From positions 1 to 42,332 of IMG/VR virus record IMGVR_UViG_3300034024_000096: a DNA stretch of 42,332 nt. One strand, written 5' to 3'. Positions within the stretch are counted from its first letter, which is position 1. Each line of letters begins with the position of its first letter. This document shows positions 1 through 42,332 of the stretch, in pieces. Position numbers and translations under genes: made by a program. Source of the stretch: a virus. Under the pieces are notes generated by a model that saw only the letters and a program-made list of their open reading frames with translations, made no database searches and was not told the DNA's origin.

Positions 1-744
1 TCAGATCGCGGGTAGCCGCTCGTTGCCGGCCGGCGCGACCTTCGTCCACTTGTCGCCCGGCATCCACTCGGGCGCGCGATTGCCGCGCAGCTCGGGCTGG
101 CAACCCAACGTCCTAATCCACTGCCCCTTGCCGAGCACCGTGTTTTCGATGGCTGCGCTCTCGTCGCACTGCTGGAGGTAAACGGCGTTTGGAAGACCTG
201 AGAGGATCGTGTTGCGTTCGACACGGATCCGCGAATGCCGGGCCGGTGTTCGCGCTGAGACGAACACCCCCTGAGCCCGCGCGTCGATCAGGTTGTGCGC
301 AATCAGCACGTCGTGGGAAGGACCGAACGGATGCCGCCCGGCCTGCGAGCTGATCCAGATCGCGTCGGGGTGGTCCAAGTCGTTCTTCACCTCGCCGATG
401 ATCGGGCGAAAGTCGAGAAAGGTGTTTCCAAGCAGCGCCATCTGCCGGCCTTCGAAGATGTTGATCCCCTCGCTCCGGATCGACTGGAACAGCGAGCGGG
501 TCACATGCATGCCCGTCACTCGCTCCGCGACGATGCCGCGCATCATGTGCTTGAACGACGCCCTGACCCGGACGTTCTCGCAATCGACCAGGTACAGCCC
601 GACCCCGCACATCCCGACGCCCGTGATGTTGGCCGTCACCACCACGTCGCGGCACCGCTCCAGCCTTAGGATCGGCTCTTCCACGCCGACCTTGCCGTGC
701 ACCGGCCTGTCGATGACGACGCCGACCTGATCGCGGATGATCAT
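1..744 (-). CDS. Right-handed beta-helix protein, likely tail spike or adhesin
   Basis: The 247-residue protein is made of short strands with alternating hydrophobic residues and repeated turns containing N, D or G, for example around residues 35-60, 85-115 and 145-205. This is the usual look of a right-handed parallel beta-helix (pectate-lyase-like) fold, found in phage tail spikes, depolymerases and secreted polysaccharide-binding proteins. No catalytic motif can be assigned. Its ATG overlaps the stop of the lipoprotein gene (ATGA at 741-744), so the two are probably co-translated at the distal end of the late operon. It is short for a full tail spike and has no obvious virion-attachment domain, so it may be a fragment or a helper of the large fiber. 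Fold call is fairly confident, role is inferred. Confidence 0.7.
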   Translation of the reverse strand: MIIRDQVGVVIDRPVHGKVGVEEPILRLERCRDVVVTANITGVGMCGVGLYLVDCENVRVRASFKHMMRGIVAERVTGMHVTRSLFQSIRSEGINIFEGRQMALLGNTFLDFRPIIGEVKNDLDHPDAIWISSQAGRHPFGPSHDVLIAHNLIDARAQGVFVSARTPARHSRIRVERNTILSGLPNAVYLQQCDESAAIENTVLGKGQWIRTLGCQPELRGNRAPEWMPGDKWTKVAPAGNERLPAI

Positions 745-923
745 GACCGCGCCTCGATATAGGGGCAGACGGTCTCGGCCGCCGAACGTGCCTGGTCGAG
801 GCGGCGCTGAGCATCGTCCATCACGCGCCGGCCATAGGCGCAGGGGCTCTCGCCAGGGCGTGGTCCAACCGTGGCGCAGCCGGACAGGGCGAGCGCAAGG
901 CTCGCAACAAGCAGTCGCTTCAT
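741..923 (-). CDS. Small lipoprotein, possible Rz1-like outer spanin
   Basis: This is a 60-residue protein with a textbook lipoprotein signal: K2-R3, a hydrophobic stretch and the lipobox LSGC ending at Cys16. The mature part is only about 44 residues, polar and Arg-rich, with one further Cys pair (residues 28 and 53). A short outer-membrane lipoprotein at the end of a phage late region would fit an outer spanin (Rz1-like), with the coiled-coil membrane protein at 3450-3941 as possible partner. However the two genes are 2.5 kb apart, and Rz1 proteins are usually Pro-rich and overlap Rz. The lipoprotein call is strong and the spanin role is a guess. Confidence 0.65.
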   Translation of the reverse strand: MKRLLVASLALALSGCATVGPRPGESPCAYGRRVMDDAQRRLDQARSAAETVCPYIEARS

Positions 924-1080
924 GGAGTCAGTCCTTCGGTGCTAGGTGGTTAGGCCTGTTCGCTTACAAGGAGCCGGAGGGCGTCGGCCTACAGCCGCCC
1001 CCAATCGCCGCCGACGACGACCGGTCGCTCGCTCGTCCCCGCTGGTATCCTGAGCTTGGATCTGCCGATGGGTTCGGCTC

Positions 1081-1116
1081 TCTCCCGGTGCGTTCTGACC
1101 TCCTACCACCGGGAGA
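1081..1116. repeat. Perfect inverted repeat, stem-loop
   Basis: TCTCCCGGTG at 1081-1090 is perfectly complementary to 1107-1116, leaving a 16-base loop. It lies in the 240-base gene-free stretch between the lipoprotein gene (starts at 923) and the 63-residue hypothetical gene (ends at 1164), 48 bases past the stop of the latter. No U-tract follows on either strand, so it could be a factor-dependent terminator or an RNA-stabilising hairpin. I see nothing else in 924-1163. Confidence 0.5.
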
Positions 1117-1163
1117 CGAGCACCCTTTGGCTACCGCTACAGCACGGGCAAAGGGGTGCGAGG

Positions 1164-1355
1164 TTAGCCCTCTTCCTTCGCACTCTCTCGCTGAACAGAC
1201 CCGGGCGGCTCTTCGGAGCCGTCCCTTGTCGCTTGCTGATCGTAGAATGTTGCCAACTCGACGAGCGCCGTCATCGTTCGATCATCACTGGCGGCCTTAG
1301 CAAGGCGGCGGCATTTCTCTGCCTGTCGAATGAAATAAGGCCGGTCGGAGACCAT
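1164..1355 (-). CDS. Small hypothetical protein, sphingomonad type
   Basis: This 63-residue, charged, helical protein contains the segment QAEKCRRLAKAASD followed by a short helix and a polar tail. I recognise this as a small uncharacterised family common in Sphingomonas-like and Bradyrhizobium-like genomes; no function is known to me. There is no clear Shine-Dalgarno sequence before the ATG at 1355. It belongs to a block of three small genes (1164-2244) that look chromosomal rather than phage structural and separate the lysis genes from the lipoprotein and beta-helix genes. It is likely an accessory insertion. Confidence 0.6.
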   Translation of the reverse strand: MVSDRPYFIRQAEKCRRLAKAASDDRTMTALVELATFYDQQATRDGSEEPPGSVQRESAKEEG

Positions 1356-1396
1356 GGGCAGAGACTCTAACGCAGGTAAGTTTTCTCAAGCCTACG

Positions 1397-1588
1397 TTAA
1401 GCAGAGAGGCTACGCGCTGGTAAAGATGCGATTTTTCGCGCGCGCTGCCATAGCTCGCAGTCGAGGTCCGGATGCTCCCGAACCTCCCGGACCATCTTAA
1501 GCGCCGCGCCATCGTCAGCCGCTTCAAAATCGTGCCGGTGCAGGATGTGCCCGCGCTTGTCCAAACAGTAGAGTTTGTAGTCGAGCAC
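1397..1588 (-). CDS. Small hypothetical protein (DYKLYCLD family)
   Basis: The conserved part begins LDYKLYCLDKRGHIL and ends about 60 residues later with a CELWQRAR..ASLPA stretch. It resembles small alpha/beta proteins abundant in alphaproteobacterial genomes that have no known function. I prefer the GTG at 1588 (63 residues) because an AAGGGGGG stretch lies 6-8 bases upstream and the family signature starts there. An in-frame ATG at 1654 would add 22 residues but lacks a ribosome binding site. It sits alone between gaps and is probably accessory to the phage. Confidence 0.55.
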   Translation of the reverse strand: MLDYKLYCLDKRGHILHRHDFEAADDGAALKMVREVREHPDLDCELWQRARKIASLPARSLSA

Positions 1589-1772
1589 TCGCGGCCCCCC
1601 CTTCCCGAGTCGCGAGATAATAGCACGTTGCGGGAGCGCAACATTGCACTCCACCCGACATAGCGAAGAAATGCGTTCAGCTCCGCAAGGTGCTTCCCCT
1701 TCGGGAGCCCGCGCCTGCTGGCTGGAATGTGTGCAGACGCCCCATAACTGCCGATCAGCGTATGCTGTGCGA

Positions 1773-1799
1773 ATGTCCGCTAACGACCCATTGCAGACA
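1773..1799. repeat. Palindromic intergenic repeat, copy 1
   Basis: ATGTCCGCT followed by an ACCCATTGCAGACA half forms an imperfect palindrome. It matches the element at 2266-2293 at most positions: both have ATGTCCGCT at the left and CCCATTGC followed by GAC at the right. The two copies flank the hypothetical gene 1813-2244. From memory, near-identical elements recur in sphingomonad chromosomes. The rest of 1589-1812 shows no gene. Confidence 0.55.
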
Positions 1800-1812
1800 C
1801 AGCCGAATAGCT

Positions 1813-2244
1813 TCAGGCTATGCTTGGCTGCGGTCGGAGCCTTCCAAGAGCGTCCGTTACCTTCAGACGCTTTCCGGGGACACCAGCATACTCCGTTGTG
1901 GAACGCCGACCCCGCGTATCCTCAATGGTGACGGCAAATCGGGGGCTGAGCGCGTCTGACCAGAAGCGCACCGTTGCCTCGCGGAGGTCCGCGACCGATC
2001 CGCCCGCCTGAGCACAAAGTTTTGCAAGCGCGTCCTTATAGAGCGAAACCGCTCGGGACAGCGACTCCGAGGCAGTCCCATTCGACACACGACCAGCGAG
2101 CAGATCAACGGTTAGCGAGCCGTCGCCGGAGCGAGAAGCCTCGCCGAACATATCCATCTGGTAATAGCCGATCAGCAGCCCAATGCCGCTCGCGAGAGAG
2201 TCCGCGACGTTGTGAACAATGGCTCGAAGTTCAGCGTGCTTCAT
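1813..2244 (-). CDS. Hypothetical protein, 143 residues
   Basis: The N-terminal half is helical (residues 1-95, including a GIGLLIGYYQMDMFGEA stretch and an LCAQAGGS segment). The C-terminal third is strand-rich, with FAVTIEDTRGRRSTTEYAG. There is no signal peptide or membrane segment and no motif I can name. It reads as a genuine, ordinary cytoplasmic protein of a kind seen in sphingomonad genomes. It is bracketed by two copies of a palindromic repeat (1773-1799 and 2266-2293), which suggests a chromosomal segment acquired by the phage or a phage moron. Function unknown. Confidence 0.6.
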   Translation of the reverse strand: MKHAELRAIVHNVADSLASGIGLLIGYYQMDMFGEASRSGDGSLTVDLLAGRVSNGTASESLSRAVSLYKDALAKLCAQAGGSVADLREATVRFWSDALSPRFAVTIEDTRGRRSTTEYAGVPGKRLKVTDALGRLRPQPSIA

Positions 2245-2265
2245 CGCTTGACGCTACCCCTTCCT

Positions 2266-2293
2266 ATGTCCGCTTTCCACCCATTGCGGACGT
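2266..2293. repeat. Palindromic intergenic repeat, copy 2
   Basis: ATGTCCGC (2266-2273) is followed by a CCCATT loop region and GCGGACGT, so TGTCCGC pairs with GCGGAC. It is the better-preserved copy of the element at 1773-1799 and lies between the 143-residue gene and the lysis cassette. Confidence 0.6.
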
Positions 2294-2329
2294 TCGCGCC
2301 CTGTTGACGTCGCACTCAAATGGCTCATC

Positions 2330-2632
2330 TCAGGCCGGGAGCTTCGTTGCGCGGCGCGCCATGATCTCGACAATCTTCTTGCCCGAGTGGTGCAGCACGT
2401 CGGGGCGCACCTTCAGCTCGCCATTCGGGCCGAGCTTGCCCGAAGTGACGGTCGCTCTGCCAACCGCCGCATGCTCGATTCGGTCGCCCTTCTTGAACGC
2501 CACCTCTTGTTCGCCAGACGGCTGCGACCGGCCGCGCTCGGCGACCGTCGTTGCGGGATGGTCGGCTGCATGCGTCGCGGTCACGAACTCTCCCGTGACG
2601 GCATCGCGGTGGCGCCGGGGACGGCGGCTCAC
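2330..2632 (-). CDS. Small phage protein after holin
   Basis: The real gene is 100 residues, beginning at the GTG at 2632, which overlaps the holin stop codon (GTGA, 2629-2632). The N-terminus SRRPRRHRDAVTGEFVT with a following TTVAERGR is a short conserved motif seen in many small alphaproteobacterial phage and plasmid proteins of unknown function. Residues 45-100 (KKGDRIEHAAVGRATVTSG and on) look like a small SH3-like barrel. A longer reading frame upstream is only the shadow of the endolysin gene. Coupling to the holin suggests a role in lysis or packaging accessory work, which is inference. Confidence 0.65.
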   Translation of the reverse strand: MSRRPRRHRDAVTGEFVTATHAADHPATTVAERGRSQPSGEQEVAFKKGDRIEHAAVGRATVTSGKLGPNGELKVRPDVLHHSGKKIVEIMARRATKLPA

Positions 2633-2901
2633 GACTGCACCTGCGCGATCGTGTCCGGCAGGTGATCGGCCATCGTCTTCTGCTTGGCGTTGCTCCGGCG
2701 CGTCAGCCACATGCCATAGGCGGTGGGGAGGATGACCAGCACGACACCGATCAGCTCCTGCAGCTCGGCATTGCTGATGATCCCGCGCTTCACGAGCAGC
2801 GAACCGCCTAGGGCGGTAAGCGCATAGCGGATCAGCGCGAGAGTCGTCTCGGGCACCGCGCTTGCGGGCACGACGATTGGCGGCGTGACGTTGTCGGTCA
2901 T
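2629..2901 (-). CDS. Holin-like membrane protein
   Basis: The 90-residue protein has two hydrophobic segments, about residues 19-37 and 51-67, joined by a short basic turn (KRG) and followed by a charged C-terminal tail (TRRSNAKQK). This is the layout of small class II-type phage holins, and the sequence resembles the Pam3-gp28-like putative holin family of alphaproteobacterial phages. Holins form membrane lesions that release endolysin. It lies directly downstream of the endolysin gene (9-base gap) and overlaps the next gene by four bases. Confidence 0.8.
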   Translation of the reverse strand: MTDNVTPPIVVPASAVPETTLALIRYALTALGGSLLVKRGIISNAELQELIGVVLVILPTAYGMWLTRRSNAKQKTMADHLPDTIAQVQS

Positions 2902-2910
2902 GGTTGCTCC

Positions 2911-3414
2911 TCAGTCTTCGCGGGTGGAGATTGGCGCGCCGGCAGCGCTCAGCCGGACTGGGCCGCTGATCACGGGCACGCCCTTCGGCCAGCGCGCCGC
3001 GATGCAGCGGCTTTTCGGCAAGCGCGCGATCGACACGCAATCGCCCTGGTTGCCGCCGAGCACGTTTAAGTGCGTCGCATCCTCGCCGACATAGAAGCCG
3101 ACATGGCCGCCGCCCTGCCGTTCGAAGACGAGCACCGCGCCGGGCGCGAGCCGCTCGAACCGAAGCCGCGAGCCCCAGGTCGCCCACGCCTTCGCGCGCA
3201 CCGCGATCTTCGGCGGCTGGATCCCGGCCGAGTTGATGCAGTGCGCGACGAACAGGCCGCACCAGGGCACGCCGTCCGCATTGTAAGCGATGCCCAGCAC
3301 CTTCGTGCCCAGCCGCTTTGCCCAGCCGAGGATCGTCGAATTACTGGCAGGGCCGGGCGCTTCACGCAGGCCTAGAGACTGCCTCGCCGTAGCGAGCCAG
3401 AGCGGGTCCTTCAT
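2911..3414 (-). CDS. Endolysin, NlpC/P60-CHAP-like (TIGR02594 type)
   Basis: The 167-residue protein matches the TIGR02594 kind of cysteine peptidase found as endolysin in many proteobacterial phages. The catalytic Cys52 is in VPWCGLFVAHC and the likely catalytic His104 is in GGGHVGFYVG; a GGNQGD turn follows near residue 120. It is expected to cut peptide bonds in peptidoglycan at the end of infection. There is no signal peptide, so it needs the holin encoded next to it. The ATG at 3414 is preceded by AAGGAAAG with suitable spacing. Confidence 0.87.
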   Translation of the reverse strand: MKDPLWLATARQSLGLREAPGPASNSTILGWAKRLGTKVLGIAYNADGVPWCGLFVAHCINSAGIQPPKIAVRAKAWATWGSRLRFERLAPGAVLVFERQGGGHVGFYVGEDATHLNVLGGNQGDCVSIARLPKSRCIAARWPKGVPVISGPVRLSAAGAPISTRED

Positions 3415-3449
3415 GATGCTTTCCTTCAGGTGAGTGGTTGCTCAGGCGC

Positions 3450-3941
3450 TCAGTGCACGGAGGCCCGCGCGTCTTGCTCCATTTCGGCTTGGCCGGCTGC
3501 TAGAGCGGCCATGATGGCTGCGGTCTCCGCTGCCTCTTCGTGTTCGTGCTTCGCCCGCATCTGCTCGATCATCGTGACGATCTCGGGCATTCGCTCGGAC
3601 GAACTGGTCTTCATCAGGTGGATCGCCACCTCGAAGATCATTCGCATATTGTTGAGCCGGTGACGCAGCTGACCCATGCGAAGCTCGTGCAGCTCGTCCT
3701 TGCGGGCCGCTGACCGCTCCAGCCTATCGATGCGGGCGTTGGCCCGATCCAAGGCAATCCGCTGTTGCTCGATCAGCGCCATTGCGGAGGTGTCGTCCGC
3801 CGTGCGCATCCCGCGCCGGTAATCAAGCCACGTCTTCATCATAGAGCCAACGCCAATGCTCCCCAGCACCGTGGCGATGAGGCTGATAGTTCCGAACCAG
3901 TGTGGAAGGACTCCCGTGAGCCAGGCGGCCGAGGAGTTCAT
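3450..3941 (-). CDS. Membrane-anchored coiled-coil protein, possible inner spanin
   Basis: Residues 15-35 form one hydrophobic membrane helix near the N-terminus. Residues 50-140 are a long charged helix rich in E, R, Q and L with heptad character (coiled coil), and the tail is acidic. This topology, with a position immediately before the endolysin gene, fits an inner-membrane spanin (Rz-like) that would span the periplasm. No outer spanin gene is embedded in it; the lipoprotein at 741-923 is the only candidate partner here. It could also be another phage membrane accessory protein. Confidence 0.6.
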   Translation of the reverse strand: MNSSAAWLTGVLPHWFGTISLIATVLGSIGVGSMMKTWLDYRRGMRTADDTSAMALIEQQRIALDRANARIDRLERSAARKDELHELRMGQLRHRLNNMRMIFEVAIHLMKTSSSERMPEIVTMIEQMRAKHEHEEAAETAAIMAALAAGQAEMEQDARASVH

Positions 3942-3997
3942 GCCGCTTCCACAGCAGCAAAAGGCTTGCGCATCACTGCCAGTCCTTTGTCCCTGAG

Positions 3998-4393
3998 TTA
4001 CGCCGGAGGGTTGCCGGCCAGAACCTCGGCCGCGCGTCCTGTGCCGATCAGGCCAGACACTTCGAGATAACCGACGCCAGCGATCACGTCGGGGTCGGTC
4101 AGGTCGATCCCATCCGCCAGCTGCCCAAGCTCGCGATAGTCGACGATCAGCGGGTCGGCCGAACCGCGCACCGCGATGCGCTCTGCTTGAGTGAACAGCC
4201 GCTGGAACTGCAGCTTCGACAGCAAAGCGGGCGGTCCGATATCGACGAACCCATTGAGCTCCTGCGACCAGGAGACCGTCTCAGGATAGCCGAGCGCGAC
4301 GATCTCGACCCGTTCGCCCGTCCCGGCGACCGGCTCCTCGTCCAGCGGCCCAGCGAGCCACTCGTTTTCAGGACCTATCAGGGCGTAGCGCAT
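3998..4393 (-). CDS. Small protein downstream of the tail fiber
   Basis: The 131-residue protein has a strand-rich N-terminal half, then a helical motif LLSKLQFQRLFTQAERIAV and an acidic IDLTDPDVIAGVGYLE..GLIGTGRAAEVL end. The LSKLxFxxRFT..E and GLI..GRA..IL pattern recurs in small proteins encoded just after tail fiber genes in proteobacterial phages; these are suspected to be fiber-associated or fiber-assembly proteins but are not well studied. It begins one base after the fiber gene's stop codon, so it is surely in the same transcription unit. Confidence 0.65.
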   Translation of the reverse strand: MRYALIGPENEWLAGPLDEEPVAGTGERVEIVALGYPETVSWSQELNGFVDIGPPALLSKLQFQRLFTQAERIAVRGSADPLIVDYRELGQLADGIDLTDPDVIAGVGYLEVSGLIGTGRAAEVLAGNPPA

Positions 4394-4395
4394 GC

Positions 4396-7300
4396 TCAGG
4401 AACCCGGTTTGAAGAAAGACTCGGCAGGAATCGTATTGGCGAGACCGGCCGAGCGTGTGACGACGGCCCGCACTGTGAAGGCCCGCGCCAAGGCCGACGC
4501 GTTACCGAAGCTGCCGCTCATGTTGATGACGGCCGGTTCTTCATTGACCAGGAAGATCGCCGACTCCTCCGCAAACGCGGTGAAGCCACCGCCCACCGGC
4601 GCGTACTGCAGCTGGATCGTGAACGAACCGCTGCCGCCGCTGGTGGGGACAGTCGAGCGCAGCTGGGCGGACACCGATATACTCCCGCTCGGGGGCAGCA
4701 TGATCTCCGAGGGATGCTCGAACGTGCCGATGCTGATCGTCTTGGCTGCGTAGGCACCTGACGGACCTGGGTCGCCGGGCGGTCCTGGTTCGCCCGGCTC
4801 CCCAGGCTCCCCAGGCTCCCCAGGCTCCCCAGGCGCCCCAGGCTCGCCAGGTGCGCCGCCGCGAGCGAACGTAGCATCGGCGATCGATCCGGCCCCGAAT
4901 CCTTCGAAGTAGAAGGTCAGCGGCGTGGCTGCTGGGACGCCGGTCGCGATTGCGTCGCCAATATCGGTGCCGTTGATCAAGCCCCTGATCTCGGTTCCGA
5001 TATGCGCGACTTCGAGCCCCTGGCCGGCCGTGGCGGTGATGCCGAGCGCCAACAGGTTCACGCCGCTTTCGTGACGATAAAGCGAGTTCACGTACGGACC
5101 CGCGCTGTTCTTCCCGATCGTGTAGAGCTTGCCGTTCGCCTCGTTCCGCAGGCCTAGCTGGAAGTTGCTGCTGGCCTCGAAGATGCGGCCCGTAGAGCGC
5201 GCCTGCGATACCTTCTCGAGGCTGTAGGCCGATCCCGAAATGGTGGTGGTGAGCTGGTTGCCGGATCGTTCGGTGTTGGACAGAACGAGGGTCCAAGCAC
5301 CGATGCCGGTAGCTCCTTCCTCGCCGTCCTTTACGAACTGCTTAGGCGCGGTCCACTCGCCCGATGCAATCGCGTCGGTGGACCCGGTGTTGAGTGCGGT
5401 TGCCTGCGTCCAAAACAGATAATTTCCAGCCGCGGGATCGGGCATGGTCTGCGACCAGCCATTGTTGATGTCCGCGAGCACGCCGGTGCCGAACGTATAC
5501 GTGGTCGTGACGCTAGGTGCGGCGGGCGCCGTCCCGGTGTTGTTCCGCTGAAGGAGGACGACGGTGGCGCTGTTGATCGCAGCAGCACCTGGATCCCCAG
5601 GCGCGCCATTGGATGTCCATTGAACTGCCCCGGTCCATTCACCCGCGCCGATCGCATCGACGCCCGTGTTGGAGCTGGCTGTGGCGGCGATGATCCAGAG
5701 CGGGGCACTGCCAGCGGGAATGGTCGCTGACCAGCCGTTGTTCAGGCCGCTGAGAACCTTGCTGCTGAAGTCGTAGTTTGTGGTTGCGGTCGGGCCAGCC
5801 GGCACGATGTTAGTCGCATTCCGCATGTACGCGTAGACAACGACATTCGCGAGGCCGTTGAGGCCCGGCTCGCCGTCCTTGGCCAGGCGCCGGACGGTCG
5901 CCCACTCGCCAGAGGCGATCGTGTCTTGAGGCTGAGTCGCCAGCGCCAGAGCGGTGGCGGTGGTGACGAACAGGAACTTGCCGTTCGCTTCATCGGGGAC
6001 CGTCTGCGACCAGCCGTTATTGACGCTTTCAAGCGTTGCCGTCGAAAAGGTCCAGGTCGTGGTAACGGACGGTACTGCCGGCGCGACGCCGGTGTTGTTT
6101 CGCTGAAAAAGATACGCGGTCGCTGTGCTGAGCCCGTTTGCGCCGGGATCTCCATCCTTCGTCCAGAGCTGCGCCGCCGCCCACTCGCCCGAAGCGATGA
6201 AGTCTTGGCTCGTGGTCGAGCTGGCTGTCGCGGCGGTGATGTAGAGTGGGCTGCTCCCGGCCGGGATTGTCGAAGACCAGCCGTTATTCAGCCCGGAGAG
6301 CGTCTTGGCGGCAAAGTCATAGGTGGCCGTCGCGCTCGGCAATGCCGGCGCGCCGCCAGCCGAACGCTGATAAGCATAGACCGGCGAATTGCTCAGGCCT
6401 GGTGTGCCGCCAGCGCCCGTCCGACCGGTGACCGCCGCCATGAACAGCGCGACCGTTTCGTAAGCCTCCACCCAGCGCTGCTGATAGGTCGCAGCCACGA
6501 TCGCCGTGTCTTGGCTGGTGTCCGACCACGAGGGCGCGAGGCCGGTTAGGTAGGTGCTGAGCGCATCCACCTTCGTGGCGGCATCGTTCCGCGCGGGCGT
6601 GATATCGAGCGGGCTCCCGAGTGCCAGATAGCGGCCCTGCAGGGCACTAAAGTTCGAGACCAGCGCATTGTAGTCGATGACAGCCTGCGGCTTCTCACCG
6701 GCGTTCAGGAAGCCGTCCGACGATACGCGATCGATCTTCACGCGCAGCGCAGCGATGTCGTCGGCCCACGGCGCCTTGAGCGCCGCGGCCTTGCTAAGCC
6801 CCTCGATCGACAGCGACAACTTGCTGAGCGTTTCGCCGGCCTCCTGCGAGAACTCCTTGCAGAACCCGTAAACCGTGATGCTGTCCGAACCGGCGCTGCC
6901 GATCCAGAGAACTGGCCGAGCGCGCACGGATGCGATGCGATTGGCCACCGTGTCGAAGGAGGCCGAGTCGATCAGCGACCGTGCCGACATGCGCTTCGCC
7001 CAAGCGCGCTGAACAATGGTGACGGCGCCGAACTCGTCCACTTCTTTGCGGCTGAAGTCGGTGATGCCCGCAGTTGGCGAGGCCTCGGTGATGCCGAGGC
7101 CCAGCAGCTCACCGATCAGCAGCGTGCCGATCGACACTGGCGCCGGCCCGGTGACGGTGACCCGCGCAGTGCCAGTGATCTCGGGCAGATCGAGAAACGT
7201 GAGGGTGCTGCCATCAACCGCTGCGGACTGATCATAGACAGCCGCACCGCCACCTGGCGGAAGCACCTCCACGCGCGCCGTGGTGCCGACGATGTCCAGA

Positions 7301-8028
7301 AGAGCTATCGCTCGCGCGGCGCTAGTGTTGAAGGTGATCGTGATCGACCCGCCGACCGCTGCACTTGCGGTGCCGAGCGCCTGGTCAAACATCGCCCAGC
7401 GGTTCGTCGGCCCCACGTCCAACCACTGGCCCGGGGAAGTCTCGGGCGTGTGGCCGATGTTGCCTGCTACAAGGCTCTCGTAGACCCGGTGCGTGCCGGT
7501 GCGGATGGCGCGCCCGCCCAGCGGATACGTAGTGCCAGAGGTCCAGACAGGCGCGTCGTTCTCTGCGAGCGTGCTGGACGCCAGAAGCGCGTCGGTGACC
7601 ATGAGCGGCCGAAGCATGAACAGCGTCGAGGCGCTGCCATCTGGAGCTGGGTCTTCCCCGCCATCGGTCCCGGCTTCGCTCTCCGCCAAGCCCTCGACAG
7701 TAAGCGTGCAGAAGCTGAGCGGCGGCACGTTCAGGTCAACCTGAAAGTCTTTGTAGAAACCAGTCGGCTTCAGCCAGGCGAACTCTTCGTCGGCCACCCA
7801 CTGCGCCGAGGTGCCGCGCAGATCGGCAAGGAACCGCTGCAAGCCATCGACTTCGTCGAAGGGCACTGCCAGCCGCACGGACATGCGCCTGGCGAATCCG
7901 CGCTCCACCACCGTCGTGACGCCGAACTCGTCGGTGGAGCGCCGGCTGAAGTCGATGATGCCGATCGTCGGGTTCGTCTCTGTCGTGCCGATCTCTACCG
8001 GGGCATCGGCTCCGACTACGACCTTCAC
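4396..8028 (-). CDS. Large modular tail fiber / tail tip protein
   Basis: This 1210-residue protein is built of repeats. An N-terminal module (residues 1-115, with GIIDFSRRSTDEFGVTTVVERGFARRMS) is repeated at about 317-410 (GITDFSRKEVDEFGAVTIVQRAWAKRMS). Four modules of about 90 residues follow at about 545-907, each with a Y-x-Q/M-R start, an NNGWS turn, an ASGEW-type segment and a K/S-D/N-G-x-P/E-G end; they alternate in an ABAB pattern. A globular or strand region follows, then a collagen-like Gly-X-Y run (about 1057-1090) and a beta-rich tip. Collagen-like and NNGW/ASGEW modules are typical of phage fibers that bind the host. The ATG overlaps the tape measure stop (ATGA), and no other tail-tip genes separate them. 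Confidence 0.75.
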   Translation of the reverse strand: MKVVVGADAPVEIGTTETNPTIGIIDFSRRSTDEFGVTTVVERGFARRMSVRLAVPFDEVDGLQRFLADLRGTSAQWVADEEFAWLKPTGFYKDFQVDLNVPPLSFCTLTVEGLAESEAGTDGGEDPAPDGSASTLFMLRPLMVTDALLASSTLAENDAPVWTSGTTYPLGGRAIRTGTHRVYESLVAGNIGHTPETSPGQWLDVGPTNRWAMFDQALGTASAAVGGSITITFNTSAARAIALLDIVGTTARVEVLPPGGGAAVYDQSAAVDGSTLTFLDLPEITGTARVTVTGPAPVSIGTLLIGELLGLGITEASPTAGITDFSRKEVDEFGAVTIVQRAWAKRMSARSLIDSASFDTVANRIASVRARPVLWIGSAGSDSITVYGFCKEFSQEAGETLSKLSLSIEGLSKAAALKAPWADDIAALRVKIDRVSSDGFLNAGEKPQAVIDYNALVSNFSALQGRYLALGSPLDITPARNDAATKVDALSTYLTGLAPSWSDTSQDTAIVAATYQQRWVEAYETVALFMAAVTGRTGAGGTPGLSNSPVYAYQRSAGGAPALPSATATYDFAAKTLSGLNNGWSSTIPAGSSPLYITAATASSTTSQDFIASGEWAAAQLWTKDGDPGANGLSTATAYLFQRNNTGVAPAVPSVTTTWTFSTATLESVNNGWSQTVPDEANGKFLFVTTATALALATQPQDTIASGEWATVRRLAKDGEPGLNGLANVVVYAYMRNATNIVPAGPTATTNYDFSSKVLSGLNNGWSATIPAGSAPLWIIAATASSNTGVDAIGAGEWTGAVQWTSNGAPGDPGAAAINSATVVLLQRNNTGTAPAAPSVTTTYTFGTGVLADINNGWSQTMPDPAAGNYLFWTQATALNTGSTDAIASGEWTAPKQFVKDGEEGATGIGAWTLVLSNTERSGNQLTTTISGSAYSLEKVSQARSTGRIFEASSNFQLGLRNEANGKLYTIGKNSAGPYVNSLYRHESGVNLLALGITATAGQGLEVAHIGTEIRGLINGTDIGDAIATGVPAATPLTFYFEGFGAGSIADATFARGGAPGEPGAPGEPGEPGEPGEPGEPGPPGDPGPSGAYAAKTISIGTFEHPSEIMLPPSGSISVSAQLRSTVPTSGGSGSFTIQLQYAPVGGGFTAFAEESAIFLVNEEPAVINMSGSFGNASALARAFTVRAVVTRSAGLANTIPAESFFKPGS
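4796..4849. repeat. 9-base tandem repeat coding collagen-like triplets
   Basis: The unit GGCTCCCCA occurs four times in exact tandem (4796-4831), followed by two variants (GGCGCCCCA, GGCTCGCCA). On the coding strand it yields repeated Gly-Glu-Pro-Gly-type triplets in the tail fiber gene. Such arrays change length by slippage, which would lengthen or shorten the fiber shaft in steps of three residues without breaking frame. Confidence 0.9.
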
Positions 8029-11000
8029 GCTGCGCTCGCCACGCTGATGGCGTCGCCGCCGCTCTCGGCTGTGACTGTCTCCAGCACCTTGGCGGTCCGT
8101 CCTGTGTTGCCTGCGGTCGCAGCGTGACCCGCGTTATTCTCGTTCCGCATCGCCGCCACTTCCTGCCGCAGCGCCGCCAGCTCGCTCGCCATGCTGTCAT
8201 TTGCCGCCTGTGGGGCCGTGCTGGCCTGAGAGGCGGTCATGGCCGCCAGCAGGGCGTTCGCGTTGCTGGCGGGGCTGGCAGGCGTTCCCAGTGCGCCGAC
8301 CGCGCCCAGAGTGGCCTCCAGCGATGCGGCGGTCTGCGCCTGGACGCGCTCCAGCTCCTGGCGGCTGGTCGCAGCGTCGGCGGCGAGCTTGAGCAGCGCT
8401 TGGCTCAACCCGGGCAGCAGCTTGGCGGCTTCCTGATCGCCCGCACGTGCTGCGACGCTGGCCGCGTTGAACTGGCCCTGCGCGGCAGCGAAGCCGGTGG
8501 CGCCGGTCGGGTCGGTGATCCCGCGAATGCGCTTCACTTCGTCCGCGATCGACTTGCCGACGTCGGTCCAAGCCTTGCGCAGGTCGTCCGCCGCGCGTGC
8601 GGCCTCCTGCGCATCCTGCGCCGCCCAGATCTGCATCTGAAGGGCGCGGTTGCTCGCATCCAGCTTGGCAAGGTCGAGCGCGCGGATGGCTTCGGTGTTG
8701 CCTTGCACCTCGAGCAGCCGGCGTTCCAAGTCGGTCCGTTCGGCCAGAATGTCAGCCGCACTGCGCGCGCCGTTCATCGCCTCCTGAAGGTCGGCAAAGG
8801 CCGGTGCGAGCTGAAGCAGGGTGGCATAGGTCCGGCGACCCGCATCCGTGGTCAGGTTCTGCGCCTCGACCAGCTGCCGGAATCCGGCCAGCGACGCCGG
8901 CATGCTCAGGCCCAGGCTGGCGAATACGCGGGTGAACTGGGCGGTCCGCGCCGCCGCCTGCTCCGCTTCCGAATAGTAGCGCTCGAAGAAGCCGCCGACT
9001 GCGCTGGTCAGGTCGCCGATACTGTCGAACTGGTCGGCGAGCGCAACCTTGGCGTCCAGGCTGAGGTTGCGGGCGCCATTGCCCAGCAAGCCGAGCGCAT
9101 CGGTCACCGCCTCCACGGTCGAGGCCACACGCACCAGCGTCTCGAACGCACCCTCGCCCACCTTCTGGAACCGCTCGATGCCGGGGAAAGCGGCATTCGC
9201 CATCTGATCGGCGGCGGCTCCGAAGACGGCGCTGAGCTTCTCCTGTATCTCCTCGCCTGTCAGGCCCTTCAGGTCGATCTTGCCGATGCTGACCACGAAG
9301 CTGTTCAGCCGGTTCTGAATGTCGGACGTGGCGAGGCCGAGCGGCGCGGCCGACGCTGAGATGGCATCGCTGAAAGAGCGCAGGATCAACGTGAACTGAT
9401 TCTCCAGCGTCGGGTCGGCGCCGGTCATCTGCGTGCGGAACTTGGTGCCGGTGGTCAGCCCCAGGAACTTGGACTTCTTCTGGACGTCGCTGAAGTAGGA
9501 GGCGTCGAAACCGCCGCCGAGAATGTCGCCGAGCGCCTGCGGCCCGCCGAACAGACCCGAGCCGACCACCGTCGTCTTCGACCCGAACAGGCCCTTCAGG
9601 ATGCCGCCGATCAGCGGCACGTTGCCGAGCACGGAGCCGATCGCGTTCGGATTGAAGCCGGTCTTCACTCCGGCCGATGCGTTGATATCGCCGGCGCGCA
9701 CCAGCAGTGACGCGAAGCCGCCGATCTGGCTGTCGATCGACCGCAGCGAGGCGGCCATCTCGCGTGAATAGGACAGCATGATCGTGTCCACCTCTGTGAG
9801 CTGGTCGATCGCGCGCTTGATGCTCTCGCTCTTGGCCTCGCTGTCGCCCAGCACGGTGCCGGTGCCGATGTTCCCGGTCGGCCGCGCCGATCCGCCACCT
9901 CCGCCACCGGCAAAGACGCTGATGCCGGCCGCCACCAGCGCGGCGCCGGTCGCCGCCATCGCCACGATGTTGAACGGGAAGGGCAGCTTGGCCTGCGCCG
10001 CGATGCCCGCCGTGCCTTCGGCGGTCGCACGGGCTCCCGCTCCCGCAACTACGGTGGTGGTCTCCAGCGCGCTCTGGATCATCGCCTGGAGCGACATGGC
10101 GAGCTGGGCGACGCGGTAGACCTTCTCCGCTGCCGCGAGCGCCTTATAGCCAGTGCTGCCCTCCTTGAAGAAGCCCTTGGCGGCCGAGACCATGTCGCCA
10201 TAGGCCTGTATCTGCGCCCCGGAGGAACGCAGCGCGAACTTCTGGTTCTCGCGCTCGATCGCGACCCGGTCGCCTCCAGTGGCCTCGATGGCGTTCCGGT
10301 ATTCCAGTTCAGCGCGCTCGCGGTCGGCATGATAGCCGGCATAGATCGATGCCAGGTCGCCGATGGCGCGTCCGGCGCTGCCGAAGGCCTCTGCCATCCC
10401 ACGCGCAGCAGCGTCGACTTTGCTGGCGATGATGTCCCATTTGTCTGCGGTGAAGGTGAGTTCGTTGTTGTAGTTGCGCTGCGCAGCCGCGAGCCGCGCA
10501 GTCTCCACAGCCACGGCGACCTGCGCATCGATGAGATCGGCTGCGGCAGGCCCGGTGAAGCGGCTCGCCTTGGCTTCTTGCGTAGCCTTCAACGTTGCGA
10601 GCTCGCGCACGCGCACTTCCTCCGTTGCGCCGATGAGGCGCAGTTCCTCGCGCAACTGCGCCAGGCGGTCGTCCGCGTTCTGACGGGCAGAAAGGATTTG
10701 GGCAGCCCGGTCGGCGTCGGTCAGCTGATCGCGAGCCGCGCGTTGCCTATCCAGCGCGGCGGCAGCTGCCTGTGCGCCTCTCACGTCGCCAGTGGCGCGC
10801 GCTGCTTCCAAAGCGGCCAGCAGCGGCAAGTCAGCGATGCGGTCACGAAGCAGCTCAGCCGCCTGCGCGGCGTGGACGTTCCCGTCCCGCACTTGCCCAT
10901 TGACGATCTCCTGCAGCGTCGCCTGTTCGCGCATGACTGCGGTGGACTTGGCGGCGTCCACCACGCGCTGAGCGACGGCGAGGCGCACCTGACGCGCCAC

Positions 11001-12836
11001 CCGCTCTTCAATATCCGCCCGTTTATTGATTGCCTCGCTCTCAGCCTTCACCCGCGCCTCGGCGATCAGCGCCGCGGCGCCGGAGACGCCGTACGCGTCG
11101 GCCAGTGCATAGAGATTGCGGATTTGCGCTTCGATTGCCTGGGCTTCGCGAGCAAGGGTCTCGGCACGCGTGTTGGAGGCGGGCTTCTCAGGATCGAGAT
11201 AGCCTTTCTCTTCCGCCTGCTTCCGAATGCGTGCCCGGGCATTCGCGCGCGCCTGGTCGACGATCGCACCGCCGATGTTGCCGAGATAGTCGACCCGAGT
11301 GGCCTTGCGGATCTCGTCGCGCGCAACCTTGCCGACTGCGGCCATGCTGCCGGCAAAGTCATTCTCCACCTTCTTGAGCTGCGGCGCGACGAGCTGCGGG
11401 ATCTGCATGAACGACGGCAGCACTCTGTTGGCCTGACCCGCGAGGACGTTCAGGCCCTCGATAGATTTCTGCACCAGCGTGTTGATGGCGCCGATCGCCG
11501 CATTCACACCGCTGAAGAACGCATCGCCGAGCACGGCCGGAAACTGCCGCCACGTCTTCGTGACGGCCTCATAGGCGCCCACAAAGCCCCCGATCATGAA
11601 GTTAACGGCCGATTTTACGCCCGAGCCGATCCACTCCATCCATTCCTTCATGATGGACCAGGCGCTCGAGACCGAAGGACCGATCTGTCCCCAGATCGCG
11701 CGCCCAGCGACCTGGAATACCGCTTTGGTCGTGTCGCCAAAGGTGACGGTCACATCGTCGAGGTTGCGGATTTCCTTCGCGCTGAGGCCGAGCGAGGCGG
11801 CGTATGCCCCTAGTCCGGAATCTTCGTTCGCGGCGTTCTGCAGCTGCCGGATTGAAACAGCTGCTACGGCGAAGCCCGCTGCGACGGCCAGGGCTGCCAC
11901 GCCGAGCGGGGACAGGACTGTGGCCGTAACAGCCGCCATTCGACCCGCGCCGGCTGCCACCGCGCCGTTGCTGGCCGCGAGTTGACCGTTGGCCGCAGCA
12001 GCGGCGCCCGCGCCGGTAGCGGCTGCCCCGAAAGCGAGGCTGAGCTGCTGTTCGGCCGTCGCGGCTATTTTAGCGGTGGTGCTGACCGCGACATTGCTGG
12101 CGGCCACGCTGCCGTTCGCTGCAGCCGTCACCTGCTTGGCGCCCGAAACCGCCTTCTCCGCGACCGAAACCTCGCGCAGGACGCCAGTCATCAGGCCGGC
12201 CTGCTTCAGCATCTCTCCAAAGCCGATCCCGGCTTGGCTCATGATGCCCTGGATTTGTGGACCTTGCTGAAGCAGCGCCATGAAAGCCATTCTCAACGGC
12301 GCTGAGCTGCCGGCGGCTGACGCCATCTGAATTCCCAGGTCCTGGAACTGGAATGCCAGGTTCTGCACGTGGTGCCCGGCGAGCCGGCCGGTCCCGCCGA
12401 CTTGGCCCACCCCGGATTCAAGCCGGTCGATCTCTGCGCCGGCCGCGCGAATGCGGCCAGCGAGCTCGGTCAGTCCGGTCTGCTCAGCCGCCGCCGCACG
12501 CATTTCGGTGCGCATCTGCCGCACCTCCGAGGCCGTCTTTCCGAACACCATTGCCTGACGCTCGAGCTGACGAACCATCCCCTCGCCGGCACGCTCAGCA
12601 GCTTTGGTCTCGCGCGCCACGTTCGCCAACTCGCGCGTGGCCGCCCCGCCAAATGTGGTAATCTGTGCCGTTGCCCCGCCCAGCTTCACCATGCCGGATG
12701 TGGCCTGCTCGATGCGAGCGGCCTCCGCCACAACGCGCGCCTCTGTCGAGTTCATCGCGTCCTGCAGCTGACGCAGCTGGTCGAACTCGGGATTGATCGC
12801 GAAGCCGACTTCAAGCGTGGGCGCGCCGTCGTTCAT
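8025..12836 (-). CDS. Tail tape measure protein
   Basis: At 1603 residues this is the longest gene, placed after the tail chaperones as in lambda-like tails. The N-terminal 250 residues are helical coiled coil (many A, E, R, Q). Hydrophobic stretches follow at about 302-330 and again near 956-980, ending in a Gly-rich linker; long helical regions alternate to the C-terminus. This is the usual composition of a tape measure protein, whose length sets tail length and which enters the cell envelope during DNA injection. At the usual scaling of roughly 1.5 angstrom per residue the tail would be around 0.24 micrometre, a long siphovirus tail. A GAGGTG ribosome binding site precedes the ATG. Confidence 0.9.
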   Translation of the reverse strand: MNDGAPTLEVGFAINPEFDQLRQLQDAMNSTEARVVAEAARIEQATSGMVKLGGATAQITTFGGAATRELANVARETKAAERAGEGMVRQLERQAMVFGKTASEVRQMRTEMRAAAAEQTGLTELAGRIRAAGAEIDRLESGVGQVGGTGRLAGHHVQNLAFQFQDLGIQMASAAGSSAPLRMAFMALLQQGPQIQGIMSQAGIGFGEMLKQAGLMTGVLREVSVAEKAVSGAKQVTAAANGSVAASNVAVSTTAKIAATAEQQLSLAFGAAATGAGAAAAANGQLAASNGAVAAGAGRMAAVTATVLSPLGVAALAVAAGFAVAAVSIRQLQNAANEDSGLGAYAASLGLSAKEIRNLDDVTVTFGDTTKAVFQVAGRAIWGQIGPSVSSAWSIMKEWMEWIGSGVKSAVNFMIGGFVGAYEAVTKTWRQFPAVLGDAFFSGVNAAIGAINTLVQKSIEGLNVLAGQANRVLPSFMQIPQLVAPQLKKVENDFAGSMAAVGKVARDEIRKATRVDYLGNIGGAIVDQARANARARIRKQAEEKGYLDPEKPASNTRAETLAREAQAIEAQIRNLYALADAYGVSGAAALIAEARVKAESEAINKRADIEERVARQVRLAVAQRVVDAAKSTAVMREQATLQEIVNGQVRDGNVHAAQAAELLRDRIADLPLLAALEAARATGDVRGAQAAAAALDRQRAARDQLTDADRAAQILSARQNADDRLAQLREELRLIGATEEVRVRELATLKATQEAKASRFTGPAAADLIDAQVAVAVETARLAAAQRNYNNELTFTADKWDIIASKVDAAARGMAEAFGSAGRAIGDLASIYAGYHADRERAELEYRNAIEATGGDRVAIERENQKFALRSSGAQIQAYGDMVSAAKGFFKEGSTGYKALAAAEKVYRVAQLAMSLQAMIQSALETTTVVAGAGARATAEGTAGIAAQAKLPFPFNIVAMAATGAALVAAGISVFAGGGGGGSARPTGNIGTGTVLGDSEAKSESIKRAIDQLTEVDTIMLSYSREMAASLRSIDSQIGGFASLLVRAGDINASAGVKTGFNPNAIGSVLGNVPLIGGILKGLFGSKTTVVGSGLFGGPQALGDILGGGFDASYFSDVQKKSKFLGLTTGTKFRTQMTGADPTLENQFTLILRSFSDAISASAAPLGLATSDIQNRLNSFVVSIGKIDLKGLTGEEIQEKLSAVFGAAADQMANAAFPGIERFQKVGEGAFETLVRVASTVEAVTDALGLLGNGARNLSLDAKVALADQFDSIGDLTSAVGGFFERYYSEAEQAAARTAQFTRVFASLGLSMPASLAGFRQLVEAQNLTTDAGRRTYATLLQLAPAFADLQEAMNGARSAADILAERTDLERRLLEVQGNTEAIRALDLAKLDASNRALQMQIWAAQDAQEAARAADDLRKAWTDVGKSIADEVKRIRGITDPTGATGFAAAQGQFNAASVAARAGDQEAAKLLPGLSQALLKLAADAATSRQELERVQAQTAASLEATLGAVGALGTPASPASNANALLAAMTASQASTAPQAANDSMASELAALRQEVAAMRNENNAGHAATAGNTGRTAKVLETVTAESGGDAISVASAA

Positions 12837-12929
12837 CGGGACACCTCGTTAGCAAGATGGTTGTTTCGGGGAGTCGACGTCGATCAGCCCGTGTGCGAGC
12901 ATCGCATTGCTCACAGTTCAGAGGTGTCG

Positions 12930-13655
12930 ATGCTCGCTTTCCGGATTCTAGTTATAGCCGCGATCATTTGGCCTTGCCTTGCATCTGCTCAATCACAGTC
13001 TCAGCAAGACCGGATCGACCAAGTGGCCCGGTTTGTGGTCGTTGCCGACTCGTGTGAAACGCTGGGGGCGAAGCTGCCCAAGAACCTGCTGTCAGCTGCC
13101 GAGACTGGCTTGATCAGCGACGGGGCAGCTTGGAACGTCGATGTGGTCACTATCCGGCAGAAATATAGGGAAGCCCTAGCTCGCGAGAAGCTGGCCTATT
13201 CCACAGACCTACAGTTTGCGTCCGACAACGCTAAGACGGATGCTCAGCTTAGAAGGGTCAAAGACGTGATATTGCAGTATGCACGGCTTTGTTCTGAGGC
13301 CGATCATGATCCAATGTTCGGAGCCCTAATCGAGTTACCGGAAGGCTTCGAGCCGAATGCTGCCGCCATAGGCTGGGCCGATCGCGCGCTGGAGATGGGC
13401 GGAATAGCTTCTTGGCAGACCCCATCCATTCAAACACGCGGCGACCTTGCCATTCTTGCTGGAGCATGTCGCCGCGTGTTGGGCGGGCGGCGCTCAGATG
13501 AATTGATGCAGCTCTATGGTCGCTCGGAGATCACGAGGGAACGTGATTATTTCAACCGGGCATACCAGATGGGGCTGGAGGACACTGAGCTGAACTTCGA
13601 CGCGGCACAATGCAATCGGGCCATCGAAAAGAACCGCGCTAAGTTGCCGAAGTAG
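12930..13655 (+). CDS. Exported protein of unknown function, phage moron
   Basis: This is the only plus-strand gene inside the 32-kb leftward array. The 241-residue protein starts at the ATG at 12930 (GAGG at 12921-12924) and has a Sec signal peptide: a short basic start, a hydrophobic core around residues 5-16 and a likely cleavage after ASA at 18-20. The mature part is helical with Cys residues near 43, 114, 183 and 232, possibly disulfide-bonded in the periplasm. Base use is visibly less GC-rich than the neighbours. It is divergent from the tape measure (93-base gap) and convergent with the chaperone gene (1 base between stops). This fits a moron: an independently transcribed cargo gene expressed in the lysogen. 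No family is recognised. Confidence 0.75.
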   Translation: MLAFRILVIAAIIWPCLASAQSQSQQDRIDQVARFVVVADSCETLGAKLPKNLLSAAETGLISDGAAWNVDVVTIRQKYREALAREKLAYSTDLQFASDNAKTDAQLRRVKDVILQYARLCSEADHDPMFGALIELPEGFEPNAAAIGWADRALEMGGIASWQTPSIQTRGDLAILAGACRRVLGGRRSDELMQLYGRSEITRERDYFNRAYQMGLEDTELNFDAAQCNRAIEKNRAKLPK

Positions 13656-13656
13656 T

Positions 13657-14115
13657 CTAACCCAGCACCATCTCCAGCCGCTGAACCTCGGTCTCGATCT
13701 CTCGCTCGGTGACGGGGGCACGCCATGGCGGGGGACAGGTCTCGCTCTCGGCCTTCCGACTCATCGTCAGGTAATCCGTCGACAGCCGTCGGATGAGACG
13801 GGCTTCCCAGGCGGCGATCGTGGTGCCGGTAACCCGCTGCCACGCCTCGATAGTGATCCAGCTGACCGGCACCGCCCCCATTCCGGCGGCCTCACTAAGG
13901 CCGATCTCGATCAACCGTTCGATGATGTGCGGCGCGGGGTTGGGCGGCATGGGCGGCGTAATGCCGTCACGCTTCAGCCGTTCGATCCTGCTGGGGGCAG
14001 GAGCCTGCTCCGCCAGTTTGGCCCGCTTCGATCCGGGTGGCGGCTTTGGCGTGGCCTGAAGCCACGCCAGATGCTGCACATACAGGCTCAGCTGATCGCC
14101 GAGCCGGGTTTGAAG
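13657..14115 (-). CDS. Tail assembly chaperone, T-type frameshift extension
   Basis: The frame is open from 14115 to the stop at 13657, one frame back from the preceding chaperone gene, and is entered by a -1 slip at GGGAAAC (14115-14121). It gives 152 residues: LGDQLSLYVQHLAWLQATP at the junction, a Pro-rich linker, then a helical domain with WITIEAWQRVTG and an acidic end (TEREIETEVQRLEMVLG). The fusion protein would be 286 residues, like lambda gpGT. These chaperones coat the tape measure before tail polymerisation. A GTG at 14079 could start an independent 140-residue product but has no obvious ribosome binding site, supporting frameshift expression. Confidence 0.8.
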   Translation of the reverse strand, partial: LQTRLGDQLSLYVQHLAWLQATPKPPPGSKRAKLAEQAPAPSRIERLKRDGITPPMPPNPAPHIIERLIEIGLSEAAGMGAVPVSWITIEAWQRVTGTTIAAWEARLIRRLSTDYLTMSRKAESETCPPPWRAPVTEREIETEVQRLEMVLG

Positions 14116-14516
14116 TTTCCCCAGTCACGCAGCGCCTTCAGCACCTGCTGATGGAGGAATCCCAGCTTCTGGTCGGAATAGAAGGCCTGGAACAGCTCGA
14201 CACCGGTCTTCCCTTTCGCCGGCGGATACTCGAAATGCTCGAACGACACCGTGACCGCGGCCAGGTCCTCGGCCTGCTCCTTGGCGCGATCGTCGGGCGA
14301 GGCCACCGTGACCTTGCCGTCATTGTCCTGCATTCGCTTGACGGCGCGGTTGGTCTGCTTCGCCTCGATGGCGGCGAACTGCTTTGAGCCGGGGCCGTAC
14401 ACGACGATGCGGACGGGCTTCGCCTTCTCGGCGTCGGCATAGAGGTGGTCGCCAGCGGCATCCTTGAGATGAATGGGGGCGGTGTCGGCGACAGCCTGGG
14501 TCGTGATGTCAAACAT
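14088..14516 (-). CDS. Tail assembly chaperone, G-type
   Basis: The 142-residue protein lies between the tail tube and tape measure genes, the position of lambda gene G. It starts with a beta-rich part (PIHLKDAAGDHLYAD, VRIVVYGPGSKQF) and continues as helices ending LGFLHQQVLKALRDWGN. The pattern is shared by chaperones of HK97-like phages. Near its end, in the correct reading phase, is the slippery heptamer GGGAAAC. Its start is preceded by GAGGAG, of which GAGG lies in the arm of a stem-loop (14526-14565), so translation may be partly masked by RNA structure. Confidence 0.82.
   Translation of the reverse strand: MFDITTQAVADTAPIHLKDAAGDHLYADAEKAKPVRIVVYGPGSKQFAAIEAKQTNRAVKRMQDNDGKVTVASPDDRAKEQAEDLAAVTVSFEHFEYPPAKGKTGVELFQAFYSDQKLGFLHQQVLKALRDWGNFKPGSAIS
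14115..14121 (-). other. Programmed -1 frameshift site, GGGAAAC
   Basis: On the minus strand the codons read TGG GGA AAC, so the heptamer G GGA AAC has exact X XXY YYZ phasing and differs from the lambda G-T site (GGGAAAG) by the last base only. Slipping back one base at AAC continues into the open frame ending at 13657. The zero frame stops 27 bases later, at 14088. Confidence 0.85.
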
Positions 14517-14525
14517 TGGAATGCT

Positions 14526-14565
14526 CCTCGCGGGAAGGGTGCACCGCCCGCCCTGTCCCGCGAGG
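14526..14565. promoter_or_regulatory. Stem-loop between tail tube and chaperone genes
   Basis: CCTCGCGGGA at 14526-14535 pairs perfectly with TCCCGCGAGG at 14556-14565. In the minus-strand mRNA the 3' arm ends in GCGAGG and runs straight into AGCATTCC-ATG, so part of the GAGGAG Shine-Dalgarno of the chaperone gene is inside the stem. A competing hairpin is possible between CGCCCG at 14545-14550 and CGGGCG at 14573-14578. It may lower chaperone translation relative to the tail tube, or act in termination or mRNA processing. Confidence 0.65.
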
Positions 14566-14611
14566 CGCAGGACGGGCGATGCAGGTTGCCCGGCCGTGGC
14601 CGGAGTTCGGA

Positions 14612-15061
14612 TTAGACGGCGGCCGTCTTGTAAACGGGCGTGCTGATCTCGACGCTCGGGTTCGCCATCAGCATCGTGTTCGCCCCGCCGACGTTCTCGG
14701 GGTAGCCGAAGACGCGAGCGCCGAAGTGGCGCATGGCGCCATCCGGATAGGTCACCTTGAAGTAGTACAGCTTTTGCGACTGGTCGTCCGCCGCGGTGCG
14801 GAACAGCGTCTGGCCCGCATCAGAGTCATCGTGCGCCATCGAGGGCTGAATCGCGCCCGAGTTGCGCGGGCCCTTGTATTTCTGCAGCTCGCCCTTGAGC
14901 GGCTGGAAGTTGGTGACCTCATTCGTGGCACCGAAAGCACCGAGGCTCTCGACGTTGCCGATGACGGTGTACGTCAGCGCCTTGATGGCGGCCTCGGTGT
15001 TGCCTGCGGGCGTGCCGCCCGAAATGGCGAGCTCCGTGCCCGCCGTGGTGGTGGAACCCAT
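14612..15061 (-). CDS. Major tail tube protein
   Basis: The 149-residue beta-rich protein has Gly/Thr-rich ends, the segment ALTYTVIGNVESLGAFG and a conserved-looking core KLYYFKVTYPDGAMRHFGARVFGYPENVG. This is the style of lambda gpV-like or HK97-like tail tube proteins that polymerise around the tape measure. Its place, between the tail terminator group and the G/T chaperones, agrees. Hairpins lie on both sides of the gene (15104-15123 and 14526-14565), as expected for a transcript made in large amounts. The ribosome binding region upstream holds AGGAG-like bases. Confidence 0.85.
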   Translation of the reverse strand: MGSTTTAGTELAISGGTPAGNTEAAIKALTYTVIGNVESLGAFGATNEVTNFQPLKGELQKYKGPRNSGAIQPSMAHDDSDAGQTLFRTAADDQSQKLYYFKVTYPDGAMRHFGARVFGYPENVGGANTMLMANPSVEISTPVYKTAAV

Positions 15062-15103
15062 TCTGTTTCTCCTATATGGGCGAGCCGGGCGAGCCGGCGA
15101 GGA

Positions 15104-15123
15104 TCAGCCGCGGGTGCGGCTGA
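15104..15123. promoter_or_regulatory. Stem-loop upstream of tail tube gene
   Basis: TCAGCCGC (15104-15111), a GGGT loop and GCGGCTGA (15116-15123) make a perfect 8-bp stem. It lies 5 bases past the stop of the small gene 15129-15341 and before the tail tube start. No U-tract follows. It is a likely mRNA-stabilising or attenuating hairpin. Confidence 0.6.
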
Positions 15124-15128
15124 ACGGG

Positions 15129-15341
15129 TTAGGCGTTCGGCTTCTTCGCCGGGTCCGCTTTGTTGGTGTCGATCTCGGTCGTGGCGGCCTCGTCGGTGCC
15201 GCCCAGCAGCCCAGCTGCTCGATAGTTCTCGAGTTCGCCGGGCTCCGCCTCGACGGGCTTGCCCTTCGCGAACACCTTGCCGGTGCCCTCGTCTTTGAAG
15301 TCACGGGTCGCGATATTGCTGTCAGTTTTTGCTTTGCTCAT
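15129..15341 (-). CDS. Small phage protein before tail tube
   Basis: I place the start at the ATG at 15341 (70 residues, MSKAKTDSN) because AGGAG lies 7 bases upstream; an in-frame ATG at 15356 overlaps the previous stop and would add five residues. The protein has a DFKDEGTGKVFAKGKPV segment, an LENYRAAGLLG helix and a charged, disordered C-terminus. Similar short proteins occur at this position in alphaproteobacterial siphoviruses. Function unknown; it may be a tail completion or head-tail joining accessory. Confidence 0.65.
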   Translation of the reverse strand: MSKAKTDSNIATRDFKDEGTGKVFAKGKPVEAEPGELENYRAAGLLGGTDEAATTEIDTNKADPAKKPNA

Positions 15342-15355
15342 GTCGTCGCTCCTCA

Positions 15356-15757
15356 TCAGGCCGGGGCATCGAAGCTGACGCGGAAGTCTTGCGTCTGCTC
15401 GAAGGTGTTGGCGGGGCCGACCACGTCCGGGCCGGTGCCGCCGGATAGGATTGAGATGCGCTCGGCAGGCGGCATGTCACCAGTCCACCCTGCGCAGATC
15501 GAGAGGACCAGCTTCATGATGGCCTCCTGGTCCCGGTAACTCCTCGCGCGGACGGTCACTGCGACGCGCTCATCGAAGCGCACGATGGCACCGCGCCTTA
15601 GCCGCAGGCGCTCGTTCCGGCTCACCGATCGGATGAGCAGTGCAGGCAGCACCACGCTATCGGGCAGGACCCCAGCCTTGATGCTGCCAAGCGGGACTGT
15701 CGTGATCAGCGGCACGCTGGCGCGCAGCATCTCGCCGACGATATGAACACCAGTCAT
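15356..15757 (-). CDS. Probable tail terminator / minor tail protein
   Basis: The 133-residue protein follows the HK97-gp10-like gene with an ATGA-type overlap (15754-15757) and precedes the tail tube gene, which is where tail terminator proteins (lambda gpU-like, DUF3168-like) are normally encoded. It begins with a helix (GVHIVGEMLRASVPLI), has central strands including ERVAVTVRARSYRDQEAIMKLV, and ends in a strand (DFRVSFDAP). That strand-helix-strand plan agrees with terminators, which cap the tail tube and join the head. The family call rests on position and fold impression. Confidence 0.65.
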   Translation of the reverse strand: MTGVHIVGEMLRASVPLITTVPLGSIKAGVLPDSVVLPALLIRSVSRNERLRLRRGAIVRFDERVAVTVRARSYRDQEAIMKLVLSICAGWTGDMPPAERISILSGGTGPDVVGPANTFEQTQDFRVSFDAPA

Positions 15758-16275
15758 GCATCGTCGCCCTCGTCGGTGCCCACGATGCCATCCGGCCTCA
15801 CACGGGCGTTGATGTAGATCTGAGCAGCGGCAATGGCGTCCCGCTCCTTCGCATCCAGCGCGGGCCGCAGGAACGGGTGCGGCCTGGCGCCGGGGTGGAA
15901 TACCGTGGTGCCGACGAACTGGCCGTTGATGATCAGCGAGCCCTCTTTCAGCGACTTGTTGACCCGGCCCACGCTCATGCCCCGGCGCTGGGTGTCATCG
16001 ACGCTGATAAAGTGCGGAGCGGTCCCGTATTCGAGCCAGGGCGCGATGTAAGCGCCTTCGCCCTTCACCTGAACCATCGCCAGGACGCGGTCCCCATCCT
16101 GCCGGGTGGCGACCTTGATAGCCCCGGCGACCTCGCTGGATATGGATCGCCTCTTAGCCTCTTCAGCGATAACCTTGGCAGCCGTCCGCGCCGCACCACG
16201 GAGGACTTTCTGCATCTGGTCGGGTGCAAGGGCGATGTACGCCTGGACCTCCCGCTTTCCCCGGACGGTAGGCAT
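15754..16275 (-). CDS. HK97 gp10-like neck / tail completion protein
   Basis: I start this at the ATG at 16275, which overlaps the previous stop (ATGA); an upstream in-frame start at 16326 lies inside the previous gene. The 173-residue product contains helix APDQMQKVLRGAARTAAKVIAEEAKRR, strands with YIAPWLEYGTAPH, and the typical HPGARPHPFLRPALDAK segment. The E-x-G-T-x-P-H and PHPFLRPA motifs are the hallmarks of the HK97 gp10 family, which acts at the head-tail joint. Confidence 0.85.
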   Translation of the reverse strand: MPTVRGKREVQAYIALAPDQMQKVLRGAARTAAKVIAEEAKRRSISSEVAGAIKVATRQDGDRVLAMVQVKGEGAYIAPWLEYGTAPHFISVDDTQRRGMSVGRVNKSLKEGSLIINGQFVGTTVFHPGARPHPFLRPALDAKERDAIAAAQIYINARVRPDGIVGTDEGDDA

Positions 16276-16625
16276 CAGGCCCCGTTGCCAGCCGGGCGGT
16301 ATTCTTCGACCATGAACTCCAGCCACTCGCGATTGCCGAGTTCGGCGGGTCCCGAGACGATCTGCATGATGCGCGTGCCCTTAGGCATCTCGACGAAGCG
16401 CATGTCTGGAGTGACGTCTTCCCGGTACCGCATACGGACTCGCGCGGGCCGAGCCGAGACGTTGATGCCTTGGGCGAGCTTCTCGCCGCGGCTGGGCAGC
16501 ATGTCTTTCACGCCTGCCCAAACCTCCTGAACGAGCTGCCATGAGCCTGAGCCCGCGCCATCGAGCGAGGTGTCGGCAACCGGTCGCTCAATGCGAACCC
16601 GCCTGTCCAGCTCGCCTTCGCTCAC
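16275..16625 (-). CDS. Head-tail adaptor / head closure protein
   Basis: The 116-residue protein starts ELDRRVRIERPV and continues with WAGVKDMLPSRGEKLAQGINVSARPARVRMRYRED, MRFVE and RIMQIVSGPAELGNREWLEFMVEE. This is the standard pattern of phage head-tail adaptors of the SPP1 gp16 / HK97-like head-closure family. It starts with a GTG at 16625 that overlaps the connector stop codon (GTGA). It acts between connector and tail terminator in the neck. Confidence 0.85.
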   Translation of the reverse strand: MSEGELDRRVRIERPVADTSLDGAGSGSWQLVQEVWAGVKDMLPSRGEKLAQGINVSARPARVRMRYREDVTPDMRFVEMPKGTRIMQIVSGPAELGNREWLEFMVEEYRPAGNGA

Positions 16626-17179
16626 AGCGCTTTGATCCTGAACCGGTCGAGGATGCGCTTCACGGTCAGCGACATGGGCACCGTCTTCTTCGTCAGGTCG
16701 CTCGTCTCGCCGCGGTTCCTGTAAAGGTCGCTGATCATCAGCAGCGCGGCCTGGCGTAGCCGGTGCGGCACGTCGTCAGGCTCATGACCGGCGTCGAAGG
16801 TGATCGCTACCGCGTCCTTGGCTGTGCAGGTGGAGGGCCAGCTGGTCCCGGTCCAGGCAACCCGAACCGGCCGTTTCGAGCCGCCGACCAAGCGCAGCCC
16901 GTCCAGGCTAAGGGCTTGAGGCGCGTTGGCGCCGTCGATGTATGCAACCCCCGTGATCGTATGCACCGGAAAGGCGCGCAGTCGCACGGCGTGGAACCCG
17001 CCGAAATGCTCGGTCAGATTGCGGCGGCCGAACAGATGCCCCGTCTCCCCCTCGATCTCTTCGACGGCGGTGTAGATCAGGCCTTGGATCAGCTCGTCGT
17101 CGGTGCTGTGCTCAACCTTCAGATGCGCTTTCACGTCCTCCAGCGGCAGAACCTGGTCGATCGCGTCCGGGTCGATCAT
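16622..17179 (-). CDS. Head-tail connector protein (gp6-like)
   Basis: The 185-residue protein begins with LEDVKAHLKVEHSTDDELIQGLIYTAVEEIEGETGH, the typical two-helix start of HK97 gp6-like or SPP1 gp15-like connectors (uncharacterised phiE125 gp8 type). It ends with helices PHRLRQAALLMISDLYRNR. This family forms the ring under the portal. It overlaps both neighbours by four bases. Family call is strong from the N-terminal pattern and position. Confidence 0.85.
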   Translation of the reverse strand: MIDPDAIDQVLPLEDVKAHLKVEHSTDDELIQGLIYTAVEEIEGETGHLFGRRNLTEHFGGFHAVRLRAFPVHTITGVAYIDGANAPQALSLDGLRLVGGSKRPVRVAWTGTSWPSTCTAKDAVAITFDAGHEPDDVPHRLRQAALLMISDLYRNRGETSDLTKKTVPMSLTVKRILDRFRIKAL

Positions 17180-17394
17180 TGCGGATCTCCGAAGCGATAG
17201 GTCGCGAACGGGCCATTCTCGCCGACGAAGGTCAGCGTGACCGCAGCCCCGTCCAGCTCGCCCGCGCGAGCATAGCGCGCGCGCTTGCCCTTGCGGTTCG
17301 GAATGACGGCCAGAACGCCGTCACTCTCCCCCGCGAGGCCTTCGAACACCCCGGGGATGACAAGATGACGCTGGCGCCCGTTGTCGATGCTCAT
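17176..17394 (-). CDS. Small phage protein, 72 residues
   Basis: It overlaps the gene before it and the gene after it by four bases each (ATGA at 17391-17394 and at 17176-17179), so it is certainly translated as part of the module. The sequence is strand-rich (HLVIPGVFEGLAG, GVLAVIPNRKGKRARYARAGELDGAAVTLTFVG), suggesting a small beta-barrel. I do not recognise the family. It may bind the large fiber-like protein encoded just upstream, since small partners often follow such genes. Confidence 0.65.
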   Translation of the reverse strand: MSIDNGRQRHLVIPGVFEGLAGESDGVLAVIPNRKGKRARYARAGELDGAAVTLTFVGENGPFATYRFGDPQ

Positions 17395-20369
17395 TGCTGC
17401 CTCACGGTCAGGATGGCCGTCCGCTCATAGAGCTTGAACGGCGTGGCGGAGGTGCGGACCAGCATGGAGAGCCCGATCTGAGCTCCGGCGCCGGCAAAGG
17501 CCGCGTTCGCCTGGAATGCCTCATCGCAGAGGAACCAGATCTGAGTGCGGGTGTGGTCGACGGAGATGATCGGTGACCGCCCCGCACTGTTGTCCACCTG
17601 GACGCCAAGCAGTGCGCCTTCAGCGGACATCGTGATCTGGTCGATCTGGAGGATTGTCTCGCCGTCATCGAGCAGCTGCGACCAATCCATAGCGAAGGGC
17701 GTGCGGTCAGCGGGATCGAACGGGGCGGTCCAGTTTGGAGCGTTCAGCGGGAGGGATGCTCCGGCACCAGCGCCGCCGGGGATCGGTTGGAAAAACACGG
17801 TGCGCTGCGCAGTTGCGATGATCTCCCCGGTGTCGGTGATGCCCGGTTCAGACGTGCCTCCCGTGCCAGAGCCCTGCACGTCACCGACCGTGCCGCCGCC
17901 CGTGCCGGTGATCGGGGCAAGTCCACCGGCGCCGGTGCTGCTGGCATCGCCGACGGTTCCGCCCCCGGTACCGGCCACCGCAACACTGCCGGCGCCCCCT
18001 ACGGCGGCGTCGCCGAGCGTGCCGCCGCCGGTGCCGGCGATCGGAGCGCTTTGCGTCGTCTCATACGCACCCGCAGCACCGGTTCCATCCAGCCTGCGAG
18101 CAGCGCCGCTGATGTCGAACTTGGTAGGCGTGAGCGCGACCGCGGCGCCGTTGATCAGCGTATCGGAGGTGGCAGGCCCCGGCACCCGGTCATAGGCGCC
18201 GTTGCTCGTGCCGGTCAGCGAATAGGTGCCGCTGCCCGCGCCCGATGGGCCCGCTTTGTTGTCGGTGAAGGCGACGCTGGTGCCGATCGCCGAGTTCGGC
18301 GCAGCGGCCTCGCCCGACCAGTTCGCACCGTTCGCGCCGTAGGCGGTGCCGTTATTGTCAATGAGCACGCGGACGTTGCCGCGATGCCCGACGCCGTAGC
18401 GCGTCTCCCAGTTCTTGGTGCGACCGGATAGCCCCGACACGTTGGTGAAGGTGTCGGTCTTGATGTTGATCTGGTGAGCGATGCAGAAGCGCACCACGAT
18501 ACGCTTGATCACCCCAACCGAACCGGCGGCGTCGGTATAGCCGAGGTTCAGGCGCTCAATCGGCGGTCCGGAATGGGTGGCGGTCGATCCGGGGATGGTG
18601 GTGTAGGTGAGCACCACGTTGTCCATCGGCTGCACCGCAGTGTCGCCACCAAGCCGCCACGCCCCGCCGCCGCCCGTCGCCGCAGTCGGCTCGACGATAA
18701 AGTTCAGCGTGTGGAAGCCGACTGTGATCGGGTTGTTGAAGCCAATAGTCGGCGCGCTGGCCAGTCGGATGTCGCGGAACATCGTGTTGACGAACTGGAC
18801 GCCTTCGAAAGCGTCCATCAGGTTGTAGGTCGCGCGCGCCAGGTCCTCGAAACGCACCCGCTTGAAGCGGCAGCCGAGCAGCGAAAACATCCCGGACGCG
18901 ACCGAGTCGACAGTCGCATCCTCCATGACCACGCCGACAGCCTGGGCCAACTGCTGCTTCTGCGTCGCCGAGCCGGCACCGAGCAGCGGAGAGGCATTCA
19001 GATTCGACAGTCCGGCGACCGTCACGTTTCGCATGATGAAGGCCGGCTGGCGAAAGTGGATCGGCCCGGTGGCGCCGCTGATTGTCAGCGTCATCGCTTC
19101 CAACGCCAGCGGCTTCCAGATGCTGTTGCCATCGATGGAGCCGGTGGTCTGGGTGACGGGGGCGAGGATGCGCGTATAGGCCGGCAGCTGCCGATTGGCG
19201 GCGAAGGTGATACCGGCCGCCGCCGTGTTCTCCGGGTCCTGCCGGACGTTCACCCAGGTCTTTCCGGCGGTCGCGGTGATGTTCGCGCCGATCGTGAAGC
19301 TGACAGGCACGCCGGTCACATTGCGCAGGTAGACGTCGGCACCGGCCGCGTCGTTGTGACCCTTGTTCGCCAGGTTCCAGGACGGCAGGGCCGCATAGGC
19401 CGCCTCGGGCGTCGCGAACGGGGTCAGGCGGGCGTCGGCAAGGCTGGAGCGCACCTGCGCGTTGGCGGGGTTCGCCCCGCTTTCCACGACTGCCACGGCG
19501 CCGCCATACGCGCCCGTCTTGTCGCACAGGAACCGCAGGGGAGTGCGCGGCTGTGCGTTCGACCAATCGCCCGTCGTGGCGATGCCGTCCACCGCCAAGT
19601 CGAGCACCGCCGTTGCATCGCCCAGCCAGGGATAGACCTTGGCGTTTAGGATGCAGCGGTGGCCCTGCGTCATGTTGGTGAGCGGGACGGTGGGCCGGAA
19701 CACCTCGCAAATATCGGCCTGCGTCTGCTCCTGCGAGAGCACGACGGCGTTGACATCGATGTCGCCGGTCGTGCCCGCGGCCTCGTCCGTGGCCGAGAAG
19801 CGGACGCCTGCCGCCTGGCGACCGTTCATGCCGTGCCGGTGAGTGACCACCAGCTCGGGCGAGAATGAGCCGGTACGCCGCTCGTGCTGCAGCGACATCC
19901 AGCTGGCGAGCGGCTTGTAATAGCCGCGCGTCGAGTTGTTGACGACGCCTGCGATCGAGCCGGCCTCGGCCCCGCCATAATAGCCGGCCTCAGCCTCGGC
20001 GGCCGTCACTGTCGACCCGGCGTAGACCAGATCGTCGAGCGAGAGATAGACGGTGCGCACGCCTCCCGACGCGCTGGTCAGAAGGGTGTTGCCCGCAAAG
20101 CTAGTCTGCGCCGTCGTCCCGTTCGGGGTCTGGGTGCGGACGATCGCCTTGCCTCGCACCTTTCGGGTGACGGTCGCGGGCACGGCAGCGGCGGAAAAGC
20201 CGGGATCGGTAACCGTCACGACGATCCGGGTCGGATCGAACGTCGCAACCGCATCGTCGGCCAATGTGACCCGCGCAACCCAGCCGTTCACGTCCGCCGC
20301 ATCCGCGCCGTCGACCGTTTGGAGGCCGTTGGCCGGCAAGATTTGCAGAGACGTAATCGTGCTGGGCAT
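17391..20369 (-). CDS. Large beta-helical structural protein with fiber-adaptor-like C-terminus
   Basis: This 992-residue protein sits in the head-neck region, where genes are normally short. Residues 1-150 look like beta-sandwich domains. About 180-700 contains stacked short strands and turns with N, G and T, compatible with a beta-helix. Residues about 770-835 are Gly/Thr-rich with the motif GTGGGTxGD three times. The last 110 residues (DWSQLLDDGETI onward, ending ERTAILTVRQQ) have the pattern of phage fiber-tail adaptor domains: a GxTI start, then strands, then ERTx-LTVR. It may be a head or collar fiber joined to its own adaptor, or a giant decoration protein. Structural role fairly sure, exact role not. 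Confidence 0.65.
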   Translation of the reverse strand: MPSTITSLQILPANGLQTVDGADAADVNGWVARVTLADDAVATFDPTRIVVTVTDPGFSAAAVPATVTRKVRGKAIVRTQTPNGTTAQTSFAGNTLLTSASGGVRTVYLSLDDLVYAGSTVTAAEAEAGYYGGAEAGSIAGVVNNSTRGYYKPLASWMSLQHERRTGSFSPELVVTHRHGMNGRQAAGVRFSATDEAAGTTGDIDVNAVVLSQEQTQADICEVFRPTVPLTNMTQGHRCILNAKVYPWLGDATAVLDLAVDGIATTGDWSNAQPRTPLRFLCDKTGAYGGAVAVVESGANPANAQVRSSLADARLTPFATPEAAYAALPSWNLANKGHNDAAGADVYLRNVTGVPVSFTIGANITATAGKTWVNVRQDPENTAAAGITFAANRQLPAYTRILAPVTQTTGSIDGNSIWKPLALEAMTLTISGATGPIHFRQPAFIMRNVTVAGLSNLNASPLLGAGSATQKQQLAQAVGVVMEDATVDSVASGMFSLLGCRFKRVRFEDLARATYNLMDAFEGVQFVNTMFRDIRLASAPTIGFNNPITVGFHTLNFIVEPTAATGGGGAWRLGGDTAVQPMDNVVLTYTTIPGSTATHSGPPIERLNLGYTDAAGSVGVIKRIVVRFCIAHQINIKTDTFTNVSGLSGRTKNWETRYGVGHRGNVRVLIDNNGTAYGANGANWSGEAAAPNSAIGTSVAFTDNKAGPSGAGSGTYSLTGTSNGAYDRVPGPATSDTLINGAAVALTPTKFDISGAARRLDGTGAAGAYETTQSAPIAGTGGGTLGDAAVGGAGSVAVAGTGGGTVGDASSTGAGGLAPITGTGGGTVGDVQGSGTGGTSEPGITDTGEIIATAQRTVFFQPIPGGAGAGASLPLNAPNWTAPFDPADRTPFAMDWSQLLDDGETILQIDQITMSAEGALLGVQVDNSAGRSPIISVDHTRTQIWFLCDEAFQANAAFAGAGAQIGLSMLVRTSATPFKLYERTAILTVRQQ
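17878..18060. repeat. Imperfect tandem repeat of about 65 bases, three units
   Basis: Three units, each around a core like GTGCCGCCGCCCGTGCCGG, follow each other near 17885, 17955 and 18015. They encode the GTGGGTxGD linker repeats of the large structural protein. They look like recent in-frame expansion of a flexible Gly-rich hinge before the C-terminal adaptor-like domain. Confidence 0.65.
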
Positions 20370-20399
20370 GGGGCGGCGGACCTATCGCGGCAGGTTGGA

Positions 20400-20804
20400 T
20401 CAGGCGGGAACGGTGAGGTTGAATGCGGTGATCGAGACCGCCTGCCCGGAGTTCACGCTGGTGTTCTGAAGCTCGATGTCGCCACCGAGGCCGGTGCCCG
20501 TAACCGTGCCCTGCAGGTGGCGGGTCGCGCCGTCTGAGGAGACGATCTCGAAATGAGCGACGGTCCCGGTCGCGTCGGCGGAGCCGTCCTGCCAGCTGCC
20601 GCTCAGCGATTTCACGCCGTTGACCGCAGCGGCCATCCAGTCGGCGGGCAACGTCATCTCGGCGACCACGGTGCCAGTTGCCGCGGCTGCCAGGCTGGCG
20701 GGCGCGGAGCCGGTGCGAAGTCGCAGTTTGGGGGAAGCGCCAATCGCCGTCTCGATGGCGTCGGCCATCGCACTGCGAACGGCATTGGAAACCTGAAGTG
20801 CCAT
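20400..20804 (-). CDS. Phage structural protein, beta-rich (probable decoration)
   Basis: The 134-residue protein has LRLRTGSAPASLAAAATGTVVAEMTLPADWM, then SGSWQDGSADATGTVAHFEIV and ending strands with the TGTGLGGDIELQNTSVNSGQAVSITAFNLT pattern. The same plan (LRxGxxP..tGtvLat..LPsdW, then GTWQDxSADasGTaghFRi and a GGDmtLdNt end) recurs in head-region proteins of many proteobacterial phages. These are virion proteins but their exact job is not firmly known to me. It is preceded by an AAGGA site. Confidence 0.7.
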   Translation of the reverse strand: MALQVSNAVRSAMADAIETAIGASPKLRLRTGSAPASLAAAATGTVVAEMTLPADWMAAAVNGVKSLSGSWQDGSADATGTVAHFEIVSSDGATRHLQGTVTGTGLGGDIELQNTSVNSGQAVSITAFNLTVPA

Positions 20805-20823
20805 CGTCTGTCCTTGAAGAAGC

Positions 20824-20853
20824 AGGGCCGCCCAAACAGGGGAGGGCGGCCCT
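20824..20853. promoter_or_regulatory. Stem-loop in head gene cluster
   Basis: AGGGCCGCCC (20824-20833) and GGGCGGCCCT (20844-20853) form a perfect 10-bp GC-rich stem with a 10-base loop, in the 64-base gap between two head genes. On the minus-strand transcript it is followed by GCTTCTTC, only weakly U-rich. It may be a partial terminator that lowers downstream expression. Confidence 0.65.
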
Positions 20854-20868
20854 CAGTTGGGGGGAAGG

Positions 20869-21378
20869 TTAGCCCGCGGGCTGCTCAGCGCTGGCTTCGC
20901 CACCGCCGAGGTTACGCCGGACCGCTTCGGCTCCGTCGATTGTCGGGTCATTGAAGTCGATACGGTTCTGGTCGGCGCTGGTATTGGCGCGCGGATTGGT
21001 ATCCAGCGCGACATGGTCGAGATCGAAACCGCTCGACTGAACGGGCGCGCCGGCCGGGTCGAACTCAGTCGCCGGCGCGATGTGGGCGTCTCCGGATCGG
21101 TCCAGTGACGCGGCAGTCGTCACCGCGACCGCTGGCGAAGAGACGTCAGCGCTGGTGGTGGCTGCAGAAGCGTCGCCGCGATCGGTGGTCGCCGTGTAGG
21201 TGACCGCCTTCGTGGTGGCCGCGGTGTGCGCCTCCTCGAGGGCGTCGATCACGCCTTTGCGGTTCTTGCCCGCCTGCTCCGCAGTAAGCTTGGCCTTCAG
21301 GTCGGCCGCGCCCAGGTCGGTCAGGCGCGACTTTACATCCTCGACGGTCCCGGCGAGCAGCTGATTGATATCGTTCAT
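20869..21378 (-). CDS. Head-region protein with SAP/HeH-like N-terminus
   Basis: Residues 1-50 (INQLLAGTVEDVKSRLTDLGAADLKAKLTAEQAGKNRKGVIDALEEA) look like the small helix-extended-helix modules found in phage proteins just downstream of the capsid gene. The remaining 120 residues are low-complexity A, T, S and D and probably disordered until a short C-terminal segment. Similar proteins in other phages are unassigned. GGAG precedes the ATG. Probable minor head or head-completion protein by position. Confidence 0.6.
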   Translation of the reverse strand: MNDINQLLAGTVEDVKSRLTDLGAADLKAKLTAEQAGKNRKGVIDALEEAHTAATTKAVTYTATTDRGDASAATTSADVSSPAVAVTTAASLDRSGDAHIAPATEFDPAGAPVQSSGFDLDHVALDTNPRANTSADQNRIDFNDPTIDGAEAVRRNLGGGEASAEQPAG

Positions 21379-21417
21379 GGGAGTGCTCCGTTGGGCCAGC
21401 TAAGGCTTGGCCTGTCA

Positions 21418-21442
21418 CGGGGCGGGCCCAGCGCCCGCCCCG
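21418..21442. promoter_or_regulatory. Strong stem-loop just downstream of capsid gene
   Basis: CGGGGCGGGC (21418-21427), loop CCAGC, and GCCCGCCCCG (21433-21442) make a perfect 10-bp GC-only stem, 12 bases after the capsid gene stop. No U-tract follows. A stable 3' hairpin protecting the abundant capsid mRNA, or a partial terminator, are the likely roles. Confidence 0.7.
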
Positions 21443-21454
21443 GGGGAAGTCAGC

Positions 21455-22849
21455 TCAGGCGCCGATCTTCATGGCTTTCATGGCGTCCGGATTCTGGACG
21501 CCGCCGCCGACGCGCTTGGTCGTGTAGAAGCTCACGTAAGGCTTGTTGGTGTAAGGATCGCGGAGCATCATCGTACCCCGGCGATCGATGATGAGGTACG
21601 TCCGCTCCATGTCGCCGAAGAGCAGCGCGATGTTACCGGCTCCGACCACGGGCATGTCAGGCATGTCGATCAAGCCATAACCGCCGAGCGTCGAGGGCTG
21701 ACCCGCGACGTAGGTGGGCTGCCACAGATAGTTGCCCTGGCCGTCCTTCAGCTTGCGGATGGCGCCGAGCGACGATCTGTTCGAATAGAACTTCGCGTTC
21801 GCCGAGTATGCCGCCGGAAGCTTGTACATCAGGTCGATGATCGGATCGGCCGTGAACAGCGTTGCGTGCCCCGAGTTGACCACCTCGATCGCGCCCCAGG
21901 GGTGCGTGGCCGCGTTCGCACCGCCCGTCACGTAGGTGAGCAAGCCGCGTGGCTTATTGGTGCCGTCCCCGGAGAGGAAGGCAATCGACTCCTGACGCTC
22001 GAACTCGGTTTCGACTTCGCCCGCCAGCCATCTCTCGATGTCGATCTCGCTGTCCTCGAGCAGCGTCTGAGACGCGGCCGGGTGAGCATAGATTTCACCG
22101 TGACCGAAAGTCAGCGCCGTGAACTGCGGCGTCGACGTGGTCGGGCGAGAGGCGGTCTCACCGACCCAGCCGCTGCCGATCGCGCGATCGGTGAACAGCT
22201 TGGTGAACCCGGCACGCGAGGTGACCTGAACGCGAGCGTTCTGGCGCATCGGCGAAATCAGCTTAAGCCGGCCCTCGATGGTCCGATCCCACTCGACCGG
22301 GGTAGTGTAACCCCCGTCGGCGTTGCTGCCTTCGGTCATCGCGGCACGCGGCTGGCCGGCCTTGTGGGCAGCCTTCAAGTCAGAATCGTTCGAGCCGTCA
22401 CGCGTCCAGCTGGTGAACTTCTCGGTGTATGCAGCATCGACGGGCTGAGAACGCTGCGCACCGTTGAGCGCAGCAGCCTCGATGCGCACGTTGATCGCGT
22501 TTAGCGCCGTTTCCATGTCGGTGACCGTCGCGCTGATCTTGTCGAACTTCTCGACGTCGAGCGGATCGACCTTGGCCTCAATCTTATCCAGGCGCTGATC
22601 GTTGGTATCGCGCAGTTCCTTCACCGCGGCCTGGATCTGGGCGATCAAAGCCTTTGGATCGTTTGCGTCCATCTTGACGCGCGCAGTGGCAATCGCCCGT
22701 GGCACGACGATGCCGCCGGCCGCGGCAAGATTGTCGAGGGTCGGGGGGATGAGCGGCGAAACGGGCTCGACGGGAGCCCCAAGCGCGCGAAGCGGGTGGG
22801 CGAACAAGGTCGCCACCGCCGAGAGGGCAGTGCGGGTGTTGAACTTCAT
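21455..22849 (-). CDS. Major capsid protein, HK97 fold
   Basis: The 464-residue protein follows the portal and protease genes in classical order. Residues 55-145 form a charged coiled coil (delta or scaffold domain) expected to be removed by the protease. The mature part starts near AAMTEGSNADGGYTTPVEWD, followed by core motifs ASRPTTSTPQFTALTFGHGEIYAHPAASQTLLEDSEIDIE, ESIAFLSGDGTNKPRGLL and FYSNRSSLGAIRKLKD..GNYLWQP. These are diagnostic of HK97-type capsid proteins. GGAG precedes the ATG. The hydrophobic first 45 residues look vaguely like a signal peptide, probably by chance as part of the delta domain. Confidence 0.95.
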   Translation of the reverse strand: MKFNTRTALSAVATLFAHPLRALGAPVEPVSPLIPPTLDNLAAAGGIVVPRAIATARVKMDANDPKALIAQIQAAVKELRDTNDQRLDKIEAKVDPLDVEKFDKISATVTDMETALNAINVRIEAAALNGAQRSQPVDAAYTEKFTSWTRDGSNDSDLKAAHKAGQPRAAMTEGSNADGGYTTPVEWDRTIEGRLKLISPMRQNARVQVTSRAGFTKLFTDRAIGSGWVGETASRPTTSTPQFTALTFGHGEIYAHPAASQTLLEDSEIDIERWLAGEVETEFERQESIAFLSGDGTNKPRGLLTYVTGGANAATHPWGAIEVVNSGHATLFTADPIIDLMYKLPAAYSANAKFYSNRSSLGAIRKLKDGQGNYLWQPTYVAGQPSTLGGYGLIDMPDMPVVGAGNIALLFGDMERTYLIIDRRGTMMLRDPYTNKPYVSFYTTKRVGGGVQNPDAMKAMKIGA

Positions 22850-22861
22850 GATGTCTGACTC

Positions 22862-23848
22862 CTAGCGAAATGCGTCCAAAAGCCCGGCCAGCGGCAGAGC
22901 TAGTTCGGTGTCGGCAGCGCCTGGCGTGTCGACGGCATCGTGGGCAGCGCCTGGCGTGCCCTTGATTTTGTTGATGCGAGCTCGTGCGTCGGAACGGGTG
23001 TGGCCCGCTGCCACCAGCGTCAGTTCCATCGCACGCAGCTCGTTGGTGCTTCGATCGGCGGCCTTCGATACTTCGTCGGTGGTCACCTGGTCGGCGGGCA
23101 AGAGGCTTTCGGCGAAGCCCCTCTCGACAGCTACGGATCCGGACATCCAGGTCTCGGCATCCATCCACTTCAGGATTTCGGCCGCGTCACCGCCGGAGCG
23201 TGCAGCGTAGACATCGGCCATCGCGCGGTCGAATGGCTCAAGGAAGGCGGCGACCTCGATCATGTCGTGTCGGTTTCCGACGGCGCCGACCCAGCAGTTG
23301 TGGATCATGTAGAAGCTGGCTGCGCCAATCTCTACCCGGTCGCCTGCCATGGCGATAACCGAAGCGGCCGAGGCGGCCATGCCCATAATCTTGATCGTCA
23401 CCGACTTCGGGTGCTCGCGAAGCACGTTGTAGATCGCGATGCCCTCGAACATGTCTCCGCCGCCGGAATTGATGTGAACTTCTACGTCCCGGTCGCCGAT
23501 CGCTCGGAGCTGCGCAGTCACGGACTTGGCAGTAATCTCTGTGTCTGCCCAATAATCCTCGCCGATATCGCCGAACATGGTGATGACGTTATCGCCGCGC
23601 GCAACGGCGCGCACGCCGGCGCCGACTTCCGACCAGCGCTCAACCACGTTCGGCTTCGCTAGAGCGAAAACATCGCGAGTAGCAGGCATCGGCAAGGCTG
23701 ACGGCCTGTCTCGGCTCATGACCTTACCGGAAATCGCACGCGGCAGAGTGCCGGGCGATGCAATCGGACCTGGTTTGCCAGGCGCCGGACGGCCGGAGAT
23801 GGTCTTCACCGCGGCCGGCTTGCCCGGCGACTGCGTCTTATCGCTCAT
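22862..23848 (-). CDS. ClpP-like prohead protease
   Basis: The 328-residue protein belongs to the ClpP/crotonase-fold head maturation proteases. After a Pro/Gly-rich N-terminal 60 residues comes MFGDIGEDYW (substrate groove strand), VEVHINSGGGDMFEGIAIYN, then the nucleophile Ser160 in MGMAASAASVIAM and His183 in MIHNCW. It should cut the scaffold domain from the capsid protein encoded next. Its start overlaps the end of the portal gene by 11 bases. The C-terminal 70 residues are helical and low-complexity and may have a scaffolding function. Confidence 0.92.
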   Translation of the reverse strand: MSDKTQSPGKPAAVKTISGRPAPGKPGPIASPGTLPRAISGKVMSRDRPSALPMPATRDVFALAKPNVVERWSEVGAGVRAVARGDNVITMFGDIGEDYWADTEITAKSVTAQLRAIGDRDVEVHINSGGGDMFEGIAIYNVLREHPKSVTIKIMGMAASAASVIAMAGDRVEIGAASFYMIHNCWVGAVGNRHDMIEVAAFLEPFDRAMADVYAARSGGDAAEILKWMDAETWMSGSVAVERGFAESLLPADQVTTDEVSKAADRSTNELRAMELTLVAAGHTRSDARARINKIKGTPGAAHDAVDTPGAADTELALPLAGLLDAFR

Positions 23849-25193
23849 TCTCAGGATCCTTCGGCGTTGATGGCGAGGCGGCGCTTGGCTGCGGAATCGC
23901 GTCGGGTCCCGTCTCGTCGCCGGTCTTGGGATTGAGATCGAACGCGCCGCGAACTTCGTTGACCGAGCGGTAGGCCTGGTTCGGCCCGAGAGCGGCTTTG
24001 AAGAACTCGGCCTGCTCTTTGAGAGAACCGCGCAGCAGCGCCCCCTCGTTGAACTTCACGTAAAGCTCGTCGGCGTCCTGCTCGGCCTGGGTAAGGCAGG
24101 ATCGTTCGATAGCCTGCTCCCAGGCTACGAACCATTTCATCAAGCAGTAGGTGACGAAGAACAATCCGAGTTGCTCAATCCCGGTGCCCCAGGAGGTCTC
24201 GTCCATCATGAGCAGTGGGCGCGGCACGTCCATGTAGCGAGCAATGTCTTCGACGGTGCGTTTGCGCAGTTCATCGTACTGAGCGTCCTTTGCGCTTTGG
24301 ATGAACGGCTTCGCCTTCAGCCCGCCTTCCAATACCAGCCACTCCCCGGCAAACTCGCCGTCAAGCTGCCGCTCGCGCATGCTTTCCTTGAGGTTGTTTA
24401 TTGCCTCGTCGCCAAGCTCCTGCTCGGTTTCCAAGGCGCCGCCGGCCATCACGCCACCTTTGAGCATTTTGCCCGCGGCTCTTTCGGCCTGGGCGGCCGT
24501 GCCGAGTGTCTCGCGGGAAATGTCCTTTAGGCTGAGCCCGGTAAGCCCGTCCCGAGTCATCGGGTGGCGAAAGTGAAAGACCTTCTCGGCAGGCAAGGTG
24601 ACCGTGCCGCCGGTGGGACGCCGATATTCAAACGTTAGAACCCAGTCGGGCGACAGCTTGGGCTTTACCGATCCCCGAGCCATCGGAATGATCTGCGCCA
24701 CCCGCCCCCTGAAATCGGAGACGATTAGGCCGTAGGCGTTGCCGTCACGCAGTGCGAGCTGCTGCATGTAGCTCTTGAACTCGAACGCCGTCTGATAACT
24801 GTTCGGACGCTTGTGGAGCAGCCGATACAGCGGATGGTCCTTCGCCTTGGATGTGACCTCCTTTCCAGTTGCGTCAACAGTACGCCGCATCAGGAAAGTG
24901 GGCAGCATCCCGATCGAACTTGCGATCAGGTTTTCGCCTCGGAAGTAGGTGCTGTTCCGAAGCGCGACGAGCTCGGTGACGTGCGCGCCGCTCATCGTGG
25001 CGCGGCCATCGCGAAGAAAATCAACTAGCAGAGGGCTGTCGACGTCCATGGGCGTGAACGATTGAACGGGCCCGGCTCGATCAACCAACTCCGGCCCACG
25101 ATCATGGTCAATGCGCGGTGAGTCCATCACCACGCCGCCGGGGCTGGATCTCCGATAGGCTGCGGCCCTTCTGTAATCATCCGGAGATGCCAT
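23838..25193 (-). CDS. Portal protein, HK97 family
   Basis: The 451-residue protein shows the HK97/lambda-like portal pattern. This includes ALRNSTYFRGENLIASSIGMLP near residues 75-95, DHPLYRLLHKRPNSYQTAFEFKSYMQQLALRDGNAYGLI, VFHFRHPMTRDGLTGLS and the stem-clip region with RPLLMMDETSWGTGIEQLGLFFVTYCLMKW. A Ser/Pro-rich tail of about 30 residues overlaps the protease gene. The dodecameric portal forms the DNA gate at one capsid vertex and docks the terminase encoded just upstream. Confidence 0.93.
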   Translation of the reverse strand: MASPDDYRRAAAYRRSSPGGVVMDSPRIDHDRGPELVDRAGPVQSFTPMDVDSPLLVDFLRDGRATMSGAHVTELVALRNSTYFRGENLIASSIGMLPTFLMRRTVDATGKEVTSKAKDHPLYRLLHKRPNSYQTAFEFKSYMQQLALRDGNAYGLIVSDFRGRVAQIIPMARGSVKPKLSPDWVLTFEYRRPTGGTVTLPAEKVFHFRHPMTRDGLTGLSLKDISRETLGTAAQAERAAGKMLKGGVMAGGALETEQELGDEAINNLKESMRERQLDGEFAGEWLVLEGGLKAKPFIQSAKDAQYDELRKRTVEDIARYMDVPRPLLMMDETSWGTGIEQLGLFFVTYCLMKWFVAWEQAIERSCLTQAEQDADELYVKFNEGALLRGSLKEQAEFFKAALGPNQAYRSVNEVRGAFDLNPKTGDETGPDAIPQPSAASPSTPKDPENER

Positions 25194-25203
25194 GAACCTC
25201 TCC

Positions 25204-27018
25204 TCAAACCCGGACGATTCCGCGCGACGCGTAGATCGACTTCTTCTTCGGCTTGTCGCTGGCAGTCGCTGCGCCCACCGCCATGGCTACCGTCACCATC
25301 CCGTCGATCCGGCCGCGCGAGCGCTTCTTGTTGAAGGCCCGATTGCCCTGGCCGTCGGCGTCGATCGCGGCGTTCGCGGCGCAGCTATAGGTCACGGGTG
25401 AGTTGTCGATGATGATCCGCTGGTCGAGGATCGCGTCTTCGGTCCGCGTGATCGAATGAGGCATGCAGAGCTGCCGATCCTCGAACATGATGCGCATACC
25501 CTGGGCGTGCGCCACAATCTTGAGGCCTCGACCCGCTGGCTTGTCGGGACCGCCGTAGAGCCACACCTCGAGCCCGACTTCGCGACAGGCGTCGATAAAG
25601 CTGGATATGAAAGCCGGATCCACGACCAGCTCGAGCACGCTTTGCTCGGCGTTCAGCTGTGCAACCTGCATCGCGACGAAGGTGTAATCGATGGTGGAGC
25701 CGGGTGTGGAGATCAGGTGCCCGTCCTCCACCCACTCGACATACGGCGCGCGGTCCTTCTCGGCCCGATCCTTCAACCCTTCCTGCGTCGTCCAGTACCA
25801 GGTCTTCACCGCCAGAGGTTCGTCGCCGATCGGCTCCCATGCCGCACTCAGGGAGGTGAGATCGTTCTTTTGAGACAGGTCGAGCGACAGGCGGCAGAAG
25901 CGATTTCGCATCGCCCGCTCATCAACCGCGCCTTGGACTGCCGACCACTTCTCCTCGTCAATCCAGAAGTCGGCCGAGGCCGTGTCGATGCCGAAGTACA
26001 GTCGCTTGACGCTGGATTTCGTCGACGGTCGGAGGAGCGCTGACGCCACGGTCTCCCGGATGTTCTCGATCGGGAATGTCTCGCCCAGCGCCGGCAGCGA
26101 CTTCTGCCAGCAACGCTCGTTCTCGAACACCGTCTCGCGGTCCGCCTTGTCGACCCTCGCGATGAACGCGAAGGCGCTGTCGTCCCGAGCCTCGCCCTTC
26201 GCGATCTGCTGATACATCGCCGAATAGGCCGTGCCGACGTGCTGCGTCGTGGCAGGCGTGTTGGTGCCCATCAGCATCAGCGCGTGGCCGGCGACCTTGT
26301 CGATGCCGCGCTTCCACGTCTGAAGAACGTTTTCGTCGGTCAGTTCGTGGATTTCGTCGCCCGCCACGTAGCTGGGGCGGGGACCGGACAGGCTCTCGCC
26401 GCTCGCGATCGGCTGGAAGAAGGACCCGGTATCGGGATGCTCGATCTTCCAGGCGTTCTCCAGCTCGCCACGGATGACCACCTCGCCGAGTGCTTCGAGG
26501 CTTTCACCCTCGTCATGATCGGGGATCGTCGCTCGACACATCGCGACGGCGTCGCGGAACAGCACGTTCGCCGTCTTCTTGTCTTCGCCGATCGCGTAGC
26601 ATTGGGCGCGCGCGATATCGCACCAGCCCATGATGTAGACCCCGATCGCGCCCATGAAGGGCGATTTGGCTTGTCCCTTCCCCGTCTCCAGCCACCCTGA
26701 CCGGAAGCGCCAACGGTTGCTCGCGGTGCGCCAACCGAAGAGGCTGCCGCCGACGAAGGTATGCCACTCCAGCGGAAAGAACGGAGCGCCGGCCGCCGGA
26801 CCATCGGTGACCTGGAAGACGGACGGCAGGAAGTTCAGAAAGTGCGCCGCCTCTTCGGGGCGCCAATAGAGCCCGCGCCGTTCGCCGTCGCGCATATCCC
26901 GAAGGTGACGCTCGGCTGCATGCCGCACGAGCTCACCCGCGGTGAATAGCTTTCCCTCGACCGCGGCCTTTGCCCAGGCGGTCGTGGGGTCCGGATCGGA
27001 GAGGAACCTGTTAGCCAC
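25204..27018 (-). CDS. terL: Terminase large subunit
   Basis: The 604-residue protein contains a Walker A-like loop ETGKGQAKS at 111-119 (a deviant form typical of this family) and Walker B SYVAGDEIHE at 216-225. The C-terminal RNase H-like nuclease has its first Asp in RLSLDLSQKNDLTS (about 370-385), then LELVVDPAFISSFID. It is the packaging ATPase and DNA-cutting enzyme. The GTG start at 27018 overlaps the small subunit gene by 8 bases. The HNH gene near the small subunit suggests cos-type packaging. Confidence 0.95.
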   Translation of the reverse strand: MANRFLSDPDPTTAWAKAAVEGKLFTAGELVRHAAERHLRDMRDGERRGLYWRPEEAAHFLNFLPSVFQVTDGPAAGAPFFPLEWHTFVGGSLFGWRTASNRWRFRSGWLETGKGQAKSPFMGAIGVYIMGWCDIARAQCYAIGEDKKTANVLFRDAVAMCRATIPDHDEGESLEALGEVVIRGELENAWKIEHPDTGSFFQPIASGESLSGPRPSYVAGDEIHELTDENVLQTWKRGIDKVAGHALMLMGTNTPATTQHVGTAYSAMYQQIAKGEARDDSAFAFIARVDKADRETVFENERCWQKSLPALGETFPIENIRETVASALLRPSTKSSVKRLYFGIDTASADFWIDEEKWSAVQGAVDERAMRNRFCRLSLDLSQKNDLTSLSAAWEPIGDEPLAVKTWYWTTQEGLKDRAEKDRAPYVEWVEDGHLISTPGSTIDYTFVAMQVAQLNAEQSVLELVVDPAFISSFIDACREVGLEVWLYGGPDKPAGRGLKIVAHAQGMRIMFEDRQLCMPHSITRTEDAILDQRIIIDNSPVTYSCAANAAIDADGQGNRAFNKKRSRGRIDGMVTVAMAVGAATASDKPKKKSIYASRGIVRV

Positions 27019-27442
27019 GAGGCTTCAGGTACCGGTCGGCCCCGGTCGCGCGCCGCGCCTTCTTCTCGACCTTGCCGCCGCTGTTGCGGTCGCGTGGTGA
27101 GACACAGAGTTCCTTCTCAAGCGCCTGGGCCTGCGACGAAGAGTTGGACATGGTGGTCCACCATGGGTTGTAGGTTGGCACGCCGGTCTTCTTGGCTTTG
27201 AGCACCGGTCCCGACTTCAGCACCTCGCGCGCCGATATGTCGAAGGTGACATAGGCGACGACCAGGCGCTTGATCGAGTGCGCGTTCGCGACCGCGAGCT
27301 TCTCGGTCGATCGCATTTCGCTGATGATGCTCCGCCAATACTCCTTGGCGGCCTCACGGTCGGCCGCTCGGCCGAAAATGCTGCGCCAGTTCGGCTCAGG
27401 TGGGACGCCGTCTCCGCCGTCGATCTCGACCAGGTCGGCCAT
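27011..27442 (-). CDS. terS: Terminase small subunit, P27-like
   Basis: I place the start at the ATG at 27442 (143 residues, MADLVEIDG), which has GGAG 8 bases upstream; a GTG at 27505 would add 21 unlikely residues. The protein has an acidic start, PEPNWRSIFGRAADREAAKEYWRSIISEM, a helical core and the stretch TGVPTYNPWWTTMSNSSSQAQALEKELCVSPRDR near the end. The 'NPW...L..LGLSPxxR'-like tail is characteristic of the phage P27 terminase small subunit family. It recognises the packaging site. Confidence 0.85.
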   Translation of the reverse strand: MADLVEIDGGDGVPPEPNWRSIFGRAADREAAKEYWRSIISEMRSTEKLAVANAHSIKRLVVAYVTFDISAREVLKSGPVLKAKKTGVPTYNPWWTTMSNSSSQAQALEKELCVSPRDRNSGGKVEKKARRATGADRYLKPRG

Positions 27443-27563
27443 TCTGACTGCTCCAGGCGGTCCGGTCGAAACCCTCCCCCCTAAAAAACTACTCTCGGCG
27501 CACACGGATGGCCGGGTGCGGTCATGGCGGCGAAGGCCCCAGACTTTAGCCCGGGGGGTGGGG
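27443..27563. other. Gene-free stretch beside terminase, possible cos/packaging region
   Basis: This 121-base gap between the HNH and small terminase genes has a G-run-rich part (27556-27568 region), a TTTTTTAGGGGGG stretch on the minus strand (about 27476-27488) and no ORF. In HK97-like phages with an HNH-terS-terL order the cos site usually lies here or nearby. No specific cos sequence can be proven by reading. Confidence 0.3.
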
Positions 27564-27908
27564 TCAGCCGCGTCCGGCGCGGTTCCAAGGGTGGTTCGGG
27601 TCGATCGGCCGCCCGGTCGCGTCCGCGCCCTTAACGATGCCCGACCGCTCCTCCGCCTGGATCACACCGTCATGGTGCGGCTTGCACGTCGGTTCCCAGT
27701 TGGCCCGATCCCAGAACAGCTTCTGATCGCCCCTGTGTGGCGTGCGGTGGTTCACGACGGTGGCCGACTCGGCCTTGCCCTGCGCCTCGCATCGCTCGCA
27801 CAGCGGGTTATTGGCCAGGAAGATCAGGCGCTCGCGCTGCCACCGCGCACCATATCCACGCTCAGCCGTCTTGCGGCGATCAGAGCGCCAGCTGGGCGTG
27901 CGTGCCAT
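27564..27908 (-). CDS. HNH endonuclease, packaging associated
   Basis: The 114-residue protein has the HNH pattern: a zinc pair Cys37-x2-Cys40, NHR with His54, Asn70 in NWEPTC, and Cys75 and His78-His79 in CKPHHD. Phages of the HK97 type often carry a small HNH gene next to the terminase genes, and such proteins are known to be needed for terminase cutting at cos sites. The N-terminus (SWRSDRRKTAERGYGARWQRERLIFLANNPLCERC) is the usual form of this subgroup. Confidence 0.93.
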   Translation of the reverse strand: MARTPSWRSDRRKTAERGYGARWQRERLIFLANNPLCERCEAQGKAESATVVNHRTPHRGDQKLFWDRANWEPTCKPHHDGVIQAEERSGIVKGADATGRPIDPNHPWNRAGRG

Positions 27909-27956
27909 TATCGACCCCGTTCAATCGCTCTAACAAGAAGCGAAACTCGCCAATCT

Positions 27957-28331
27957 CTACGGTGATGATCTCGAAGCCGGACGTGGCTTGAATCGTCGAG
28001 ACTTTCCGATCTGATCGAGGCGTGGTTGCGCGCCGGTGGGCTCACCTGTTCGCAGCAACTTGGAAAGCCGACACTGATTATACTCGGGCAGGAGGCGTGA
28101 GATATACATGCGCTCTAGCTCGTTCAGCCTGTGGTGCGGGCAGGGGATGCATGAAACTGCGTCAAACCTTTTGGCAGCTTCCCCGACGTGGTCGGCAATG
28201 CGCCGTCGCATGTTCACTGCTTGGCCGACGTAAACTATCGCGCCGCTTCTGTGCAGAAAGTAGATGCCAGGCTGCGCAAACTCGTCGAGGGCAGGGACGG
28301 GAACCGGTCCATAGATGTCCGTGATTGCCAT
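27957..28331 (-). CDS. GIY-YIG nuclease domain protein
   Basis: The 124-residue protein (ATG at 28331; a TTG at 28337 would add two residues) shows the GIY-YIG motif split as GIYFL and IVYVGQA, then the conserved Arg in NMRRRI, a Glu in HRLNELERMYI and an Asn in LLPEYNQCR. It could be a free-standing homing-type endonuclease or a phage DNA-processing enzyme. No intron or intein is visible nearby. The C-terminal 30 residues are basic and probably disordered. The gap 28338-28443 holds no gene and may contain a promoter. Confidence 0.85.
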   Translation of the reverse strand: MAITDIYGPVPVPALDEFAQPGIYFLHRSGAIVYVGQAVNMRRRIADHVGEAAKRFDAVSCIPCPHHRLNELERMYISRLLPEYNQCRLSKLLRTGEPTGAQPRLDQIGKSRRFKPRPASRSSP

Positions 28332-28443
28332 GCTCAACTAGACAACCCTTCGGAGTCCCGGCTCGGCGCGGTTCGTGCGCCTCGTTCGGTCCAAGACGTC
28401 AGCGGAAGGGCGAATACCCCGCATCGCGTCGGCCAAGGCAGCA

Positions 28444-29043
28444 TCACGCTGCAACATCCACAACAGGTTGAGCGATATATGATTCATCAGCTTGGAGAAT
28501 CCAAGAACTTATCTTGAAAGACTGCCGGCCGCCAAAGCAGATCATGGCATACTCGCCAGCCTGACTTTGAACCACCCCCTCAAGCCCGCTCCATGCCGAC
28601 TTCTCGACCCGCACGCGCTGGCCAGCTTGGAAGGCAGGCGGGATCTGAACCCGACGCTTCGCTGCCTCATACCGATCCGCTGCACTCCGTTCCTGGTTAC
28701 GCAACTGCTCGAGCGTAGCATCGTCGATCAGTGGGACGCGCCCGGCATACCGGAACAGCGAGAAGCCGACATGGCGGCTGCCAGGCAGCGTGCGCAGCAG
28801 CGAGAGCCGCGCAGCCTCATGAGCCGCGGCGAAGACGAAGCTGGGCAGGATGGGTGCGGGACGCTCCACGCTCGCCTTGCGCCTCGTCTTGGCCCTCAGG
28901 ATGATCTGGGTGGGCGTCCACACGGTGATGCCGTCTTCGGCCAGCGTGCGGGCGAGGGTGATGGTGCTGCGGGGCGCGGTGCGCAGGATGCACCATTTGC
29001 CTTCCAGCTCGATCTCCTGCCCGTCGTTCCAGTTCCTGCCCAT
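28444..29043 (-). CDS. NusG-like transcription elongation / antitermination protein
   Basis: The 199-residue protein starts at the ATG at 29043; the longer upstream frame is only a shadow of the neighbouring gene. Residues 15-110 look like an NGN domain (KWCILRTAPRSTITLARTLAEDGITVWTPTQIILR, ILPSFVFAAA, HVGFSLFRY). Residues 138-185 form a KOW-like domain (FQAGQRVRVEKSAWSGLEGVVQSQAGEYAMICFGGRQSFKI). NusG paralogues such as RfaH or LoaP bind RNA polymerase and let it read long operons. The gene stands right before the 28-kb packaging-structure-lysis array, so it is a plausible late antiterminator; no Q or N homologue is seen. Confidence 0.85.
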   Translation of the reverse strand: MGRNWNDGQEIELEGKWCILRTAPRSTITLARTLAEDGITVWTPTQIILRAKTRRKASVERPAPILPSFVFAAAHEAARLSLLRTLPGSRHVGFSLFRYAGRVPLIDDATLEQLRNQERSAADRYEAAKRRVQIPPAFQAGQRVRVEKSAWSGLEGVVQSQAGEYAMICFGGRQSFKISSWILQADESYIAQPVVDVAA

Positions 29044-29078
29044 CTCGTTGCCCGCCCTGATGTTCCGCTCTTGTTCTA

Positions 29079-29945
29079 CTATGTGCCCGCCCCGACTGAC
29101 AGCGGTGGCGGCTGTGCGGCGAGGCCGGGCGATGCCGCCATTTGGATGAAGCGCTGCGCCGCCGCGCGCTGTTCGGCCGCCTCGTGGTCGCGGCCCATCA
29201 TTTCGTAAGTCTGCGCCCTGATCTCGGCGGTGCGCGCCCGTGCCTGCCAATCGGTGTTTGCCGCTTTCGGCGCCACCGGGTAACGCACACCGGCCTTGGC
29301 GGCTCGCAGCACCGAGGCGCTGATTTGGACAATGCGGTTGGACCAGGCGCGGGTCCAATCGACCTTCCGAGCCCGAGCGCCACCCTCGGCCAGCCAGAAG
29401 TTGTGATGAGCCTCGGCTTCCGCCTCGTAAGCACCGTCCGGCCATTGCCGCGCCAGCACCCGGGCGTTCGGAGGAAGGCTGTCGATTGGGGGCGTTGTCC
29501 AATCAGCGGGGATCCGCGAAGCTCGTTTTTCTGGGGACGAAGAAGCGCTAGCTTCTTCGGGGAGTTGGTTACTTGAGGGTTTGGGTGCACGTGGTGCGGG
29601 GGTCTTACGCATTTGGTGCGGGGCGCACGGCATGCGGGGCGCACGTCGTGCGGGGGTAGATTCCAGGGGCAGCGCGGCCTGGGGGTGCACGGTGTAAAGC
29701 ACGCCCTTGCCCGGCCGCTCGTCGCGCGTCAGGTGGCCGGCGCTCTCCAGGCGTCTGATGCAGAGCTGGATGCAGCGTTCGCCAAGCGATGTCTTCTGGA
29801 TCAAGCCCTGCTTTCCCGCCCGGCCGTTGATTGGCAGCCAAGTCACGCCGTCGTCGTTCGCGGCGTCCGCGAGCGCCAGCAGCACCATCTTGTCGGTGGC
29901 AGGCATGGCCATGCGCCATGCGATGCTCATCAGGGCGATACTCAT
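29079..29945 (-). CDS. HTH protein, phage replication initiator-like
   Basis: The 288-residue protein begins with a winged-helix module (residues 1-90): MSIALMSIAWRMAMPATDKMVLLALADAANDDG..WLPINGRAGKQGLIQKTSLGERCIQLCIRRLESAGHLTRDERPGKG. This is the pattern of phage O-like replication proteins and related HTH_36 regulators. A Pro/Ser/Ala-rich linker follows, then a C-terminal region FWLAEGGARARKVDWTRAWSNRIVQ that resembles the end of many phage replication proteins. No helicase gene is in the window, so the host DnaB would have to be recruited. Its ATG overlaps the methylase stop (ATGA). Confidence 0.7.
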   Translation of the reverse strand: MSIALMSIAWRMAMPATDKMVLLALADAANDDGVTWLPINGRAGKQGLIQKTSLGERCIQLCIRRLESAGHLTRDERPGKGVLYTVHPQAALPLESTPARRAPRMPCAPHQMRKTPAPRAPKPSSNQLPEEASASSSPEKRASRIPADWTTPPIDSLPPNARVLARQWPDGAYEAEAEAHHNFWLAEGGARARKVDWTRAWSNRIVQISASVLRAAKAGVRYPVAPKAANTDWQARARTAEIRAQTYEMMGRDHEAAEQRAAAQRFIQMAASPGLAAQPPPLSVGAGT

Positions 29946-30793
29946 GCCGCAGCCTCGAATAGCTGCGGCTGCGGGGTCACCTCAGCGCAAGCCGGGTTAA
30001 GCCAGAGTACCTCGATACGCTTGCGGGCGCCGTCGGCCAGCGCCTCCCTCTCTACTCGGCGCCAACCGGTCAGGAAACGGTCGTAAAGAGCGTGAGGATA
30101 GCCGCTAAGGACTACCATGCCCTTCAGACCTCGTGAAAAGTGCAGCAGCTCGGCGTGATCTGCATCGGTCATTTCATGACGGTAGTTGCGCCGCGAGGAG
30201 TTCTTTGCTGGCGACCTGGTCGAATGGACGTAGGGAGGGTCGACGAAGTGCAGAGTCTCGGCGCTGTCCTGCTGGGCCATGACTTCAAGCGCCGGCCGGC
30301 ATTCGATTACCACGCCAGCGACTCTGGCCATTATGCATTCGAGAGCGTCCGAGTAGTTATGCCAGGCGTGCGCGGGCGTGGTGCCAGAGCGATTTGAGTT
30401 CGCGCGGAAACCTGTCAGCCGAGAGCCATTGTGTCCATCGCTGCCGAATCCCATGAACGACCGAATGATGAGCCGGCGGGCGCGCTCAATCGGGTCTTCT
30501 GTATGCTCGTACGCTTCTTCAAACTCGGTCCGCGCGAAGGGTGTCACCACCAGTCTGTGGTGTAGCTCCCACGCCTGCTCATGCGGGCCGCGCAGTATCC
30601 GGAAAAGGTTCACGACATCGTCGTCGAGATCGTTGTATACCTCGGCGTACGATCGCTCTTTCCGGATCAGAACGGACGCGGCACCGCCATACGGCTCAAC
30701 ATATGTGCGATGAGGCGGAAAATGGCTGATTATCCAAGGAGCAAGAAGCCATTTACCGCCATGCCACCGCAGGAGAGGACGAGTGGGCGTCAT
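29942..30793 (-). CDS. D12-class DNA adenine methylase (Dam-like), early region
   Basis: The 283-residue protein has the D12 (N6-adenine, Dam) signature: RWHGGKWLL near the start, EPYGGAAS (residues 33-40), NDLDDDVVNLFR and the catalytic DPPY at about 185-188 in FVDPPYVHSTR. It methylates adenine in a short DNA site, probably to protect phage DNA or time replication. I use the ATG at 30793; a GTG three bases earlier is equally possible. No restriction enzyme gene is adjacent. It is in the early operon between GapR and the replication-like gene. Confidence 0.92.
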   Translation of the reverse strand: MTPTRPLLRWHGGKWLLAPWIISHFPPHRTYVEPYGGAASVLIRKERSYAEVYNDLDDDVVNLFRILRGPHEQAWELHHRLVVTPFARTEFEEAYEHTEDPIERARRLIIRSFMGFGSDGHNGSRLTGFRANSNRSGTTPAHAWHNYSDALECIMARVAGVVIECRPALEVMAQQDSAETLHFVDPPYVHSTRSPAKNSSRRNYRHEMTDADHAELLHFSRGLKGMVVLSGYPHALYDRFLTGWRRVEREALADGARKRIEVLWLNPACAEVTPQPQLFEAAA

Positions 30794-30849
30794 CACGCTA
30801 CGAACCGCTCCGCGATCTTGGTCAAAACATGGATCGATTCCCAGGCCAT
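30793..30849 (-). CDS. Tiny ORF coupling GapR and methylase genes
   Basis: An 18-codon frame ([18 protein letters not shown]) starts in an ATGA overlap with the GapR stop at 30849 and ends in a TGATG overlap with the methylase ATG at 30793. It could be a real micropeptide or only a coupling device that brings ribosomes to the methylase start. It lacks its own ribosome binding site. Confidence 0.25.
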   Translation of the reverse strand: MAWESIHVLTKIAERFVA

Positions 30850-31088
30850 CAGTCGATACCCAGGGCTTGGCGATAGGTTTCGAGCAGCGCGTCGGCTTCC
30901 TGCCGAGCGTTCTTCTCCATGCGGCGCAAGCGGACGATCTGGCGGACGGTCTTGGTGTCGTAGCCGTTCGCCTTCAGCTCGAGGTAAACGTCCTTGATGT
31001 CGTCTGCGATGCCCTTCTTCTCTTCTTCCAGCCGTTCGATGCGCTCGATAAACAGGCGCAGCTGATCGGCTGCTACATTGTCAGACAT
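30849..31088 (-). CDS. gapR: GapR family (DUF2312) nucleoid-associated protein
   Basis: The 79-residue protein starts at the ATG at 31088 after a strong AAGGAG. It has the DUF2312 pattern: [51 protein letters not shown] followed by a basic-acidic helix. Caulobacter GapR is a small helical protein that clamps overtwisted DNA ahead of replication and transcription and stimulates topoisomerases. A phage copy may help replication of phage DNA or compete with the host protein. It is nearly full length for the family. The start overlaps the preceding HTH gene by 8 bases. Confidence 0.93.
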
Positions 31089-31635
31089 GGTTGCTCTCCT
31101 TGGATGAACGGGATTGGGCGCGGCGCTCAGCCGCGTAGCGTTCGACCCAGCCGAACTTGCTGGCGCGGCGGGCAAGGGTCTTGCGCTTGTGGGCGACGGG
31201 CAGGCCGGACTGCTGGCGCCAGCGGGTGATGACGGTCTCGCAAACCCCATAGTGGCGCTCGGCCGCGCGCCGGTCGTGGCCGAGCTGGGCGTAGGTCTCG
31301 CGGAAGTCGGGAGGGCAGGGCTTGAGGCGGGGTCGGCCGGCCCACTTGTGCTTACGGCCGATCTCCGACGCCCAGCGTCGAACCGTCTCCTGGCCGGTGT
31401 GATAGTGCTTCGCCAGGTCGGCGATGGTCATGGTTTCGGCTATCAGGGCGAAGTCGGCCGGCCGATCGCGCAAGGCGTGGTGCTCATACGCGACGAAGCC
31501 GCGCGCGATGGCCCGCTCGATGGCGCTGCTCGAGCGTTTCAGCAGCGCGGCGCAGGTCTTGATCGAATGCACCTGGCGCAGCTGCTTGAGCCTGTCGCAC
31601 TCGGCCTGCGTGAGGTGATAGGGCCGCTTGATCAC
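31081..31635 (-). CDS. Protein with three helix-turn-helix modules
   Basis: The 184-residue protein starts at a GTG (31635) overlapping the methyltransferase stop (GTGA). Three HTH-like segments can be seen: about 8-45 ([34 protein letters not shown]), 66-92 ([25 protein letters not shown]) and 108-143 ([36 protein letters not shown]). The end is basic. Such serial HTH proteins are common early regulators in alphaproteobacterial phages. It probably binds DNA; target unknown. Confidence 0.75.
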
Positions 31636-32333
31636 CGGACGCCCTCCGGCGACAGCCAGCGCACGCGCGTCTCGCGATCGTGCGGCCGGGTCCAGACGAT
31701 CCAGCAGAAGTCGGTGGTGCCGCCCTTGAACGCTTGTTTGCCCAGCGCTTCGATCTTGTCGCCAGGCGGCATGGAGGGGCGACGAGACAGGATCAGCACG
31801 TCGGAAGGCGGATACTGGCTGAACAGCCGGTGCCGGCCCTTGCTGGCCAGAAACGACAGCTGCTGGAGCACCGCCACGCGATAATCGGCGAGCATCAGCG
31901 CAACTCGGGCGATCTCCTCCGCCGCGGTGAAGGGTGGGTTGGTGACGATCGAGATGCGCGCACCGGTCGGCAGCCAGATCGGGGCCGCGTGCTGCGTCGC
32001 GTCGTGGACGCCGCTCAGGCCGGCATAGCCGCGGTCGACCAGGTCGCTCGCATAGGTGACGTGGTTGCGCGCGCCGAAGACGTCAGGGATGGTCCCGAGG
32101 CCGCAGCACGGATCCCAGATGGTGTGGCCGCGAAAGTCCACCGCGTCGGCGAGCTGCTCGACACACCAGCGCGGCTCGACATACCATTGATGCTCGGCCC
32201 GGGCGTAGCCAGTCTTCTTATAGTTCCGAGACGTGTTCGTTTCGCCGGTGTTCGCCGCACCGGGACTATTAGAACGCAAGTCTTCGTTCGCAGAAGCGGG
32301 CTGACCCGCCACTGCGTCGCAATCTTCGATCAT
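31632..32333 (-). CDS. SAM-dependent DNA methyltransferase-like protein (NPPF motif)
   Basis: I start at the ATG at 32333, which has GGAG about 9 bases upstream; a GTG at 32402 would overlap the previous gene. The 233-residue product has motif I DPCCGLGTI (74-82) for SAM binding and motif IV TNPPF (131-135), which marks amino-methyltransferases acting on adenine N6 or cytosine N4. No separate specificity domain is visible. It may be a phage DNA or RNA methylase, or a degenerate relative. It lies in the early operon directly after the small Cys protein. Confidence 0.78.
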   Translation of the reverse strand: MIEDCDAVAGQPASANEDLRSNSPGAANTGETNTSRNYKKTGYARAEHQWYVEPRWCVEQLADAVDFRGHTIWDPCCGLGTIPDVFGARNHVTYASDLVDRGYAGLSGVHDATQHAAPIWLPTGARISIVTNPPFTAAEEIARVALMLADYRVAVLQQLSFLASKGRHRLFSQYPPSDVLILSRRPSMPPGDKIEALGKQAFKGGTTDFCWIVWTRPHDRETRVRWLSPEGVR

Positions 32334-32362
32334 GTCTGCTCCGACCGGACTCGCGCCCGCTA

Positions 32363-32668
32363 CTAGTCGTTTGCTCCGGTAACGTGTTCTGTTTTGAGAC
32401 ACGACACGCGATTCCGTGCCGTTTTACTGTGATGACATTTCGGTAAGCTTGCTCCAATCAGTCGTTCATGATCGAGGCCATGATGACTGCTCGCGCCTTG
32501 GGCGTGCCGGAGGGGACAACTCGTTTCCCCGCACCTGCCCGCGGCCGGGTCCTGCGAGGACGTGCCGCAGCCGTCGCACGTGCGGACGATCCGCAGGCGC
32601 TGCACCGTGATGCGGTCAGGCAGGATCGTGGTGACGCAAGGCGCCGGGATGGGAGGGGGGGTGATCAT
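32363..32668 (-). CDS. Small Cys-rich protein in early operon
   Basis: The 101-residue frame starts at the ATG at 32668, overlapping the stop of the Cro-like gene (ATGA). Its N-terminal part (ITVQRLRIVRTCDGCGTSSQ) with Cys-x2-Cys, and a later GRCGETSCPLRH, suggests a small zinc-binding knuckle. The rest is basic with several His. The second half is less protein-like. I do not recognise the family. It may be a small DNA- or RNA-binding early protein. Confidence 0.55.
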   Translation of the reverse strand: MITPPPIPAPCVTTILPDRITVQRLRIVRTCDGCGTSSQDPAAGRCGETSCPLRHAQGASSHHGLDHERLIGASLPKCHHSKTARNRVSCLKTEHVTGAND

Positions 32669-32898
32669 GCCGCCTCCGCCGGTTCGGTCACTGGAACCGG
32701 CGTGGCGCCGCATGCGAGCTGGTCAAAATCGACGTCGAGATCGCTCGCGCGAACAGCCAACCTGAGATGAGACAGGCGGGAGCGCGGAATGCCATTCTTC
32801 CGCCAACTGTGGACGGTCGACAGAGGCGCTTCGGTCAGCTTGGAAACGGCTGTCGTGCCGCCGAGCGCGTCAATGAGGGAGCTGGCAACCTTGTGCAT
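32665..32898 (-). CDS. Cro-like regulator
   Basis: The 77-residue protein has an HTH: LIDALGGTTAVSKLTEAPLSTVHSWRKNGIPRSRLSHLRLAV, typical of small Cro/YdaS-type phage repressors. It is divergent from the S24 repressor gene, the classical cI-cro layout, and is the first gene of the leftward array. The ATG at 32898 has no Shine-Dalgarno. The predicted -10 (CATACT, minus strand, 32906-32911) ends only 7 bases before it, so the mRNA may be leaderless. The longer upstream frame includes the operators and is not the gene. Confidence 0.8.
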   Translation of the reverse strand: MHKVASSLIDALGGTTAVSKLTEAPLSTVHSWRKNGIPRSRLSHLRLAVRASDLDVDFDQLACGATPVPVTEPAEAA

Positions 32899-32905
32899 GC
32901 CGGGC

Positions 32906-32934
32906 AGTATGCGACAATCGCATACAGCAAGCAA
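32906..32934 (-). promoter_or_regulatory. Leftward early promoter PL
   Basis: On the minus strand, TTGCTT (32929-32934) as -35, a 17-base spacer and CATACT (32906-32911) as -10. Operator O1 fills the spacer and overlaps the -10, so repressor binding would block polymerase. The expected start is near 32899, at the Cro ATG. Confidence 0.7.
32907..32925. promoter_or_regulatory. Operator O1
   Basis: GTATGCGACAATCGCATAC is a perfect 19-base palindrome with the central triplet CAA. It is the best copy of the TGCGA-N3-TCGCA motif found five times around the switch. Confidence 0.85.
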
Positions 32935-32941
32935 GTCGTAG

Positions 32942-32958
32942 TTTGCGATAATCGTGAT
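32942..32958. promoter_or_regulatory. Operator O2 (degenerate) with repressor -10
   Basis: TTTGCGATAATCGTGAT keeps the left half TGCGA and TCG of the right half. The overlapping TGCGATAAT (32944-32952) is an extended -10 element in the rightward direction, likely the promoter of the repressor gene; no clear -35 is seen. Confidence 0.6.
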
Positions 32959-32972
32959 TGCGATTCTCGCAA
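32958..32972. promoter_or_regulatory. Operator O3
   Basis: TTGCGATTCTCGCAA is a perfect inverted repeat with central TTC, located between the repressor -10 and its ATG at 32992. Repressor or Cro bound here could shut repressor transcription. Confidence 0.8.
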
Positions 32973-32991
32973 GGTCGGGCTCAACGGTCGT

Positions 32992-33576
32992 ATGACTGTC
33001 GAGGAGATCAAGGCCGAGTTGCGGCGGCGCAACCTTAGCCAGCGAGACTTGGCGCAGGCCATCGGCATGCACGAAAATCATCTCTCAAAAGCGTTAAGCG
33101 GCACCCGACAGTTCAAGGTAACAGAGATGGACGCCATCCGCGCCGAGCTGGCGCCGGATCCTGAAGACGACGATCAAGCTATCCGAACGGTGCCTCTACT
33201 GGGGGAAGTCCCCGCTGGTAAGTTCCAGCCAGCAGAGCAGGTGGGTGGCCGTAGATGGGCGGTTTCCGATCCAGAGACCCCAGCACGTGCATACGCGCTG
33301 ACGGTCAAAGGCGACTCAATGGATTTGGTTGTTCCAAATGGGGCCACCCTTGTCATCGATCCTGACGACACCGCATTTTGGCCCGGTCGCCGCTACGTGG
33401 TCAGGACCGAGGACGGTCAGACCACCTTTAAGGAATACCAGGAGGGGCCCGCTCGGCTCGTGCCCTGCTCAAGCAATGACGAGCACAAAGAGATCATGCT
33501 CGGGCACGAACCTGTGAACGTGCTGGGGCGGGTGTTCTCGTATTCGATGCGCGATGTGCCGCGGCGCAAAGCCTAG
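32992..33576 (+). CDS. S24-type self-cleaving phage repressor (CI/LexA-like)
   Basis: The 194-residue protein starts at the ATG at 32992. Residues 3-50 are an HTH (NLSQRDLAQAIGMHENHLSKALSGTRQFKVTEMD). Then comes a peptidase S24 domain with the likely autocleavage bond Ala75-Gly76 in GEVPAGKF, nucleophile Ser109 in VKGDSM and general-base Lys147 in TTFKEY. Such repressors keep the prophage silent and are cut with help of RecA after DNA damage, so induction by the SOS response is expected. It is divergent from the Cro-like gene with operators O1-O3 between, and the same operators lie before the rightward operon. Confidence 0.93.
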   Translation: MTVEEIKAELRRRNLSQRDLAQAIGMHENHLSKALSGTRQFKVTEMDAIRAELAPDPEDDDQAIRTVPLLGEVPAGKFQPAEQVGGRRWAVSDPETPARAYALTVKGDSMDLVVPNGATLVIDPDDTAFWPGRRYVVRTEDGQTTFKEYQEGPARLVPCSSNDEHKEIMLGHEPVNVLGRVFSYSMRDVPRRKA

Positions 33577-33814
33577 CGTACTCGTACTCATGGATGCTTT
33601 CGATTTCGGCGCCAGCTGACACGTAGAAGCGCCGGTCTTCATCATAGCTGCCGAGGCCCTTCTCGAGTGCGTCTGCATTGGCAGCGCGCCGTGAGGTGCG
33701 CCAGGGCCCCTCGGCCTTTCCGAACAAAGTTACGCGATACAGGTGCACGAAGTCCTCCGAATCAGCAGGTGCCCCAAGAACATATACAGAACGGCCAACC
33801 GGTGCGAGTCTCAA
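33494..33814 (-). CDS. Small hypothetical protein convergent with repressor
   Basis: The frame codes for LAPVGRSVYVLGAP, DFVHLYRVTLFGKAEGPWRTSRRAANADALEKGLGSYDEDRRFYVSAG and IESIHEYEYARLC, clearly protein-like, and it resembles short unassigned sphingomonad phage proteins. The only usable start is the TTG at 33814 (106 residues) without ribosome binding site. Operator O4 lies just upstream, so it may also be repressed in the lysogen. Its last 28 codons overlap the 3' end of the repressor gene on the other strand. Function unknown. Confidence 0.5.
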   Translation of the reverse strand: MRLAPVGRSVYVLGAPADSEDFVHLYRVTLFGKAEGPWRTSRRAANADALEKGLGSYDEDRRFYVSAGAEIESIHEYEYARLCAAAHRASNTRTPAPARSQVRARA

Positions 33815-33817
33815 GTC

Positions 33818-33830
33818 TGCGATTGTCGCA
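33818..33830. promoter_or_regulatory. Operator O4
   Basis: TGCGATTGTCGCA, a perfect inverted repeat with central TTG, 35 bases from O5, between the minus-strand gene 33494-33814 and the rightward operon. Confidence 0.8.
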
Positions 33831-33840
33831 ATCTTTCTGA

Positions 33841-33869
33841 TTGACGCGAGTTTGCGATTGTCGCATATC
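33841..33869 (+). promoter_or_regulatory. Rightward promoter PR
   Basis: TTGACG (33841-33846) as -35, an exact 17-base spacer and CATATC (33864-33869) as -10. Operator O5 lies between them and overlaps the -10, the same geometry as at PL. It should drive 33893-37340. Confidence 0.72.
33853..33865. promoter_or_regulatory. Operator O5
   Basis: TGCGATTGTCGCA, identical to O4, placed between the -35 and -10 of the rightward promoter. Confidence 0.82.
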
Positions 33870-33892
33870 GGTCTCAGCAATCGGAGACTGTG

Positions 33893-34345
33893 ATGCTTCA
33901 TGAGCAGATTACCCCAGACCCGGACGTGGAGCAGGCGATCGCCGACTTCCTTCCGGTCGTCGCCGAGATATGGGAACGCACTGCACGGCTTTTGAAGATG
34001 AAGGCCGGTTCGCCTGGCCGCAACGCCGAGCGGCAAGAAGTTCACGAGCTCACGACCCGGGTTCAGGCGCGCGCTACTCGTCTGGGTCTGACCACTGATC
34101 AGCTGCTGGTTATGGTGAACGACGCGCTGGATCTGCGGGCGCGGCGCGGCCGGGCGGCGCCGGCACGGCCCACCGCCCGCACGCTGTTGGCGCGCGTCAC
34201 GGCCGATCAGGCTGCGGTTGCGGAATCGGAGCTTCAGGTTCGCGCGGCCCAGGCCAAGCTCGCTGCGTCGCGCGCGGCTCTCAATGCCAGCGAGGGCGCG
34301 TATCGCGCCTGGTCGGGCGGCAAGCTTGTCGAGCATGCGTCATGA
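33893..34345 (+). CDS. First gene of rightward operon, helical protein of unknown function
   Basis: The 150-residue protein starts at the ATG at 33893 with GGAG at 33883-33886. It is almost all helix: an acidic N-terminal part (DPDVEQAIADFLPVVAEIWERTARLLKM), a basic middle and a C-terminal coiled-coil-like stretch (ADQAAVAESELQVRAAQAKLAASRAALNASEGAYRAW). I know no family for it. As the first gene behind a repressed promoter it would be made immediately on induction, so a regulatory or host-takeover function is possible but unproven. Confidence 0.65.
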   Translation: MLHEQITPDPDVEQAIADFLPVVAEIWERTARLLKMKAGSPGRNAERQEVHELTTRVQARATRLGLTTDQLLVMVNDALDLRARRGRAAPARPTARTLLARVTADQAAVAESELQVRAAQAKLAASRAALNASEGAYRAWSGGKLVEHAS

Positions 34346-34470
34346 CGCCGGGCTTCTACGACCCTCACACGCGCACCTTCCGTCCATTCTGTCGGCAGGC
34401 GTTGCTCACAATGGCCTTGGGCCCTTTGGCGGGTCTGCTGGTTGCGCTGGTCATGGCGGTGCTGCCGTGA
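34342..34470 (+). CDS. Small membrane protein, 42 residues
   Basis: The frame starts in an ATGA overlap with the previous gene (34342-34345) and ends in a TGATG overlap with the next, which strongly supports translation. The product has a polar start (TPGFYDPHTRTFRPFCRQ) and one membrane helix (about residues 20-41, LLTMALGPLAGLLVALVMAVL). It may be a superinfection-exclusion or other membrane micropeptide; function unknown. Confidence 0.6.
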   Translation: MTPGFYDPHTRTFRPFCRQALLTMALGPLAGLLVALVMAVLP

Positions 34471-34742
34471 TGCGCCACCCGCTCGATTTCTCCGCGCCCC
34501 GCATCAGCGACCTGCCGGCTGACGAAGCCAAGGCTGCGATGCTGGAGCGCGACGCTGCGGCCCGCGCCGCTTGGTGGGCCGGTCGTCAGCGCCGGCCGCT
34601 GGGTACCCGCATTCGTGACTTGCTGCTTCCCCCAGCCTCGGCCGCACACCCCCCGGCGGCTTCCACCCCCCTGGTCGGCGCGTTCGAGGCGCGCGCCGAC
34701 CATATTGCCGGCGCTGGCAATATGGTCGGGGAACAGGGCTGA
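34470..34742 (+). CDS. Small hypothetical protein, 90 residues
   Basis: It begins at the ATG at 34470 (TGATG overlap) and ends in a TGATG overlap with the next gene. The N-terminal part PLDFSAPRISDLPADEAKAAMLERDAAARAAWWAGR is helical and acidic-basic; the C-terminal part is Pro/Ala-rich. A 14-bp perfect inverted repeat (34696-34729) lies within the last codons. No family recognised. Confidence 0.55.
   Translation: MRHPLDFSAPRISDLPADEAKAAMLERDAAARAAWWAGRQRRPLGTRIRDLLLPPASAAHPPAASTPLVGAFEARADHIAGAGNMVGEQG
34696..34729. repeat. 14-bp perfect inverted repeat at gene end
   Basis: CCGACCATATTGCC (34696-34709) and GGCAATATGGTCGG (34716-34729) are exactly complementary with a six-base loop. The stem contains unusual AT-rich bases for this region. 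It lies at the 3' end of the 90-residue gene and 13 bases before the next start; possible attenuator or protein-binding site. Confidence 0.75.
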
Positions 34743-35113
34743 TGGCTGCCGGTCTGCCAATCTGCGGCCCGGGCGAGCTGCTGCTGCCGGAGACGGTGCA
34801 TATCACGCCCTCGAACATCAATCCGTGGCGCGGCGTGCGCCGGCCGGAGAGCCGCTACACGCAGGATCAGCTTCGGATGCTGCATTCGCGCGGCGACGAT
34901 CCCGACACGGTCGAAGACGTGATCGTGCGGCAGAGCGCGAGCCGCCGCGAAAGGTGGTGGCCGGGCCCGAACGCGCCGGTCTTCCTGATGCCGTGCCCAG
35001 TCATTCAGCGCCGCAGGAGCGGCGAGCAGCTGCTGGTCATCACGCCCGCGGGCCACCGCAAGTGGGTCTACGCCGACGGGGCGATCACGAAAGGCAAGAG
35101 ATGGTCGAAGTGA
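34742..35113 (+). CDS. Hypothetical protein, 123 residues
   Basis: The product has a probable beta-rich body with LPICGPGELLLPETVHITPSNINPWRG, a helix around RYTQDQLRMLHSRGDDPDTVEDVI and strands with VFLMPCPVIQRRRSGEQLLVITPAGHRKWVYADG. It overlaps the previous stop (TGATG) and runs 13 bases into the acyl carrier protein gene. I do not know the family. It belongs to the operon between PR and the integrase. Confidence 0.6.
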   Translation: MAAGLPICGPGELLLPETVHITPSNINPWRGVRRPESRYTQDQLRMLHSRGDDPDTVEDVIVRQSASRRERWWPGPNAPVFLMPCPVIQRRRSGEQLLVITPAGHRKWVYADGAITKGKRWSK

Positions 35114-35358
35114 CCGATACCGCCCGGCGCGTCCGGCGCGTGATCCAGATGAGCCTTGGCGTCATGCCGGAGGAGACGAAGGACGATGCGCGCCTGCTTG
35201 AGGACCTTGGCGCCGATAGCCTGGACTGCATCGAGATCGCGATGAGCCTGGAGGACGAGTTCGGCGTGTCGCTCACCGACGACGACGCGGCGGCCATGAT
35301 GACGGTCGGCGGTGCCGTGCGGCTGATCGAGAAGCTGCGGGGAGGGGAGGGCGCATGA
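35101..35358 (+). CDS. Acyl carrier protein
   Basis: The 85-residue protein starts at the ATG at 35101. It has the four-helix ACP pattern with ARRVRRVIQMSLGVMPEETKDDARLLEDLGADSLDCIEIAMSLEDEFGVSLTDDDA. Ser40 in GADSLD is the expected phosphopantetheine attachment site. ACPs carry acyl chains in fatty acid, lipid A or polyketide synthesis. No synthase or acyltransferase is near, so it would have to use host enzymes, or serve as a regulator or substrate donor for a modification. Similar ACPs occur in some alphaproteobacterial phages but their use there is unclear. Confidence 0.9.
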   Translation: MVEVTDTARRVRRVIQMSLGVMPEETKDDARLLEDLGADSLDCIEIAMSLEDEFGVSLTDDDAAAMMTVGGAVRLIEKLRGGEGA

Positions 35359-35819
35359 TCGACTACACCTCACCCGAGGATATGCTCGCCTGGGCCCGCT
35401 CCCGGCTGCAGCGCACGCCCGACTTCATCATCGGGGAGGCTGACCGGCCATATATGCGCCGCTGGTGGATCATTCCGCGCAATGTCGGCTGTAACGTTTA
35501 CTTGCACGAAATCTTGCGGAGCGACGACGATCGCGCGCTTCACGACCATCCCTGGGACAATACATCGATGTTGCTGGACGGCAGCTATGTCGAGCACACC
35601 CCTGCGGGCTCGTTTCTCCGCGAGGCGGGCAGCGTCGTTCATCGCCAAGCGACAGACGCGCACCGGCTGGAGGTTCTCGAAGGCGGGCGAGCTCTGTCGC
35701 TTTTCATGACAGGTCCGAAGCTGCGGGAGTGGGGCTTCCACTGCCCGAAGGGCTGGGTGCACTGGCGCGACTTCACCGGCGGCGCAAACGGCGAAATCGT
35801 CGGTCGGGGCTGTGACTGA
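35355..35819 (+). CDS. Cupin-like protein
   Basis: The 154-residue protein overlaps the ACP gene by four bases (ATGA). It has the small cupin-type barrel pattern: YMRRWWIIPRNVGCNVYLHEILRSDDDRALHDHPWDNTSMLLDGSYVEHTPAG, then RQATDAHRLEVLEGGRALSLFMTGPKLREWGFHCPKGWVHW. Metal-binding residues likely include His in LHDHPW and in AHRL. Members are found in several phages; substrate unknown. The pairing with an ACP gene raises the thought of a shared small-molecule or lipid modification, which is speculative. Confidence 0.75.
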   Translation: MIDYTSPEDMLAWARSRLQRTPDFIIGEADRPYMRRWWIIPRNVGCNVYLHEILRSDDDRALHDHPWDNTSMLLDGSYVEHTPAGSFLREAGSVVHRQATDAHRLEVLEGGRALSLFMTGPKLREWGFHCPKGWVHWRDFTGGANGEIVGRGCD

Positions 35820-36061
35820 TGGGTCTCCCGCTCGCCAAGCTGCCCGAGTGGCCGGCCGCGATGAACCGCCCGTGGGCGCTCGCCTATACCGGCGTGTCAG
35901 AGGCGCAGATGCGGCTGTGGCAGCGTACCGGGCGCGTGCGCTTCAAGGCGAGCGGGCCCAAGGGCGAGCTGCTCGCGCGCCGGGTCGATCTGGACGCAGC
36001 GCTGGCCGATCTCTTCGCGATCGTCGACACGTCAGAGGACCTCTCCTTTGGCGACGACTAA
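35819..36061 (+). CDS. Excisionase-like small DNA-binding protein
   Basis: The 80-residue protein, ATG at 35819, contains a winged-helix-like pattern WALAYTGVSEAQMRLWQRTGRVRFKASGPKGELLARRVDLDAALADL. It lies directly before the integrase gene, which starts inside its last codons (TTG at 36048). Such small MerR/Xis-like proteins commonly set the direction of recombination. The function is inferred from place and fold. Confidence 0.7.
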   Translation: MGLPLAKLPEWPAAMNRPWALAYTGVSEAQMRLWQRTGRVRFKASGPKGELLARRVDLDAALADLFAIVDTSEDLSFGDD

Positions 36062-37340
36062 GCTGCCGGCCTACGTCCAGAAGAAGAGACTGGCGACGGG
36101 CGCGACCGCGCACTTCTGGGTTCGGCCGCAATGGGCACACCCGGATCACGCGCGCAGCGAAGATCCGAAGAAGCGCCGGCTGGCGGTTCGCAACGGCCGG
36201 ACCTGCCCGATCGAATCGGAGCCGCTCGGCACGGACGTCGGCGTGGCCATTCAGAAGGGCGAAGCCCTCACCGAAGCCTTCCGACAGTGGTGCGCAGGCG
36301 TCGACTCCAGCCGGGTGGCCGGCACTATCCGCTGGCTCTTCGCCTGGTATCGGGAGCAGGACGAGTTCACCGACCTGAAGTACAAGACCCGGAAGGGCTA
36401 TGGCGAGGCGATGGATCAGGTCTCCGAGATGCCCATGAAGGTGGGGGTCTTCGGCGAGAAGCGCGCCAAGGCGATCGACACCGAGACCGCGGACAAGCTC
36501 TACAGCCGGGCGCGGAAGAAACACGGCGAGCGCCAGGGCGCTTATATGATGCAGGTCTGCCGGCTGGTGTGGAACTTGGCCGGTCGCCGCACGCGCGAGA
36601 CCGGCATCAAGCATAAGGAGAACCCCTTCAGCGGCATGGGCATCGCCAGCAGCTCGGGAAAGGGGAAGGGCAACATGGCCGCGACCCGGGCGCAGTTCGA
36701 TGCCTATCGCGCCGCAGCGCGCGAGATGGGCAAGCAGAGCATGGTGACCGCAGCCGTGCTCTGCTTCGAGGGCTGCCAGCGGGTCTGGGATGCGTTCGGG
36801 TTCGTCGACCCCGACGGGCGCGACACGCGCGGCATTATGTGGGAAGGCTATCGCCCAGGCGAATATCTCGACCTGATCCAGTCGAAGACCGGCAACTATG
36901 TCCGGATCCCGCTTGCGGACGTCGTTATGGTGGACGGCAAGCCGGAGCGGGTTCAGCTCTATCCCGATCTGGAGGAGGAGCTGTCGCGCAGCGCCGCGGC
37001 CGAGCGGGCGCGGACGGGCAGGGAGCCCACCGGCATCATCGTGCGCGATGAGCGCACCGGCCAGGCGTACAGCGAGAGCTATATGTCGAAGCTGCACCGA
37101 CGGGTGCGTGCGAAGGCCAGCCTGCCGGCGGACGTGCGCTTCACCAGCTTCCGGCACGGCGGCACGACAGAGATCGGCGATGCTGGCGAGGCCGACCCGC
37201 GCGCGGCCACCGGTCACAAGACGCTCGATACGACCGCAATCTACAACAAGGCGAACCTGGAGAAGGCGCGCCGCATCGCGCTGCTCCGCCGGCAGCACGT
37301 CGCCATGCTCACGGCCGGTGACGACGGCGAGGATGGCTGA
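36048..37340 (+). CDS. int: Tyrosine recombinase (phage integrase)
   Basis: The 430-residue protein starts at a TTG (36048) within the excisionase-like gene, after AGAGGACC. The core-binding domain is at about 85-180 and the catalytic domain at 215-425. Likely catalytic residues are Arg245 (FEGCQRVWDAF), Lys280 (QSKTGNYV), Arg369 (FTSFRHGG, where the usual first His is Thr366), His390 (TGHKTL) and nucleophile Tyr399 (TAIYNK). It should integrate the phage at a host att site. No att duplication or tRNA gene could be found in the window. Confidence 0.95.
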   Translation: MATTKLPAYVQKKRLATGATAHFWVRPQWAHPDHARSEDPKKRRLAVRNGRTCPIESEPLGTDVGVAIQKGEALTEAFRQWCAGVDSSRVAGTIRWLFAWYREQDEFTDLKYKTRKGYGEAMDQVSEMPMKVGVFGEKRAKAIDTETADKLYSRARKKHGERQGAYMMQVCRLVWNLAGRRTRETGIKHKENPFSGMGIASSSGKGKGNMAATRAQFDAYRAAAREMGKQSMVTAAVLCFEGCQRVWDAFGFVDPDGRDTRGIMWEGYRPGEYLDLIQSKTGNYVRIPLADVVMVDGKPERVQLYPDLEEELSRSAAAERARTGREPTGIIVRDERTGQAYSESYMSKLHRRVRAKASLPADVRFTSFRHGGTTEIGDAGEADPRAATGHKTLDTTAIYNKANLEKARRIALLRRQHVAMLTAGDDGEDG

Positions 37341-37351
37341 CGCGCGCTTTG

Positions 37352-37537
37352 TTAAAGGTCCTTCACCAGACCGCCCGCTGCGGCGGTCACGTCACAGTGG
37401 GCCTGCGCCTCTTCGAACGTGGGAAATGGCTCGGCAGAAACGCCTTCCTCGGTAATCACCACGGATAGGAAAGGGAAGTGCGGCTCAGGCGGGTCGTAGA
37501 CCGCGATGGCACCACCCAGGGACTTCGGCTTATTCAC
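37352..37537 (-). CDS. Small hypothetical protein, 61 residues
   Basis: It starts at a GTG at 37537 with AAGGA 7 bases upstream and ends 11 bases from the integrase stop, convergent to it. The product (AIAVYDPPEPHFPFLSVVITEEGVSAEPFPTFEEAQAHC) looks like a small alpha/beta protein, and its acidic-aromatic pattern recurs in short alphaproteobacterial hypotheticals. Function unknown. The remaining gap to 37660 shows no gene. Confidence 0.6.
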   Translation of the reverse strand: MNKPKSLGGAIAVYDPPEPHFPFLSVVITEEGVSAEPFPTFEEAQAHCDVTAAAGGLVKDL

Positions 37538-37660
37538 GACTCGATCCTTTGCTCGTCATGCGGGGCGGCCCTGCTAAGGTCGGCGCTGAGTGGGTCAACC
37601 CGGTCGAAGGCGTGCGAAGCGGCATTGACCGAATCGGCCCGTGCCGCGCACCATCTCGCC

Positions 37661-37804
37661 ATGGCTGAACCAACTGACGAAGAGCGCCGCTTGATGGCTC
37701 TGACGGACGAGGACATCCTCGAGGCGATCCGCGGTTGCGACATTGAGGACCCCAGGACGGAGCTGCTCTACGGCGAGGCCGAGCGCCGCAACATCGACAT
37801 ATGA
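37661..37804 (+). CDS. Small acidic protein, 47 residues
   Basis: The frame begins at the ATG at 37661, has no clear ribosome binding site and ends in an ATGA overlap with the next small gene. The product, MAEPTDEERRLMALTDEDIL and on to AERRNIDI, is a helical acidic micropeptide. The overlap with a membrane micropeptide suggests they act together. Family unknown. Confidence 0.5.
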   Translation: MAEPTDEERRLMALTDEDILEAIRGCDIEDPRTELLYGEAERRNIDI

Positions 37805-37899
37805 CGCCTGAGACCGCGAGCCGCCGTGCGCGTGCCTTTCTGCTTTGGAACTTGGTCGGCATCGTAGCCTTGGTGGCGATCGTCGCCATCGCGTTCTGA
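37801..37899 (+). CDS. Single-pass membrane micropeptide, 32 residues
   Basis: It starts in the ATGA overlap (37801-37804). The product has a basic start (TPETASRRARAF) and one membrane helix (LLWNLVGIVALVAIVAIAF) ending at the stop, so it would insert with its N-terminus in the cytoplasm. The next gene starts 4 bases later. Function unknown. Confidence 0.5.
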   Translation: MTPETASRRARAFLLWNLVGIVALVAIVAIAF

Positions 37900-37903
37900 C
37901 CCC

Positions 37904-38497
37904 ATGTGCAACCGGTACCGGATGACGGCTAAACAGGCCGAGCTAGCCGCCCGCTTCGGGGTCGAGCCGATTTACGAGCCTGACGAGAGCTTCCCGCCAC
38001 CAGAGCTGTTTCCGAAACGCATGGGCTGGGTCGTGCGCGAGGATGGCGGCCGGCGCGTCCTGGACGTGATGCAATGGGGCGTGCCGCTGACGATGAAGGG
38101 CGCCAAGGGCCAGCCGATCACAAAGAGCGTGACCAACGTGCGCAACCTCACCAGCCCGTTTTGGAAAAGCACGATCGGCAAGCCGGACTTCCGCTGTCTC
38201 GTGCCCGTGACCGACTTCTGCGAATGGGAAGGCGAGACTGGTGCCAAGCAGGAGCGTTGGTTCAGCGTGCCGTCGAGGCCGATCTTCGCTTTCGCCGGCG
38301 TCTGGCGGCCCAATGGGCAAGGCAGGTGCTTCGCCTTTCTGACCTGTGAGGCAAACGAGATCGTCAGGCCGATCCATCCCAAGGCTATGCCGGTCGTGCT
38401 GCACGATGAGGATTTCGCCGGCTGGTTGTCTGGCGAGTATGACAGCGTGTGTGCGCTCGCCTCACCTTACCCATCTCAGCTGATGGCAGTGAGCTAA
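37904..38497 (+). CDS. SRAP family protein (YedK/HMCES-like)
   Basis: The 197-residue protein begins Met-Cys2-Asn-Arg-Tyr, the hallmark of SRAP proteins, in which the exposed Cys2 forms a thiazolidine crosslink with abasic sites in single-stranded DNA. Other expected residues: Asn81 in NVRNLTSPFW, Glu107 in FCEWE and His158 in HPKAMPVVL. Length and motifs fit a complete, active protein. Phage and mobile-element copies are common and may protect damaged or modified DNA. It forms a short operon with the two micropeptides upstream. Confidence 0.94.
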   Translation: MCNRYRMTAKQAELAARFGVEPIYEPDESFPPPELFPKRMGWVVREDGGRRVLDVMQWGVPLTMKGAKGQPITKSVTNVRNLTSPFWKSTIGKPDFRCLVPVTDFCEWEGETGAKQERWFSVPSRPIFAFAGVWRPNGQGRCFAFLTCEANEIVRPIHPKAMPVVLHDEDFAGWLSGEYDSVCALASPYPSQLMAVS

Positions 38498-38711
38498 AGG
38501 AAGAGCGATTGCGCGCGAAGCTCAATGCGGCGGTTGCTTGTAAATAGGCTGGCGAACCCGCGGACCAAGCTCATCACTGGCGTACATGTAGCTTACAAAC
38601 CCGGCCGCACGGAACCGGAACCGTCCGAAGTCGCTTGGATTTAATCGTAGCCCGTTTCGGGCGGCTGCGCCTGAGAGACAATCGAGCTCCCGCCCTACGC
38701 AGGAGCTCCAT

Positions 38712-38951
38712 GTGCCTCGCTACTTCATGCACCTGATAGACGGCACCGACGAGATTCTTGATCCGGAGGGGATTGAGCTAGCACCTGAAGCAGTTCCGCG
38801 CGCGACCCTTGCAGCGGCACGCGATTGTATGGCTGGCGACGTTCACCAGGGATTGCTGAAGCTCAACTATCGGATCGAAGTGCGCGACGAGGCCAACAGC
38901 TTGGTGCATAGTCTGCCCTTCACCGAAGCGATCGTGATCGTCCCGGCTTAG
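38712..38951 (+). CDS. DUF6894 family small protein
   Basis: The 79-residue protein starts at a GTG at 38712 with AGGAG at 38701-38705. It has the pattern PRYFMHLIDGTDEILDPEGIEL, a central helix AVPRATLAAARDCMAGDV and final strands LNYRIEVRDEANSLVHSLPFTEAIVIV. These small proteins are very abundant in Rhizobiales and Sphingomonadales chromosomes and have no known role. The 214-base gap before it holds no gene, only a weak GCCCG-TTT-CGGGC hairpin at 38650-38662 that may end SRAP transcription. Confidence 0.85.
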   Translation: MPRYFMHLIDGTDEILDPEGIELAPEAVPRATLAAARDCMAGDVHQGLLKLNYRIEVRDEANSLVHSLPFTEAIVIVPA

Positions 38952-39076
38952 TCCGGCTTCTCCACGGGCTTATGCTTCACCAGCTTCGTGAGCCTGTCCT
39001 TAAAGCGCTCTGCGTCGCCGAGCAGATTCCCGAATGCGACAGAATGACGCGATGAGGGCTTGGCATCGAGGTCCAT
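38948..39076 (-). CDS. Possible 42-residue protein
   Basis: A frame from the ATG at 39076 codes for a basic peptide (SRHSVAFGNLLGDAERFKDRLTKLVKHK) that looks like a genuine helix but has no ribosome binding site. It may be a remnant of a longer gene, since the frame stays partly protein-like only at its end. It overlaps the end of the DUF6894 gene by four bases. Confidence 0.25.
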   Translation of the reverse strand: MDLDAKPSSRHSVAFGNLLGDAERFKDRLTKLVKHKPVEKPD

Positions 39077-39095
39077 CTGGGAGCAAGTAAGGGCA

Positions 39096-39167
39096 GGCGA
39101 GGTTGACGCTGCTTCGCGTCCCTTCTGGAAGGGGACACGTCTTGGAACGGCGAACGTCAACCTCGCC
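39096..39167. repeat. Long inverted repeat with nested hairpin
   Basis: GGCGAGGTTGACG (39096-39108) is the exact reverse complement of 39155-39167. The 46-base interior contains a further hairpin, CCCTTC-TG-GAAGGG (39120-39133). It lies in a 390-base stretch (39077-39466) with no convincing gene on either strand. It could be a structured RNA, a small mobile palindrome or a regulatory site. Confidence 0.7.
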
Positions 39168-39466
39168 CCTGATCCGATTTGGTGTCGGCCCAGGTTCCCC
39201 TGCCGCCGGCGCGAGAGCCCCGGGCAGCTGCGCCGAACTCAGACCACATCGTTGATGTCGGCCCTCGTTCCGGACGCAGCAGATTGTGTTCGAACCCGAG
39301 TCCGGGCGCAAGTCGGGACGAACAGCGAACGACGGATTACGCCGCTGAAATGATTCGTTTCGGCGCTGCGCGACTCGGCTGATCCCCGCCGTTTTCGAGA
39401 GCGTCGCGGGCGATTCCCACAGGTTCCAGAAAGCTGTGGATATTCGGGGCAGGCCGGATGCTTTCC

Positions 39467-39883
39467 CTAACGACTCGGCTCGATCCCGTACTTCGCCCAC
39501 ATGATCATGCGCCTGGTCGCGCGGTGCAGATCGCCCCGCAACTCGCCGACTGCCTTAAGTTCGGAGAGTTCTGCGCCTTGGCGCGCGCTTGCCGCCTCGA
39601 TGAAGGCGTTCATCGCATCAATCACCGCCTGCACTGGCGCGGGCGTGTCGCGGCCGGCGAACGGTACTGGTTTGATCTGTACGTCTTTCGATCCGCACCC
39701 TTCGGCCGAGCAGCGCATCTGGTGCCGGACGGCGTCCCAGTCGGTGCTCCGTTTGCGGCGCATCAGCTCCGCGATCAGCCATTCGCGGTCGACATAGACC
39801 CGCCGAGCGCAGGCGCGGCAGGTGACCTGCAAGTCGGCATCGACTTTCCGCAACTCGTGTAACGTCTTCGGATTGCCGACCAT
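39467..39883 (-). CDS. Zinc-ribbon protein of unknown function
   Basis: The 138-residue protein has VTCRACARRVYVDREWLIAEL, with a Cys-x2-Cys pair, and later QMRCSAEGCGSKDVQIKPVPF with a Cys-x4-Cys pair, forming a likely four-Cys zinc ribbon in residues 20-70. The rest is helical (PAPVQAVIDAMNAFIEAASARQGAELSELKAVGELRGDLHRATRRMIMWAK). Proteins of this shape occur in sphingomonad genomes without known function. It is divergent from the ParB-like gene with about 180 bases between, so the two may share a control region. Confidence 0.65.
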   Translation of the reverse strand: MVGNPKTLHELRKVDADLQVTCRACARRVYVDREWLIAELMRRKRSTDWDAVRHQMRCSAEGCGSKDVQIKPVPFAGRDTPAPVQAVIDAMNAFIEAASARQGAELSELKAVGELRGDLHRATRRMIMWAKYGIEPSR

Positions 39884-40066
39884 CGGGTGCTTGGAACAGA
39901 GCGCGAACGATTCGGGAAGAGGGCTGTTCGATCACCTTTCGCATTCACACCAGAAGCCAGTCGTTCGACTGTCCAGCAGAGCGCCAGCCGACAATGAGCC
40001 TGACCTTGCGCCCCTTTGCGCTGTGATGCAGGTTCGCTCGGCCGAAGATCGGCCAGGGGGAATTCG

Positions 40067-41386
40067 ATGGTAATCGCTTCACGGCGCGCGAAGAAGCCTG
40101 CTGTACCGTTTGAGCAGGTCGGCGATGTTCCGATCGGCCGCGTCTTTCTGGCGCTCAACAATCCTCGTCACGAAGTCGTTGAGACCGAGGCGGAGGCGAT
40201 CGAGCGCCTGTGCACAAAAGAGGACGTTCTTCCGCTCGCCCGCGACATCGTGAAGCACGGGCTAAGTCCGCTCGAACGTTTCGCGATGACGCCGATTGGG
40301 CGAACAAAAGGGGGCGATGCCACCTACTGGGTGGCCGAGGGCAATCGCCGAGTCTGTGCCCTGAAGCTGCTCACCGATCCGGAATCAGCTCCGCCGCGGT
40401 TTCGCAGGAACTTCGAGAAGCTGTCGTCTCAGTGGACGCCCATCAAGGTCGTCGATGCGGTCGTGTTCAATGATCCGGATACGCTGAACACCTGGCTCGA
40501 CCGCGTGCACAGTGGCCCCCAGGGCGGTGTGGGCCGCAAGAGCTGGGATGCCGAACAGAAGCAGCGCTTCTCCGGCAGCTCCAAGAACAAGCTTGCCCAG
40601 GCCGTACTCGACTATGCCGAAACCGAAGGCATGATCACGAAGGCTGAGCGCGAGGGCAAACTCACCACCGCGCAGCGCTTCCTCAACCCGGAAGTGTTCC
40701 AAGAGGCGCTGGGCCTAGATCGGACCAATCCGGACGAGTTGAGCCGGACACGCCCGAAGGCCGAGTTCGACACGATCTTGAAGCGATTTATGCGCGACTT
40801 GGTCGCAGGAACGGACGTCACGTCTCGCAAAAATAAGACTGAGATCGTCCAGTACGCTCGGACCTTGGCAGCCTTGCCGGGCGTGACCAGCGCCCGGATC
40901 GAAGCCGAGCCGATTGGCACCGACGGCGCCGGGCCGAAGCGCCGGGCGCGGCGCAAGCCTAAAAAGCCGCAGAAGGCTCGGCACGTCCAGTATGAGGAGG
41001 ACATTTTCCAAGCGTTGAAGAGCCTTGGAAACGAGAAGCTGAGCAGCCTGTACCATTCCATCTGCGCCTTGGAACTGGAACACCATGTGCCGCTCGCATC
41101 GATCGGCGCGTGGGCGTTCATCGAAACCCTGACCGGCGCCGCCGGCCGCAACGATGGCACTTCGTTCGATGCCTTTCTCACGAAGCAACGCCTCAGTCAC
41201 TTCGGCATCACCGGGGATGATCAGAAAGTGATCCGCACAGCGCTCACCCGGACGGCGGATTATGGCAACATGACTAAGCACCATAAGGTGTCGGCAGCCT
41301 TCAACGGGGACCAGTTGAACAACGATATGATCCTGCTGAAGCCAGTGATCTTGAAGTGCATCGAGGCGGCCGCAGCGGCCGGCTGA
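40067..41386 (+). CDS. ParB/Srx-fold protein with HEPN-like C-terminus
   Basis: I start at the ATG at 40067 because AGGGGG lies 6 bases upstream (439 residues). Residues 20-105 have the ParB/sulfiredoxin pattern: LNNPRHEVVETEAEAIERLC, LARDIVKHGLSPLERFAMTPIG and AEGNRRVCALKLL (90-102). The middle is helical and charged; a basic linker (KRRARRKPKKPQKAR) lies near 290-307. The C-terminal 110 residues are helical with LSSLYHSICALELEHHVPLASIGAWAFIETLTG and NMTKHHKVSAAFNGDQLNNDM (from Asn401), resembling HEPN-like domains. It is followed after 67 bases by a D12 methylase gene. A defence or modification-linked enzyme is likely but not shown. Confidence 0.7.
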   Translation: MVIASRRAKKPAVPFEQVGDVPIGRVFLALNNPRHEVVETEAEAIERLCTKEDVLPLARDIVKHGLSPLERFAMTPIGRTKGGDATYWVAEGNRRVCALKLLTDPESAPPRFRRNFEKLSSQWTPIKVVDAVVFNDPDTLNTWLDRVHSGPQGGVGRKSWDAEQKQRFSGSSKNKLAQAVLDYAETEGMITKAEREGKLTTAQRFLNPEVFQEALGLDRTNPDELSRTRPKAEFDTILKRFMRDLVAGTDVTSRKNKTEIVQYARTLAALPGVTSARIEAEPIGTDGAGPKRRARRKPKKPQKARHVQYEEDIFQALKSLGNEKLSSLYHSICALELEHHVPLASIGAWAFIETLTGAAGRNDGTSFDAFLTKQRLSHFGITGDDQKVIRTALTRTADYGNMTKHHKVSAAFNGDQLNNDMILLKPVILKCIEAAAAAG

Positions 41387-41416
41387 TTTTGCTGGCCGAG
41401 CATTAACGGAATCGCT

Positions 41417-41442
41417 AAACCCCTCTCGATATTAGAGGGTTT
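41417..41442. promoter_or_regulatory. Hairpin before the second methylase gene
   Basis: CCCTCT (41421-41426) pairs with AGAGGG (41434-41439), extended by AA/TT after one mismatch, across a 7-base AT-rich loop. It lies between the ParB-like gene and the methylase start (GTG at 41454), where it could reduce readthrough or adjust methylase translation. Confidence 0.45.
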
Positions 41443-41453
41443 GGAGGCCCAAG

Positions 41454-42332
41454 GTGCGCGCAACATCACCGCTGAGATACCCGGGCGGCAAGGCATGCAT
41501 GCTAGAGCTCACGTCCAGCATCATGCGGCTGAACCGGCTCGAACGGGGCCACTATGCTGAACCATTCGCAGGCGGGTGCGGCCTGGCGCTCTCGCTGCTC
41601 TACACTGGCCAAGTCGCCGAAGTTCACATCAATGATCTGGATCCGGCGATCTGGGCTTTCTGGCATTCGGTGTTGAACGAAACGGACGCGCTTGCCGCTA
41701 TGGTCGCGGAGGCTCCGGTGACAATCAACGAGTGGCACCGCCAGCGTGACCTGCATCGGACGGGGGACGCGAGCGATCCGCTAAAGCTGGGTTTTGCTGC
41801 CTTCTTCCTTAATCGAACGAACCGCTCGGGCATCATCAAGGGCGGCGGCGTCATCGGCGGCCTCGATCAGACCGGCAACTATAAGATCGACTGCCGCTTC
41901 AACGTCGACGACTTGGTGCGACGAATGCGGAGGGTCGCCCGCTACAAAGACCGCATCCATCTCTCGAACGATGACGCGACTGCCTTTCTCGCGAACTGCT
42001 CGAACCTTCCGTCAAACTCGCTGCTGTTCATCGATCCGCCCTATTACAAGAAGGGCCCTGGCCTTTACACCAGCTTCTACAAACCGGCCGACCATGCCCA
42101 GCTGGCCGAGCAGGTGTTGCAGCTCACGGCACCCTGGATCGTCACGTATGACGATGTGACGCCAATTCGCGAACTCTATCGAGCGCGCCGACAGTTCTGT
42201 TTCGACATCAACTATTCGCTTCAGGAAAAGCGGATTGGCACCGAGCTTCTGGTCGCATCAAAGGGCCTGCGAATGCCTGAACAGGCGCGCGAGCGACAGG
42301 TAAACCGACCGCCTCAGCGGCTGGCGGCGTAG
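41454..42332 (+). CDS. D12-class DNA adenine methylase (Dam-like), right edge
   Basis: The 292-residue protein starts at a GTG (41454) after GGAGG. Signature segments: LRYPGGKACML (7-17), AEPFAGGCGLALSLL (35-49), INDLDPAIWAFW, FFLNRTNRSGIIKGGGVIGG and the catalytic IDPPYYKKGPGLYTSFY with DPPY at 194-197. All parts of a working N6-adenine methylase are present. It is clearly different in sequence from the early-region methylase at 29942-30793. Together with the ParB/HEPN-like gene it makes a two-gene unit; the methylase may mark self DNA or antagonise its partner. Confidence 0.92.
   Translation: MRATSPLRYPGGKACMLELTSSIMRLNRLERGHYAEPFAGGCGLALSLLYTGQVAEVHINDLDPAIWAFWHSVLNETDALAAMVAEAPVTINEWHRQRDLHRTGDASDPLKLGFAAFFLNRTNRSGIIKGGGVIGGLDQTGNYKIDCRFNVDDLVRRMRRVARYKDRIHLSNDDATAFLANCSNLPSNSLLFIDPPYYKKGPGLYTSFYKPADHAQLAEQVLQLTAPWIVTYDDVTPIRELYRARRQFCFDINYSLQEKRIGTELLVASKGLRMPEQARERQVNRPPQRLAA

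Follow-up and report, generated by a model that had tools for sequence, protein, structure and literature searches.

We analyzed a window of 42,332 bases that comprises a whole IMG/VR virus record, in which terminase, portal and tape-measure genes confirm the presence of a tailed phage. Two co-directional genes lie at its end on the + strand, ORF A (40067-41386, 439 residues) and ORF B (41454-42332, 292 residues), separated by a gap of 67 nucleotides; coordinates, strand, lengths and gap are as given in a preliminary description of this DNA. ORF A starts with the ATG at 40067, preceded by a plausible ribosome-binding site (AGGGGGAATTCGATG), and ORF B with a GTG codon at 41454. The pair had been placed beyond the phage integrase, and it is indeed found to the right of the gene at 36048-37340, but the assignment of this gene as an integrase has sub-threshold profile support only. 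An SRAP gene, a DUF6894 gene and an unknown ORF are located between it and the pair. Just left of the integrase, at 34615-35819, PHROG annotations point to acyl-carrier-like and cysteine-dioxygenase-family proteins, an unusual phage cargo. No tRNA genes were found in the window. It is possible, if rather unlikely, that A and B are host DNA adjoining the prophage and not part of the prophage itself: the record ends exactly at the stop codon of B, a direct-repeat search of the window gave no credible att site, and the SRAP and DUF6894 genes separate the integrase from the pair. The closest relative of the pair (L044; identities of 74% and 79%) is located next to phage tail genes, however, and the pair is also present in the genome of Paracoccus phage Pkon1, both of which argue for a place within the prophage.

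A matches the PADLOC profile PD-Lambda-5_A (PDLC04000, E 6.6e-169) over residues 18-435, and B matches PD-Lambda-5_B (PDLC04018, E 3e-118) over residues 3-283; Pfam and NCBIfam profiles provided nothing useful for A. Based on these matches, the pair is almost certainly a new copy of the known two-gene anti-phage system PD-Lambda-5, with which it shares gene content, gene order and orientation, profile matches over the full length of the proteins and the prophage association of relatives. The earlier suggestion of a defense module is thus supported, but the accompanying statement that no system with exactly this pair had been described is wrong. Vassallo et al. (2022) discovered PD-Lambda-5 in E. 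coli by selection for phage resistance; it protected this host from almost all of the 10 phages used and is termed a compact prophage 'RM+Abi' system (PMC9519451), although the text consulted does not state whether it acts by abortive infection or directly. PD-Lambda-5 ranks among the systems with the most frequent prophage location (PMC10482375). We found no description of its mark, trigger or effector in the literature searched.

Relatives were gathered by alignment-based contig scans and record searches; an alignment was required, as single-sequence searches with A in viral and genome contigs returned no matches. They occur in Alpha-, Beta- and Gammaproteobacteria, Acidobacteriota, Zixiibacteriota, Desulfobacteraceae and Bacillota, as well as on plasmids and in phages. 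The aligned relatives of A share 21-74% identity with the protein from the window; they do not include the E. coli type sequence, which a DNA search with the Kosakonia copy did not recover. The preliminary description would have been refuted by homologues of the two genes that never occur together; this is not the case, as in 44 non-redundant relatives B is located directly downstream of A on the same strand, with a median gap of 46 nucleotides (four further contigs were too short for this count). Exceptions are a convergent B-type gene (L003), two loci with no adjacent B (L006, L008) and one in which A is broken by an IS element (L009). In two contigs of a single Burkholderiales MAG (L018, L019), near-identical copies carry an interrupted A frame and an open B frame. 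A is present in only 4 of 100 genomes from a single alphaproteobacterial order, a sporadic distribution as expected for defense. Saturation of synonymous changes made a comparison of dN/dS with the closest relative uninformative. We consider it improbable that the pair is a toxin-antitoxin module or a methylation-controlled gene switch that serves mainly prophage maintenance and not defense. A toxin-like protein paired with a modifying enzyme would fit such a role, as would the prophage setting of relatives, one beside the tail genes mentioned above and another (L045) located between an upstream integrase and a downstream phage replication gene, but the phage-resistance selection that uncovered the family, and its protection against most phages tested (PMC9519451), speak for defense.

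The AlphaFold2 model of full-length A (mean pLDDT 87.5, pTM 0.49) is a confident two-part model, with the low pTM probably caused by the two halves floating relative to each other. The N-terminal domain (about residues 15-150, 40109-40516) has Foldseek matches to Noc (7ol9, E 2.5e-3), ParB (7o0n) and sulfiredoxins at probabilities of 0.97-1.0. The ParB_N sequence profile is reached only below threshold (6/33), and a PDB sequence search with a profile of A returned chance matches only (an integrin, and a ParB-like nuclease at E 1.3). The model thus supports a ParB/Srx fold for this part of A, bearing out the earlier assignment. The domain contains an EGNRR motif (residues 91-95, 40337-40351), in which Glu-91 is kept in 95% and Gly-92, Asn-93, Arg-94 and Arg-95 in 100% of 44 homologues. 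The residues highlighted in the preliminary description (GNRR at 92-95, and Gly-400, Asn-401, Met-402, Thr-403, Lys-404, His-405 and His-406) exist at these positions, and their conservation indicates that they are not chance occurrences. DUF262/GmrSD type IV enzymes likewise couple a ParB/Srx-type N terminus to a nuclease-type domain and have a role in defense, but they contain DGQQR in place of EGNRR, and A has no detectable HNH/DUF1524 domain and is paired with a methylase.

The C-terminal 137 residues of A (303-439, 40973-41383) are modeled as helices with high confidence (pLDDT 93.4, pTM 0.88). Profile-profile comparison (hhalign) with fourteen DUF4145 (HEPN) domains gave a probability of 58.7% for the clade containing our sequence (pairwise E 9.4e-5) and of 88.5% for its sister clade (pairwise E 2.8e-6), with reversed controls below 1%. 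In the alignment, Glu-353 and the GNxTKH motif of A are in register with the conserved glutamate and GNxAxH of DUF4145. The motif in A, GNMTKH (residues 400-405, 41264-41281), is kept at Gly-400, Asn-401, Thr-403, Lys-404 and His-405 in 17/17 close relatives. A Foldseek search with the domain had its best HEPN match in 4nqf, which is not significant (TM 0.45, E 3.0, probability 0.20), and a search of viral models produced nothing useful. It is likely from the profile comparison that the C terminus is HEPN-like, as had been suggested, but the case for RNase activity is weaker than first put forward. The HEPN active site is defined as Rx4-6H in a survey of these domains (PMC3710099). This motif is missing in A, where Gly-400 and Asn-401 are followed after three residues by His-405, and a glycine thus takes the position of the arginine. 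Forms with GN-x3-H are also common among DUF4145 sequences. The nearest conserved arginine is Arg-395 (16/17), and Arg-395 and Lys-404 are possible substitutes for the HEPN arginine. The same survey lists ParB-HEPN fusions (Saro_3948 and others) and also some HEPN genes, such as MAE_28990, whose operons include genes for ParB and a methylase (PMC3710099). Such fusions resemble A in joining a ParB-type domain to a HEPN domain, though not necessarily as members of the same family; the Saro_3948 gene was not found in the stretch examined, and Novosphingobium is absent among the plasmid matches of A. The two clades differ in the C terminus of A, and clades of PD-Lambda-5_A (for example L024, L028 and L037-L040) carry distinct C-terminal types behind a conserved ParB half, which suggests divergence or exchange of effector domains behind one sensor.

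The main rival to an RNase mechanism is that A restricts DNA directly, its ParB/Srx domain acting as an NTP-driven nickase or nuclease on unmarked DNA while the C-terminal helices only dimerize or bind the partner protein. We regard this as the less probable reading, although restriction proteins, GmrS for example, contain ParB/Srx-type domains (PMC10952713), the strongest conservation of A is N-terminal and its HEPN motif is degenerate. In addition, distances in the N-terminal half of A track those of B better than distances in the C-terminal half (Spearman 0.80 versus 0.44, 42 pairs). This overall advantage is largely gone within the two subgroups, however, where the correlations of both halves with B are similar. 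Furthermore, Glu-353, Gly-400, Asn-401, Thr-403, Lys-404 and His-405 are as conserved within the clade as the N-terminal motif, which would be more easily explained by an active site than by a scaffold.

The partner gene B was previously termed a complete Dam-type methylase. It is complete and belongs to the D12 class of DNA methyltransferases, scoring 42.6 bits with the Pfam profile MethyltransfD12 (cut-off 22), with a catalytic DPPY motif (residues 194-197, 42033-42044) that is kept in at least 93% of 66 homologues. Its score against TIGR00571 (dam) is only 39.2 bits, far below the curated cut-off of 114.85, and B is thus not assigned to the Dam (GATC) methylases. A second D12 methylase gene is located in the phage early region of the window (29942-30796, - strand), and four relatives (L013, L046, L055, L057) likewise have a gene of this type no more than about 1 kb away from the A-B pair.

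We identified a promoter-like element in the gap between A and B. It consists of TGGCCG (41393-41398), a spacer of 17 nucleotides and TAAACC (41416-41421). Of 66 B loci, made non-redundant at 80% identity or less, 38 have an upstream element of the form TGGCC[A/G]-N17-TA, whereas shuffled sequences contain a mean of 0.38 and a maximum of 3 copies; the next best 5-mer upstream of B reaches 8 loci compared with 38 for TGGCC. There are 26 of the 66 loci without the element at a spacing of 16-18 nucleotides, and several of these have overlapping genes. Apart from the element, the gaps between A and B are mostly unalignable. Upstream of A, the element occurs at chance level, with one copy at a 16-nucleotide spacing where shuffles of these stretches, which are partly overlong, predict 1.3, and only B would thus be self-regulated. 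A TGGCCG box characterizes the clade of our sequence and TGGCCA its sister clade. When mapped on the methylase tree, the last base of the box is G in one supported clade (16 G, 7 without element, 0 A) and one outlier, and A elsewhere. All members of the G clade have Arg-245 in B, compared with at most 10% of the A group, a correlation confounded by shared ancestry. In the literature searched, the TGGCC(A/G) promoter box of the PD-Lambda-5 methylase gene has apparently not been reported. We dismissed a GANTC (CcrM) site in the gap as a conserved element, since it is present in the window but, judged by eye, not in all relatives. An inverted repeat (AAACCCcTCT...AGAgGGTTT, 41417-41442) overlaps the -10 box and the leader of B in the window and is not obviously conserved in relatives.

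The element is also found outside the A-B pair. In E. coli (L064, L065), in Citrobacter phage phiNP (L141) and in a Streptococcus phage (L142), B homologues neighbor an ATPase instead of a ParB protein, and the element precedes the methylase gene in all four cases. The element therefore belongs to the methylase. One of the E. coli methylases (L064) scores as PD-Lambda-5_B (5.8e-124), and its ATPase and that of the Streptococcus phage, the two tested, resemble PtuA, GajA and AriA. Loci in which a B-family methylase, often with the TGGCCA box in front of it, is paired with an ATPase are L064 (2924-5636), L065 (2930-5579), L142 (1223-3858), L141 and L140; the ATPase is of the AAA/ATP-dependent-nuclease type in the E. 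coli, Citrobacter and Streptococcus elements and of the AAA type in A. baumannii. These methylase-ATPase pairs possibly represent a separate defense system that shares the writer.

The conservation pattern suggests that the TGGCC(A/G) box is probably the site marked by B. TGGCCA is a known methylase target: A. baumannii MT2 was shown by expression to generate N4-methylcytosine (m4C) at position 4 of TGGCCA (PMC10287943), and the type II alpha methyltransferase E1N14_009720 of S. algae has been assigned m4C at the same sequence (PMC8340859). TGGCCA is also predicted for a solitary alpha methyltransferase in Chania and for a 'phage N6 methylase' in A. woodii, and C. difficile CD0935 confers protection against BalI (PMC4320837). 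In contrast, P. luminescens contains m6A and not m4C at TGGCCA, set by the product of an unassigned gene. The A. baumannii and S. algae enzymes carry an annotation as DNA adenine methylases or have been placed in a group with these, as is the case for B, and their target is the promoter box of most B relatives, the box in the window being TGGCCG; we liken them to B by annotation and by the match of their target to the box of its relatives. By analogy with these enzymes, the mark set by B may be m4C. If the marked base is a cytosine, the change from TGGCCA to TGGCCG would be compatible with a YGGCCR-type site. McrBC attacks RmC, m4C included (PMC2614495), and m4C after a G would create such a site. 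This would fit the testing of PD-Lambda-5 in a host that lacked a region containing mrr (PMC9519451), where a toxic new mark could be tolerated; we infer that this deletion also removed mcrBC. The box could instead be a plain -35 element or be bound by another factor, with B neither recognizing it nor regulating itself. It is separated from TA by 17 nucleotides, the optimum for sigma-70, TGGCCA matches TTGACA at 4 of 6 bases, and our literature search gave no methylome of any family member. We nevertheless think this unlikely, as every one of the 38 spaced copies, from Proteobacteria, Bacillota and Acidobacteriota alike, keeps TGGCC despite variation in the rest of the spacer, as TGGCCA is a target of alpha-type methylases, and as the A/G variant tracks the methyltransferase tree.

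We propose that B marks its own recognition sites on host and prophage DNA, most likely of the TGGCCR type and TGGCCG in the clade of our sequence. B would be transcribed from its own promoter inside the gap, with a -35 box that doubles as a B site, and its output would fall once this site is methylated or bound. As the promoter of B carries a B site, modification should be self-limiting. A would survey DNA through its ParB/Srx domain, and incoming DNA with unmarked sites would trigger its HEPN-like domain; the cleavage of RNA expected from this domain would stop the infected cell or the phage. The first steps of this scheme are suggested by sequence conservation, and the action of the HEPN-like domain on unmarked DNA by analogy with its family; taken as a whole, we give the mechanism an even chance.

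Methylases that regulate their own operon are known from the R-M systems CfrBI and LlaJI. The SsoII methylase also regulates its own R-M system (PMC6100179), and in such systems a methylase acting on its own promoter balances marking and attack, as we propose for B. In the PD-Lambda-5 pair, unlike in R-M systems of the SsoII type, autoregulation is predicted from conserved sequence, and the system operates with no restriction endonuclease. A broader, more tentative reading, to which we give somewhat less than an even chance, is that PD-Lambda-5 methylases are TGGCCR (YGGCCR-type) enzymes that probably modify the N4 position of cytosine and not adenine, and that use their own site as their own -35 box. 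The same self-regulated writer would then serve several unrelated effectors, a ParB-HEPN protein here and a PtuA/GajA-like ATPase in the E. coli, Citrobacter and Streptococcus elements, and together these would form a modular writer-plus-sensor class of defense that operates without classical restriction enzymes.

PD-Lambda-5 is widespread and prophage-borne, and its conserved promoter element now provides a concrete, testable prediction of the methylase target. The element also predicts how the cell would balance the writer against a dangerous reader, and it links PD-Lambda-5 to methylases that are paired with quite different effectors.
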